DNA from: Eimeria necatrix
Lineage: Eukaryota; Apicomplexa; Conoidasida; Eucoccidiorida; Eimeriidae
Length of the DNA stretch: 64,000 nt
Assembly (NCBI RefSeq): GCF_000499385.1
Contig: NW_013654536.1
Span: 1-64,000, forward strand
Direction: 5' to 3'
Below are positions 1-64,000 of this stretch, one piece after another. The translations under genes were made by a program, and so were the position numbers. Position 1 is the stretch's first letter, and each line of letters starts with the position of its first letter. A model generated the notes under the pieces. The model was not told the DNA's origin, made no database searches, and saw nothing but the letters and a program-made list of their open reading frames with translations.

Positions 1-3000
1 CGGACTCCACTCGAGGGCTGCAGAACGCAGTTCGATGCTCGTAGTGCAGCCATCGCACTAACACCCCGCCACACTTACCGGTACCTGAGGTTCTCCGGCC
101 TCGCTGCTGGTCTGAGCCTTTGGTGCCTTCCTTTCAGACAGCGCTAAGCAGAGGGGACGATCCAGCAACGGTCGCTTAGTCGTGTCTGATTTGGTGGCAA
201 GCCAGCTCTTCGGTTTCCCGAAGCTGATGACTTGAATGCAATCTCGTTAAGCTGACCGCGACTCAGTTCAGCGCCGTGGTGACGCACATAAGTCCGACAG
301 TCGATGCTGCATTGTCTGTTCGGCAAGCGAGCTGTACTGTGTGGAGTGAATGATTCTATAGGGAAGAAAGTATGAATAGTACAAGTCTCGTTCGTCTGAA
401 GGGCAGGCATTTCTGTCCGAATGCTGCAAGTACAACCAGACTCTGAAGCAGCGTTTGTTTCTGGCGTTTGGTCGGAGTGGGCGTGTGGGGATTAAGGGTG
501 TATCCTGGAGTGCAGCGTTTGTGTCGTGCATTTGGGTCACTGTTGTAGGCTTTTGTGTTATGGAAAGACCCCAAAAATGTTTGCGAAATGGTTGACTGGG
601 CTTTTTTTCCTACGCTTGCGCTTGCTGCGAGCTTATTCCAGCTTTAGCTCGTATTTTAACTGCTTCCAATCAGAGCCACCATGCCGAAAAAGCCCCTCTT
701 CAACTGAACGCTTGCTGGTTAACAGAGCAGAAGCTCTCTCTGGGTGGCTGGTTTCACCACAGGGCAAGAAACGAAAAATAAGTGAAACGAAAAAGTTAAG
801 CTATGATCAATTTTTGATCATAGCTTGGCTGACGAAGCTTCAGCCTGCGCCGCTGTAATGAGCAACTCCACGAAATTTAATGCATCGAGAAGGGGCTGTA
901 GCCTTCAGAGAGGCAACGGCATTTTTGGGAAGTGTAGCAATTGCAGAGAGGTGGAAGTCCTGGAAATTAGGACTACTATATGTTGTGAGAGCCCACACAC
1001 TCAATTGGAGGAAAGGCTATTGCAGGGGAGCGCCACCGAGAAGCTGATACACGTAGCGCGGGGTTGCCCATTAACTGAAAGCTGTAGTTCCCGCTCTAGG
1101 AAGCCCTGCGTAGGCTGCAAGGGATGCTCAACACTCAGATGCCTGGGAAAAGCTCGTTTTAGGGTTGGGAGAACGGCTCCTCACGGACTCAGAGAGAGAT
1201 AGGAGAGGTGAATAGTATCGAGATTGAAGATCTATGCAATGTGCGGGATTCAGCAACAACGCAGAGTCTTTTCCTGACGAACGGCTGCCAAAAATAACAG
1301 AGTTCAGTGTTAAGCGAGGCAATATAGTTCTCTGTTACGAGCACTCACTCGCCATCCCAACAGAGGGCGAGCGCTGCTCCGTGGGCAGGGAAAAACGCTC
1401 GCTGGCCGGGGTGCGTAAATTGTTCTTTTTCTGCTACCTCGCACACTTATTACTTTCAATGCAGCACCAAGATGTGGAATGCACTGCCACTAAGGAAGAT
1501 CTGAGAGGACTCGAGAAGCAACTGGTGTGAAACGCAGCTAAACATGCGGTCAGAAACTGGGTCAAGTGCTCAAAGTATTCACTTTGATTGCTTGCGGACG
1601 ACAACACAAAAGCTTGCAGGTGCATCCCGAGCTCAAAGTACAAGATCAAAACGCATCGCTTCAACGACGGCGCGTCTGTGGGCTGCGTAAGCGTGGCAGT
1701 ATTTCCCCACCCAAACCGAAATGGCTTGCGGGGCACGCAAAAATTCCAACGTGGCCCACGACGAAGAGCTACTGCCCCAGTTAAGATTTTAATAGCTGCT
1801 TGATCGCAAACGCTGGCCGTCCGACTTCTGCCGCACCACCGCCCTGTGCCTTCATCAAACACCTACTGTCTGCGCAGCACCGGGCAATATCTGCACAAGA
1901 GGACACGACCACTAATTCACAGAAAAAAGGTCCCCAGACCACTTGAGTAGGATTAGCCTGCACAGAAGCGGCTGGTACAATGACTAAAGCGCCACACTGG
2001 ACGTGGCATTACCTTGTTTGGCTGTGCATGCGCGCTCTACTCGAGTTTGAGAAAATGCGTTTGAGCCGTGGAAACCCATGCTCATTGTTCCGTATCCGTG
2101 CTTCAACACGCCCCGCCGTTCTCAGTTGATATTGAAACTTGGGTTAACAAAGGAGCCTTTAGCTTTCCGTTGATGTGAGCGTTGATTACTACGTGTAGCT
2201 AGCCGTGGGTCACTGGTAAGAAACGCGAAGACTGGTTCATACTGCGTCATTTAAACGCATTTCTCCTTCATGTCTCCTGTAATTATCTCCTTTCTATCTT
2301 TGGTGCTGTGTAGCTCTAATTTTGTGCAAAACTCCGGCGGTATTGCCGCAACTGCAACACTCTATTTTGTTCTCGGGCTTCCGTTGAAGAAGGGAGCATC
2401 TCCCCATGGCCGTGACGCCCACAACGGAAGCCTTGGAGTCTTATGCAAACAAGCTTTGCCGCACAAGAACAGCAGTTTTGTGAAATATCTCGGGGGGGTA
2501 TCAGCAACTTGCAAAACGACAGCATCCGCGTTTCTTGGAAGGACGGCGAATCCATCCTGAAGTAGACGAGTAGTCATAGCAGCGGCACTAGAAATTGGAG
2601 TACAAGGCCTGAAAAACGGCTGTGTATTGGAAGCAGTGCTATGGGAGTGGAAGAATTTGCGATAGTGGGCAGTAATTAAAAATTTTGGAGGCTGGAACGT
2701 GCGAGCGCCGAAGAACTTGCGCAAATATGCGTTCTCCACAGAGTCCCCAGAGAGATCAATTAAAAGATATAAAGGCTGAGTGTAATATTTCATTTTTTGT
2801 GCGGGCGGGGTCTTTCAGAACTAGCAGAACAGGGAATTCTCCATGTGTGGTCACATGCGAATCACAGAGTGTGAAAGTCGATAAGATCGCCGATCACTAG
2901 TACCCGCTGTTCCTTGTTTCTACCGGATCCATGCCCGTTCCAATGAAAACCTGAAGAAAGGCTCAGTTTTCTTAAATAGGTTTTTTTACTGCTTTCTTTG

Positions 3001-3553
3001 ACCCTTTACGCTGAAACTCGAACACTTCGTGGTTCTGGGCTCCATGGTGGGGCCCGAAAGAGGCCACTGCCTCCAACAAGAAACGTTTCGTCTGTGCGCT
3101 GCCTTCTGTTGTAAACAATAATGCAGTTCAAAAGGTCTCGACATGCGTAATCGGCGTTGCACTGTGGGTTTCTGAGGATGGAGTTCGTGATTGGGGATGA
3201 AACCGGACTATGCAAGGAACTATCTTGGCTCTCCAACGAGACACGTCGCACTCGCATCATCAAAAAAGCAAAGCAGAGCCGTTCTCTGGGCGTCACAACA
3301 TTATGCTGGTCAGGGACTCCAAGGTAAGCAGGTACAAGCAGGTAGTTTCCCGGGTGCAACTGGACTGGTGTTGCTTCTTCATTGTTTGAAGAGCAGAACT
3401 TAAAAGTGCTTGCTAAGTTAGGATTTTGTATGTACATTGAGTCTCATTTAGCGGCTAATTGTGTAGTGACTCCGATCAGCAGAGACAGTCAGCGTGAAGC
3501 AGCGTCAAACTAAGGAAACTTCGCCCCTGCTTCCCTTTGTGCACTGTGTGCGC
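1..3553. other. No supported gene (left flank)
   Basis: Short open frames occur on both strands, but none shows a family motif, a convincing splice-linked extension or a clear coding pattern. The best candidates are a 96-codon plus-strand frame at 2270-2560 with a hydrophobic start and the antisense frame across 2362-2793. They overlap each other, so at most one could be real. The only clear structural element is the double hairpin at 798-845. The right part presumably holds the promoter and 5' leader of the WD40 gene at 3554. Confidence 0.5.
798..845. repeat. Double hairpin (perfect 13-bp inverted repeat plus adjacent stem)
   Basis: AAGCTATGATCAA at 798-810 is followed by a TTT loop and its exact reverse complement TTGATCATAGCTT at 814-826. 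Directly next to it, GGCTGA at 827-832 pairs with TCAGCC at 840-845. In RNA or single-stranded DNA this would form two adjacent stem-loops. No gene overlaps it convincingly, and its function is unknown. Confidence 0.7.
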
Positions 3554-5729
3554 ATGCGCAGCGGCAATGAGGTGTCAGAGATTGCAGTTGGGCGTACGTG
3601 TGGCTCCGTTGAAGCGTTTGCCACATCTGATGTTGTATGTGAGGCTGCAGTGCCTGCCACAGCGAGCTTGGGGGAAAGCACTCTGGATGAGCCTTTGCGG
3701 TCATTCCAGCTGCCGTCAGCGCCTGTACACATTTCAATGATAAGCCCAGAGGCGGTGCGCGCCCATACACGGTCGCTTTTGTGCAAATCATGGTTAGGAA
3801 GTGGTGTAACAGCTGGCGAAGCTTCTCTGCGGACTGCGTTGCTTTCAGCAGCAACAGGTGATGCAGCTAGTGCTGCAGGTGACCCATCCTGCAGCAGTAG
3901 TTCAAGACTCTTGCTTGCCGTAGGCGAGGAAGGTCACGCCTGCGTAGTGGAGTGGGAGGGAATTTATAACGTGCGTCTTGTTGAGAAGCCAAATGAGTCA
4001 GCGCAACAATGCGCACCAGAACATGAGGTCGTCGATAGGGAGGAAATGGAAGTCGGCGTAAAGTTTCTTCCGATCGGGAAAAAAACCAACGATGGCGCTT
4101 CTCCTGTGCAAGAGGCAATAGTGGACACTCCTTCTTGGTGCAGGGCTGCGTATAAGCTTCCAGGTCCAATTGCGGCGGCCAGCACTAATCCTTTGTGTCA
4201 CAGTCTGTTGGCTTTTGGGGGGAGGGAGAATGATGCGAAAGTTGTGGATTTAGACTATGGAAAGCTTTTGTGGTCGGCAAAAAACGTGAAGGCCAGTTTT
4301 CTTGGCCTTCGGTGCCAGGTGGCGATTACTCAAATTGATTGGCTGCTGCCGATTCACCCCATGGTAATAGCTGTGGGAACTGCGAAAGGCGCACTGCGTT
4401 TCTATGATTTGCGATGCCAGCGCAGGCCAGTGCTAGAGGTGTGTGAAGCCACACAGGAAAGAAGGCCTGTGACAGCCCTGTGTGTCCGCCCGACAGCTGA
4501 GGTACTGCAAACTAAGACACACATGAGGGTCGCTTTAGCAAGAGCTGCAGAGTCTTCAGCGGTTTCTGTTTGCCGCGATGTTGCGATGGAAGGTTTGTCA
4601 TCAAAAGGTTTTGACAAAGACGGTCAATTTTCTAAATGTAAGGGGCCTCCTGAAGACCAGAAAGGCCCCAGTTGCGATGCCACCACAGCAGCTGATACAG
4701 CACAAGAAGTGCTCTCACGTTGTAGTGGCAAGGACACCGCCACCGTATACTACGCAGACTCATATGGGATGATCTACGGCATAAGGGTGCAGGGTGGCTC
4801 AGCCTTGCTGCGTCTTGCTGACAAAACGCTTCCTAAGTATAATCCATCGTCGTATCGGTCTCTCAGTGATCAGCCTCACGCATATCACTCTGCCGAAGTA
4901 AAGCGGAAGCTCATTTCTGCAATGTTGGATAAACAAAGAGGAAAGCTGACCTCTAGGAAAAATGATCATCCAGTTTCAGCCGCTGCTTGCAGCGACTTGC
5001 AACTTGCCGCAGTTTCAGTGGGAGGATACAAAGAAGCTATGGGGGCTATTGTCGGTGAGTGCTGCTTTCCTTTTTTGCTCAGTAGGCACATCAAAAATTT
5101 CACGGAGCCTCCAGGATTTCATTTTCGGTAGCATGTTTTTTCTTCCTCACAGGCTTAGGACTGGATCCAGCTGGGGAGTTTCTTGTGGCTGTGGGCTTGG
5201 GGCGCTATGCATACGTTTTTGATGCAAAGTCCCGGAAGCTACGCGAAAAGGTGAGGATTCTGACCTGTTTGGCGGCCTCATGTGTGGTTGATGCACATAG
5301 AAGTCAAAAGGTGAGTCTCTGCATGGACAGTCTAGTTGCTTTTTGTTGCAGGTTTTTCTGAAGCAAAAGCTTACCTGTCTTTTGTCTGGAGGCGGAGTAG
5401 GGGCTGGAGGAGTCAAGCGCTGTACGGCTACGAAAGGCAGTACACACACAAAACAGGAAAGTGGCAGCAGCTCAGATCTCAACAGTTCCGGTGAGGAGCA
5501 AGGCAGCGAATGTGATAGCTCCCTTGCTTCTGAAGCGGCAACTGATGATGAGACAGAAAGTAGCCGACGCCCTGTTGAAGCTGCGGGTGAGCCCTGCGTG
5601 CTCTCAACAAGCTCAGATGATGAACAGTTGAGGTGCACGGCCTCAGGTTCTCAAGTGCACAGGCGCACACAACGTAGCATGCCGAAAAAGCGAAAGCGCT
5701 CTACTCATGAAGGGGGCGCTGCACGTTGA
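3554..5729 (+). CDS. WDR74/NSA1-like WD40 ribosome-biogenesis protein
   Basis: Three exons, 3554-5054, 5153-5250 and 5352-5729, give about 658 residues. Introns are GT-AG and phases 1 and 0 match. The start is the first ATG in the long frame; the frame is open upstream to a GTG at 3494, so a further 5' exon is possible. The beta-propeller core carries the WDR74/Nsa1 signature: FGGRENDAKVVDLD, then a SAKNVKASFLGLR stretch, then GTAKGALRFYDLR. The second exon reads LGLDPAGEFLVAVGLGRY, a late propeller blade. The third begins VFLKQKLTCLL, continues into a Ser/Glu-rich acidic tail and ends with PKKRKR, a classical nuclear localisation signal. In yeast and human the family is nucleolar and acts in 60S pre-ribosome maturation (Nsa1 particle, with the AAA ATPase Rix7/NVL). 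Inserts between blades are long, as is common in coccidia. Confidence 0.85.
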
Positions 5730-8700
5730 TAAGCGGCGTGCTTCGAAAAATCATAAATCTGCCCCAGACAATGCGGCGTGGCAATGCTCGCTTTGAGTGG
5801 TTCCGCCTGTAAGCTGCTAACAAGTGGTCTGTAGTCACCATGAAAATTTGCAAAAGATTATTAGCTGCGTTTCAGCAACTAGTCTTCTTGGGGGCCGTTT
5901 ATTAGCACTTGATTCAGTGAGAGCAAATGAGCGTACGCCTAAATAGGGGTACTTGGAACTATGTGTAGCGTTAGGAACTAAGCGCTGGCCACCATGCAAA
6001 TTAGCCACTCGTTGAGTGAGTGAACATCACCACAAACAGCTACATGCAGCGGAATGCTCCCAGAAGAATGCGAGCTTGCTTCTATCTGAACGGAGGAAGA
6101 TGCTGAACGCCCTCATGCAGTGAGCCTCGACTGCTATATGGAGCCGCTGCAAATCAACCACGCCAAATTCGGGCACGGAAGCGTGCATTGGAAGTTAGGT
6201 CTGAGCTGTGTTTGGGCTCAGGAATCGCCTTAGTTGTAAGTAAAAAGCGTCTCTGTACGTGCTGCAGGGAGCATTTATCTGCCGTTTAAGGTGCTTGTCA
6301 GATTCCATGACTGTTGGCCGCACTGCCTGCTTTGTTGAGTGCGCTATACGGACGAAATTTTGGCAGCGCAGGGTGTCCTCCCGTATTATCAACTGCTGCT
6401 CCAGTGGCATTTTTGCGCTGTAAAGAAGGTGCGTAGCCTTTCTGTTGTGGGTTGATACACGCCTTCGGGTTCCCAATAAGGCTCCAGAACGCCAATTGTA
6501 CAATGTTATACTGCGCAGCTTATCGGCGAGGCGAACAGTACAGTGTAAGTGCACTGCGAGTCCCTCTCCTCATGACAACACTTCATGGGCCGCTTCGAGC
6601 ACACCTTTCCCCTTCTGCCTACGCTTGGTAGGAGCTGAGTAGCATCTAACGGTCACATAATGGCTGCCCCTCGAGCACGTACAGAGATCCCCTTCTAATT
6701 AGGGGCAACTTACATGCCTTCCTGAGACCAGGGTACTCCTGCACGTGCCCACAAATCTCAAGCACGTACAACTTAGCCACACTCGAGTAACTGCTGTCAC
6801 GCCCATGCTACGCAGTACACCCCCGGCGCTCGTTAGTTCGACTTTCACATAGCGAATCTTGCTACAATTTTGCCAGACTGTCGAAGAATTCGGGGTGAGT
6901 GTGCAGCTTGGTGTACCCCAACTTTCATTTCGCAGAAAGCTGTTGACTGCCCACTAGCCGCTCCAGATGTTGTCTCGGCGCCAGACTGCATCCCTCCGCG
7001 GCCGGCTTAAGGGTCTTTTCCACGCCGTTTGTTTGCGCATTCCCTTTAATCTCGCACAGATAAAGGTGTTGGGCTTTCCTGGTACTGCACACAGGGGACC
7101 TGCACTATGTGGGTGTCGCATAGCAATCTCGCCCACCCATTGAGGAAACCGGCATGTTTCAACGCTGCTTCACTTATATCTTGACTGATAGCGAAAGTGC
7201 GCAGTACCCCTTTGCCCGGCTTCATAGTCCCGGCGCATCTCTCTTTGCATGCTAGTGAGCAAAGGAGCATCTGCGGAGGTGGCAGAGGCTTTCAGCACTC
7301 GACAATTAGCCACCACGTTCATTTTCTACTCGCAGGACCTGTCACCTTGCTTTTCAACTTTGATTGCTCGAGCATACATCGGTAAGGAAGTGCGGCCTAC
7401 CCATACAGTATCAAGCAGCTAAGCTGTCTCCCGTTTGTGAAAACTAAGTTGATCGTATGCCAACAGATAAACAATGAACTTGACTGAACGATTTTTTCTC
7501 CCTAATGAGACGCAGTTCTTGTAGCAATACAGGGTCGCTTCGACAGGCGTTCCAGCAGGTAACACGTCAAGAAGCACTACTCGGTGTTTCCTTAATTCAC
7601 CGAATATAGTCTTAGGTGTATTCTAGGCTTCACCGGACTGTAGACACCCTTCAAACAACTTATGCGCACGCGAAATAGAGTGCCACAGCAACTTTTGTTG
7701 GCAACTCAGATTAACTTTTATAGGGCAGTCTTGCTATGGAACACGAGTACAGATACTGAGGTCCCTCTTGCTCCTCATAGTTATGTGTTTCTGCGGATTA
7801 TCACTTTGGATTGAGTCACTGGGAAGTAAATCGCTTGCACCAGATCACGATGATGACCCAACTCTGCACATGCTTGCTATACTGACTCCCTGATTGGCGC
7901 TTTCGCCTGTGTCCTCGCATAAGACGTGTGAGTTACATTGTCCACCTAGTCAAGCAGCAGCCTGTAGCAGCCTGTTTCACACATTTTTGGGATACATGTC
8001 CCTACAGGATATCACACGGTTGCTTTGAAGAGGTCTCTGGTCTTGGTACCTCTGACGGGGTACCTTATTCCCCAGTCTCACTATGCGCAGTCGCGGCAGA
8101 TCTAAGCATGTGATATTCTCGTAGGTTCTCAGCTTAGCAGACGTAAAGCATCGGTCACCCTTTTGTCGTTTAAGCGAATCTAGCGGAAGATGAGACCACG
8201 GGAAATTCATCTCGCAAGGCTGTCTCAAGGGCACTCAGTATAGCATCAGATCACTACCCGTGACGCAGCACAATCAAAGGGCAATAGCTCTTTGTTGGCA
8301 TAGGTGAAAACACAGAGCCTGAGAAGCTGCCGAGCTCTACACCGTAACCGTCGTACATAAGCTGGACAAACAAAACCACAGGAAGCCCCAGTGTTTGTTT
8401 TTGCTTCACTTGTGGCTAGCGGACTCTGCGCGAATGGCTGCAGTCATGCCTATCCTAAGCAGCGAGCCTCAGCCATCATTAGTCTGCACTTTATACAGTA
8501 GTTCTCGCCACAAGTACAGCACGCTCTCAAGTATACCTAATTGTTTGAGATATCGTTTCGTGCTGCCCCTTAATCGGCCTCTGGCGATATGTTTGCGGTT
8601 CACCAGATTCACTAGACGTGGTTCGTGCGCCACCCTTTGATGTTGGTGGTTGAGTCGAGCAAGTGAAACCAACAGTTTGGCTGCGGCCCGCTGAAAGTTA

Positions 8701-10204
8701 CCGTATTTCCATTCCCAATCAAATGTGGAATAGTCATGAATCCATGATGTACGTCTCCACCAGAAGTAGATCTCACCGTCAACGGTTCCAATAGAGCACA
8801 TTTACTTTGTCGTTCCGCTGTCTGGATATTAGTGACGTCAAACTTCCTCTGCTTCCAGCCTTTCCAAGCAGTCGTGGAACCTTAGTCTGTAGCCCTGCAT
8901 ATGGCGTCCTCAGTCTTCAGTCGTGCTACGGGATTCTTGTAAAGTATTACAAGAGGAATTATTTCTTCTGCATAATCAGGCACATTAGCCGTATCACGAT
9001 TCTTCATCACGATTCTGAGTTCCGTGTGTTCGGGGCGTCCGGTGCAGCCCTATACCGAAAAGCTTCCAGTTGCGCAGGTTCATGTGTACCTTCGACACAA
9101 CTCCGCCGTCTTACTTTGTCACTGGTCCCCCATAAGTGCCAACTGAACTCTCAGGAATAAATCCCCGTACGGCCAGTAGCTGTACTTCACGGAGTCCGCT
9201 CGGTGCCTACCTCTGCTTCTGCCTATCTTGAATGCACCCTAAACGCCTGCAAGAATACGCCTATTACCTAGATCGAACAAATCACTTGGGAGGCCAGAAG
9301 TGCTGCACATCCCTTGAGCAGAGCTGAACTTTGTTCCTAGCAACGACGGCGCAGTGTATCTAAGCCCCTACAGGGCCGCTGACAGCCACAAGGAGCACCC
9401 TAACAGATGAAGGCGCAAGTTCCGAGCACTGTCGGTGCTCTTGCTTGCCTTCGTACTATGCCATTTTTGCATCTTGCTCCTTCCTCTTCTATTTCACCTT
9501 CCGAAACCGCTCAGGGCCACCTTGTGTGCGCCGCAGCAGCTTGACGTTAATTCGTAGTGTTACTGTCAACAATGCAAAGGACTAGAATAATTGCGTATCG
9601 CTCCGCAGCAATACAACCTGTCGCAGAAGAACGCTAATCATGGTTACATATCCTCGCAACTAGTGGGAACCTTAGAAGGGCGAAAGAGAACACAAATTGC
9701 TTGCCCTTCGTCGTAGTTAAAGGCCTCATGGAAAAATGCAATTGGGATCCGACATCAAATTATTATCTAAATGATCCTTGGTAGAAGATAGCATTTGTTA
9801 CTTATTCCTACCAAGGAATAAGTGGGTAACTATGAGCTTTTGGCGTCAGCAGCGTTTACAATACTTCACGATATAACGTCGCGTGCCTTAAGGCTTCCGT
9901 GGGTAGCTAACGTGAGTAACACCCGCGATCCCTCGCAACTGCGACAGGTAACGCGTGGCAGAAAATACAGAAGCGGCTGATCACACTCTGGGATCTTGCT
10001 TTCATCTGCAGAAAACCCGCGTTCGCTGACCTTGGAATCTTAACACGCCCACACGGTCGTTCGACTGCAAAAAAGAGAACCGCAAAGATGGAGGCGCACT
10101 TGGCCTCACTCTCCATAAAACTATACGCTGTACCCAGCATTCTGGTGCTGGGGTGAGTCTCGTTGAAGATAGTCACGGCTGCCCTCCTTGGTGGACGCAC
10201 TATG
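5730..10204. other. 4.5-kb stretch with no supported gene
   Basis: Between the tail-to-tail ends of the WD40 gene (+) and the channel gene (-) all open frames are short, carry no recognisable motif and lack consistent splice partners. No tRNA or rRNA was recognised by eye. It contains the overlapping inverted repeats at 9776-9822. It may hold 3' UTRs of both neighbours and non-coding transcripts. Confidence 0.5.
9776..9822. repeat. Overlapping inverted repeats
   Basis: CCTTGGTAG at 9776-9784 is the reverse complement of CTACCAAGG at 9808-9816. CTTATTCC at 9801-9808 is the reverse complement of GGAATAAG at 9815-9822. The two stems share bases, so they are mutually exclusive hairpins. Function unknown; it lies downstream of the channel gene's stop codon. 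Confidence 0.5.
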
Positions 10205-13200
10205 TCACGACGAGTCGAGTTTCGAAGTTGTGCTGTAGCTGTGCCTGATATTCTTTTGGCGAGATAAGGACCGGAGGCACTGCTCAACAGCACACAACTT
10301 TTGCTGGATTTCTAGCTGCACTTGCAGCAGCTGTCGACCTGTAGCCGACCCAACAACTCGACTGCAAGCTTCAGCGAATTCCTTGACTGCAATGACCACA
10401 ACAGAAGGCAAGCAACCTTTCAGCAAGTAAGTTTCCGCACATAAGCACCACAAAAAGGCGTATTCAATTGAACAGTTCGCTTGGAATGTCTTGGAAGAGG
10501 CAGCTACTCGTACGACGATAACGCGCCTACCAGTGACAAACTGTATGCCCCGCTGATGGTACATGCTAAGAACATCGAACGCTTGGTAAAAGGGGATACG
10601 CGCCTCCTGAATCGTAACAGAAAGTGAGAAATGGAATGAGCTTGTTAATTCTACCCGTCCAAGCAGGAAATGAAACGCAAGCGAATGCACGCGTCAGAAA
10701 GATGTGGCCGAAGTGCTGCAGACTTCCCACCTGGAGTGCATTCTGTACGATTGGATTACGAAGGATGTCCATGGGTTGATGCCCTCCGATACGCAAGTAT
10801 TTCAAACACGTGCGAACGCTGATTCCGTCCAAATGGAGGTTATCCGGCACGTGCGCTCGGGCTTGAAGGTTTTCAGAGTCTGTTGCGCCTTCTGTCGATG
10901 GACGAGCCGTGCTGTCTTCGCTGGCAACTCCCGTTAGCTTCCGTTCAAAATAGGCACCCGCCGCACACATCGGCGCTCTGGGGCTCTGCAATGCAGAAGC
11001 CGCCGACTGCGTGGCCATGCTACTGCTGGCAGCAGCGTGGCGCCAAGGGGCTAGAGTTTCGCCTTCTCTAAGATGTGTAGTAATGATGTAATCTTGTCCT
11101 GAGTCTGCGCATGCAGAGCCGCTTGTTGCATGATCCGAATTCGCATAGGTGAAGGTACTGCCTTGAGACGATAACGTTGATACTGATACTGCAGGCCTCA
11201 TGCAGACGAGAAACGATGTCTTCTCGAAGGCTGACAACAAAAGTTTCTCGTTCTGAATATCTTTCTCCAAGTCATCCTTGTAGTTCGCCTCTTTTAGAAG
11301 CCGATTAGACATGTCCACATAGGCGTCGAGAATGATGCCTAGCATTACAACGGCAAAAATAAAAGTAAGATGGCGAATGAGTACTACCCTGTTATCCTCT
11401 GCGCTGCTTCTAAAACACTGCACTACTTTCAAGGAGTAATGCTCGTCAGGCTTGTCCATTTGAAACCCGGCTTGTATGCATGCGCTCAGCTGCTCACCTG
11501 TGACAATGTTCAGTAGGGTGAGCGTCGTGAAGCATATATACGCCACGAAGAAAATACGGCTAAAAGGATGTTTTTCAGCAGTTGCTGTAGCCACATTGTT
11601 CCAGCCTGCATATCATTTCAAAGCGCACCACACTTCTGCCGTTAAACAAGCCAAGCTGGCGAGCAGCAACTACCTTGGCTAGCATTCTCGTCACTGCCGC
11701 TCCCAGCAAGACTGTCACCGCAAAGGTCCCCAGCCGTGTAGACTCGCCTTCAAGAGTCAGCACCGTGAAAAGAGTGAACATGGACAGCACCAAGTTTCCC
11801 CATAGCAGGCGCATCTCTGCGTCATCTTCATCCTGAGATTATGAATGCAAGCACACTGTAGAAGCACTAACTGTATAGAGCTTCTTCAGCTACCCTTCGC
11901 GCCCTTCGTAGACACACAGGCGCCTTGCAATCTCCCCTTCCCTAGCTTTGCCTATACGCGCTTAATGACTCTTCTGTAGTTTGCTATCAACCGAATCAAA
12001 AGCTTCCCCAGGCGTCTGGAGGATGAAATTCGAGAAAGCCACGCACATAATAGGCCCAGGTACAGAAGATCGCACACGTGTAGATGACGACCAATACGAA
12101 CAACGCTGTCCATAAGAGGGACCGGAGGCTGTGAAGGATGCCTGAAACGAGCATCCAAAACACCACACAAGCAAATAGCATTGAGCAGATAAATGCACAG
12201 TAAGGCATATGCATGAGGGTAAGCGAATGCAGCAATTGCATTCATGTCGCGAAACTTACTTCTCGTAAGGAAAAACAGCTCTTTGCAGGAGAAGGCGAGG
12301 CGGTATATGCGCGCGAGCTGCACTGTGTCCAGAGCCTGAAATTAACAGCCATCAAGAAGCAACAGAGCCAATCTCCTGTCTCCACTAGTCTCAAAGGGGC
12401 CTCCTACCTTCGTAACAAATAGTGTCGCTCTCGAGGTGTAGAATAGCCTGCAGGCTATCTTATTCAGAGGCGTGCATATCTTCTGAGCTACGCATAGCAT
12501 GGCAAGATTTGCAGGACAAATTCCCGAGCAGTGGTAGCATAGGTCTGCAGTACTCACTACGAGGGCGATTTGAACGTCTCCGACTATGAACTCATTAGCT
12601 ATACCAATTTTCCATTCCAAAGAATCTGGATCGAAGATGCGCATCCCTAAGCCGCAAACGTTTGTTAGGATGCAGACGCGAAGAAAAATGGCAGACAGTC
12701 CCACCAGCTGTAGGAACGTGTCAAACAGACACTGCCGGTCTTGCGAAAACCGTTTGAGCCCCATTGCGCGGGCACGTAGAGCCGTTTCGCATGAGAAGAA
12801 ACACCAAAACAACACGTCCGCGCAAAACAAGCATATAAATGCAGTCTGCAGGCACAAAAACAAAATCCGACACGAGAGAAGAACATGAGGCAGTAACGGC
12901 ATAATCTATGTGCAACATAGAGATCTACAACGGAAGGGAACTGTTCACACGCTGGAACTCACCTTTCTGGCTGGGGGGAAATATGTGCTAATTCCATATT
13001 TCAACGCAGCAAGCACCACAACAAATGTCACTAGCAGTCGAAAAGACGATAAGGCGATGCGTGATTCCTGAGAGCTCCAACAGGGGCAAAAGATATCGCC
13101 ACGCCTCACTGCATCTAAACTTATGCTAATTAGCGCCTAAACTGCACCAGGTCCTATGCCGCGTGCTCCTCATTTAGCAAGCACAGCAAAATCTGTAAAC

Positions 13201-14316
13201 CCCTGCACCTCAAGCACTACGCCATGAGCAGTCCGCTACGCTCACAGAGCCTCTGAGCGACCGGCAAAGAGTCTCATCAACGCCAAGCAACCAACAAAGG
13301 GAAGCTCATCTTACGGGTGAGTTGATCCTGAAAAGCCGCCTAAACTCCCTCTCAACCCCCTCGTCCCTCGCCGATTCCACAAGCCAAAACGACGTGGGCT
13401 GACTCCACTGCAGGCTTCCTGCCACAAACTCCCCCTGCTTCTGCTGCTGTTGCCTTAGCAAGTGATATGGCCCGCCTCCACGTGGTCCACCAACAGGCAT
13501 CATGAATGGGCAATCATCGCAACTGGGCATTTTCCGCTGACCTCCGGGGATATCCGGATAGCAACCAGCCCCTCCTGGCCCTTCACAAGACTCTGTACAT
13601 GGCGCCATGCGCAGTTGGCCCCATGAAGAGGCAGCATTCTGCATTACGAAAAAGCCACTGGGAGCTTTGGCCTTCAAAGATCGGCAAACTGTGCATCGAT
13701 CGCCAGACTTCGCATCCTCTACTCCCCGTGGTGCGTCACAGGGAGAATCGCTCGGCTGCTGCTGCTGCTGCTGCTGCTTCTGCTGTTTCTGCTGCGGTGA
13801 CGATCCTGGCGCCGATGCGGGGCTCTTTCGGGCAGCTAATTTACTGGGAGGCAGACTATGGGCACCAACGGTGCAAAACACAGGGGGCCCGTGAGCTTTC
13901 CTAGTTGAGGATTGCACGTCCCCATTGCTGCTACTGCTGCTGCTGCTGGAGTCTTTGCCGGCGCAGTCAGCTTGATCGATGACATTTCTGAGAGCTAGAT
14001 CATGGCCCCGTGGGGCCTGCTCCGCGTGCAGGGCCCCCGCCTCGCGACACGAAAGGGTCCCAGCTCCAGGGCTACTTCTGGCACAGCTACATTGACCAGC
14101 CAACGCATATTGTCTACAGAACTCAGTGGCCCCAAGCGACTGTTGTGGCTGCAGCATTCTTGTTTGTGCATGTTCTGTTCTTGCCACCAGAGCCTGCCTA
14201 GGACCCTTTGAATTTACCGGACACAGAGCTTCAGCTTTCTGAGGAGTCTCAGATACATGGCGCTCAAAATGGTCCTCATTATCATGTGGGGTGGGCCCCA
14301 CTTTCTCTTGAGGCAT
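10205..14316 (-). CDS. Single-domain voltage-gated cation channel (Cav-like TLEGW filter)
   Basis: Ten exons fit with every phase consistent: 14316-13315, 13067-12963, 12845-12558, 12335-12260, 12141-12047, 11832-11748, 11605-11498, 11338-10731, 10606-10531 and 10386-10205, about 874 residues. Exon 1 is a cytosolic, Gln-rich N-terminus of 334 residues. Then come S1 (SSFRLLVTFVVVLAALKYG), S2-S3 (FICLFCADVLFW ... LFDTFLQLVGL), a weak S4 with few basic residues (ARIYRLAFSCKELFFLTR), the S4-S5 linker and S5, a pore helix and filter (SMFTLFTVLTLEGW, filter Glu about residue 550) and S6 (FFVAYICFTTLTLLNIVTG, then IILDAYVDM). The C-terminus is partly coiled-coil-like. One six-helix domain implies a tetramer, giving a four-Glu ring like that of calcium channels. 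Calcium selectivity is inference. An in-frame stop at 14404 makes a larger multi-domain protein unlikely. Confidence 0.85.
11606..11747 (-). other. GC-AG intron splitting the channel selectivity filter
   Basis: The pore exon ends GAAG and is followed by GCGAGT, with no usable GT donor in the right phase. The acceptor is ATATGCAG. Joining G to GCTGG rebuilds Glu-Gly-Trp, the expected filter motif, and restores the frame into S6. A nearby GT donor at GCCAAG/GTAGTT would be phase 0 and would not match the phase-1 acceptor, so the GC donor is preferred. Confidence 0.75.
13755..13795 (-). repeat. CAG trinucleotide run coding a Gln tract
   Basis: Plus-strand GCT repeats with TTC/TTT interruptions encode a Gln-rich run with two Lys interruptions in the N-terminal exon of the channel gene. 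A shorter Ser-coding GCT run lies near 13928-13950. Such tracts are a hallmark of coccidian, especially Eimeria-group, coding sequence and are often length-polymorphic. Confidence 0.85.
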
Positions 14317-17300
14317 CCTGTGTTGCAGCAGAGTCAGCCGGCGTGGGATCGGTTTGGTGTGATGGATCCCGCTGGGGCTGCTGGGCGCCCCTGCAACTAC
14401 TCTTCAGACAGCACTCCATGCGATGGCGTAACACGGTCTCATGTTTTCTGCAAAAGGAGCCCGCTGGCCAGAAACCTTCAGCAGTGACAGACCGTCAAAA
14501 CCATGTAGCGCCAGCGCACTGGGGGGAGCTCCCAGGGCCCAGCGCCTGTCCCGCTCCCCGAAAGCAGAAACTCGCAATAAAAATGTGTAGTGAACTGCGC
14601 GCGGACAAAAAGAAATGAACACAACTTTCACGTTTGCAGCGGGCGTCAACGCCTAGCGCGAGCCCCTCCAACTAGATTCTGGTTGTTGCTGGAGTTAAAC
14701 GGAAAACAGGCTACTTCTCGGGAGCCGTGCTTGTATACGCCAACACAGTGTTTAATAACGGCAGGAGTTACACAATTTTGCTTTGCTTGTCGTAGAGAGG
14801 CTTCTCAAGCTGCTTAGGGCTTGTGGACTGCAAGCAGCTTGGTGGGAGCGGCGACTCCGTCGTGGAGTGTCGCTACTGTTAAAAGGTCGCTATGCCTTTT
14901 TCTTTCTTTGAAAATGGTACTTTGGTATGTAGTAGCATACTAAAATGCTTGTGAGTTAGCTGCTTAGTGAATCAATTTAGCTGCAGCAGCCGGAAGTTAT
15001 GTAGCGTAGGCGGCTACTTCACCAGGGGAAGTCTCTAGCGGTCACTTACACTCTCCGTATTCACCACAACACAGGTTATATTCGCAAAATATAGATGGCT
15101 CAATTGTTTATCCTGATTTTCGTTTTCCTCGGAGAGCCCTGGGCAGTGGAAAGCAGCCGCTACATTGTATGGAGCTCTCTGGAAAACCCTAGAGCCTTAT
15201 ATGAGTAAGCAAGTTCATCTATGGAGAGCTTTGGAAAAGCAAATGTCAACGTTCGTAGCCGTACGTTTTCATCTCATATTATCAGATGCAATAGGATCAC
15301 TGCATGGCAGCATTCGCCTGCAGTCCTGCCATGCAGCCAGGAGCGGGCATCTACGCATGCAGAGCGAAGAGAAATAATATGCACATGAAACAGTTGAGGT
15401 GACATTTCTCATCACCAGTAAGCCTCCCCGGCGTGTCGTGGCCTAAATGCGTGTTCCATGTCGCAGCGCCATCGTAGAGTATGTAAGCTACACTGAAAAA
15501 ACATCCAAGCATTAAGTTACATTCATTAAACATCCGTGCATTTCTTGCGCTTCAGTACTGCGACCCAATAGCTTCTTATCACTGCTTGATTTTTTTCAAA
15601 TGTAAGCTTCTGTGTGCACCTTGAGGCTCTAACTGTGTTTCTGGGTTCAAGTAAAGTTTTTATGTGGCCGAAGACACCAGCAGGTAAAAGCGCGAGTACA
15701 GCAGGGGAACAACTACGGCGAATTTCGTCAAGGAAGAAAAAAGGCCAAGGCGGCGATCAGAGGAAGAAGATTAATAGACAATAATGTGAGATTCAAATTT
15801 TACAGCGAGGGAATAAGGCAGGAACTCAGGAATTCCTCCGCCTCTTTGAGCTTCAATGCCAGCAGAGTACACTTTCTGGGGCATTGCACGCAGCTAATTG
15901 CATGTATGCGAAACCCTATTGACATCAAGACGAAATACAATGTGAACGACGTAGCGGTCATGATACAAGCTTACTGTTAAAGCCGACAGAGCTCTCCATC
16001 TGGCTCTAGGCTGGGCCCATGGGGAACTACTCCTTGTGCCAGTGTCTGGAATGCATTGTGTAGCTATAGTGGTGTGTGAAGCGGACTACTGTTGAATTGT
16101 GTCAGGAGGTTGTCTCAGTGGTGCACCAGTAGCGCCTTCTGTTTGCATGAAACACTGCATCAATATGGTTTAGGAACCTTGCTTTATATTGCGCTCTTAA
16201 TACTGTGAAGATACGCCACACTAGTTTTGGCACCTTAATTTACCATTTTCGTATACTTTCAACAGGCCTTTAGGGTGCATGGTTTCAGAAGCCTTTAGAG
16301 TGCTTGTTTTCAGAGAAAGATCCACTATTGTAGAGCAGTTACGTACCCGACTGGTGAGAAGGCCTTAAACACTTGCTTGGTTACAGAAGGCAGCAAACTG
16401 ACTGTGGAGTGACCCTTCACTGCAGTCAGTACCACCGAAGGCATCGCAGGTAACGCTTTAAAAATGGACATAGGCCCCTTTTATTAAAAATTCAAGCTAG
16501 ACCTTTACTAAAGGTATCATTTTCGGGGACAGTAGAAGGAGAGGTGGAGGCTTTCGATGAAACAGGGGTTCCGCCGCTTCTCACAGCATTAACATCACTC
16601 GCGCCCATACTGACAAGCATCCTACACACATCTTGTATACTTTTCTGAGCAGTATTTGTGCTCTGTGGGCTTTTATGGGATGCCTCATAGAAGCCTAGGG
16701 TCTTCTACGTCCGCACCACGACAAAGCTGCAATAAAAGAACGCTGCATAACCCACATGCCTACAGGCCTTCGGCTTCTGTTTGCGCTTCGGCCTGTCATT
16801 CCACCTATAAAGTGGTGGAGCATGAGCATGTAAAAGGCACTATAGTAGCTAAGTAAGACTATTTCTGCTGCACAGAGGTGAGCTTGTTCGCCGCTCCCTT
16901 ATACTAAATGCACGAGGGGCACAAAAACTCCAGACGGATACTCCTAAAAAGCCATCGCAGAGCTTAAGTGAAGGCCTACATTTTAGCCAATGTTTGGCTT
17001 ACAGCGTCGGAAATTTAGTTCATGGAGTAACGCCCGCCCGACCAAACACGCAACTAGAGCGGCGCGCTGGAACCGTCCATGCTTTTTCATTCTGTGCGTG
17101 TATACTACTCCAAAAAAAGTGTTTTAAAAGGTGCATATAGTGCATCTAAGTCAGTGGCCGAGAGATATTGCAGGGATCCCCTCTGCGACTAAGGCATTGG
17201 CTTGGTGGATAAAGGTCTCTAGCTCTTCTTTTTAGAAGCATGTTTAGCCCAAAGCCAAGGTGACCAAATCCTGTACTCTGAGCAAGCTCGTTTTGGACAT

Positions 17301-18680
17301 GAATGCTGGCACTTTCCACGGCCACAGTGCCGTTTGACCCTGTTGTGCCCTGTCATGCTCTCACAAAAAGCGCCTATAGTAATTGAACCTCAGTCAAACA
17401 TATGCATGGGTGCGTAGCTAACAGGGAGCAGATCCTATCTAAGCCGTGTGCAAATGGCTAAGTCCGCAAGATAATATCTGCACAAGCCAGGACACCTAGC
17501 AGAATGATTGGAACCGGTCTATCTAGTTAAAGTCGCTACTATGTTCATTACGAGCTAGTTAGTTGAGGATTTACATGGAGATTGATGCGAAGTTCAAGGT
17601 TGTGCCGCTGCTTTAGAGAAGTGCCAGAAAGCAACGTGCAAGTGGGGCCCCCGCTTGAGAAACACTTAAGGGTGAAGGCAAGAGGCTTCGAAGTCAGAAA
17701 AAATACCTTTAAGTTCTAGGGACACTTGAAGGACCCCCATCTGGTTTACCGCTTTGGAGGAACTACTAGCTGCAGCGATTGTTAGTCCCAGATGGCAATT
17801 CTTAACCATGTAATCAATGGAAATCATCATTTAAAAAGCAACTAATATGTTATCTGAAGTAATCTACCGCTGCGCAACACCCAAGGCGTAAGAAGAACGC
17901 AGCAGTTCTGGTGAAAGCTAGCCTGCGAAGTTGCGCTCAATCTTAAGCAAGCGAGCCCGGACAAATGCCCACGCACACTTTCAACCGACGATTAAGCTCA
18001 TACTCACAGTCCAAATCCCTGCAGGCACCCTGTTGCTCATTCGGTGATTGCTTTTTAAGGCTTTTCTCTGACCAATCAGTTGTACCGGCTTCTGTATTAT
18101 CCTCACAACAGTTTGCAGGAGGTACTTCGGTGGAAGCAAATTTGTAAATATTCGACAACAATAGTCAGAAATAAAAGAGTACCATTAAGGACCAGAGAAT
18201 ACACTTGAATACCCAGCAAAGGCGCTTTGATGAAGTGTTGCTCTTTCCTCCATACAGAGCGAGTGTTGTGGCCCCGCTCCAGTCGTGTTGCTCGGGGGCC
18301 CCCGTCTCTGGTGACAGAGTGAGAGCTGGAACGTACAAGTGGACTTATTTGGTTAGTCTTTTAAAATTGATTCAATCAGCATTTGAGCTGTTGCAAGAAC
18401 AACAGAGAAGCCGTTTGTTACGCCACACAGTTGGCCACAACAACTCAGCAGTTGGGGGCCCTGAAGGGCCCCGCTTGTCTTCCACTTCAACAGCATTCAA
18501 GAGATGCACGCTGCACCTGCAACTGAGTCTGAACGATTAAGAAGTAACACTGTATGCGTTTCGCTTCTGAGTAGCACGTGGGCTCCAGTGGAGCGCAGAC
18601 AGAGGCCGCTGCCTTCGCAGTAGTACACAGTAACCGGCGGCGAAGGCAAGCCGCTTCATTGTCCTCTGAAAGGCATCCTG
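14317..18680. other. 4.4-kb stretch with no supported gene
   Basis: It lies between the divergent channel gene (-) and palmitoyltransferase gene (+), so both promoters and 5' leaders should be here. All frames are short and unrecognised. An 111-codon plus-strand frame at 18205-18540 lies just upstream of the palmitoyltransferase start but shows no motif and is probably leader sequence. A short imperfect tandem repeat is at 16266-16315. Confidence 0.45.
16266..16315. repeat. Imperfect 25-bp tandem repeat, two copies
   Basis: GCCTTTAGGGTGCATGGTTT (start of copy 1, 16266-16290) is followed immediately by GCCTTTAGAGTGCTTGTTTT (start of copy 2, 16291-16315). Both copies end TCAGA-type. Three substitutions separate the two 20-base starts. 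No coding context. Confidence 0.6.
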
Positions 18681-20946
18681 ATGGCTCAACCAGAGGTAGA
18701 GAGTACTGGGGATGAAGCGCAGAGGACGCAACTACAGCAGCAGACGCTGCCCCAACTGCTGCTTGAGGTGCCTTTACAACGAGGACGCGTCTTAGGCCAG
18801 CAGCGGTTGTACGAGTGTAAGTCTGTTTATTTTCATGCTTTACCTAAGTGTGCACCTAATGCCTTGGTTGAGCCAGCTGCTTCTTGGCTGGCCCTTCGTG
18901 TGTGCACTTCTTTGCCCGTGTCGCTCCCTGCCACGTGGCGTTTACGAGCTTTCGTTAATATTGATACAGACTTTTGCTTGGCTGTTTATGGGTATGCTTC
19001 AGCATGGGAAGGTGAGAATATATTTTGCTGTGGAGGGCGACTGATGACTGGCCCGGAGCCGCTGCACCTGGCAGTCTCTGTCCTCCTGCTGCTGGGTCCT
19101 TGCCTTGTCTACTACCAAGTAGTGTACGTTAACTCTTCAGACCGTTTTCCACGCTTACTTGTTTCGCTGCTCCATCGTAGGCACCCACATGTACAGTCAT
19201 TGGTGTGCTTCAAGCCCGTCCACGCCTTTTCTGTGCTGCTAGTGTTGCGCTGCAGAATGCCCCTGATTAGGATGGAGCAGCAACTTGTTTGCAGCGCTTT
19301 AGTGCTCATTCTGCTGGTTCTTTCCCTCCTATTGCTCTTCATCGTCGCCTTCACAGACCCGGGCATGTATGCCGTCACTAGCTCACGAATACACGTAGGG
19401 CTACTGTTCCGATGGAAATGGGGTAGTGATCCCCAGATGCAGGACTTCCTTGTTTGTGTGTGATGTGTTTTTGTGCAGCATTCCCCGGGGCACAGGAGGG
19501 CAGGGTAAAGTCACACTGAACTGACACAGAGTTCTGAAGCTATTTCCTTTCTTTTGTCCACAGTGGCTGTTACGCCCTCTTTGGGAGGATTTCGCTGTCT
19601 AGAAGTGACATACTTAGAGAAGGGGAGCTAGGACAGGGCGAAATCGTAGCAGAACCCCCGCGCGTTTGTTAAGTGTTTGTTTTGCGCTCTTTGTTTGCAG
19701 CTGACAGGACTAAGGAATGCGTAGTCAACGGACAAACCTTTATCCTTAAATGGTGCTGTAAGCCATGGTCTATTACTAACTTTATCTCTCCATTGTATTT
19801 GATTGGGTATAGTTATGCTTGTCAGTCATTTATTCGAAGGGCCTGGAGCACTGCAGATAGCACAGGAGCTCCGCAGATAGCGCTGCACGCATGTGTGAAT
19901 GTTCAGGATATTGCGTCTGATTTGACTGAAATGAGTGCTTACAGCTCTCTGTGCGATTGTGGGTATATGTTTGTTATTCTTGCCTCAGCTACCTGTAACG
20001 TGTTCCGACCCCCCCGCGCTAAGCATTGTTTCACCTGCAATAACTGTGTGGCCTGCTTCGACCACCATTGTCCCTGGTACATACGGGCCAGCTTCATGAG
20101 AAGCTAAACAACTCGTGGTGTTCAGATACCTGTGATTTCTTGACAGAAGCAGCTTCAGCACAAAGAGCATCGCCCTCCATTATGTGAATAGCCAATATGT
20201 TCAGTGCTCAGTAAATCACGTACGCGGAGCTTGCCTATCTCTTACCAAGTAACCATGTGTACGCAAGTGGAGAAGGAGATAAATAAGTTGCATTCGTGTT
20301 CGGGAAGTGTCAGCTATTCCGACAGCTCATGCTTTCTTCCAAAGGCTGGATTGTGCTGTGCTTCAGGATATCAAATTGCGTGGGACTGCGGAACAGAAGA
20401 TCATTCTTCGCCCTAATTATTCTGTGCACTTTGCTCAGCATTGTAATCGTCGTGAGCACCATTCTGGCAGCCATGGTGAGGCGTCACAGTGTGCGCATGC
20501 TTCGTTCCATGGTGTGCGCGTTCGCACAACGCGGAGCATTTATGAAGGAAATCATTTGCATGCCTACATGTTTGACAGGCCGAAATGGAACGCGCGCAGC
20601 TTCAGTTTGGTTTAAGGTCCTTCTGGCAAGTCCTCACAACCCGCAAAGCTTTGTAAGCCATTTTCTTGTTCATGTCTTAAACGACTGCCTGGCACTGCTG
20701 TAGCGTTGCCGTCACAATCTTTTTTGTGCCCTTACAACGCGTGGCTGCCGCTGATCCTTTACCAGCGATCCCTTGTTTCAGTAATGGTTGCTTTTCCCTC
20801 CAGGGGCGCGGAGCTTGCTTTTTGTGGAGCGGCAAGTCTTCCCTTGCTGAACCTTGTTGGTTTTAATTGCTACCTGATCACTGAAAATCTTACGACAGCG
20901 GAAGAGTTCCATCGACCTTATGGAAACAGGAACCCATTCTCTGAAG
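18681..20946 (+). CDS. DHHC-type protein S-palmitoyltransferase (3' end unresolved)
   Basis: Exons 18681-18816, 19003-19366, 19479-19504, 19701-19757, 19989-20076, 20367-20475 and 20766-20946 join in phase, about 320 residues before the unresolved end. Landmarks in order are: [16 protein letters not shown] with the first membrane helix; a second helix ending FTDPGIIPRG, with TDPG joined across the intron to the 26-nt exon; [12 protein letters not shown]; the cysteine-rich zinc domain [18 protein letters not shown]; the catalytic [20 protein letters not shown] with helix 3; and helix 4 followed by TTAEEF, the TTxE motif. The enzyme transfers palmitate to cysteines of membrane-associated proteins. 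The 20476-20765 intron is the least certain join. After the donor at 20947 no exon with a clear family match was found, so the C-terminus and stop are missing from this model. Confidence 0.88.
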
Positions 20947-23900
20947 GTAAGCTGAAGACACACTGTGTGGAGCGTCTATTGTCCCATCTGTCCACATCAG
21001 CCGAAGTGCTTTTCCAGTGGCAGATCTCGGCCGTTGCAGCGTTCGACCAGTCTGGACGTCCCTTGTGTTGCATTTAGGTTGGAAGTTGAATTGTTATCAC
21101 TTTTGGTTTTTGAAGACGGAACCATGGTAGCGTGCTGCGTCCCTTTAAGCCGCCAGTTTGTTCCATTAAACCGGAACACTTCCCCTACAGTTTGCTATGT
21201 TGGCAGCGGCGTGTCAGCAAACCGCAGGCCAAAAGGCTCGCTGCTACACAGTTGCCGCATATTCGATGGTAAAGGCGCGTAGCATGTCCTATGCTTGTGA
21301 TGGCGCAGTGCGGTGAACTTCAGGAGTTTCGTCGAGGCACCGACTGACGGTACCGTGGATCCCACCTCATCCAATTGGCACCCAGGTTACGAGTCTATAA
21401 ACTACGCTGGAGACGTGGGCAGCCCTTCATTTCGAACAGGCGTCATATAGGCCCATTAACAGCAGACTGTTGAAATGTAGCCCCGGGATGTCCCCATCGC
21501 CCAGGCATTACAGTATTGAATCGACTGGTTCAAGGACAGCCCCTGTCCTATCACTGAACCACTACCGCACTACCGTAGCAATGAATCTTCCAGTTGATGT
21601 AGTATCCAGCGGAAAGCCGACAGCTGGTACATGCCCTAAAGGCATGGCATCTGCAAACGCACCCCTCCCGTTCATATGCGTCCTCCCCCTTTGTCTAAAC
21701 GTTGGCATTTCCCGGCATACCCTCGACGATAGATACTAGGAACCCGTGTTAAATATCCCAGAGGTTTCTACGACCCTTTGCCGAATTCTTCCGCGGCAAC
21801 GGCCAGGACTCTTCGGTGTCAATATCGCGCCCTTGGGTTTCTGCAGTCACTACGAACTGAAGTGGTGCAGGAGCACAGGCGCTCCTGCACTCTGAATTTC
21901 CCGTCCCGGTAGCACAATCTCTCCATGTGGGTATCCCTGTAGCCCCCCCACTGGTAGCAGAATAGATCATGGTAGGGCGTGTAACGCACACCCCAAGATC
22001 CATTTCGCGTGGCACAATTCGCGGATCGGCGTCTCTATAGCGCCCTCCCGCGACTCAACGCACGCAACTACCATAATTCTGTGCCCGGGAAGGCAGGCCA
22101 TCCATCACCGGGACATCCACAACAAACGACGAGACCATTCATCACCACGACACCCACAAACGATGGGCTACTCGAGCAATTCACGACACAGGTCAAGCCG
22201 CACACACGTATCAAATGTGCAGCCCCCACAACACGCAAACAGGCGAGAACATGGACTGGAACGACCGCGTGGCTCCGAACAATAGAAAACACTGTAGCAT
22301 AGTGGACGAGAAACCAGATATATCTGCAAGCAGCTCAGATATCTGGCCAAGCTCGGTCTGCGCTGTGGTCGCTGCATCTTCCGCAGTCCGCGGAACGCGG
22401 AAGCGGACGAGGGGCACCTCCCACGTGAAACACTACCGTAGATATGGCATCGATCATCATCGCTGCAATAGAAGTATATTATTTGTTGCAGTCTTCAGGA
22501 TTAAGAAGACTGAAGAGCGTGGATGCTTCAATGCAGCCCTTTCACCAGCCTTGAAGGCGCACAGGGTGCGGGGAGAGAAACATGCACGAGTGAACCAAGC
22601 CCCGCTCACTTGCCCCACAACTACCTGTGGATTCCCTCTAATAAATAATGTTATCCGTTTTAAAATGTGATATGAGGCTGGTACAATTACGGATTGGAAA
22701 ACAAAGGTGGGTATAATTTCGCAGAGGGTGCGACACGTCTTCCAAGCTGTCCACGAAACCGCTATGCACAGAGACAAAGGTGGCGGTTGCAGCTCTATGA
22801 AACACTGAGGCGAGAGTACGGGGCTGGAACGAAGCACTCGTGTTATATGTAGCAAAAGTTTTGAGTTGTGTCCATTTCTGGCAACCAACGAGGCATGTTC
22901 TTCTGGAACTTGTGCGAATTTGCTGGGTCGTTGAGCCTTCACTGGATATTCATGCTGATATTGGATAACAGTTATTTTTGATATTCGAAGGAGCAGCAAA
23001 AAAAAAATTTTGAGATTCGAAGGAGTAGTAAAAATCACTGAAATGCAATGTTTTATCGAAGACCTCTTTCGTTCTTAAACCTCAGCACTCCAGTTGGGGC
23101 TGCCGTATCCTTCTGGAGTCACCGTTCGTTTTTGCAATGGAGCGATAGCGATAGGGGACTTCTACCAATGCATTTCTTGTGTTTCGCCCTTCTGCAAAGC
23201 CCCAAGTAGCTCTGCAGTAGTTCTGCAGTTTTTCGCCTCTTTTGTTGTGACCGGGTTAGCCATCTGAGGCGGACAGAGTGGTGGCTGTCCCACTTGGCAA
23301 TACACGTATGAGCAAGTTCACCAGAGTGATATCCTTCCCACCGAGGAATAAATCTTAGTCATGTAGTTAATAGAGGCAGCTGTCCAAAGATTCATTGCCG
23401 CTGAGAGGCAGCCGTACCTGGAATGCTGAAATAGGGGGTCAGTTTGTGGCTTCCGAGCTCGCATGCGAGGTGTGCAGGACCATTGCGCTTTGGAAGCGAC
23501 ATTATGCACGTATAGGAGTACTTGGCTGCTGGCAGCTTTTGCGACGTTGAATGAAAGCAGGTATTTCTGTGGAGTTCCCCTCATATGAGTTGTAGTTGGA
23601 GGTATTACCTATGCGACTTCGTCGCCATTTCGTTATGGCACTGCAAAGACTGTTCTGTGGCTGTTTAGCACGTGGATCCGAGGAAATTAGGTTGCAGTAT
23701 GTCGGGACCACTACGTTAGAAATAAAACAACGCATCTCATCGAGTCAAGCAAAACTACCTGAGGCTGTAACACTTTGCCCGCTGCGTGGCGCGACAGGCA
23801 TTGCAGAGGGGAAATTTCATGTGAAATGCTGCAGCTTCGCCGTTTCATGCATTCAATTTGTATGCTCGTGGAACCACCAATGAGCATATTGAAACAAGGG

Positions 23901-25137
23901 GGGACGAACACAAAGGTTATCGGAGCGTTACTGCTCATTACCACGTTCATTCCCTCGCTGAGCCGCATCTGACGGGTTGTCAAATACACTTCGGAAAAGG
24001 CTGCACAGTTTATGGGGCTTGTTCGGCTGCTGGATTAAATTTTCTGAGAGGCAGCGCTGCTTCGTGGAGAGAGAGGCACCCAGAGTTTGCCTTTTCGTGG
24101 GTCTTTCTGGACTGTTGTCTGCACTTCCTGTTCGGTTGGTTTCAAGCACATATGGCTTGTGAGCAATGCGGGGTGCTGCTTGTGCTCTGCGGATCAAATT
24201 TATTTGTTTTTGTGTTTCCTTGATGGCACGGATTCTGGCATTCGTAGCTTACTGTTTTGTGGCGATTGCACGCCGTCGTCTCTGAGTATTTCCGTGAAGC
24301 GCCTCGGCAAAGTGATTTGCTTGCTGAGTGCTGATCCCTGCCAGCGTCCCATCTGTACATATTGAATTCATGCTGGGTATTGGGGAACAAGTTTGGGCAA
24401 ACGTACCCATCCGACAGGAGTAAAGAAGTGGGTTGTACAGCTCTAGGAAGCCGAGAGACCGTAAAGCTTCTCGGGCACTCTTGTAACCGTTGGTGTCTTG
24501 AACTTCCGGTGGTTCCAATGGCTTTAATAGTGGATATATGAAGTATTCACGTGGCAGGAGCCCCTATGGACTTCTTTCTGAAGGAGTTAACGTTCTGCAG
24601 ATGACGGAATTTATGCTACCTGTATTAGAATCTCGGCAGATGTGTCTCCGGACTGCGGATGGGCTACAAACAAATGACGTATGCCAAGCTCGTCAGGCCT
24701 GAAGGGTGTAACGTGATAAGGCCAATGCATCCCATTGGTATGCACTCTGAATTATTCCTACAGGCCTTCAAATGTCTGGGGATCCAAGGAAGCTCTAAGA
24801 ATGAGCACTTCTGCCTGGAGCTCGTACATTCTCTTGTGAAGATGCAAGCTGATGAGAATGGTCTTGCCTTTTCACTGAGTGCTGTAGCTAGTCCGGAAAC
24901 TGTTGCGTTTTCTTCGCTCCCCTCAGCATTGTCGGTAACCAGCATAGATGCTCCACAAATCTGCGTCCGGCAAGCCTACTGTGGCTTCCGCCGCTGCTGC
25001 TGCAGTGAACGCGGCGCTTACGGCTTGCTGAGGTATAGCGCTCCAACTAGCTCGCGAACGGACGTCAAAGGCGAGGCAAGGCCAGGGCCGTTGATGAGGC
25101 GTCTCGCGAAGGGATAATCGCGTTAGACTTCCAACTA
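20947..25137. other. Stretch with palmitoyltransferase 3' end and no firm gene
   Basis: The missing last exon(s) of the palmitoyltransferase probably lie in roughly 20990-21290, where three acceptor choices keep the phase but give no recognisable protein. Beyond that, frames overlap on both strands without a decisive winner. The most coding-like are the plus frame at 24659-25117 and the minus frame at 24249-24518. An imperfect direct repeat of ATTCGAAGGAG plus A-runs lies at 22983-23033. Confidence 0.4.
24249..24518 (-). CDS. Candidate coding segment, unrecognised
   Basis: A 90-codon minus frame that looks protein-like: a Pro/Glu-rich start, an amphipathic REALRSLGFLELYN segment and a QQANHFAEALHGN segment. 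Good donors (GTACGT near 24403, GTAAGC near 24250) lie inside it and at its end, so it may be one or two exons of a larger gene. No family is recognised and no complete model was found. Confidence 0.22.
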   Translation of the reverse strand: MEPPEVQDTNGYKSAREALRSLGFLELYNPLLYSCRMGTFAQTCSPIPSMNSICTDGTLAGISTQQANHFAEALHGNTQRRRRAIATKQ

Positions 25138-25896
25138 CTAGGGTCTGTGCTTTCTTAGTCTTCTCTCCAAAACACTGGCAGCCGAGTGAGCCAAACCCAC
25201 CGATCCTTTGACAGTCAGTTTCACGGGCTCTTTGATGATGACCAACGCGCGAAATATCTGCAGAAATTCAGCTTGGAGCAAGGGCACCTGCTTCGCAGTC
25301 CCACTAATGCCGAGCCCCTTCAATATCTGAATAGGGGGTTGCGGCAACTACTCTGTTCAAGCGAAACATGGCAGCTTTACCTTAGTAATGGGGCAGATGA
25401 GCTCTCTTCGGTCAGCACATGACACTGGAATCACTGGAAGAGAGCGAGCCACTTACAGGGGGTCACATCGTGTTCCTGTTCAGCATTTCCACTCACCTTC
25501 GATGCAATCAATGCTCAGGAGATCGGAGGTGAAAATTCGAGCTTCAAGCCCATTTGTTGAAACGCAGTCTTGTAGAGCAGCAAAGTGAGGCACCCAGTCC
25601 TCGAGGTTGGACGAAAAAAGCACGAGCTTAGTCGGAATCTTTGGAGATGCAGTGAAGCAATCTGGAAAGCAGACACATCGAACATCATGGTTGCTAATAA
25701 TTTTGTGTACGGCATCAGTACCTATGAAGTTTGTCAGAAAACCAATACCACTCTCGTGTTCTGCTGCTGTTTCGCTGCTATCGAATGAAATGCTTGTTGT
25801 TATTAGCTGAGGAAGGACGCCGCGGAGAGTCTCAAGACTGAAGGTGTCTTTAAACGACAGCCAAACCTTCAAGTCTGTTTCAACTGAGAAAATCAT
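25138..25896 (-). CDS. Unrecognised protein, three exons, possibly 5'-partial
   Basis: Exons 25896-25497, 25433-25381 and 25257-25138 (stop) join in phase 1 then phase 0 across GT-AG introns, giving about 190 residues. The first contains VWLSFKDTFSLETLRGVLPQ and later LVLFSSNLEDWVPHFAALQD. The 53-nt middle exon reads IPVSCADRRELICPITK. The last ends basic (LERRLRKHRP). An acceptor-like TTTTCTCAG just after the ATG suggests the ATG may be intronic and that more exons lie upstream; a minus frame at 26378-26575 is a candidate but was not joined cleanly. The alternating hydrophobic strand-like pattern suggests a folded alpha/beta protein. No family was recognised. Confidence 0.5.
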
Positions 25897-26990
25897 GATA
25901 GTCAGAACTTAAATGGAGGCACGCTGCAGAAACAGACGCACTAAGAGTCGCAATTGAAATGTGTGGGCATCGAGTTGACCCGAATACAGCAAGATCCTGA
26001 GCATGTTTCAGTTAATTCAAGAAAAGCTTCTCAGTATTTCGATAAGTGTTACTACCTCTAGGGCTGCACACCAATACTGCAAAATCTTTGCAATAAAGTG
26101 CCCGTCGCCTTTTACACCTCTTCGGCAATCAAGCAAAAATGCCACTTTCATCGTCAACGGCCACTCATTGAGATATCTCCGACTGCTGTTGTTTTTTTAT
26201 TCTTCCTTTTACGGGGACGCCAAGTGCTATTTGCATAGCACAGGCAAACCAGAGCGTCGTTTCCCTGACCACAGGCTGTTCGTACACCTGAATTCATGAA
26301 CAGCCTGCTGGTGAGCAGCACCGTGCGAATAACGGATACAACCCACTAAATGCTACTCAGATCGGCACACATTCCCATTAATGCAGATTAATGAAGAAAA
26401 ATGTGACCCTCAGAGGCGAGACAAGTGACTGAAAGCCCTTGGGCTCGGCTTGACTCAACAGAACAGCCAAATATTTTCTGTGTAGAAGTGGCTCCGTCAA
26501 GACAAAATCCGTCCCATGAAGCAGATTGCAGAATCTGATTATTTCAAGATATGTAGTACCGGCCGCTGGAAGCAAATGCAGGCTATGCTACTGTCACAAT
26601 TCGGAAGTTCCAGCATGGTAGCTAGGCTATAGGCAATGGGCACAAAGAGCGTTCCATACGCTCTTAATCTATTTTGTTGTCCCTACGGTGACGGGTCTAT
26701 CGCTTGAGCTTCAAACGAGTCTTCGCTTTCTGCGGCGATTGACGACTCGTTTGTGCAGTGAGCATGAAGGATGTAGCAGCTTGCAAGCAAAAGATGCATG
26801 CAAAGCATGAAACACATGGGCCGCAACTTTCAAAAATGTATCAGCTTGTCAATGTGGCTGCAGAAATCAGGCAACCTTGGAAAAAAACCCTCTGTACTTA
26901 AGGCTTCATGAAACTGTGCTATATCACACTCATGAATGCCAGTGGAGCTGTAGATCGCGCTCCGCATGGGCCGCTGATGTGTGAGCAGCG
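25897..26990. other. Intergenic, possible upstream exon of the 25.1-25.9 kb gene
   Basis: The minus frame at 26378-26575 has an acceptor-like TGCTTCCAG at its start and a protein-like sequence, but lacks an ATG and a good donor in phase. Otherwise nothing is seen. The region also holds the 3' UTR of the methyltransferase module that ends at 26991. Confidence 0.35.
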
Positions 26991-28294
26991 CTAAGGCCGA
27001 GGGGGTGACGGTTGGTTAGCCCAAGTGACGAGTGACAAACCATCCCCAACCGGGAGTAAAACCTGCAAACACAGCAACGTGCAAGATACCATTCAATGTA
27101 CAAACTGCCCAAGAATGGAGTACAGTCAATACTGAAAGCTGCACTGCCATGCACGCACTCCATCACACCACGCATGCGCTTGCACGCGACGTGGGTGGAT
27201 AACGTTTGCTCTGTGTCATCCGGCATGTCTTCCTTACGTATACCGCTTACATGAGAAATGCGAGCATCGTTGCGCAGAGTTTCCCGAAGGGTCTGCATAC
27301 ACTCTGCAACTTTTGCATATCTTCTGGCCCGTGCAGATTCCCACTGTGTGGGGTGGTTCTCCCACCACGCGATTCTTTTTCCATCCTGACCTTTGAGCCA
27401 TAAAGTGTTGTCTATCACGAGGACTCCAGTAGGGGCAAGCAGAGGACGCTGTGGGTTTAGTATAGCCGAAATGTACTCTAGGTATCTTTTCTTTTCAGCA
27501 TCGAGATAGATGAGGTCAAAGCCACCATCTGGCAGCCTGCTGCCTGATGTTTCCTCATCCCTGGTGGGTTCTGATGCGTTTCCCCAAACAGGTGGGCTCT
27601 TCAACACCTTGGGGAGAGACTGCAGCCACTGCATTGCGTCCGCCTCCATCAAAGTAACAAATCGACCCCATGGGGAAGAGCTCACCAGCCGGCGGGCTGC
27701 TGTTGCTGCTCGTGGGTCTTTCTCTATGGCCAAAATACCAAAGCACCCATCTTCACCCCCTTCCTCACAAACAAGGCCCTCAGCTAGAGCTAGGGCTGCA
27801 GGCAAGCAAAAAGAATATACGAACTGAAATGGCACCGGTCGAACCACTTGCAGCTCTAAGAAGAGATGTGTCAAGAAGAGAGGCACATCACTGTAAAACA
27901 CGCTGCAGGAGTGTCCCACAGAAGCTCCAGAGAATTAGAAGGCACCACAACATGGTTCGACTACGAAATACCCTACTAGAGATGCCAACGAAGGCGCCTA
28001 TTTCAAGGATCGACCGAGGCCTCTTGAGTTTGCTGATTGCTGAGAGAATGCGCGAGTGCAGAGGCCCCGACCAGAACTGTTGGACCTCATGTTGCAAGCC
28101 AGTTAAGTCTTTTGCCCTCCGTCGCCCTTCTTCTAGTAGCGTTTCTTGTCCTGAGGGGGAAGACGCAGCGGCTGCAACGTTGTGAGACCACTGCCAGCAG
28201 TCTTGAGTTGTAGCATTGCAGACGCGCCCACAATCCCCAACATGAGCCTGCTGGGACAACTCCTTGGTTGGTACATGCTTCAAAAACGAAGCGT
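26991..28294 (-). CDS. TrmR/CCoAOMT-type SAM-dependent O-methyltransferase module
   Basis: Exons 28294-27977, 27795-27251 and 27062-26991 (stop) join in phases 1 and 0. The joins rebuild the family motifs across introns. Motif I reads EIGAFVGIS plus TLALAEGL. Then come the acidic residue after motif I (IEKDP), the metal-binding segment FDLIYLDAEKKRYLEY, VLVIDNTLW, and the C-terminal VLLPVGDGLSL, whose first residues come from the last short exon. This is the Methyltransf_3 family (cation-dependent O-methyltransferases), which includes bacterial TrmR (YrrM), the enzyme that methylates 5-hydroxyuridine 34 to mo5U. The first exon's acceptor at 28295 is in phase with the donor at 28442 of the upstream rhodanese exon, so this is most simply the C-terminal half of that protein. 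An ATG at 28331 would allow a separate protein without a leader. Other small-molecule methyltransferase roles cannot be excluded. Confidence 0.85.
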
Positions 28295-28442
28295 CTGCAT
28301 ATACACACGAGCCTTTATAGTGCGGCAGCATATGCCCAACCCTTCCGCAACATCGTACGCTGTCTTAAGATGCGGCGCAGGACGCGAGAACAGCTACTGC
28401 ATCCTCCAACATCATCCCGCAAAAAGCACATGAGCTTCTTAC

Positions 28443-31083
28443 CAGATACCGTATCGGCGGCAGCAGTGTATTTTAGAGCAGCCAAAAGCTGCTGAGCCCT
28501 CATCGACCATAAACGCCTTTGCTGCAGCAATTTTTGGTGTGTATGCCTGACTTGCATCCGCCTCTGAGTCTGTGCATGAATTTCTCTTTTACCATCCTCC
28601 GCTCCTTCCCGGGCACATGCTGACGAACAGAAAACCCCAATTGAGGAGCAGCACGAGGAGCACAGCACAACACGCCGACCGCACTGTCTGTTGCTGCAAT
28701 TTACTAAGCGGCCCGAGGGTCCTGAACAGATGGTGCAATGAGTCAACAAATCCGGTGTAATCTGCTGGCACATCCTATGATCGAATACGTAATTACTTCC
28801 CACGAACAAACTCTCCGGTGCAGGAGTATGCGAGCCCATCACTGCGGGATCACATGGCTCTGAGACAGTGCGCTGCTGCAATGTTTCGTTACCGCTGAGA
28901 CCTTCATCTGTTGCACACTCATTGGCATTAGCAGCAGTAAGGTTTTCTGACGCGTATGACCCTTCCTCTTCTGCACCAAGTTTGATCCCTTCGCCCCTAT
29001 CAGACCGTTCCTTGAAGCTCTCGATGTAATTTTTGTATGCTAGGATACCTCCTTTGAGTCGTGTTACCCGAGGAAAACCAAGAATTTGTTTGACGAAAGC
29101 TCCCGCCTTTACACAGCGGATGCCACCTGTGCAGTACATCATTACCTCCACGTCCTTGCTGCTACAACTGCCTTTACTAGAGACAGATCTAGCCTCCCTG
29201 GAAGGAAGCTGAATCCCTGCCCTGGCCAGGGCCTCCTCCAGCGGACCGCCAGAAGCAAATGAATCCGCGAAGGTGAGCGTATCTACACATTGCGATCCTT
29301 TGAAATGGCCGACCGCGTACTCACTCGCATTCCGCATATCCAAAAGTACGACTTTCGGTGTTCGCTGCTTCTGTGGTTGTTGCTCCTGCAACAAGGCCAC
29401 AAGCTTACGATGCCAAACCTCAGGCTCGACCTCCTCTCCGCAGTCTGACCAGTCTAGCGGGCAGTCAAAACCATCCCTCAGCACCTGGTGGCGAGGACGG
29501 ATATGAAGTGCATCAAATGGTGGAGAGCTCCAATATTTGTAGAAGGGGATAAGGCAATCGGGAGTCACCTGAAGACCATCTTCCAGGCCAGGTATCTGCT
29601 GCAGCTCAGCGATGATAGACGCAAACACTGAAGAAGGGACCGCCAACTGGGCATTAATACCCTCTTCTGCTACGTAGGCCCTACCTAGTACTCCTCTAGG
29701 CCCCCAAAGAGCCCTTAGCAGCTCAGCAAGGGCCCTAGGTGAACTTACGCGGAAGAATTTGTACAACGACACAAGCTGGTACGGTGAGGAAGCATCCTCG
29801 TTGCTGTGAGCATGAGCCTGGCAAGAAGACGTGTTAACTAAAGGAGGCGGAAGAGGTACACGCTTGTCGGAAGAAAATGGAAAAGAGGGTAGAGGGGGCT
29901 CCAGTTGAAGCTGCAGTGACAACTGAGCACCCCTAGGGAGACGCAGGATACGCAAGGCAGTGATCCACTGGGCCCCCACTTTGCTGCTGCAGTTCCTGCT
30001 CCCAACATCGTTGCCTTCAGGGTTGTCACTGGCTCTCTTCCACGCAGTGGCACAAGATGCAGAGTGCGGCAGACGCCGGTAAAGGCCGAGTAAGGGTTTA
30101 TAGTGTTCCCTAAGAACCCTTTGAGCTTCTCTATCAGAACTAAGCGGCCACACCGCCGGGAATGGGCACTGCTCTAGACCACTCGATTCCCTGCTATTTG
30201 CTGACAGTCCGGCAGACTTATTAGATTCTTCGATGGGTGAATGCGGTGCCAGTTGGGCCTTCTTCGGCGCAGTCACGCGGGCAGCCAGCTGCATGGGAAT
30301 CCCCTCGTACAAGTTCCCTCCCCATTTGAGAGCCTTACAGACAGATTCCTTCAGGACCTCCAGAAATGGCTGTTGAGGTGAATTGCTGACTGAGCTAAGG
30401 GGTGAGCAATCCTCCGATACTTCGTGAATCTCCCCACCGCGCACCGGCCCGCAATTTTCTGTGGGCTTCTCCACTTGACACTGTAAGTAAGGACTCGTTT
30501 CGGTTTCGCTCTGTAAATCGCGAGGAAATCCAAGTAGACATAAAGGGAGGAATATATGTCGTTTATGGGAGCATGGGGGTAGCTCCAAAGCCCTCCTCGT
30601 CTCCGGCGCTATTTCTACTTGCAAAGGAACAACATCGAGAACTTGGACTTTGGTTGTGTTTCTTCGTAGCTGAAATGTTGCATCAGCTGCTCTTGCTATT
30701 CCAGGCTTTAGCGGGCCGCAGCAAGAAGCGCTTTCCGTTGAGCTCCCAGAGGCCTTATCCCAGCCGACAACAATAGGCAGGCTCTCCACTCTGTGGTTCA
30801 GCCATACGCACCTAGGGCAATCCGATTCGTCACCTGCTGGCCCTCTTAAGTATGATGCAGCGCTGCGTGGCGTATTGCTACGACTGCGGTTACTACGGGC
30901 TGTTGTGGAGCAACCTACCGCAGGCCCACTCTCACAACTGCGCGGCACTAAAAAGGAAGCCCTCGTGGCCCCTGAGTGTCCACAAGCCGGGTTCAATACT
31001 CCATGGAGAAAAAGCAGCAGAAGTAGCCATCGGAGGAGGGCACGCAGGGCAGGACGCTGCTGTGTGTGGGACTCCCTGGGCAT
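28443..31083 (-). CDS. Rhodanese-type tRNA uridine(34) hydroxylase (TrhO/YceA-like), predicted fused to the O-methyltransferase
   Basis: A single exon of 880 codons from the ATG at 31083 to a TCTG/GTAAG donor. Residues 1-35 contain a hydrophobic core (LLRWLLLLLFLHGVL) like a signal peptide, followed by a Ser/Arg-rich, acid-poor stretch, which together resemble a bipartite apicoplast leader. A long low-similarity region follows. The TrhO N-terminal domain begins near residue 435 (SLYKFFRV; EEGINAQLAV near 475). The rhodanese domain has the active loop CTGGIRC at about 651-657, preceded by VLLDMRNASEYAVGHFKG. The C-terminal Cys cluster (HCTICS ... NRQCGRR ... LCSSCC ... FCSSAC) matches the Cys-rich tail of the family. 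Without splicing, the frame stops at 28315. With splicing to 28294 the protein continues as the methyltransferase, total about 1191 residues. In bacteria TrhO makes 5-hydroxyuridine at tRNA position 34 using O2. Confidence 0.88.
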
Positions 31084-31955
31084 TGCCGGCGAAGAAGTGG
31101 CGATTCATCGTATTTCTGGCCTTGGTAGTGCTGCTGCTAATGCGCGTTTCATTGATATTGATCTTATGGCTTCTGTCACTATTTCTGTAAGCGCTGGTAG
31201 GCTCTTGACACCTTCTCGAGTGCGTGTCGGTTGCGTAGAGTATTTCGGCTGCTAGGGAGGGGCCCTACTAAAACGAGCCCCTAAGCCTTGAGGATATCCC
31301 TATGGACTTCGGATAACTGTTTTTTGTCATGAAAGATCCGTAACTGCTTTCATCATGAAACGCTTCTCCTCACTGTCCAGTAAGCATGTTGGCGGCGCCG
31401 CAGACAACGTGGGGGCCCCCTGTCCTTAGATCATCAAGGGCCTTAAGCCCAAGGGAGGCCCGAAAGAAGGTAAACATCAAATAGCTGATTACTTTAATAG
31501 GTTTAAATGACCAATAAGTTTCCACAGTCTCATTTATCTAGAAGGGAACAGTGCTGCTCTAAATCTTGCGGGTCACTCGAGCCTCATCTGCGGTCCCCGA
31601 CACACGGCTTCCCGTAAAAACTTCGCGACCAAATTGTTTATTAGCGGCTCATCAAGGCTTTACTATGGCAAATTCAGCTACTGTTATTGTGGCAACAAAG
31701 GAAGGAGCAGCAACCCAAGCAGCACTTTTATGCAAGGCAAGCAGCAGCAGTTCGCTGGTGAGACCTGTCCAAGCAGCTACAACATGAGGCGAGAAGAAAT
31801 TGTTACACCAGGCATGCTCACAAACGAGAATTCCGCGGCATCCCGCCTACGGGCAGTATCCCAACTCCAGCGTGCATCCCGTCTCGAAGTAAAGATGCCG
31901 TGTACATATTCCTCGATATTTAAAGGTTTTGCTAGATATTTTAGAAGACTCTGAG
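31084..31955. promoter_or_regulatory. Divergent (bidirectional) promoter region
   Basis: These 872 bp separate the start of the hydroxylase-methyltransferase gene (-) from the start of the 2-thiouridylase gene (+). No supported ORF lies inside. Both transcripts and their 5' leaders must begin here. No specific motif was identified by eye, so shared control is inferred only from the head-to-head arrangement. Confidence 0.5.
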
Positions 31956-35364
<3,409 letters not shown>

Positions 35365-37038
35365 CTGCAGTGTATATGGAATAACTCTTTTCTGATTACT
35401 GTTTCCAATTCGAATTTGGATAGTGCATTTAAACGTGGGCCTCATGAGTAATAGAGGCTCGGAGTTACGAATGTAGGGCCCTACGCCTGTGGATACCAAG
35501 ACATTCAAGACAAAGGCTAGTTCTTTGTGTTTCGCTTACACTTGTGCATCATGATATGCTTAGGTGAAGCTTTGAATAATGGCAATCTGAGCATCAGACT
35601 GCCCTACGAAGGCGTAAAAGGGAACCTCCTCAATCATTGCTTACCGAGAGACGCTCCGGGCCTCCTACTCTCGTCCCAATTCATGCATTCTATATGCGAC
35701 TGCTAAGAAGCGTCACGCATTTACCCTCTATAGGAGAGCTGCATAAACTCGAAGTGTAGCTTAGTTCGCATATCGTAACGACTCACAGCTGTCTGGCAAA
35801 ATTCGGGCAAAAACGCGACCACCAACGTCCATGCACAAATTGCGCATCTGTCCACCTTGTATTTAATCACCATTATTCTTGTATTCTTTGTCCCGTTGAG
35901 TGGGAATGCTGTTCACTTTCCCCTGCGACAAGGGTATCACATCGATGGCAAAAGAAGTTATCTTGCCTCCACCCACCCCCTTATTTCAGCTGCTTTGTGT
36001 AGCAGCAGCGCGGGGGAACCCTGCTTTCGGAGACACCCGCTCGACTCTCACATGCATGTAGGAATAGATGATTGCAAAGTGCTCTACTACTGTCGAGTAA
36101 CTTGCATAGCGAGGTGCAGCTAAAGGAGAGATGAGAAGGAGGTGCTGGCTCGCGACGCATGCAGGCAGCTAACACGAAAGTTCGCAATAACAGGCTGTTC
36201 ACACGAAACAAAGTTTGCCTCAATATGTCAAGCGGACGTTCGCGAACAGTGACCCAATCCGTGCCCTTGCAAATGATAGACGAATGAGGAAGACATGCTC
36301 TTCCGCTCAGAAGACGCTGAAGCTAAGGTCTGCAACCTAACCTGACCTCCAGTGGTATTTTCTAGAGTATTCATGCCACGCATTTGTTTAGTGTTCCCCA
36401 AGCAGGCCACAGTTATTGTCTACTAGTGGGGACGCATTTGCGTGTTCTGTAGGTAGATCTCCATACTAGTACGCCGCTCCCATGGACTACCACGCTTCTG
36501 CGAGAAGTCGGCTTTTTCGGACCTACTTCTAAGTCTCATCAGCATTGCACGACTAATCTGAGTAGGCGGAAACTGCAGAGAGCCGGATTTTAGTTGGAAG
36601 GCAGCGTTCAAACTATGTCATCTGCTACGCAAGTAATGCAGCCCACAGATGTTCAGGCGCAATAACCCGCAATAATCATTCTTTTAAATGTGAAACAAAT
36701 ACTCTTTATATACAGAAACAAAATTCAAACCACAAAGACAGAAGAAGATCCATTCATCTCTGGAACTCGATGTTCGTTGTCCCGTTGGACACCCACAACA
36801 ACCCCACCAGCCCAGTTTAGCGAATTGAAGTGGCCCATCACACTTCGCCAGCTGCTATTCGCCTCACTTTTCCTAATTTGCGCTAGTCTGGAGTCTAATC
36901 TACATGCAAATGGAGGATTATAAAGCCGCCAGGTGGGAGGGTTGGTGAAGGAGTATTCGCTTGCACAACTCTCACCAACTCCAGGCTTTCTGTGGTGCCC
37001 CAGCTTATGCCTCTTTTGCCTCAAACATTATACTGCTG
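35365..37038. other. Intergenic, nothing recognised
   Basis: Only short frames without motifs. The left part should hold the 3' UTR of the thiouridylase gene and the right part the promoter and leader of the RPA3 gene. Confidence 0.5.
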
Positions 37039-37760
37039 ATGAGGAACGAACCAGTTACGACGTCAAATCTAAATTATGTAATGACGCTGTTAAGGTAGGC
37101 CCATTCGCGTCGTTGCTCTGTCTGTCCTCTGAGTCACAGGAGAGTGCCGTATGGCAGGCTGGGCGATTTCATAGGCAGAAGAATTCGCTTTATTGGTCGG
37201 ATAAAAGAAGCTGAAGAGGATGCTCTCATACTTGAGGCTTCCGAAGGTACGTAAATAACAGGGGCTTCCGCGAAGCGCCACATAGGATGAGTCCCACTTG
37301 TCAATCTAGAATCGCCAACAACGTGATTGCTGTAGTCACTCTGCCTGCAGAAATTGGTTGCGCTTTTGCAGGTAAATGTGTGAAGTGCTTCCTCCGGGAC
37401 TCCCCGCCGGCGTGCCGCTATGTCGAAGTTGTGGCGACTGTACAGGAGGACCTAACAATTAGGCAAGGAGAGCACGATCAAACCATTCCTCTTGGAGACA
37501 ATATCGGTGTGCGACTTCCCTTTACTAAGTTCAATCAGTCTCCTGGTAGCTGGCACTTCTAGTTTTTGGAGCAGTGCATCCATCTATCCTGTCTACAGAA
37601 AATTAAAGTCTTTTTGGCCAGTTTAGCGCTTGAGTCAGGTTCTAGGGTCGAATGCTTGCTGCGTTTGTTTGTGGCTTTTGGCGCAGACATAGAGCTTGCT
37701 GATGCAGCGACAGCAGCGACTTTCCATCCTCAATTTAGCCACCTATTCGATTCAGAGTAA
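37039..37760 (+). CDS. Replication protein A small subunit (RPA3/RPA14-like)
   Basis: Four exons, 37039-37094, 37140-37246, 37372-37506 and 37687-37760, join in phases 2, 1 and 1, giving 123 residues. A second in-frame ATG at 37081 would give 109 residues, nearer the usual family length. The OB-fold pattern of RPA3 is visible: LGDFIGRRIRFIGRI, ALILEASEGK, CRYVEVVATVQEDLTIRQ and IPLGDNIDIEL, the last made by joining exons 3 and 4, then an amphipathic C-terminal helix ending PQFSHLFDSE. RPA3 is the smallest subunit of the nuclear single-stranded DNA-binding trimer used in replication and repair; the C-terminal helix holds the trimer together. Sequence similarity is low, as is normal for this subunit, so the call rests on the ordered pattern and length. 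Confidence 0.75.
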
Positions 37761-38322
37761 CACTGCTAATGTATGGATTACATTGGTTGAAAGGGCCTGT
37801 CCTATATTACCAAGCTGCTAATTCTCAAGCAGCCCTGCAACGATAGCGTCTGATAAAACAATACCTGGCCTGCAGTGGGTCCCCTGCAAGCAGAATTTTA
37901 CGTTTGGCAGTGGGGAATAACTACCAAACCTGTTGAACAATGGGTTTTGGTGTACTTTGCATTGTTTTTAGTTAACCGTTTCCGAAAGCCCTATGATCTT
38001 AAACGGTATGAATGGGATGTATGAGTGTACGGTTCCCCGGAGAAGCAGCGTATTATTTTGGGTTCACAGAAGCTCCCATTGCTGAAATGCGGGAACTGTG
38101 TATCGCAGAATTCGAATTGCCGCATTTTCTGGCATACCGTAGCCGGCCTACGCAAATACTCTAAAATTGTATAGCCTTAGCTCAGATTTCAATGTCCGTC
38201 TGCCGGAGTAGTTTCTCTTGGCTGTAAGTGGCCATTTTCCTTAGCAACTGCTGCGTCAGCGATTTGTGCAAAAGGGAAGGACCAAGAGTTGCACAGGGGC
38301 ACAAAGAGACGTTCGTGCTGGC
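37761..38322. other. Intergenic, nothing recognised
   Basis: No gene seen. It probably contains the 3' UTR of the RPA3 gene and the leader of the small ORF at 38323. Confidence 0.45.
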
Positions 38323-38541
38323 ATGAGACGCTGTGCTTCCCGTTTTTCTTCCGAAAGTTGGGTGCTGCTACGGCAATACGCCGAGGCGAAAGGTGGCGGA
38401 AGACCTTGGGCTGCCGGATCGGTCTGCATATGGTGGAATTACATGTCAACAAGTGAAAATCGCAAAGCTGTCACTTCGTACTTGGAAAAGAACCAAGCCT
38501 GGCTGCGCACTGTACCTGAATTAGCGTCAGCCGAGACGTAA
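38323..38541 (+). CDS. Possible small protein (72 residues), maybe mitochondrial
   Basis: A single uninterrupted ATG-to-TAA frame. The first residues, MRRCASRFSSESW, are basic and Ser-rich with no acidic residue before position 11, as in mitochondrial presequences. A central Trp-rich segment (CIWWNYM) and a polar C-terminal half (SENRKAVTSYLEKNQAWL) follow. No family is recognised. An acceptor-like GTTGCACAG lies 28 bases upstream, so the ATG may sit in a second exon. The call rests only on composition and on the isolation of the frame. Confidence 0.33.
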   Translation: MRRCASRFSSESWVLLRQYAEAKGGGRPWAAGSVCIWWNYMSTSENRKAVTSYLEKNQAWLRTVPELASAET

Positions 38542-39591
38542 AAGGGAAATCTTAGTGGGACTCTTCAAACTGAGGGCATGCCAGGAGTAGTAGCAAGCCA
38601 TTCCAACGCTACGCATTTCGGTTAGCACAGCTAGTGCATGCAAAAAAGTAGAGACGATGCATTTAAGTTATACAGCGTAGCAGCGCATTGATGTTTTGTG
38701 AGACGATGTGTGTACACATCTCGGGGTGGTTCTGCAACTATGGTCATGTGCCTTGTTTTCCCACTTTCGTTAGTAACTCGGACAAAAAAAGTTGTTGCTC
38801 GTGTATCGCATGTAAGCAAAAACAGAATTTCTTATTTATAGTGCGTATGAGGCGAGCCTTGAACACAAGACGTGCGCTACTGTTCCCCCTTCATCATTCT
38901 CCCCAGCCCCTCTTGCAGTTGAGTCCAACCCCTCTCGGCCTGTTTGTGGCTAAAAGTGCCTCTACACTTGACTTCTTTGCATTTTTCCAGGAGTGTATAT
39001 GTAGCAAACCGCTGCTTGCTACATCTTCCTCCGTATGCCGACGTCCACTTTCGCTCGTTCCCCCCAACGCGCTTGCTCTACTGTGGCATGTTTTCGCGTG
39101 CCCCATATTGGTGACCTCACATAGGATCTTCCTCTTGATCACAAATAGATCTGTCGAGGCTTGTCCCCTGTGCGTTGCCCTTCTTCTTAGCTGCCTCAAA
39201 CCGCTTTCTTTCTGTAGGCAACGCTACCAGCTCCGGCGACACAAGGGAAGAGAGCAACAAAAACTTCGCGACTGTATTAGGCTTATGCAGACCGTTTATA
39301 TATCGAATTCCCTAGTGTGTATTTGTTGTTACATCTGTGATTGTAGCAGACCAGGGCTCTGCGCGATAGTTCTAGGAAAGAGGGCGCTGGCTCCCCCCAC
39401 CATCGTCTGTGGTTCTCTTCAAACCGTGCAGCGGCGATCTCTCCGCTTACAGGTAATCCAGTTGGATATTTCTTTTGCTAGGTACATACCTGCGGTGAAC
39501 GCGGTCAAGGTGGTGGCATGCTCGAGGAAATAATTGAATTCTGACCCGAAGTGCTGTTTACACATCTGCAGACTCGACGCTCTGCCCTCCA
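38542..39591. other. Promoter/leader region of the SET-domain gene; no gene supported
   Basis: A 281-codon plus frame (38688-39533) spans most of it, but its sequence is Cys/Leu/Ser-rich and motif-free, consistent with pyrimidine-rich leader DNA. It ends before the ATG at 39592. It is treated as non-coding. Confidence 0.5.
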
Positions 39592-42500
39592 ATGAGCGTA
39601 GAGGGAGGCCCAACACGTGCCTCCCCGTCTGTAGCTGCAACCAGCAGCCCCAGTGCGAGCCAAGAGAATGATCAGGCTCAGGCTAACTCAGCATCGGTTC
39701 CCCACGGTCTTCCCTCAATGAAGCAACAAGATATAACTGCGCCGGATTATGCAGCAGGCTACGTCAGGCGTGGAGGAGTTGGAGGATTCAAAAGGGGTTC
39801 TTTGAAAGGACGCGGGAGGAACAAGCTAGCTACGGGATTAGGTGCCGGGAGCGGCTTGAGTGGGGCAGCTACCAAATTTGTCTCCCCAGATGCCGTGCTT
39901 GATGCTGCACGTCGAGTTAAAGACTCTCTGCCCGATCTGTCTCCTGAGCTTTTGGCAAGCCTTAGGGCCAGGGGCCTCGAGCCGTGCACGTTAAAGGAGG
40001 TATTGGAAGAGCGGGGCCTTCAATGGGCAGCTACACAGGTTAGCTGGACAGCAAATGACCGCGCAGGGGCCTTATGCAGGATCGTTCCGGCCAATGCGCA
40101 GAGGTGCATGTAGTGTGTTTGTGACTTCGCACTCCACGCACTCGGGAAGCCCTGTGCACCTGGGCTCTCGCCGATTACCCGCCCTCTATTCCGTGGAGGA
40201 CTCACGGTTTCTGCCGTATGTCTAGGTGCGGGATGAACGAGCTGAATCTGAGCACAAGCGGCTGCTGGAGGCCTTTCAGAGGCAATGCAAGGGCTGGGGA
40301 AACAACAGAGAGGGTTGGGTGCACAGAAAGTGGCACAGCGTCATAGTCTGCCCAGATTTCAAACGCGGGGGCCTCCAGGTGGGAGTCGCCTAACAGCTCT
40401 TGCCGTTGGGTTTTCGCTGCGGTGCCGTGTGTTCGTGGCTTCCGCTTCTCTGTGTTTGTCTTGGATCACTGTTAGGGTTTGCCTTCAGTACCAGATTCGC
40501 CAGACAGTAGCCTGACATGTGAGCATCACAGTGTCACTGTACACACATTATGCGTCCCGCGTTGCCATGCGTTGCAGAGGTTTACCGTTAGGTGGTTCGT
40601 ACGTCCTCACTGCTGTTTGATTCCGTTTCAGGTGTCGCGGTCTTCTATGCGGGAAATGTGGAACAGCATTATGTCCGTGGTACATGGCTTTGTGAACCCT
40701 GACCTCGTAGTCTGCAGAGTTACTGACCCAACTCACCCTGTGCGTTTCGCCACTCCGCCAGGAGAGAGCTGTTTTACGGTTGTATACGCGGGGAAAGGGC
40801 CTATGAAGGCCTCTAAGGAGAGAAGAATACTTGGGGAGTACACAGGCCATGTCAGGGCGGGGAGTACCAACAAGCAAAGGTACGTAGAGGGTTTCTTACG
40901 TTGTACTATTGCGTACTTGTTCTCTTAGCGCTATGAAAATATATGAGTAGGCTAAAGCGTTTGTAGGAACAGATTTTCTTAGGTGTGGAGGGTCGCTTGC
41001 AAATGAATAGGTGCAGAAGCTTGGCAATTTATTCGTTAGATACGTGACGTTCATGATTCGAAAAAAAACTGATAAGAAAGTTGAGAAGTGCGTTTGTTAC
41101 GATCTCGAGGGGAAGGATCATGGTGCTTATCGTATGTGCAGGTTCGAGTATGTTTTTGATTTATCTTTTTGCGCGTTGGCATGGCGCGCGGCTGAGGAGT
41201 TTGAAAAAGAAAGTGATTCTTCAGGAGAAGAAGGGCCTTCCACTGTATCCAAAGTACCAGCCCCTGCTTCCCAGGAGGCAAGCGTAGATGAGAACACAGA
41301 GCTCCACAAGAAGGCGAAGGAGGACGTCGTGAGTAATGAAGGCGTACGCAGAGTCCAAGTCACAGGTGAAGCGCACGCTTAGCTCTTATATCCTTCGAAG
41401 CATGCCTTTTTTACGTTGCCAGTGAACAGTGGGTCTGGTTATTGGTGCACAGTAGTGTGCTAGCTCTTTTCCCTTGACTGCAGGACAAAGGAGATCGGCT
41501 GTCACGAAACGGCTTGTTAACTTGTGTATTTTTTTTATTAGGGTCTTCGAATATCAAGCGAGTGGCGCTTCCTGTCCGCGGAGAGTTGGTGCTGGACTCG
41601 CACGATGCGTGCAACCAGATGTCTCTTGTTAATCACTATGGTGTGCCTTTCTGTGCAAGTTTCATTTGGCATACTGTTGTCCGGTCTTTTGTCTGGCTGC
41701 CAAGATAGAGTCGTTCCACCAGACCCCTGTGCACCAGCTAATAGCTTCTTATGATGGCATGCTTGGGAGTCTGCACTGGAAACTCCCGAATAGCTCTCCC
41801 CCAACACCACCTTGAAAGTTTGCTGCTCGACAAGGATGCACTACGCCCTCATTGAGTGACTTCGCGCTTCACACAAGCACAGGTGCAGGCTTGTGGCGAA
41901 CTGTTGACATAGGTAGTTTACCAGCGATGCTTGAGTTGTGCCTCAATGCAGGCACCATTGGCCTACTAGGTGAGAAAATATGCCACTGCAACACGGAATG
42001 GCAGCAAGTCTTTGTGGATGGGTGGCCTCATATTGTCCTTACAACCATTCCAGGCGTGGCAATAGAACCAGGTACATGCTTTGAATTATCAACGTGCTAT
42101 TTTGCGGTTTTAGTCCCTCCTCATTAGTATGTTGCCGTCTTGACCAGACCTGAAATCAAGTGTCTGACAGGGGCAGCCGCGCCACTCTTCTCCCCTATCA
42201 TGTGGACTCACTGCCATCGTCGACAACTGCTCGCTAGTTTTCATGAATGTTGCTGCGCTACCGCAGGAGAAGAAGTCTTAGCTGATTTTGGCTATGACTG
42301 GTTTAATAGGGTGCAAGATGTGTCCCACAAAGCGATAGCCCGCGAGTTGCTTGACTACCGAATTGGTGTCAAGACAGGCGGCTGTCAGGTGCGTCCCATG
42401 CATTTGCTGCTGCATTAATGCTTGGATATGCTGCTAAAAGGCGGTTCAGTTTATTAATTTGCTCTTACTAATTTTTATACTGCTCGCACTGTCGAACACT

Positions 42501-45123
42501 TGCACAGACGTTGGCTCCGGCAAGGAATGCAGAGTGCTTGGTGAGGGACAACGACGCGTCTCTGCAGACTCGAGCCCGGATAGGAGAAGTGTGTCCTTAT
42601 TGTCACTCGGACGAAATACCACTGGTACCAGGTTCTGTTGCAACGGTTTCAGTTGATTTAGCAGTCGACGGCTGCAAGTCAGCAGCTGGAAAGCACAATA
42701 CCGAAAAGAAGCTAGAGCTGGCAAAAACGCAGGGGCCAAGGAAAGCCGGAGCAGCAGACATGGAGACTAATGATAAAGCTTCCATCTGGGGAGAGCAGGT
42801 CGTGCACTGTGACGGATGTGACAGACCCTGCCATCTTCGTTGCATCTTTGGGGCCCACGCTGCCGATCGCAGACAGCAAGAACAGCGGGAACAAGGGGAG
42901 CTTAATCACAACCAGAAGCAGGAGCAGCACGATGACCAAAAAAACGGTGAACAGGCGGAACAGCAATTCTCAGAAAAGCAACAGGAACAGCAGTCTCCAG
43001 AACAGCTGCAGGGACAGCAACCGCGAGAACAGCAGCAGAAACAGCGGCATCCAGACCATCGGCAGGAACAGAACTACCAAAAGGCACAGCAAAACCAGAA
43101 GATTGGTGAACTGAAGGGATTTCAGAGTAACTGCTGTGCGCACGTCGCATCAAGCGACGCGCCAACTAACGGCCGAGAGACATACTGGTCTGAGGCGAAC
43201 TTCGGCGTTGTTACTGGTGGTGAGACTGTTGAAGACATCTACCGCTGGTTTGTTGAGGGCGATTACAAGTGGTTTTGTTGTGTGTGTCGACTCCAGTGGG
43301 AGAGAATGGCAGCAGCCATGAACTTCTCAGTAGACTGGCAAGCCCGGAGGGTGCTTAGGGAAGGGAACCCACTGCTTTTGCATCCGTCAAATGAGGTTAT
43401 CACGAAGAGCGCCGTAACTTCGAAGATCGAAAGAGCAGGTTCGGGTCCACTTAATATTACGGAGGAGGTGGAGCACGCAAGCAGCGCAGTCAGCGACATA
43501 TGCGGCAATAGACGCAGAGGCCCTGGCGCAAGGTGGTCTGATGGCACTGGCATTCCCAAGAGACGGAAAAGGACTGCAGAGGGACAAGTTGCGTGTGCCA
43601 CGGGCTCAAAAGACACCGTCTGCGTGGGAACAGTGGAAGAAAACCACCAGGGAGGTGCCTTGCCCACAAAGACAGAGCAGCGTTCTCGACAGGAAACAGA
43701 CGGATCTGTTTCTCAGGGCAGCAGAACGGATACTACCGGTTGTACTTTGGGGGCAGAAGCACAATTGGCAGCTTCAGTTGCTCCGTATAGTGCTTACCCT
43801 GATCGGTCTGCCTCCGAAGCATTCAAAAGGAGTGTCAGTAACACGCCTCTCAGCGGGCCTCAGCCAGAATATATTGCAGCAGCGTCAGACGAGGTTTCCG
43901 CAAGCCTTCCCATGGAGGGTAGCGTAGGCACTTTGCTCTGCACTGGCAGAAGTATTGAGGCTATCGAAAAGGATGGTAGGACATTGCCAGTTCACACGCT
44001 GGAGCCCACCGACGAAGGCTGTAGCGCGGATGGAGATCCATCATTAAGTGCAGAAGTCAGGGGGAATAGTGGCCACGGTAACACAAGTGGACCTGTGAGA
44101 GGAAGCGATAGTCTGATTGTCGAGCCAATGCGCGTGTACAAAAATAGCAGCGAAAAGAGCCAAACGAGCAAGATGCAGCCTTGCCCTGTCTCGTTAACAC
44201 CCGATGAATTTTCAGGCGAAGAGCTGCTGGGCTGTCGGACTGAAATGCTTGTGGAGCCACGGACACTTTTGGGCGCACTGCAGCCGTGTGTGCGCTGCTA
44301 CAAACTGTATGGCTCGAAGGCAAGCGTGGAAGTTTGTAGACTGACCAAACGACACTTGGCGTCCAACTGGGATCATCCGCATTTCGCTTCCCCTGCTCAG
44401 ATACAGGATGCACTGCTAACGTGTTTCCAAGATGCCCTGCTAACTGTGCAGAGAGAGCATCGGGAAAAATTGCGTGGACTTCTAGACAGCATGAGCCCGC
44501 TACAGAGAGGAGAAAGCATGAACTCTTTCCTTGGAGACACTAGGCACCCAAGGATACATGAAAATGCAGCCCGCCGCAGCGCAGAAAACACACTGAAACC
44601 GGAAATTCGTACCACTGAGGTAGTAACGAAAGGGGCTATTCCTCTTATTAGTGTTACCTTGGGAAAGACAAGGGTCGACTACAAGTTCCCATGTCCAAAG
44701 ACGAAGAAACCAAAATGGTTTTATGGCTTAGTGAGTAATTACCAAGCGGTGTCAACGACGGTCCAGGACGTTGAACCACATCTAGAGGGGAAGTCGACGC
44801 GGATAGATGGGCCGGGGAAAGGTGGAACTGGCAGCAAGGAATTCGAGAAGGAGAGGACAGTCACATACTTTACAAATCAGTTCCGTATCGACTATGACGA
44901 CGGAGATTTCCAAACTGTCCCACCTCATGAGCTAATTGAAATGCTGATTGAGACGGGACCTGGTAGCAAGCTAGACGGACGGAAAGCCATTACCACGACT
45001 CCTTTAACGAAAATGCTTTCCCCAGAATTGAAGCGAGCAAACCGCCAGGTCAATCAGCTCGTCCGTGAAACCAACAAGAAGGGCTGCACGGTTAACTCGG
45101 ACTTGGACACGGATGACGAATAA
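39592..45123 (+). CDS. SET-domain lysine methyltransferase with PHD finger and Tudor-like C-terminus
   Basis: Eight exons, 39592-40038, 40226-40378, 40632-40879, 41142-41365, 41542-41640, 41889-42071, 42267-42388 and 42508-45123, keep the frame, about 1363 residues. The sixth could also start at 41952; both acceptors keep the phase. The N-terminus is Arg/Gly-rich (RRGGVGGFKRG). SET motifs follow: RRILGEYTGHVRAG, RFEYVFDL (built across an intron), DSHDACNQMSLVNHYG, and WPHIVLTTIPGVAIEPG joined to EEVLADFGYDWF. The PHD finger begins VCPYC (about 521-524), continues VHCDGCDRPCHLRC and closes WFCCVC, with a Gln/Glu-rich insert of about 100 residues inside. Near the C-terminus FRIDYDDGDF resembles the core of Tudor-type domains that read histone marks. 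This is most likely a nuclear histone methyltransferase; substrate unknown. The usual NHxC motif reads NHYG, so the SET-domain Cys is absent. Confidence 0.82.
42869..43100 (+). repeat. Gln/Glu-rich low-complexity insert inside the PHD finger
   Basis: Repeated CAG/CAA/GAA/AAG codons encode a Gln-rich segment between the third zinc-ligand pair (HLRC) and the closing WFCCVC of the PHD finger. It is in frame and codes no known fold. It is probably a loop insertion of the homopolymer-expansion type seen in coccidian proteins. Confidence 0.7.
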
Positions 45124-46870
45124 TATCCTTGCCTTGGTTTGTTACATGGTTTTTGCGCATTATTTCTGTGGAGAGTGTAAAAACCAAACATGAGTACCTA
45201 GAGAGTGCTTGAGAAGGGGACTTGCTGCTGCGTGTAGGCGGCGTCGCGATTTCAAGCTCTCGCGTGTTGTGTTTCTTCTCTCTCCAAGAATGGCGCGAAT
45301 CATAGCCTTGCGTTTTATGTGACGTTGTTTTGTTTTTGGGCTTGCGAAGAAAGGGTGTAGCTTAACTCTTGGAGGCCATGTTTGTAACATGAAAAGTTGC
45401 CATCTAGGCAGAGGGAGGGACTATGCTACGTCTAACAAATATGTTTCCAAGCCGATGGCCCTTGGATATTTGCCGCCGGTATTGTTTTGAGTTTTTATTA
45501 GCATCTGCTTGTTGCCATTGGCAGGGCGGCAGAAAATCCGTTTCCACTTTTTGTGACAGCAAGCGTCAGCTCCTTATTGAAGCACGCTGTGGAGCATCGC
45601 TGCCGTCAGCGCGCAACCGGGAAGTATTGCGCAAGTTGACTGTCAGTTGACGCATATGAAAGGCGTGACATATTATTTCAGTTTTGTTTTGTGCCGACTG
45701 CAGGGGACGGTTAGAAACGGTTACTGAGCATCCTATGAGTACAGAAGAGAGCACGAGGCATCAGCTCTAGGTGGATGGCTGTGCACGTTATCACTGTCAT
45801 GTCTCTTTCTCCTTTGTAAGCCTCTATAAAGGACCAGGTGGTTCACGGTCAAGGTTTTCGGTGGCGCAAACTGCACTACGCAAATATGTTGAAGAGGCAT
45901 TCTGCTGATGACCGGTTAGCTCATGTCTCGATAGCAGCTTGCAGAACAGGTGCATCACAGTAGAGGAGACAGAACAGTCGGAGACGATAGCATCCCGACT
46001 TTGGTAAGCGTGGATTGTGCGGTCAAACAGTTGTACACTGGAAGGCATATCATGGTCGTCGCACTTAACAAAGCGTCTGACGATGCTAACTGTTGATTCC
46101 TTGCCTCAGTTGACCAAAGTGGGCTAGCTGCTTGAACGGCAGTGGCTCTGGTGTATAAGGTCCTGGATTGAACCACCGGCTTGAGCAGCAAAGGTGCCTT
46201 CGAGCCATATATGAAATGAGGATGCTCCTGGCTATGAGTTGATTATAGCGTATTTGGTGCAATATGCACTGAGGAAGGCACATAACATGCATCGTGAATA
46301 GCGAGCGAGCGAACCAGAAACAATCAAGGATGATATGACCATTCAACAACTGCATAAGGTTCGCCCGTGGATGCTTAAATGCTATAAGAATGCATTATGG
46401 ATGATATTTCAATATAATATGTAAGCGCAGTATGCACGTGCTTCGCAGAGTTGCTGCAGATATCACACCTGACTCCTTGATCCATGGCCCGTTTGGTCCA
46501 TTGGGCTCCAAGTGTCGTCTGCGCACTCAGCATTTCAGCTTCCAGCTTCTGTCTTATATTACGTATATGATGCAAGAACATTTGACAAGATAAAAATGCT
46601 GAAGCTCTTGAATGATTCATATTGAACTTACCCAATCGACAAGTATTGTGCTAGCTTGAGACTGCACAGCTCGGCGCTGGGGGCTTTGGCGCCTCGACAG
46701 GTCTGCTCCTGGTACCGTCTGATAAGAAGAAGACAAGCGATAACTCGGACGAAAGTGAAGTAACCTAACGTGTACTTTTGAACTGATTCTTCTCCTGTAG
46801 TCCCCTCCCTCTCTCCTTCGTAGCCTCTTGGTGAGGCAAAAGGGACGGGCCTGGAGTTTGACACCAGAAC
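45124..46870. other. Intergenic, nothing recognised
   Basis: All frames are short and motif-free. This is the 3' flank of the SET gene and the promoter/leader of the carbonic-anhydrase-related gene, both on the plus strand. Confidence 0.5.
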
Positions 46871-48604
46871 ATGGATTTGAAAATGGCACCGCTTTCCCTA
46901 CTTTTCTGCTTAGTCTCTTTAGTCCTGCTGTATAAGGCAGAAGGAGGCAGGTGGAACAATCAGATCAGGTCTCCTCTTTCCCCGGAACATCTGTCGGCTT
47001 TGGGGGCTAAGGAAGCTGCCCAGCGAGCGAGCGACAGCCACGCAAAACTCAGAGGAGATACCCTCTCTGCTCACTCTTTGGTTCAGCAATTGGTGGAAAA
47101 AACGAATCGGGCTTCTCCCGCCACCGGAAGTATCCCTCAGTTGGGAGCTCTTCCGGAATCAGAGTGGGATTACAAAGAGCATGGGGCTGACTGGACACAG
47201 GGAAAATGCAAGACTGGAACACGCCAATCTCCTGTAGACCTTCATATTGAAGGTCTTGAAGAGCCAGCTAAAAAGAACATGACGGAGTTGTACGTAGGTG
47301 CCTTCTCTGGTGAACAAACATCCTCTTGGTCGAATAAGTTGTGGAAGAAGGGGGATTTCTTCTATACCTATCCTAACCAATTGAATAGTGTCCTTTTGTA
47401 TAGAACGGATAAGGTATTCCAAATCCGTTCTGCCGGTGAGGGTCTCGTTCCTCTTGGTGCTATGTTTGGGTCTGACACGACTGAAATGTTCGTTGCACAT
47501 CAGATCCTTTTTCACTCTCCTAGTGAGCATACTTTTCAGGGGGAAGCTAACAGGAGGGAAATTGAGATGCAAATATGGCACTACTCAAACGACTTGTTGT
47601 CAATGGAGGCGAGCAAGAGTGTAAATCTGACAACACTTCCATATTTGGCTTTATTCGCTCAAAGCAGCATCAATCTTCCCGATGTAGAACGAGCAATGGC
47701 TGAAAACAGCAAAAGCGGAAAAGATCCTTTGCTTCCCTCCTCCCACTGGAGGGTTATCTCCCTTACGTTCATGAGCGAAGAGCTGGATCAGGCCAGTCTG
47801 GAAGAACTGAGGGGACTTCCATCCGAAAGGCTGTTGAGAACACTACTAATGGCTGATGGGCTAAGCAAAGAAACCCATGGTGAGTGATGATATAGAGATC
47901 AAATAAGTGGATGCAGATGCTCATTCTGCTTTTTTCCATGAAGGACAGTGTAACTGTGTCCTCCACTTTGAGCGTGCCCTTTTTGAAACCCTTACCGTAT
48001 GACTTGCCTGCGAGAAGCTTTCGAGGCTTGTACCTGCGGCCTTTTGGGTCTTTAATCGTCTAAGAAGCTGCATCGCTTAATCCTTTCCACATGTATACTA
48101 ATATGTTTTGCGTTCTCAGGAGGTTCTGAGGTTCTTGAGCTGACTCACCCTTTGAATCTGCAGTCGCTGATGATGATGCTGCAGTTGACAAATCAAGAAT
48201 TTTTTGCTTACGACGGTAGCCAGACTATGCCTGGTTGTGAAGAGAACGTCAGATGGTATGTCGCTCGCCAGCCTCTCCCCGTCGCAACAGACACCATGCT
48301 GAGGTTCTACAAAATGCTAAATCCCAAAAGCCTCAAGTCAGTGAAGGAGAAGGATGGAAACTTCCGGCAGCTGCAGAATGTGGAAGGCAATATGCACAAT
48401 GACGGTAACGTTTTCCTCGTGCAGGGGTTCCCTCTACAAGTGCTGATTGCGGATAGTCTGGGATTTACAAATATGTCAGACCAGGCAGAGGTTTCCGCTA
48501 GCTCGTTCCAGGGGTGGCTTCAAGAAAGCAAAGCAGCTCCAAAGCACATGTGGCTTGCCTTCTGGACAATCGCTGCGTCATTGTCTATAATTGCACTGTT
48601 GTGA
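46871..48604 (+). CDS. Carbonic anhydrase-related protein, secreted and probably GPI-anchored
   Basis: Exons 46871-47879 and 48120-48604 join in phase 1, 497 residues. A signal peptide is evident (APLSLLFCLVSLVLLYKAEG). The alpha-carbonic-anhydrase fold is shown by WDYKEHGADWTQGKC, RQSPVDL, HQILFHSPSEHTFQGEANRR and EMQIWHYSN. Of the three zinc His residues, only the one in LFHSPSEH appears kept. The first position aligns to Leu, and the third (HLVH in active enzymes) reads QIWH. Catalysis is therefore unlikely. The C-terminus has a hydrophobic tail (MWLAFWTIAASLSIIALL) with no following charged residues, as in GPI-anchor signals. N-glycosylation sequons occur (NMT, NLT, NMS). This matches the Toxoplasma CA-related protein reported as GPI-anchored and needed for rhoptry formation. 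The role here is inferred from that family. Confidence 0.87.
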
Positions 48605-50383
48605 ACACACCGAAGGGTCTACCTACTGCTATGCCAGTATAAGTACCTTTCGAGGATTGTATTTAAATATCTCTTTAAGGAAAGCCGCCAAGATCCAACA
48701 CCATCTGAGCGCTGCGCTGCTTTGTGGCCCAGATAATTTCTGGTGCCGAACAAATAATGCGTTTTGAGGCCCATAGTTCTGTGTATATAGTCGAATCCCC
48801 ACGGATTTATTTCTGGAGTGACAGATGCCCATCGGATTGGGCCTTTCATTGTTTACACTCCACTCAACAAGCTGCTTCAAACCACGCTGTTCACCTTAAT
48901 GGTGTGGCACACCCCGCAGCCTGCTGATGTAGGTCAGTGACCATTAAGTTTAACCTAAACCTGTACGGCTTGGAGATTCTTTCAGAAAATGCATGTTGAG
49001 GGACAGCGTATCAGATGCTTCACGTGCATGCAGCTTGGCGCTTAAACGATAGCTAATTAGAGCAAACAGTGACCTGACATACTGCAGCATATGTAGATGC
49101 GACCCGAAAAAGAAAAGCGAAGAATAGAGCGTAACACTAGAAGTTTTCAGGGAGGGTGTCTCCTATGCCCAGATATTTGCTTGATCCTTGACAGTCGCTC
49201 ACTTTCTCTGGAACTATGGGGCACATGCTTCGGTGCCAGCCTTAACACATCTTCACAAACTCTACTACTTCACCACCACAATATCGTTTGCACCGTAGTG
49301 AAGCCTCATCTGTGCTTTGACTCACCAAAAGGACGCTGTTGCTCGTCATATAAATGGCTGCACTCGTTCTATTTCTACGTGCGTTCGCTGCTGAGAAAAG
49401 AAAAGCTGGTGTCATGAAAACGTTCACAAGCTCTACCGATGCACATCTCCTCCGTCCAGGGGAACCAAGCTCTAAGAAATGTAGCAAGCAACTGCATCAA
49501 GCATCTGCTGAAAACAGCCGTCACCGCACATTAGAACGTTGTCGTCCTCAGCATTGATACGCAATACACTGCTCAAGGTTAGGCGCGGCTTGTCGTTCTC
49601 AGTCAAGTAGTTCGGCTGCGAAGGAACTAGTGCTACTAGCCAACATTGCTTCTTCCAGAGGCCCGCTAGAAGTGACTTTAGCCATTTGCATTATCCAAAG
49701 GGAGAAAATGGAAAAGGATGAAAACAAACCTTCGTCTAATGCTTATGCCCCAATGTTTTCACTCGAAATCTCAGGACACCGCAAATGCTGTCGACTTTAA
49801 GACCACTGTCCTGAATATTGGGGAGCAACACACAGGGTGGCTCAGACTGGGCCGTCTTAATAGCGAGCCCAGAGAAACCCAATGGGCTATTACAAGCCCA
49901 CGCAAAACATAGTTACAGCTAGCTGGCTAGGCTAGCTCCCTAGAGCTCTGTGCAAGGGGAAGAGATAGAGTGCAGAGGTATTTGTGTCCTGCACCAAGAC
50001 ACAGTGCCTCTCCAGTTGCGTTTCGCCTCTCAGCTACGAAGCCACATCGAACACCAGACGCAACGTGGCAACTGTTAAGCGCATGACGTACTGCATAAAC
50101 GCGAAAAGAGGTCGCACGCAGAGCAGCAGCGTAGCCCGAGGCGCAGGCTATACTGACTACCATCCAAGCGGAACCGATAAGCAACAAAGCCATCAGATGC
50201 TGGATGATGCTACCTATCTAGCCATTTGTTGCTGCCGCTGGTTTCCCTGCTGCCTCATGGTGCTGCTTTGTTTGCATTGCAGTACGAATCCATGCGGCAT
50301 CACTCGTCCCTGCCTCCTCGGCAGCTTACGGTAGTCATTGTATACTACACTGCAAAATGCCTTGCGACTAGGTCCCTCCTCCT
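48605..50383. other. Intergenic between convergent genes, nothing recognised
   Basis: Short unrelated frames only. The CA-related gene (+) and the transporter gene (-) end into this stretch, so it holds their 3' UTRs. Confidence 0.5.
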
Positions 50384-53036
50384 TCAGACATCCGTTGCCT
50401 GATTCTTCAGTTCAACTTCCTTCGACCGCTCCTGCTTAGCTTTGGCTTTTTGCACCTTTTTCTCCTCTGCGCGACGCCTCCTCTCTTCAGCTTCTTGCTT
50501 TGCCATGTCCCGAGCTGCCTGTGGCCAGAAAGGGTGCGGTTCTGTCCGTTTTTTACACCAAAGTAGTAGCAGCACCAGAAAGTTGACGCCACACAGCACC
50601 AACATAATCAAACAGGGGTAGTAGTAAACAGAATGGAAAACATCTACCACGAGTTTCTGCATCGGGATTTTCAGCAAAGACAAAAATCCAGCTATCAAGT
50701 GGATAGTCCCCACAATTTTCCCGAAGTGAGACGAAGAGAACGTGTCCGACACGAAGCAATAGCTCTGCGAGCTGTAGAATGAGACGTAGCAAATGTATAG
50801 AATAGCAGAAAAGTATGCCGTGGGAAGTGCTGGAATCATGCTGAATCCATAGGCCAGTGTAATGCATGTGTTCAAGAAGAACAAGATTGGCATAATGCCA
50901 ACCATATCCACGACCTTGCCTATCACCTGGAAACAAAAACGGCGCACAGACCAAAAAATTCTTAAACGCAAGCAATTTCACTGAGGAACTGCAGGAGCTC
51001 TGCGCACTATGTCAAGAAAGCAATCACCCTGTGCAGCATTCTAGACAAGTGTGGCGTTCAGAATGCACTTACAATGCACGGGAATAAGGAGAAAGGCAGC
51101 GCAGCTCCCATGAAATCGTTGACCTCCTTGCCCAGTAAATTTTCTGCTGCTGTCGTGAAGAATGCGTACATGATAGCCTTTATAATGGAGTAAACAACGA
51201 TACATATGGCGTACGGCGATGTGAACTGCCTGATAAAGGATGCCGGCTTCTCCTCCCTTCCACCAGCTAGCTGATCCAGTGTCTCTGCGTTCCCTGCTCC
51301 TCCTGTTGCCACGCTCATTCTTGTCGCCTGGTATATCGCAGGCACCTCCGCCGCTTGATCGGCATCTGAGAATCCATTCTTTCTCTGCTTCTCTTCGTCC
51401 CGCTTTTTCTCTTCGTCGGCCCCAACTCCTTCGGACAGTGCCTTTTTGCAAGGTCCTGTTGAAGGCACCGGCCTCGGGACATCCAGGTAGCACTTAGCTT
51501 TACGTCCTGGCTCCGACGCCGTACCACCAGAGTATCCGTCATGCGCATGTAGGGGCCACTGACCTTCATGAAAGCTGCTGAAACTATCGCGCCACGCGTG
51601 GGCTTCTATAGAGGCGAAAGAATCGTTTACTCTTTGAATAGGGTGATGGTATGCCCCCCCCCTTTCCATTTCCGTGAATTCGTTCCACGGTTTGAAATGC
51701 TTGTACGGAACCAAAATCAGCGCCAATATGAAACACAAGCCTGCAGCAGAAAAGCATGCATGATGCGCTCTAGACACAATGTACACAATGTTCTAAGGGC
51801 AGAAGCGAAACCAAACATCAGCGAGCCGCCACGTTGCACTGTCTACACAGGGAGCAGTAAATCACGTTGTGGCGATGAGATCCATGACAAAGGTCTGCAA
51901 AAAGTCCCAGCCTTGTGATGCGTCGTCAATTTATACACGGCCATATGCCACAGTGTCTTCTGCACGTGAATAATGAAATGGAAGCTAGCAAATAAGCAAT
52001 GCAATGAAAACCCTGATTTGGAGACGAGATAAACTGTTCAGCCCGACTGTCTTCTTTGCCTCACCAGGTCCAATGACAGCATAGCCAAGGCTAACTTCCC
52101 TCAGGCCAATACCCGGATTGGCGGCCTCGATCTTGTCTAGGATAGTCGGCACCGCGAAGCTGGCGCTCTTGGACGCTCCAAGAATTGCTACTATCAGCCT
52201 ACAAAAGTAATGAAAACACCTCACAAAATTGTAATGACATCCTACGGCCTAGAGCGAATCTGATCAGCCTACAAAAGTAATGAAAACACCTCACAAAATT
52301 GTAATGACATCCTACGGCCTAGAGCGAATCTGAACTAGCCATGCGGCGCAAACCCCTACAACCGCAGTGTCCAAGCTTACCCTTCGTGTCCAGGGAAGAG
52401 GTTGGCTGAAGATAGAAGAGGCAAATACCCTATGTCTGATCCTATTCCCATGAATATAAACGCCGCAATGTATGTTTGTGCAGATTCTGACCCGAAGGCA
52501 AGCAGTACCCATGCTAGGGCGTTCATGAGCTGTCCTATTGCAGCTGTGATGCGCGGTCCTAGATAGTCCAGCAGCAAGCCGGCAGCAAGTGAGAATGAAA
52601 AAGCGAACGCCAGGCATGTAACAAATATGTTTCCGACTGCTGAATTCTGGGCCTCACATATGTACCGCTTCCCCCCATGGATTTCCTCCCTCATATCCGG
52701 ATTCCCTTCCTGCAAGTACGTCGTGCACAGCCACGAGTACGCATTCGACCTGAAGAGCAGATTTGAAAGATTCGGCCACGCGAAGTACACGCGAGCCGTT
52801 AAAAAAGCGTAAATAACATAAGTCACTAAAAGAAAATAACGCCCAACTCCACATGGCTTGTGCTGCGTTTTCGCAGCCGTGACGGCAGGGGTGTTCTCCA
52901 CATGATCCATAGCCCCTGTTATTAGTCTGCGACACAGAGTCAAGAAACCATTCTTCGCGTGCTTCTCATCAGATGGAGATGACTTGCTGCAGCCTCCATT
53001 TGTTCGGCTTGGCAGCTTGTTCACCGGGGCTGGCAT
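50384..53036 (-). CDS. ApiAT/SLC43-type major facilitator transporter (amino-acid transporter family)
   Basis: Exons 53036-52381, 52198-52065, 51740-51073 and 50926-50384 join in phases 2, 1 and 0, 666 residues. The N-terminus is cytosolic. The first helix is YFLLVTYVIYAFLTARVYF, then a loop and helices with the MFS-type LLLDYLGPR between helices 2 and 3, and further helices including SKSASFAVPTI and IGPG joined to LCFILALILVPY. A long charged central loop lies between the two six-helix halves, and the second half carries VVDMVGIMP. The tail is strongly charged and helical (KQEAEERRRRAEEKK). In Toxoplasma and Plasmodium, ApiAT members are plasma-membrane amino-acid transporters. The substrate cannot be read from the sequence. 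The 3' splice site of intron 1 lies in a tandem 70-bp duplication. Confidence 0.82.
52193..52332. repeat. Tandem 70-bp duplication carrying a 3' splice site
   Basis: The unit starting ATCAGCCTACAAAAGTAATG at 52193 is repeated without change from 52263 to 52332. It covers the end of intron 1 of the transporter gene, including the polypyrimidine tract, the TTTTGTAG acceptor and the first bases of exon 2. Two identical acceptors therefore exist; the one at 52199 fits the reading frame directly. Confidence 0.85.
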
Positions 53037-56000
53037 TTGCGCGAAGTGATAGGGCTACTTCGCTTCCGCCGATTGATAGTTGGAAAAAGAAGTGCTGAAG
53101 ATCTCGAAACATAACACAAGAGCCAGAATATATAGCCGACCACAACCAAAGACGACGCACGCCAAAAAAATCGCACGACAATGGAACAAAAGAGTGAAGG
53201 CGCTGCAATTTAGAGCAAGTATGACTCTTTTGAAGCGTTTGAAGGTCTGTGCCTTCCCAGGCTTGAAAACTAAGGAAAAAGCAAGTTTCAATCTAGAATT
53301 TTGGAGCTAAAACCGTAAATTTTGCTCTAGGCGGGAAAACAGCCACGGAGAGGCCACCGCAGCGTGCTCGTTGGTGGCGCTGCACCGAATGCGGCCAATT
53401 CAAGGAGGTCGCTTTTGGCTGTGTGATGAGCCACGATACCGAAACTTCTAAGTAAAATTCAATCTAATCGTAAGCAGTTCGCTCGAAAGAAATGTATCCG
53501 TCATTGTTTGCCAGAATTGTGAAACCAGCAGGCCTTCGGTGGGGCTTTCTAGCGTGGAAGGCATGCCTAAACTTTCGTCAACCGTGACCCCAGAAAGTCC
53601 GACATTCATAAAAGTTGCGATTGTTAAAGAAACCCACGAAACAACAATGTTTCAAGGTTAGCTACGCTGAGAGGGAATGCAAGCGCACCGTTGCCTCTCT
53701 CCTGTCTCGCTTGCCCCCCTACTTCCCCACATTAGCTGGTGCTGCGTGTCTGGGTTGCCAATAGCTTAACAGCTTCACTTCGTCGCTGGTTCTTAGCTGG
53801 AGCTAAATTGTGTTCTACGTCAACTCCTTAGCACAGGACCTGACATGTACGGCGCTGTGGGTAGAACAGTAGCTAGTTCATTGCGGCTTCAGCAGTCAAG
53901 TATCAATTCAGGAGTCAACGAGCGAAAGAAAATGAAGAATATAGCAAAAATGGCTTGATTATAGGATATTTACGCTGTATTAACAACGCAGAGATTGCGT
54001 GAGGCACATGATTCTAGATCTAGTTGACAGCACGACGACATTCAGTGATGGCTGCTGAGAGGTCAAAGCTAAGTAGTGTCATGGATGCTTGTTGAGCCAA
54101 ATTTGTTCTCCCAGAAATGCGCCGAGCTTAAGAGGGAAAGGCGTCATAATGGAAGCTTGTTCTGATCGTGTCTCTGCTGAGAAGTTGTGTAGCCTCCTAA
54201 TTCATTTTGCTACAGCACTTTTGCAGATTTTGAGTGCATGGAGCATGAGCATCCATTTGCCCCGTCCAGTCGAATTCGGTCGCCACTCAAAACCCTGGGA
54301 CGCTAAGAACCCCTATTTTTCTTGCGGCAGGTAGTTAGACTTCGGTTTCTTCTATAGCGTTGTGCTATCTGTGTCTAGGAATCAGTCCGCTGATTACTTG
54401 CACGCCAACGCTAATTGGGGAAAATAGAGCCGCCGTACCTTCTGCATGTTGCCCTCACCGCCAGAGTAAGGCTTTAGTAGTCAAATTCCTTGGTCCCCTA
54501 TTCGACGTCGGTCCCGATATTGTGTAGGGAACACCAATAATCCAAGGGGCAAGCTCGTACCCTTTCATAGATGCCCGTGCCGTAGTTCATCAATTCTCCA
54601 CCCAATGGTATCTGAAGGTTGCAATCAACGGTCTAAACGCTTCTGGTCGCAGACCGCTGACAGTAAAGTTGCGCCCACTGTCTAGTACAACGTGCGGGAA
54701 AGCAGCTAGCCCCCACCGCTCCGTGGTTGTCCTCCACTGCAGCCTATATTCGTTATCGCACCTGGAGCCAATAGAGAGTTTCGTTCAGTCGAGAAAGCAG
54801 CAAATGCTTTCATACCGCCGCTGCGCCTAGACGGGCATGTGCCGGGCGAGGCGGTTCCGATGCTTGTGTACCACAAGTATCGGGGCTCACCTTGTGCGCC
54901 TAGATACGTACTATTCGCATCGCAAGCATTAACCTGGATACCCAGTTAGCCATTCGCGACTGGCCTTCTACTTGCTTCCTGTGGCGGGCTAGCCCGAACA
55001 AGCTTCCAATTTCAATTGTCACGCCCCAGCAACTGATTAATGGGGAACGAACGAAGTGAGCATGCAAAAGCAAGGCCACCGTGTCGTTTACTGCAAAACA
55101 GCGCAGTGATCGGGCTTGATGAGTTGCCGGTTGTTTACAAAAGTGCTGAGCGCTAAATAGTGAACCAACGGCTGTGTGTGGTGCAAGTGTGCAGTTGAAG
55201 GAACAAGGTACTGAAAAGGTGGAGAGCCTTAGTAAGAAGTGTAGCGTGAGTAGGAGCCAATATCTGCGGAAGGTGATGCAGGAAGATGGTGACAAGGGTA
55301 AGGGCCACTGTGTGTACCTGGTGGTGATTACTGCATGGCCTAGCCTCAACGGAACTTAATGAGTGTCGCAACTTGTGAAGAGCAAAGACTACACAAAGAA
55401 TGCCGTGTCGGCACACCAAATAATTTTTCTGAATGAGTCTTACGATTTGGCGAAGGAAACCAGTCAGTCTTTGCTCGTGCTGAAGTGCCGCAAACGTCGC
55501 GCAGCCGGATGTGTCGGCATAAAACTTGGAAGCTTTCACAGTTTGGGGAACCTCTAGTGTAGTGTAGTCTTTTAGGCCCGCCCTAGCATCTCAAATGAAG
55601 TAAACATGAATTTTCGCTCAATAAAATGGCCTAACTTTCCTCGTGAGGAGAACGAGAGAGAAATAATTACAGGTGGACGGCGCCCCAACGCACATGTTGC
55701 AATAGATCGTCCTGTGAAGCTGCCAAGGTGATCAAACAATGATGGCTTGTTCTGTCTGTGAGATCCTGTTCAGAAGTTTTGCAGTTGCTCTTTGGTAGAT
55801 GAAATTGATGTTCATGAAAGATGGTAAGAACTTGTGCTTCCACCGTGCGTAGCAAACTCAGAGCCCTCCATATGCAGTATACAGGTATCCAGCAACACCG
55901 TGAGCTACGCAGAGTTAACGAATATTATGTTCGCCCTGATGTTTGTCGGAATGGTAGCTTGGGCGCCCTTAAGGCCAGGAAGCATTGTTCTAAACTCAAG

Positions 56001-58099
56001 TAGACCCATGATTAGGCGGGACGTCGTCTTAACCATTATTGCTTGGCCACGGAGTTTCGATGAAAGATTGCCCGTAACCACGCTGCGCATCTTGTTTCAA
56101 CTCCACCAGAATACCTCTAGTATAGATTGGCCACGGCTCTTGCAGAATTTAGGGGAGATTGTAAGGGTATTTAATAGTAATATTTGGCCACCATGCTCCT
56201 ATTCAGCAAGCTGAACTTTATTATACTTCTTCATGATAACAGTCGAGGCGGCTACAGAGGCCTACCCACCCACTTCCATAAAATTTAGGTAGCTTCTAAC
56301 CATAATAGTGATTTTATCGGCAGCTTTAGGATGCAGAGAGAGTTTCATTGGGCGATCTAGGCGCTTCAGGCACAAAAAAATGGTGAATATCCTAGGGGGA
56401 GCTCCGGTGGTATTCTGGCGGGCGGTGCGTCGCAAAACAAAGCTCGCTGTCCAAATACTGTGCTGAATACCTCTGTAAGCGCAACGTGTTTCCTCTGTGT
56501 CTGCAGACGTCCTAGTGAGCGGAGCTCAGCCTGGCTTCTAAGTCCGTCAATATTTCTTCTTGGTCAGACAGCTCCACAGCCAACATTATTCACTAAAGAC
56601 ACCGTCAAAACGCCCCAAACAACATCGTTTTTAAGGTAATTTACAAAGAGACGCATCTCTTTTTGATCCAGTATTTCGCTCAACCTTGTTGCACACTGAA
56701 GCTTCCCCTCTCTTTGCCACCTCTAGTCCCTAGGCCTAATTGCAGAGCACACTGTACCTGACTGCCAGAAGACTAAGCTCCTTTGCATGGTAATTACTTC
56801 CACTGATTGCATCAATCCACGTATAATGGAGTTTATAACCTTAAATGCCACTATTGGGCTGCATTGTAGTGCTGTACACTGCAGACACTCATTGGAGAGA
56901 GTGCATTTGAGATTGGCGTCACCGCAGGAAGAATCCTCTTCATCTTTTGTGTACATCTCATCTGTTAATTTCCACCCTTCTCAACATCCGTAACAAAGTG
57001 AGACGATATAGCCTCCTAAATGTTAATATCGTTCTCTGCTTTCTATGAAGCCCTACTTTCTTCCTGTAACTAGACGTTAGGTAGCTCTCATGCTAGAAAG
57101 AGCAAGCAGACAGCATTTTCGAACAAACATTTGGGATAAACGGCCATGCGCCAAATATTACTGAATAGAGCAAATTGTTGGTTGCTTCTTTAGTGTAAGT
57201 CTTTTGTTCTTTTTGTGATGCAAAATTTCCAAAATGTGCTAGAAAGAGCACCTTGCATGCGTATGTTTGAGAATTCTCCGCAAGCGGTCGTCAATGAGCC
57301 TACTGCTGTATATCGACGTTCAAATTGAAAAAAACAAGAAGAGAATCAGGCATCTTCGAACAGGCATGCGGTGCATTAAAACAATTCAAATTCATTTTTT
57401 ACTTAGACACAAAACCACCATTTCTGTTGCTTGAACGTAGTGTTTTGCCGCCTTGCTCCGAAGATGGATGCGAAAGATGACAAAACTTGGTCGTTGACCC
57501 AGGATGGTTTCGTGTGGATTGTTAAGCTATGATGTTTGACGAAGTTCTCCTTAAGGGCATTTCATTTATCGGAATGCCTGAGAGCAAAAGCACAACTGCG
57601 CAGGTCACACATACTGATTAAGCATAATAATGACAACATACTTACTAGAAAAGCGAGTTTCGCATAAATTGGTAAATTAACAAGGAAAAGGACAGAAGAC
57701 GGACATGGCTGCTGCTCTAAACTGTTGCAACGTTGCAGAGGCCCTCACTTTCTGTTCTGCTTCTTGATATTACGGAAGAATACTCCGGGGAGTGGTGCGA
57801 AGCATTCATGCTATCGTGGCGCTCATCGCGCATGGGATTGCAGTGCACTTGGATAAGCTGAAAAAAATTGAGAGGGCACACGTGTAAAGACCGAGACATT
57901 AAAACTTTCATTTTCGATTCTTTCCTTAGTGTCACAGAAACAAACTGGTTTGAAAGGTCGGAAGTGCCTTGCTTCATCATCTCGACTCTTTGTAATATGT
58001 TACATTCTTAGTTTACGGTTACAAGTAAATTTTGTGGTAAACAAAAATTGCACAACTAAAAGGCGGCTCGTACATTTATTATTGTAGGCTGGCTCATTA
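53037..58099. other. 5-kb stretch with no supported gene
   Basis: Frames are short on both strands, and none carries a motif or a consistent splice chain. The left end should contain the promoter and leader of the transporter gene (-) and the right end the 3' UTR of the TGTP-repeat gene (-). No structural RNA was recognised by eye. Confidence 0.45.
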
Positions 58100-60976
58100 C
58101 TACCTTGGCTGCAATAATCTCACCGTTGTATCTGAATTTTTGGCCGGTGACGCTGTGGAGCCACAATAAAATACACTTGTTGGAGATGACTCGGTCTGCT
58201 CCGGAATTTTCCCCAGTAATTCGAGAATGGATTTCCCGGACTCATTGATAAGAGGCGTCCTGGTAAAAAAAGCGTCAGTAGCATCTTTCTGCTCCTCCGA
58301 TACAAAGTTTCGCGACCCTGCTGGGCCGTGACGTTTACCCAAAGCAATATGAGCACGGTGAGACAAATTTGCCTCAGGATCATTGGTCCAGGGGAGTGCT
58401 TGAACATCTTCCTGGGTTTCTGCTGATCTCCATTCGCCTATAGACCCGATCATACCTCTGCTCATGGCGAACTCGGCATTGAACATCAGGTCTTCTGGGT
58501 GGTGACCATCAGAAGAACAAAAAACACTTGCCGCTGAGCCTTCATGGAGCCCTTCACCGCTTAGCGCAAACTGTGCTGCGTTGTAGCTTTCAGATTGTGG
58601 TGAAAAACAGCTATGCACTGCAGCTGGCGGTTCAGAATGCTGCGAGATAGCAGGAAAAGAATCAATAAGAGATGAAGAGGCCCTGAAATTCGTATCTTCC
58701 AGCCAAAGAGAGCGGGACAAGGAAGAAGCCAACAGAGAAGTTGCCGCATTCATTTTTTCTGGATCCTCTTCATGAGCCACTGTGCTGGCTGCGGGAACAT
58801 CGGCAAAACCATGTGCAGAGCTTCCCGTTTGTGCAGGTTGCACGTGACCGACATCGTCCTCTGACAGAACTGACATCGCTACCTGAACCGCTATTAAAGA
58901 CGGATCAAGCGAAATTTCCTCTGAATGCTGCGTATCAGAATTTGCTCGAATTCTCTCTGTTGACATAGCTCGCGATGCCTGACGCCCGCAAAGCACATCT
59001 TGTAGCATTGCCTGGTAGAGAAGCGCATGGCGAATATTCTCTTTCCCCATCCACAGGTGAGTCGTTTCTAGCGTTTTGCTTGCTTGATGCAGCCAAATGC
59101 CCGAGTTATGATACGACCCCATAGTAATGAGCCAGCTGCATGCAAGAGATTCTTCTTTTGTGTGGCCAGTCTCAGAAAGACAGTCAACACTGGTCTGAAG
59201 ATGCTGCTGCTCCTTCTGATGCTGGAAGCGTTCGTCAGTACTAGCGGGACCGTGAAATGCCTGTCCGTATACCTGAAGATCGAAACCAGCCAGAATGTGC
59301 AACAGTGAACAAAAGAACTGACGTGTCTCCAGAAGTGATTATTTTCCAACTTTACGTATGAGCGCGATCTAAGAATCTGGTGCTGGTACCAAAACACCTA
59401 AAGGTAAGCCTTGTGAAATATCTTACGACTTGGGGGCTGTCAGATGTGCAGCTCGTGATGGCGTGAGGAACAACAAATCGCTGAACTTCTGCATAGGGAT
59501 AATACGGCCCGAAAAATTCCTCTTCTTTTCGCGGCATGGAACCATCTATTGTGGGAAAAAATCCATCATATTCATAAAGGTTGCTGGTGTAATCTTCTTC
59601 ATTCATTCCAGCTGGGCTGTTTGGCTGCGAGTCGCCGAATTTAACATCAACACCCAAGCGGGGAGTGCCCGTGCTTTGTGGAAATAGAGGACCACCAACG
59701 CCGTGAACGATTGTGGGGGAGCCTTCTCTGCTGTGGTTTGCAAGCTGAGGTGTCCCAGTGCCTCGTAAAGTATGCATCGCCTGCGCATTTCGCCATGAGT
59801 TCTCCCCTCTGTTTCCTCTTGCCCAGGAAGCACCAGGGTTTCTCATTGGTTGAGCGCTGTGAACAACTCTTGAAGGGTTGCCTCTCACATGGCCTCTATG
59901 CAGAGGCGTTCCTCGCAAGACCTGGTGGTCTTGGTAATTTTGTGGGGTTTCGTCTGTGTCACTAGCGAACAGCCAGGGAATTTCGACTCCTCCCAGAGTC
60001 TGTGTTGTTTGAGGAACATGTGGATAGTCGCAACTGCTGGCAATCAGCCGCGGTGTGCCTGTGCCTTGCAGTCCCTCAGGCAGATGGACTGGCTTTTGAG
60101 AGTCTTCTTGAGTGTGGAGAGTCATGCGCGGGGTGCCCGTACTTCTCGGGACTTGCGCAGCTTTGACGCGCCAATGAGGCTCCTCTCTGACGCCATCGAG
60201 TCTGAGGTGGAGCGCTGGGGAACCAGGCAGGAGTCGAGTGTTCTGGGGGTCTCCAGAAACTTGGGGAGATTCTTCTCTGTGAGTGTTTCTCCCCCGGGTC
60301 ATCTCCATACTTCCTGTAAACGGGGGAACTTGGCTTCCTGGGAGGACAAGAGGTGTAGCGCCTCGCCTCGTGGTGGCCTTCAACTGGGGCGTTCCCGTGC
60401 GCCGCGGGAACTGGGCACTCTGGAGTGCGCGAAAGAGCTGCGGCGAGCCGCCTCTGTTCATGCCTTTTGCCTGCGGGGTTCCCGTGCCTCTTGGGAATCT
60501 ATTAGGGTTGGGAATGCCTGCTGGGAGATCCCCAGCGTCCCGCGCTTGCTGATAGGCACGCATTGCAGCATGTAATCCCGCCGCGACCTGTTCATTCGAA
60601 AGGTCTTGAGAGGCAGTCCAGCTTGAGTGATGCGCGTGCTTGAGCCCTCTTCTGTGTGATCTCCAGTGCCTAGGCAGCTCCAGAGGAGCCTGTGAGTAGG
60701 GCAGCCGCATGCCTCCGATTGGCGCAGCTCCTCTTCCTGAACTCTGGATATTCTGCGTGTCTCTTGTACGCGTTGGAACTGGTTCTTGTGTGGCTTCCGT
60801 GGTTTCCTCTTCCTCTTCTTCGTCCTTTAAAAGGACTGAGCCACTAGGCATTCCGGGAATGAAGAATGTTTCACCATGCCAACGAGGAGGAGGAACAGTG
60901 CCTTCACTAAAGCCCTCTTCACTGCCTTGGTAAGAGCCTTGTTCGCTGCCGCTACTGCCTTCGTTCTTAGGAGCTT
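58100..60976 (-). CDS. Unrecognised TGTP-repeat protein
   Basis: Exons from the acceptor at 60976 (first in-frame ATG at 60851) to 59427 and from 59272 to 58100 join in phase 0, about 865 residues from that ATG. The frame is open and protein-like for 41 codons upstream of the ATG (a Gly/Ser/Glu-rich run, then PPPRWHGETFFIPGM), so the true start is in an earlier exon. A 22-nt exon 61094-61073 is one phase-compatible candidate. The first half is Arg/Pro/Thr-rich with six TGTP cores spaced irregularly (for example RGTGTPQ, RRTGTPQLK, QSTGTPRLG) and a run of six Glu near the ATG. The second exon is Ser/Glu-rich, acidic and probably disordered, with a short ILELLGKIP helix near the end. No transmembrane segment and no known domain are seen; function unknown. 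Confidence 0.65.
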
Positions 60977-62348
60977 CTGAGAAGGAATCACAGCACAGTC
61001 ACAGTTCTGGATGATCACAGCGTTCGCAACTGCCTGCGGGTTGTGCCAGCTCTGTAACAGTATTTGACGTACTTGAAGGATAGCAAGGAAGCATAAACTG
61101 CCAAAACAACATGAATGCATCACTACTTTGGCGTACCTGGCTGCTCCCAAGCAAGACGTTGTGGACCGCTGGGCTCTACGGGATGTATTGGGCCGTGAGC
61201 TTGCGAAATTGCGACAAAGACGAAGGAGGCGACAAGGCCGAATGTTCCCACAAAGGAGCGAGGACCGAACAGGATTGTCATCGTGATTCTTTGACTGGGG
61301 AAAAGCGCAGCAGAGACAAGAAAACAATGTTTGGAACTCCTGAAGAGTCTGGCACACTTCTAGATCAGTGAAGCTAAAGCATGCTGAAGGAAAGGGAATC
61401 TCGCTAAAGGGCAATTAGATGGGCTTCTCCCAAACTGCCGAGAGGTGGGGACAACGAGCCTAAGGGCTGGATCAAGCGTTTGCCGTCCTGGCCCTAGCCC
61501 ACGATTTGACTGCAGCTTGCCTGAATCAAATAAAAAACCCTCTAGAAGCTTAAGAGGTAGCGGTCATAAGAGTTCTGTCCTTTCGATAGTGAGCCTGAGA
61601 CTCTGTGGAGGGCACAGAAGACTCGACCGCTGGTTTCAAAAACAATGTCTTGCAAGCAAGCTCAAGCGCCGGTCGAATGAAATGCGAAGATTAGATCTAA
61701 TAATTCACTTAATGATTGTTAATCTTGGTTAAACATGTAGATGTGCAAGATTTGAAGAAGTGAGAGAGGCCTAACGGCAGCAGCAAGCGCGAGGCGGACC
61801 GCTGTCAGACCAGCAAGCCGTGTCGGGGAGGGCGGGGCCCACTGGGCCCTTTGAGCGCAGCTGCTCGAAGGAGCTCCCTTCTGAAACGCGTATTTTTCTC
61901 CGTTCTTTTCATTATTAAATTATAAATGTGGTAATAGTTTATTTTAATGTTATCAAAAATTTGCCATATGGGTCCAAGACGTCGGCATTGAGGCTATGTC
62001 TTTTCTCGGACACGCGTTACCGTTTCGATGGCCTACATGAATTTTCGACAGCTGTTTCCACGTGAGCTCCAAAAGTATGAAACCTTTTAAGAGAAAAATG
62101 CCACGTACATCAATCACCTTTCTGGAAAATAATATAGGGGCAAACGCTGCTCAAAGGGTTGCTGTGCGCGAGAACGAGCAAGCGACTTCGCGCTTGCAAA
62201 TGAGATCTGGTGTCTGGTACCTGCAGTAAGGCATCTCACAAATAAAAACACAGCAATGACTGCCCAATTTCTAAGAAAAAATTAAGCGATATTTTTGAAG
62301 TTGTTTTCAGATAAAGTTCTTAAATACAAGCTTCTCCAGCTACTCACG

Positions 62349-62410
62349 GAACGATCATCTCGTGAACGATCATCTCGCATTACGAAATCGCGCACACTGC
62401 AATCATCTCG
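62349..62410. repeat. Short direct repeats (GAACGATCATCTCG)
   Basis: GAACGATCATCTCG occurs at 62349-62362 and again at 62364-62377, with a third partial copy ATCATCTCG at 62402-62410. Non-coding context; function unknown. Confidence 0.6.
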
Positions 62411-62770
62411 CAGTCTCTGACTAATAATCAGATTACACCTTCATTTGATTTTTGTTCCCTTGCATTCATTATTCAGGCTTTTAGCAATATTGCTAGGGCT
62501 CATTTTGTTTTCGACATTGGCGTAGCAGTGAATTCTTATCCGGCATATTGCTTATGCGTCCATCATTCTTAAAGGCTTGCCTCAACTGTTCTGCAGCAAC
62601 AAGGCTAAACATGCACATAAAAATTTCTACTTCGACACAAGGCATGCAGAAACGCAGTTGTGCCAGCATATTACTTCTCACTCAGGTAAGTTACAATGGG
62701 TGCAGCCTTGGTGCTGATTTAGCTTGCAACTAATTCTCCTCACCACTTGAAAAGAATTCGCATATTTCAG

Positions 62771-62962
62771 TGAGCCTCACGAGAAACGCACTGAGGTATT
62801 ATTTCACGTGCTCTGCATTGTACACCGTAGCAAGCGCCCGCATTTCCCGAGTCACTTCTTGCTTTATATTGGGGTACTCTTGCCAACGCAGGGAGTCAAC
62901 CCTACTCGCTGGAATAGAATTAATTTTGGAATCAGTGCAACATCATGGTCGGGTACTCCAAG
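62771..62962 (+). CDS. Candidate exon, unrecognised
   Basis: The segment is flanked by a TTTCAG acceptor and a possible GTGTGC donor. Two of its three frames are open across the whole length, so the coding frame cannot be fixed. Joining from the GTAAGT donor near 62686 selects the frame containing RNALRYYFTCSALYTV and LLAGIELILESVQHHGRVLQ. No family is recognised, and a longer gene may continue to the right. Confidence 0.2.
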
Positions 62963-64000
62963 GTGTGCCTTGGTCACAAGCGCTGACTAAACCCTTTTCT
63001 CTCTTTCGTGTTTGCCCACCTTTAATGGCAGCTGGATCGTTGTAGGGCAGTTACTTTTTGTACTGGCTTGAAGCAAGCAGTGATGCAAATGGGTTTGGAG
63101 TACTGCTTACGCTGCTGCAAAGCACTATCTGTGGAAATAAAAACAATACTTTGTTACTCTAAACTGTTCATCAGCATTCAACTCAGTAAATAAATTCCAG
63201 GCAAACTACGCACCAGCACTTTCATTCTCCGTGGTGATGTATTATTTAGAGTCATTGCTACTTTGCACCTCGATGTCAATACTTCTTCCCAGCAAGGAAG
63301 CTTGAGTTCGTCTCATGATTCCAAAGGAACGACGTACTTGGCGCAACGCAGCAGCACGAGCTGTCAGTGTAAATGTAATGCAGCGTTTGTTCCTCACACA
63401 CGTCGTACCTCTTAGTAGGATGCCTCCAGAAAGTTTTGTGATTACAGCTTGGAAGCAATTAAGTATGTACACAATATGTTGATTCTTGCACACAGTTGAG
63501 GAAAATAGACTTCGTGGCGCGTTTGAGGACGTTTTACGTGTATACTAGGCGTTAATCACCCATTCAAAACAGCAAAATTGTTGCCTATTTCTTACGGTGC
63601 TTCAGTTTGGGGAAGGGGCTAGTGCGGCAAAAAGGAGCACTACAGTTCTCGCTGCTCCGTGAGTGTTGTGGTTCGTTTTTTCCCTGACTCTGTTTTGTCT
63701 GGAAACTTGTATGGAAGCTGTAGCACTCACCAGCAGCTACCAATAACTCTGGACTGAAAAAAAACATTGTTCAGGTCTACACAGGTGCGATGCTAATCAT
63801 TTGTCTTGATATCTCGTCTGGCAGCAAACAATGGGAGCCAGCCTTCGACCAATGCACAAGCGATACACGCATGCCAGTCTTCGACTAGCAGTCTTGGGGA
63901 AAAATCTTTTCGTAGTAGCACAATGATCAATTTCCTACTGAATTATCAGCGTAGAATTCATTAGGCACCCAGAAGGCAAAAGCAAGCGAAAACAGATATA

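Follow-up and report, generated by a model that had tools for sequence, protein, structure and literature searches.

The window, a 64,000-nucleotide stretch of the Eimeria necatrix contig NW_013654536.1, carries on its minus strand a gene whose four exons (31083-28443, 28294-27977, 27795-27251 and 27062-26991) join into a single reading frame of 1191 residues. In the spliced protein, a leader is followed by the three domains of TrhO (UPF0176_N, rhodanese and Rhodanese_C) and then by a Methyltransf_3 methyltransferase. Exon 1 (28443..31083) is 2641 bases long, which is 1 modulo 3 and gives phase 1, and holds the start codon, the hydrophobic leader, an additional N-terminal domain and the TrhO domains; the E. 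tenella orthologue, P0001, has a matching start and donor. Exon 2 (27977..28294, minus strand) provides a linker, the N-terminal segment of the methyltransferase and the SAM motif LEIG (28007-27996), and the removal of two further introns, of 181 and 188 bp, supplies the remainder of the methyltransferase: its core in exon 3 (27251..27795), with DLIYLDAEK (27517-27491) and VIDNTLW (27418-27398), and the C-terminal LPVGDGL with the stop codon in exon 4 (26991..27062). The last base of the stop codon is 26991, where the preliminary description of this DNA had also placed the end.

The TrhO domains of exon 1 stand in the order of that family, each above its Pfam cut-off: UPF0176_N at 29482..29781 (59.1 bits; cut-off, 26.2), rhodanese at 29029..29373 (41 bits; cut-off, 22.2) and Rhodanese_C at 28612..28800 (49.1 bits; cut-off, 26.9), all on the minus strand. 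The active-site loop CTGGIR (29133-29116), at residue 651 of the model, includes residues that are essential in E. coli TrhO, for which C200, T201, G203 and R205 have been reported (PMC6599085). The NCBIfam TrhO model was the top match of that library for exon 1 (E value, 2.6e-36), at 125.3 bits; this is under the equivalog cut-off of 170, which we do not regard as decisive because it was set for prokaryotic proteins. A metagenomic homologue, P0017, clears that cut-off at 170.8 bits. The spliced C-terminal part scored 75.5 bits against Methyltransf_3 (cut-off, 22), and its SAM and metal-site motifs LEIG, LDAEK and DNTLW are conserved. Judged from these residues, the catalytic motifs are intact in both halves. 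A six-frame search of the 44-Mb assembly placed PF17773 at one site, here, and PF01596 (Methyltransf_3) likewise.

Intron 1 (28295..28442, minus strand, 148 bp, phase 1) links the TrhO part with the methyltransferase part. The preliminary description had placed a phase 1 donor at 28443 and an acceptor 148 bp on, at 28295, and both were confirmed in the sequence: the donor reads G|GTAAG, with 28443 as the final exon base, and the acceptor, TATGCAG, ends at 28295 and opens a frame that continues into the methyltransferase. The choice of acceptor is contested, with 28295 appearing to be the better one. In the annotated E. tenella P0001 the donor is the same, but the junction residue corresponds to acceptor 28151. 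We disfavour 28151, despite a pyrimidine tract better than that at 28295, on the grounds that it drops a conserved segment resembling W.W[AS]H.VA..ASSPS ahead of the SAM motif, which is kept in 10 of 11 Eimeria and Cyclospora models and absent from that of E. tenella, and that it scores lower against a profile built from six other species (409.9 bits, versus 454.5 for the 28295 version). The Pfam Methyltransf_3 model is neutral between the two (75.5 for 28295 versus 76.4 for 28151), and a frame-compatible AG at 28202 would likewise preserve the motif. The public E. tenella protein seemingly lacks the start of its methyltransferase domain, the equivalent of 28294-28151, a gap that probably stems from the acceptor chosen in the gene model. 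Besides yielding the fusion, intron 1 might often be retained or alternatively spliced, giving a TrhO-only or shortened product: retention would keep every TrhO domain, and there are seven frame-compatible open acceptors (28364, 28313, 28295, 28202, 28172, 28151 and 28145), and the E. tenella model uses the equivalent of one of them, 28151. The tail that retention would produce is, however, not conserved in the homologues P0012 and P0013, and we think a regular second product of this kind quite improbable.

That the two parts form one protein had been argued from their tight spacing; we accept the fusion because homologues carry it, and the spacing is far less telling. Of the 14 proteins retrieved with the spliced model, 11, from ten Eimeria species and Cyclospora cayetanensis, combine TrhO domains with PF01596 (two of them, P0006 and P0011, without a Rhodanese_C label), while P0012, P0013 and P0014 are unnamed contig open reading frames without PF01596. 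Identity to the E. necatrix model is 89% for the orthologue of E. tenella, a close relative that parasitizes chickens, and 57% for that of Cyclospora. When P0014 was used as the seed, it retrieved itself and four fused proteins, those of Cystoisospora suis and Besnoitia besnoiti, the metagenomic P0017 and the EukProt entry P0018, and 13 named coccidian proteins were found to hold TrhO and PF01596 together; consistent two-gene orthologues were not seen in this check of coccidian proteins. The search seeded with P0017 gave 139 matches, and among the 120 listed (P0017 included), 114 combine PF01596 with one or more TrhO domains; six (P0105, P0116, P0122, P0126, P0132 and P0137) do not. Among those with names are Vitrella brassicaformis, Ochromonadaceae sp., Phaeothamnion, Triparma, Thalassiosira, Thalassiothrix antarctica, Nitzschia, Ectocarpus and the red alga Porphyridium aerugineum. 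Eight of the listed homologues (P0061, P0064, P0070, P0087, P0094, P0112, P0115 and P0130) bear mmetsp or MMETSP labels, MMETSP being a transcriptome project, and in alignment A3, a chosen set of 21 proteins, the four domains are present in every member. Coccidian, metagenomic, genomic and transcriptome-labelled algal homologues together give strong support to the proposal of the preliminary description that TrhO and Methyltransf_3 follow one another in one protein.

These homologues also bear on the alternative of two adjacent genes, in which a TrhO gene would end at the unspliced stop codon at 28315 and a separate methyltransferase gene would begin at the ATG at 28331. Exon 1 is indeed open as far as that stop codon, the ATG is in frame ahead of the methyltransferase, and the contig reading frames P0012 to P0014 have no methyltransferase; set against this are the 13 coccidian fusions and the 114 of the 120 listed P0017 homologues. 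Furthermore, P0012 and P0013 continue past the same donor with tails that are unlike the window's, beginning G-N as opposed to G-K, as might be expected of read-through of a conserved G|GTAA donor. Two genes are thus extremely improbable, and the fusion is almost certainly one protein and not an accident of gene prediction; it is real and old. A EukProt entry labelled Alexandrium tamarense (P0095), a dinoflagellate, also has the fusion; the label may be correct, or the scaffold may be a contaminant. Toxoplasma, Plasmodium, the piroplasms and Cryptosporidium were not named among the matches listed in these searches, and we do not claim absence from them, because length and shared-word limits applied to the searches, and 120 of the 139 matches were listed.

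The statement in the preliminary description that no fusion of these two families was known to have been described did not survive the literature: yceA (trhO) and trmR had already been described as one gene in Phytophthora sojae, Phytophthora ramorum and Phaeodactylum tricornutum, and this was one reason why yceA was chosen as a candidate (Sakai et al. 2019, PMC6599085). The E. necatrix gene resembles those genes in holding TrhO and a TrmR-type methyltransferase within one gene; the earlier fusions are stramenopile and served as a clue to yceA function, and neither an apicomplexan member nor a leader nor an N-terminal domain is mentioned in the available portion of that report. Bacterial TrhO (E. 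coli YceA and the B. subtilis TrhO-tRNA structure 9j5o) is a standalone protein, whereas in E. necatrix TrhO is preceded by a leader and an N-terminal domain and is fused to a methyltransferase. The TrhO-TrmR architecture is already known; new, as far as our searches show, are its presence in coccidia and chromerids, the prediction that it acts in the apicoplast and the N-terminal domain that the fusions share. The open-licence literature searched yielded no apicomplexan TrhO-methyltransferase fusion, nothing on 5-methoxyuridine in connection with the apicoplast and nothing that joined rhodanese, YrrM and plastid.

The preliminary description had called the second half TrmR. It is a Methyltransf_3 enzyme, as stated, but the TrmR identity stands as a functional inference, the sequence being nearer to other cation-dependent O-methyltransferases. 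Scores were nearer to the O-methyltransferases PaMTH1 and those of Synechocystis and Coxiella than to B. subtilis TrmR (YrrM; 5zw3 and 5zw4), which scored lower than other O-methyltransferases (29.7 versus 44.2 bits and 100.6 versus 161.9 bits), and in a structure comparison TrmR ranked beneath many other matches. We use the TrmR label for a putative function, and orthology to TrmR is likewise putative. In the mechanism that we propose, the TrhO half would hydroxylate U34 to 5-hydroxyuridine (ho5U), consuming O2, and the C-terminal SAM-dependent O-methyltransferase, of the cation-dependent type, would convert this into 5-methoxyuridine (mo5U), as TrmR does in B. subtilis. We regard this conversion of U34 through ho5U to mo5U as likely chemistry for the protein; that it acts on tRNA, passes the intermediate from one site to the other and resides in the apicoplast are predictions. 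A real fusion whose methyltransferase acts on a substrate other than ho5U34, be it another nucleoside or a small molecule, would suit the top sequence and structure matches, which are small-molecule or unassigned O-methyltransferases and not TrmR; it seems to us distinctly unlikely.

Hydropathy was the sole criterion for the leader: a 13-residue stretch that starts no later than residue 17 had to average 2.0 or more. Such a stretch is present in the window protein and in 9 of the 13 proteins P0001 to P0013; the other four, P0003, P0004, P0007 and P0008, may be leaderless through truncated gene models. The Cystoisospora fusion has a hydrophobic stretch at residue 30, and the Besnoitia fusion has none. 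A divergent neighbour on the plus strand (31956-33665), whose start codon lies 872 bases from that of the fusion gene, is an open reading frame that matches MnmA (48.1 bits); it has a hydrophobic start of its own and, over one stretch, a weak resemblance to SufE (20.4 bits, below the cut-off of 27). For Plasmodium, a SufE-like part of MnmA has been published (PMC10219651). The back-to-back arrangement of two genes for wobble-uridine enzymes is suggestive but falls short of proof. MnmA and TilS of the apicoplast (PMC10219651 and PMC12069591) are likewise nuclear-encoded, bacterial-type modifiers of position 34 of apicoplast tRNAs, although their chemistry differs, giving 2-thiouridine and lysidine. 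In Plasmodium, the apicoplast has 25 tRNA isotypes (PMC12069591), and ho5U was among the organellar modifications that might be expected but were below detection (PMC6171970).

The leader would most likely direct the fusion enzyme to the apicoplast, whose small tRNA set has to cover entire four-codon boxes, and it is probable that the enzyme acts in this relict chloroplast. The architecture itself is not tied to plastids, because Phytophthora has the fusion and, to our knowledge, no plastid, and other lineages may use the enzyme elsewhere. A bifunctional enzyme of the mitochondrion, cytosol or secretory route would accord with the Phytophthora fusion and with the 4 of 13 proteins that have no N-terminal hydrophobic stretch; the hydrophobic starts of the window protein and of the remaining nine, and that of the neighbouring MnmA, speak against such a location, as does the Plasmodium mitochondrion, which has no tRNA genes (PMC6171970), and we hold it to be unlikely. 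Searches of the assembly for SufB/SufD (two pieces on one contig, C574) and for small-subunit rRNA (three places, of which L083, with 48% GC, was examined) found no apicoplast contig. The whole reading, of one nuclear gene for a single-chain, two-step tRNA wobble-uridine enzyme that is targeted to the apicoplast and makes ho5U34 and then mo5U34, is on balance the likely one.

Upstream of TrhO, alignments delimit an unannotated N-terminal domain (29860..30657, minus strand) common to coccidian and several algal fusions. It has no confident Pfam name and is weakly PB1-like in a few fusions of algal type: at the matching place, four unnamed proteins gave scores below the cut-off for PB1 (PF00564; cut-off, 23.6 bits), namely P0052 (18.1), P0046 (15.5), P0051 (14) and P0047 (11.8). 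At E values up to 1, PB1 was listed for 1 of the 21 members of A3 and was not listed for exon 1 of the window. In a structure predicted for this piece of the window's protein, the strands are modelled with confidence (mean pLDDT, 71.6; pTM, 0.65), and a PDB search with it returned no match. We treat the shared domain as a lead.

The reading of four codons by one tRNA has been ascribed to wobble and to superwobbling with an unmodified U34, together with modifications (PMC12069591); the term TrhO has no occurrence in the available portion of that source. We suggest, tentatively, a broader possibility in which coccidian apicoplasts and red-lineage plastids would read four-codon boxes with mo5U34 produced by a single imported enzyme, which would pass ho5U34 from its TrhO site to its methyltransferase site and be docked through the shared PB1-like domain. 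If true, this would replace the assumption of an unmodified U34 in such organelles, and an imported two-step ho5U/mo5U enzyme offers a specific, testable alternative to superwobbling for coccidia and red-lineage algae. It would also give a likely function to proteins of Eimeria, Cyclospora, Besnoitia, Cystoisospora and Vitrella whose present annotation calls them hypothetical, rhodanese-domain or transmembrane proteins.

The history of the two halves was approached through a tree of each, both made by a quick method without bootstrap; the methyltransferase tree comprised 38 fused and 45 of 80 bacterial sequences. Two clades were common to both trees, with equal support in the two: one of seven coccidian members (99) and one of diatoms and Triparma (100). 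The methyltransferase tree united a set of 11 ochrophyte-type rows in a single clade, and in the TrhO tree this set required two changes. These concordant clades indicate that the halves largely travelled together. In the methyltransferase tree, a branch with a support of 83, which was not starred, set the bacteria apart, with Porphyridium next to them, and a single origin of the fusion would be allowed by this topology. The 80 bacterial sequences were the best of at least 583 confirmed candidates, and 76 of them were judged from their titles to be Bacteroidota; no TrhO-methyltransferase fusion was found among these best 80. Within the flanks retrieved for these 80, TrhO was found at one locus: in a Cyclobacteriaceae metagenome-assembled genome (L080), TrhO occupies 1099-2102, in two overlapping reading-frame pieces, and the methyltransferase 4294-4929, a distance of approximately 2.2 kb.
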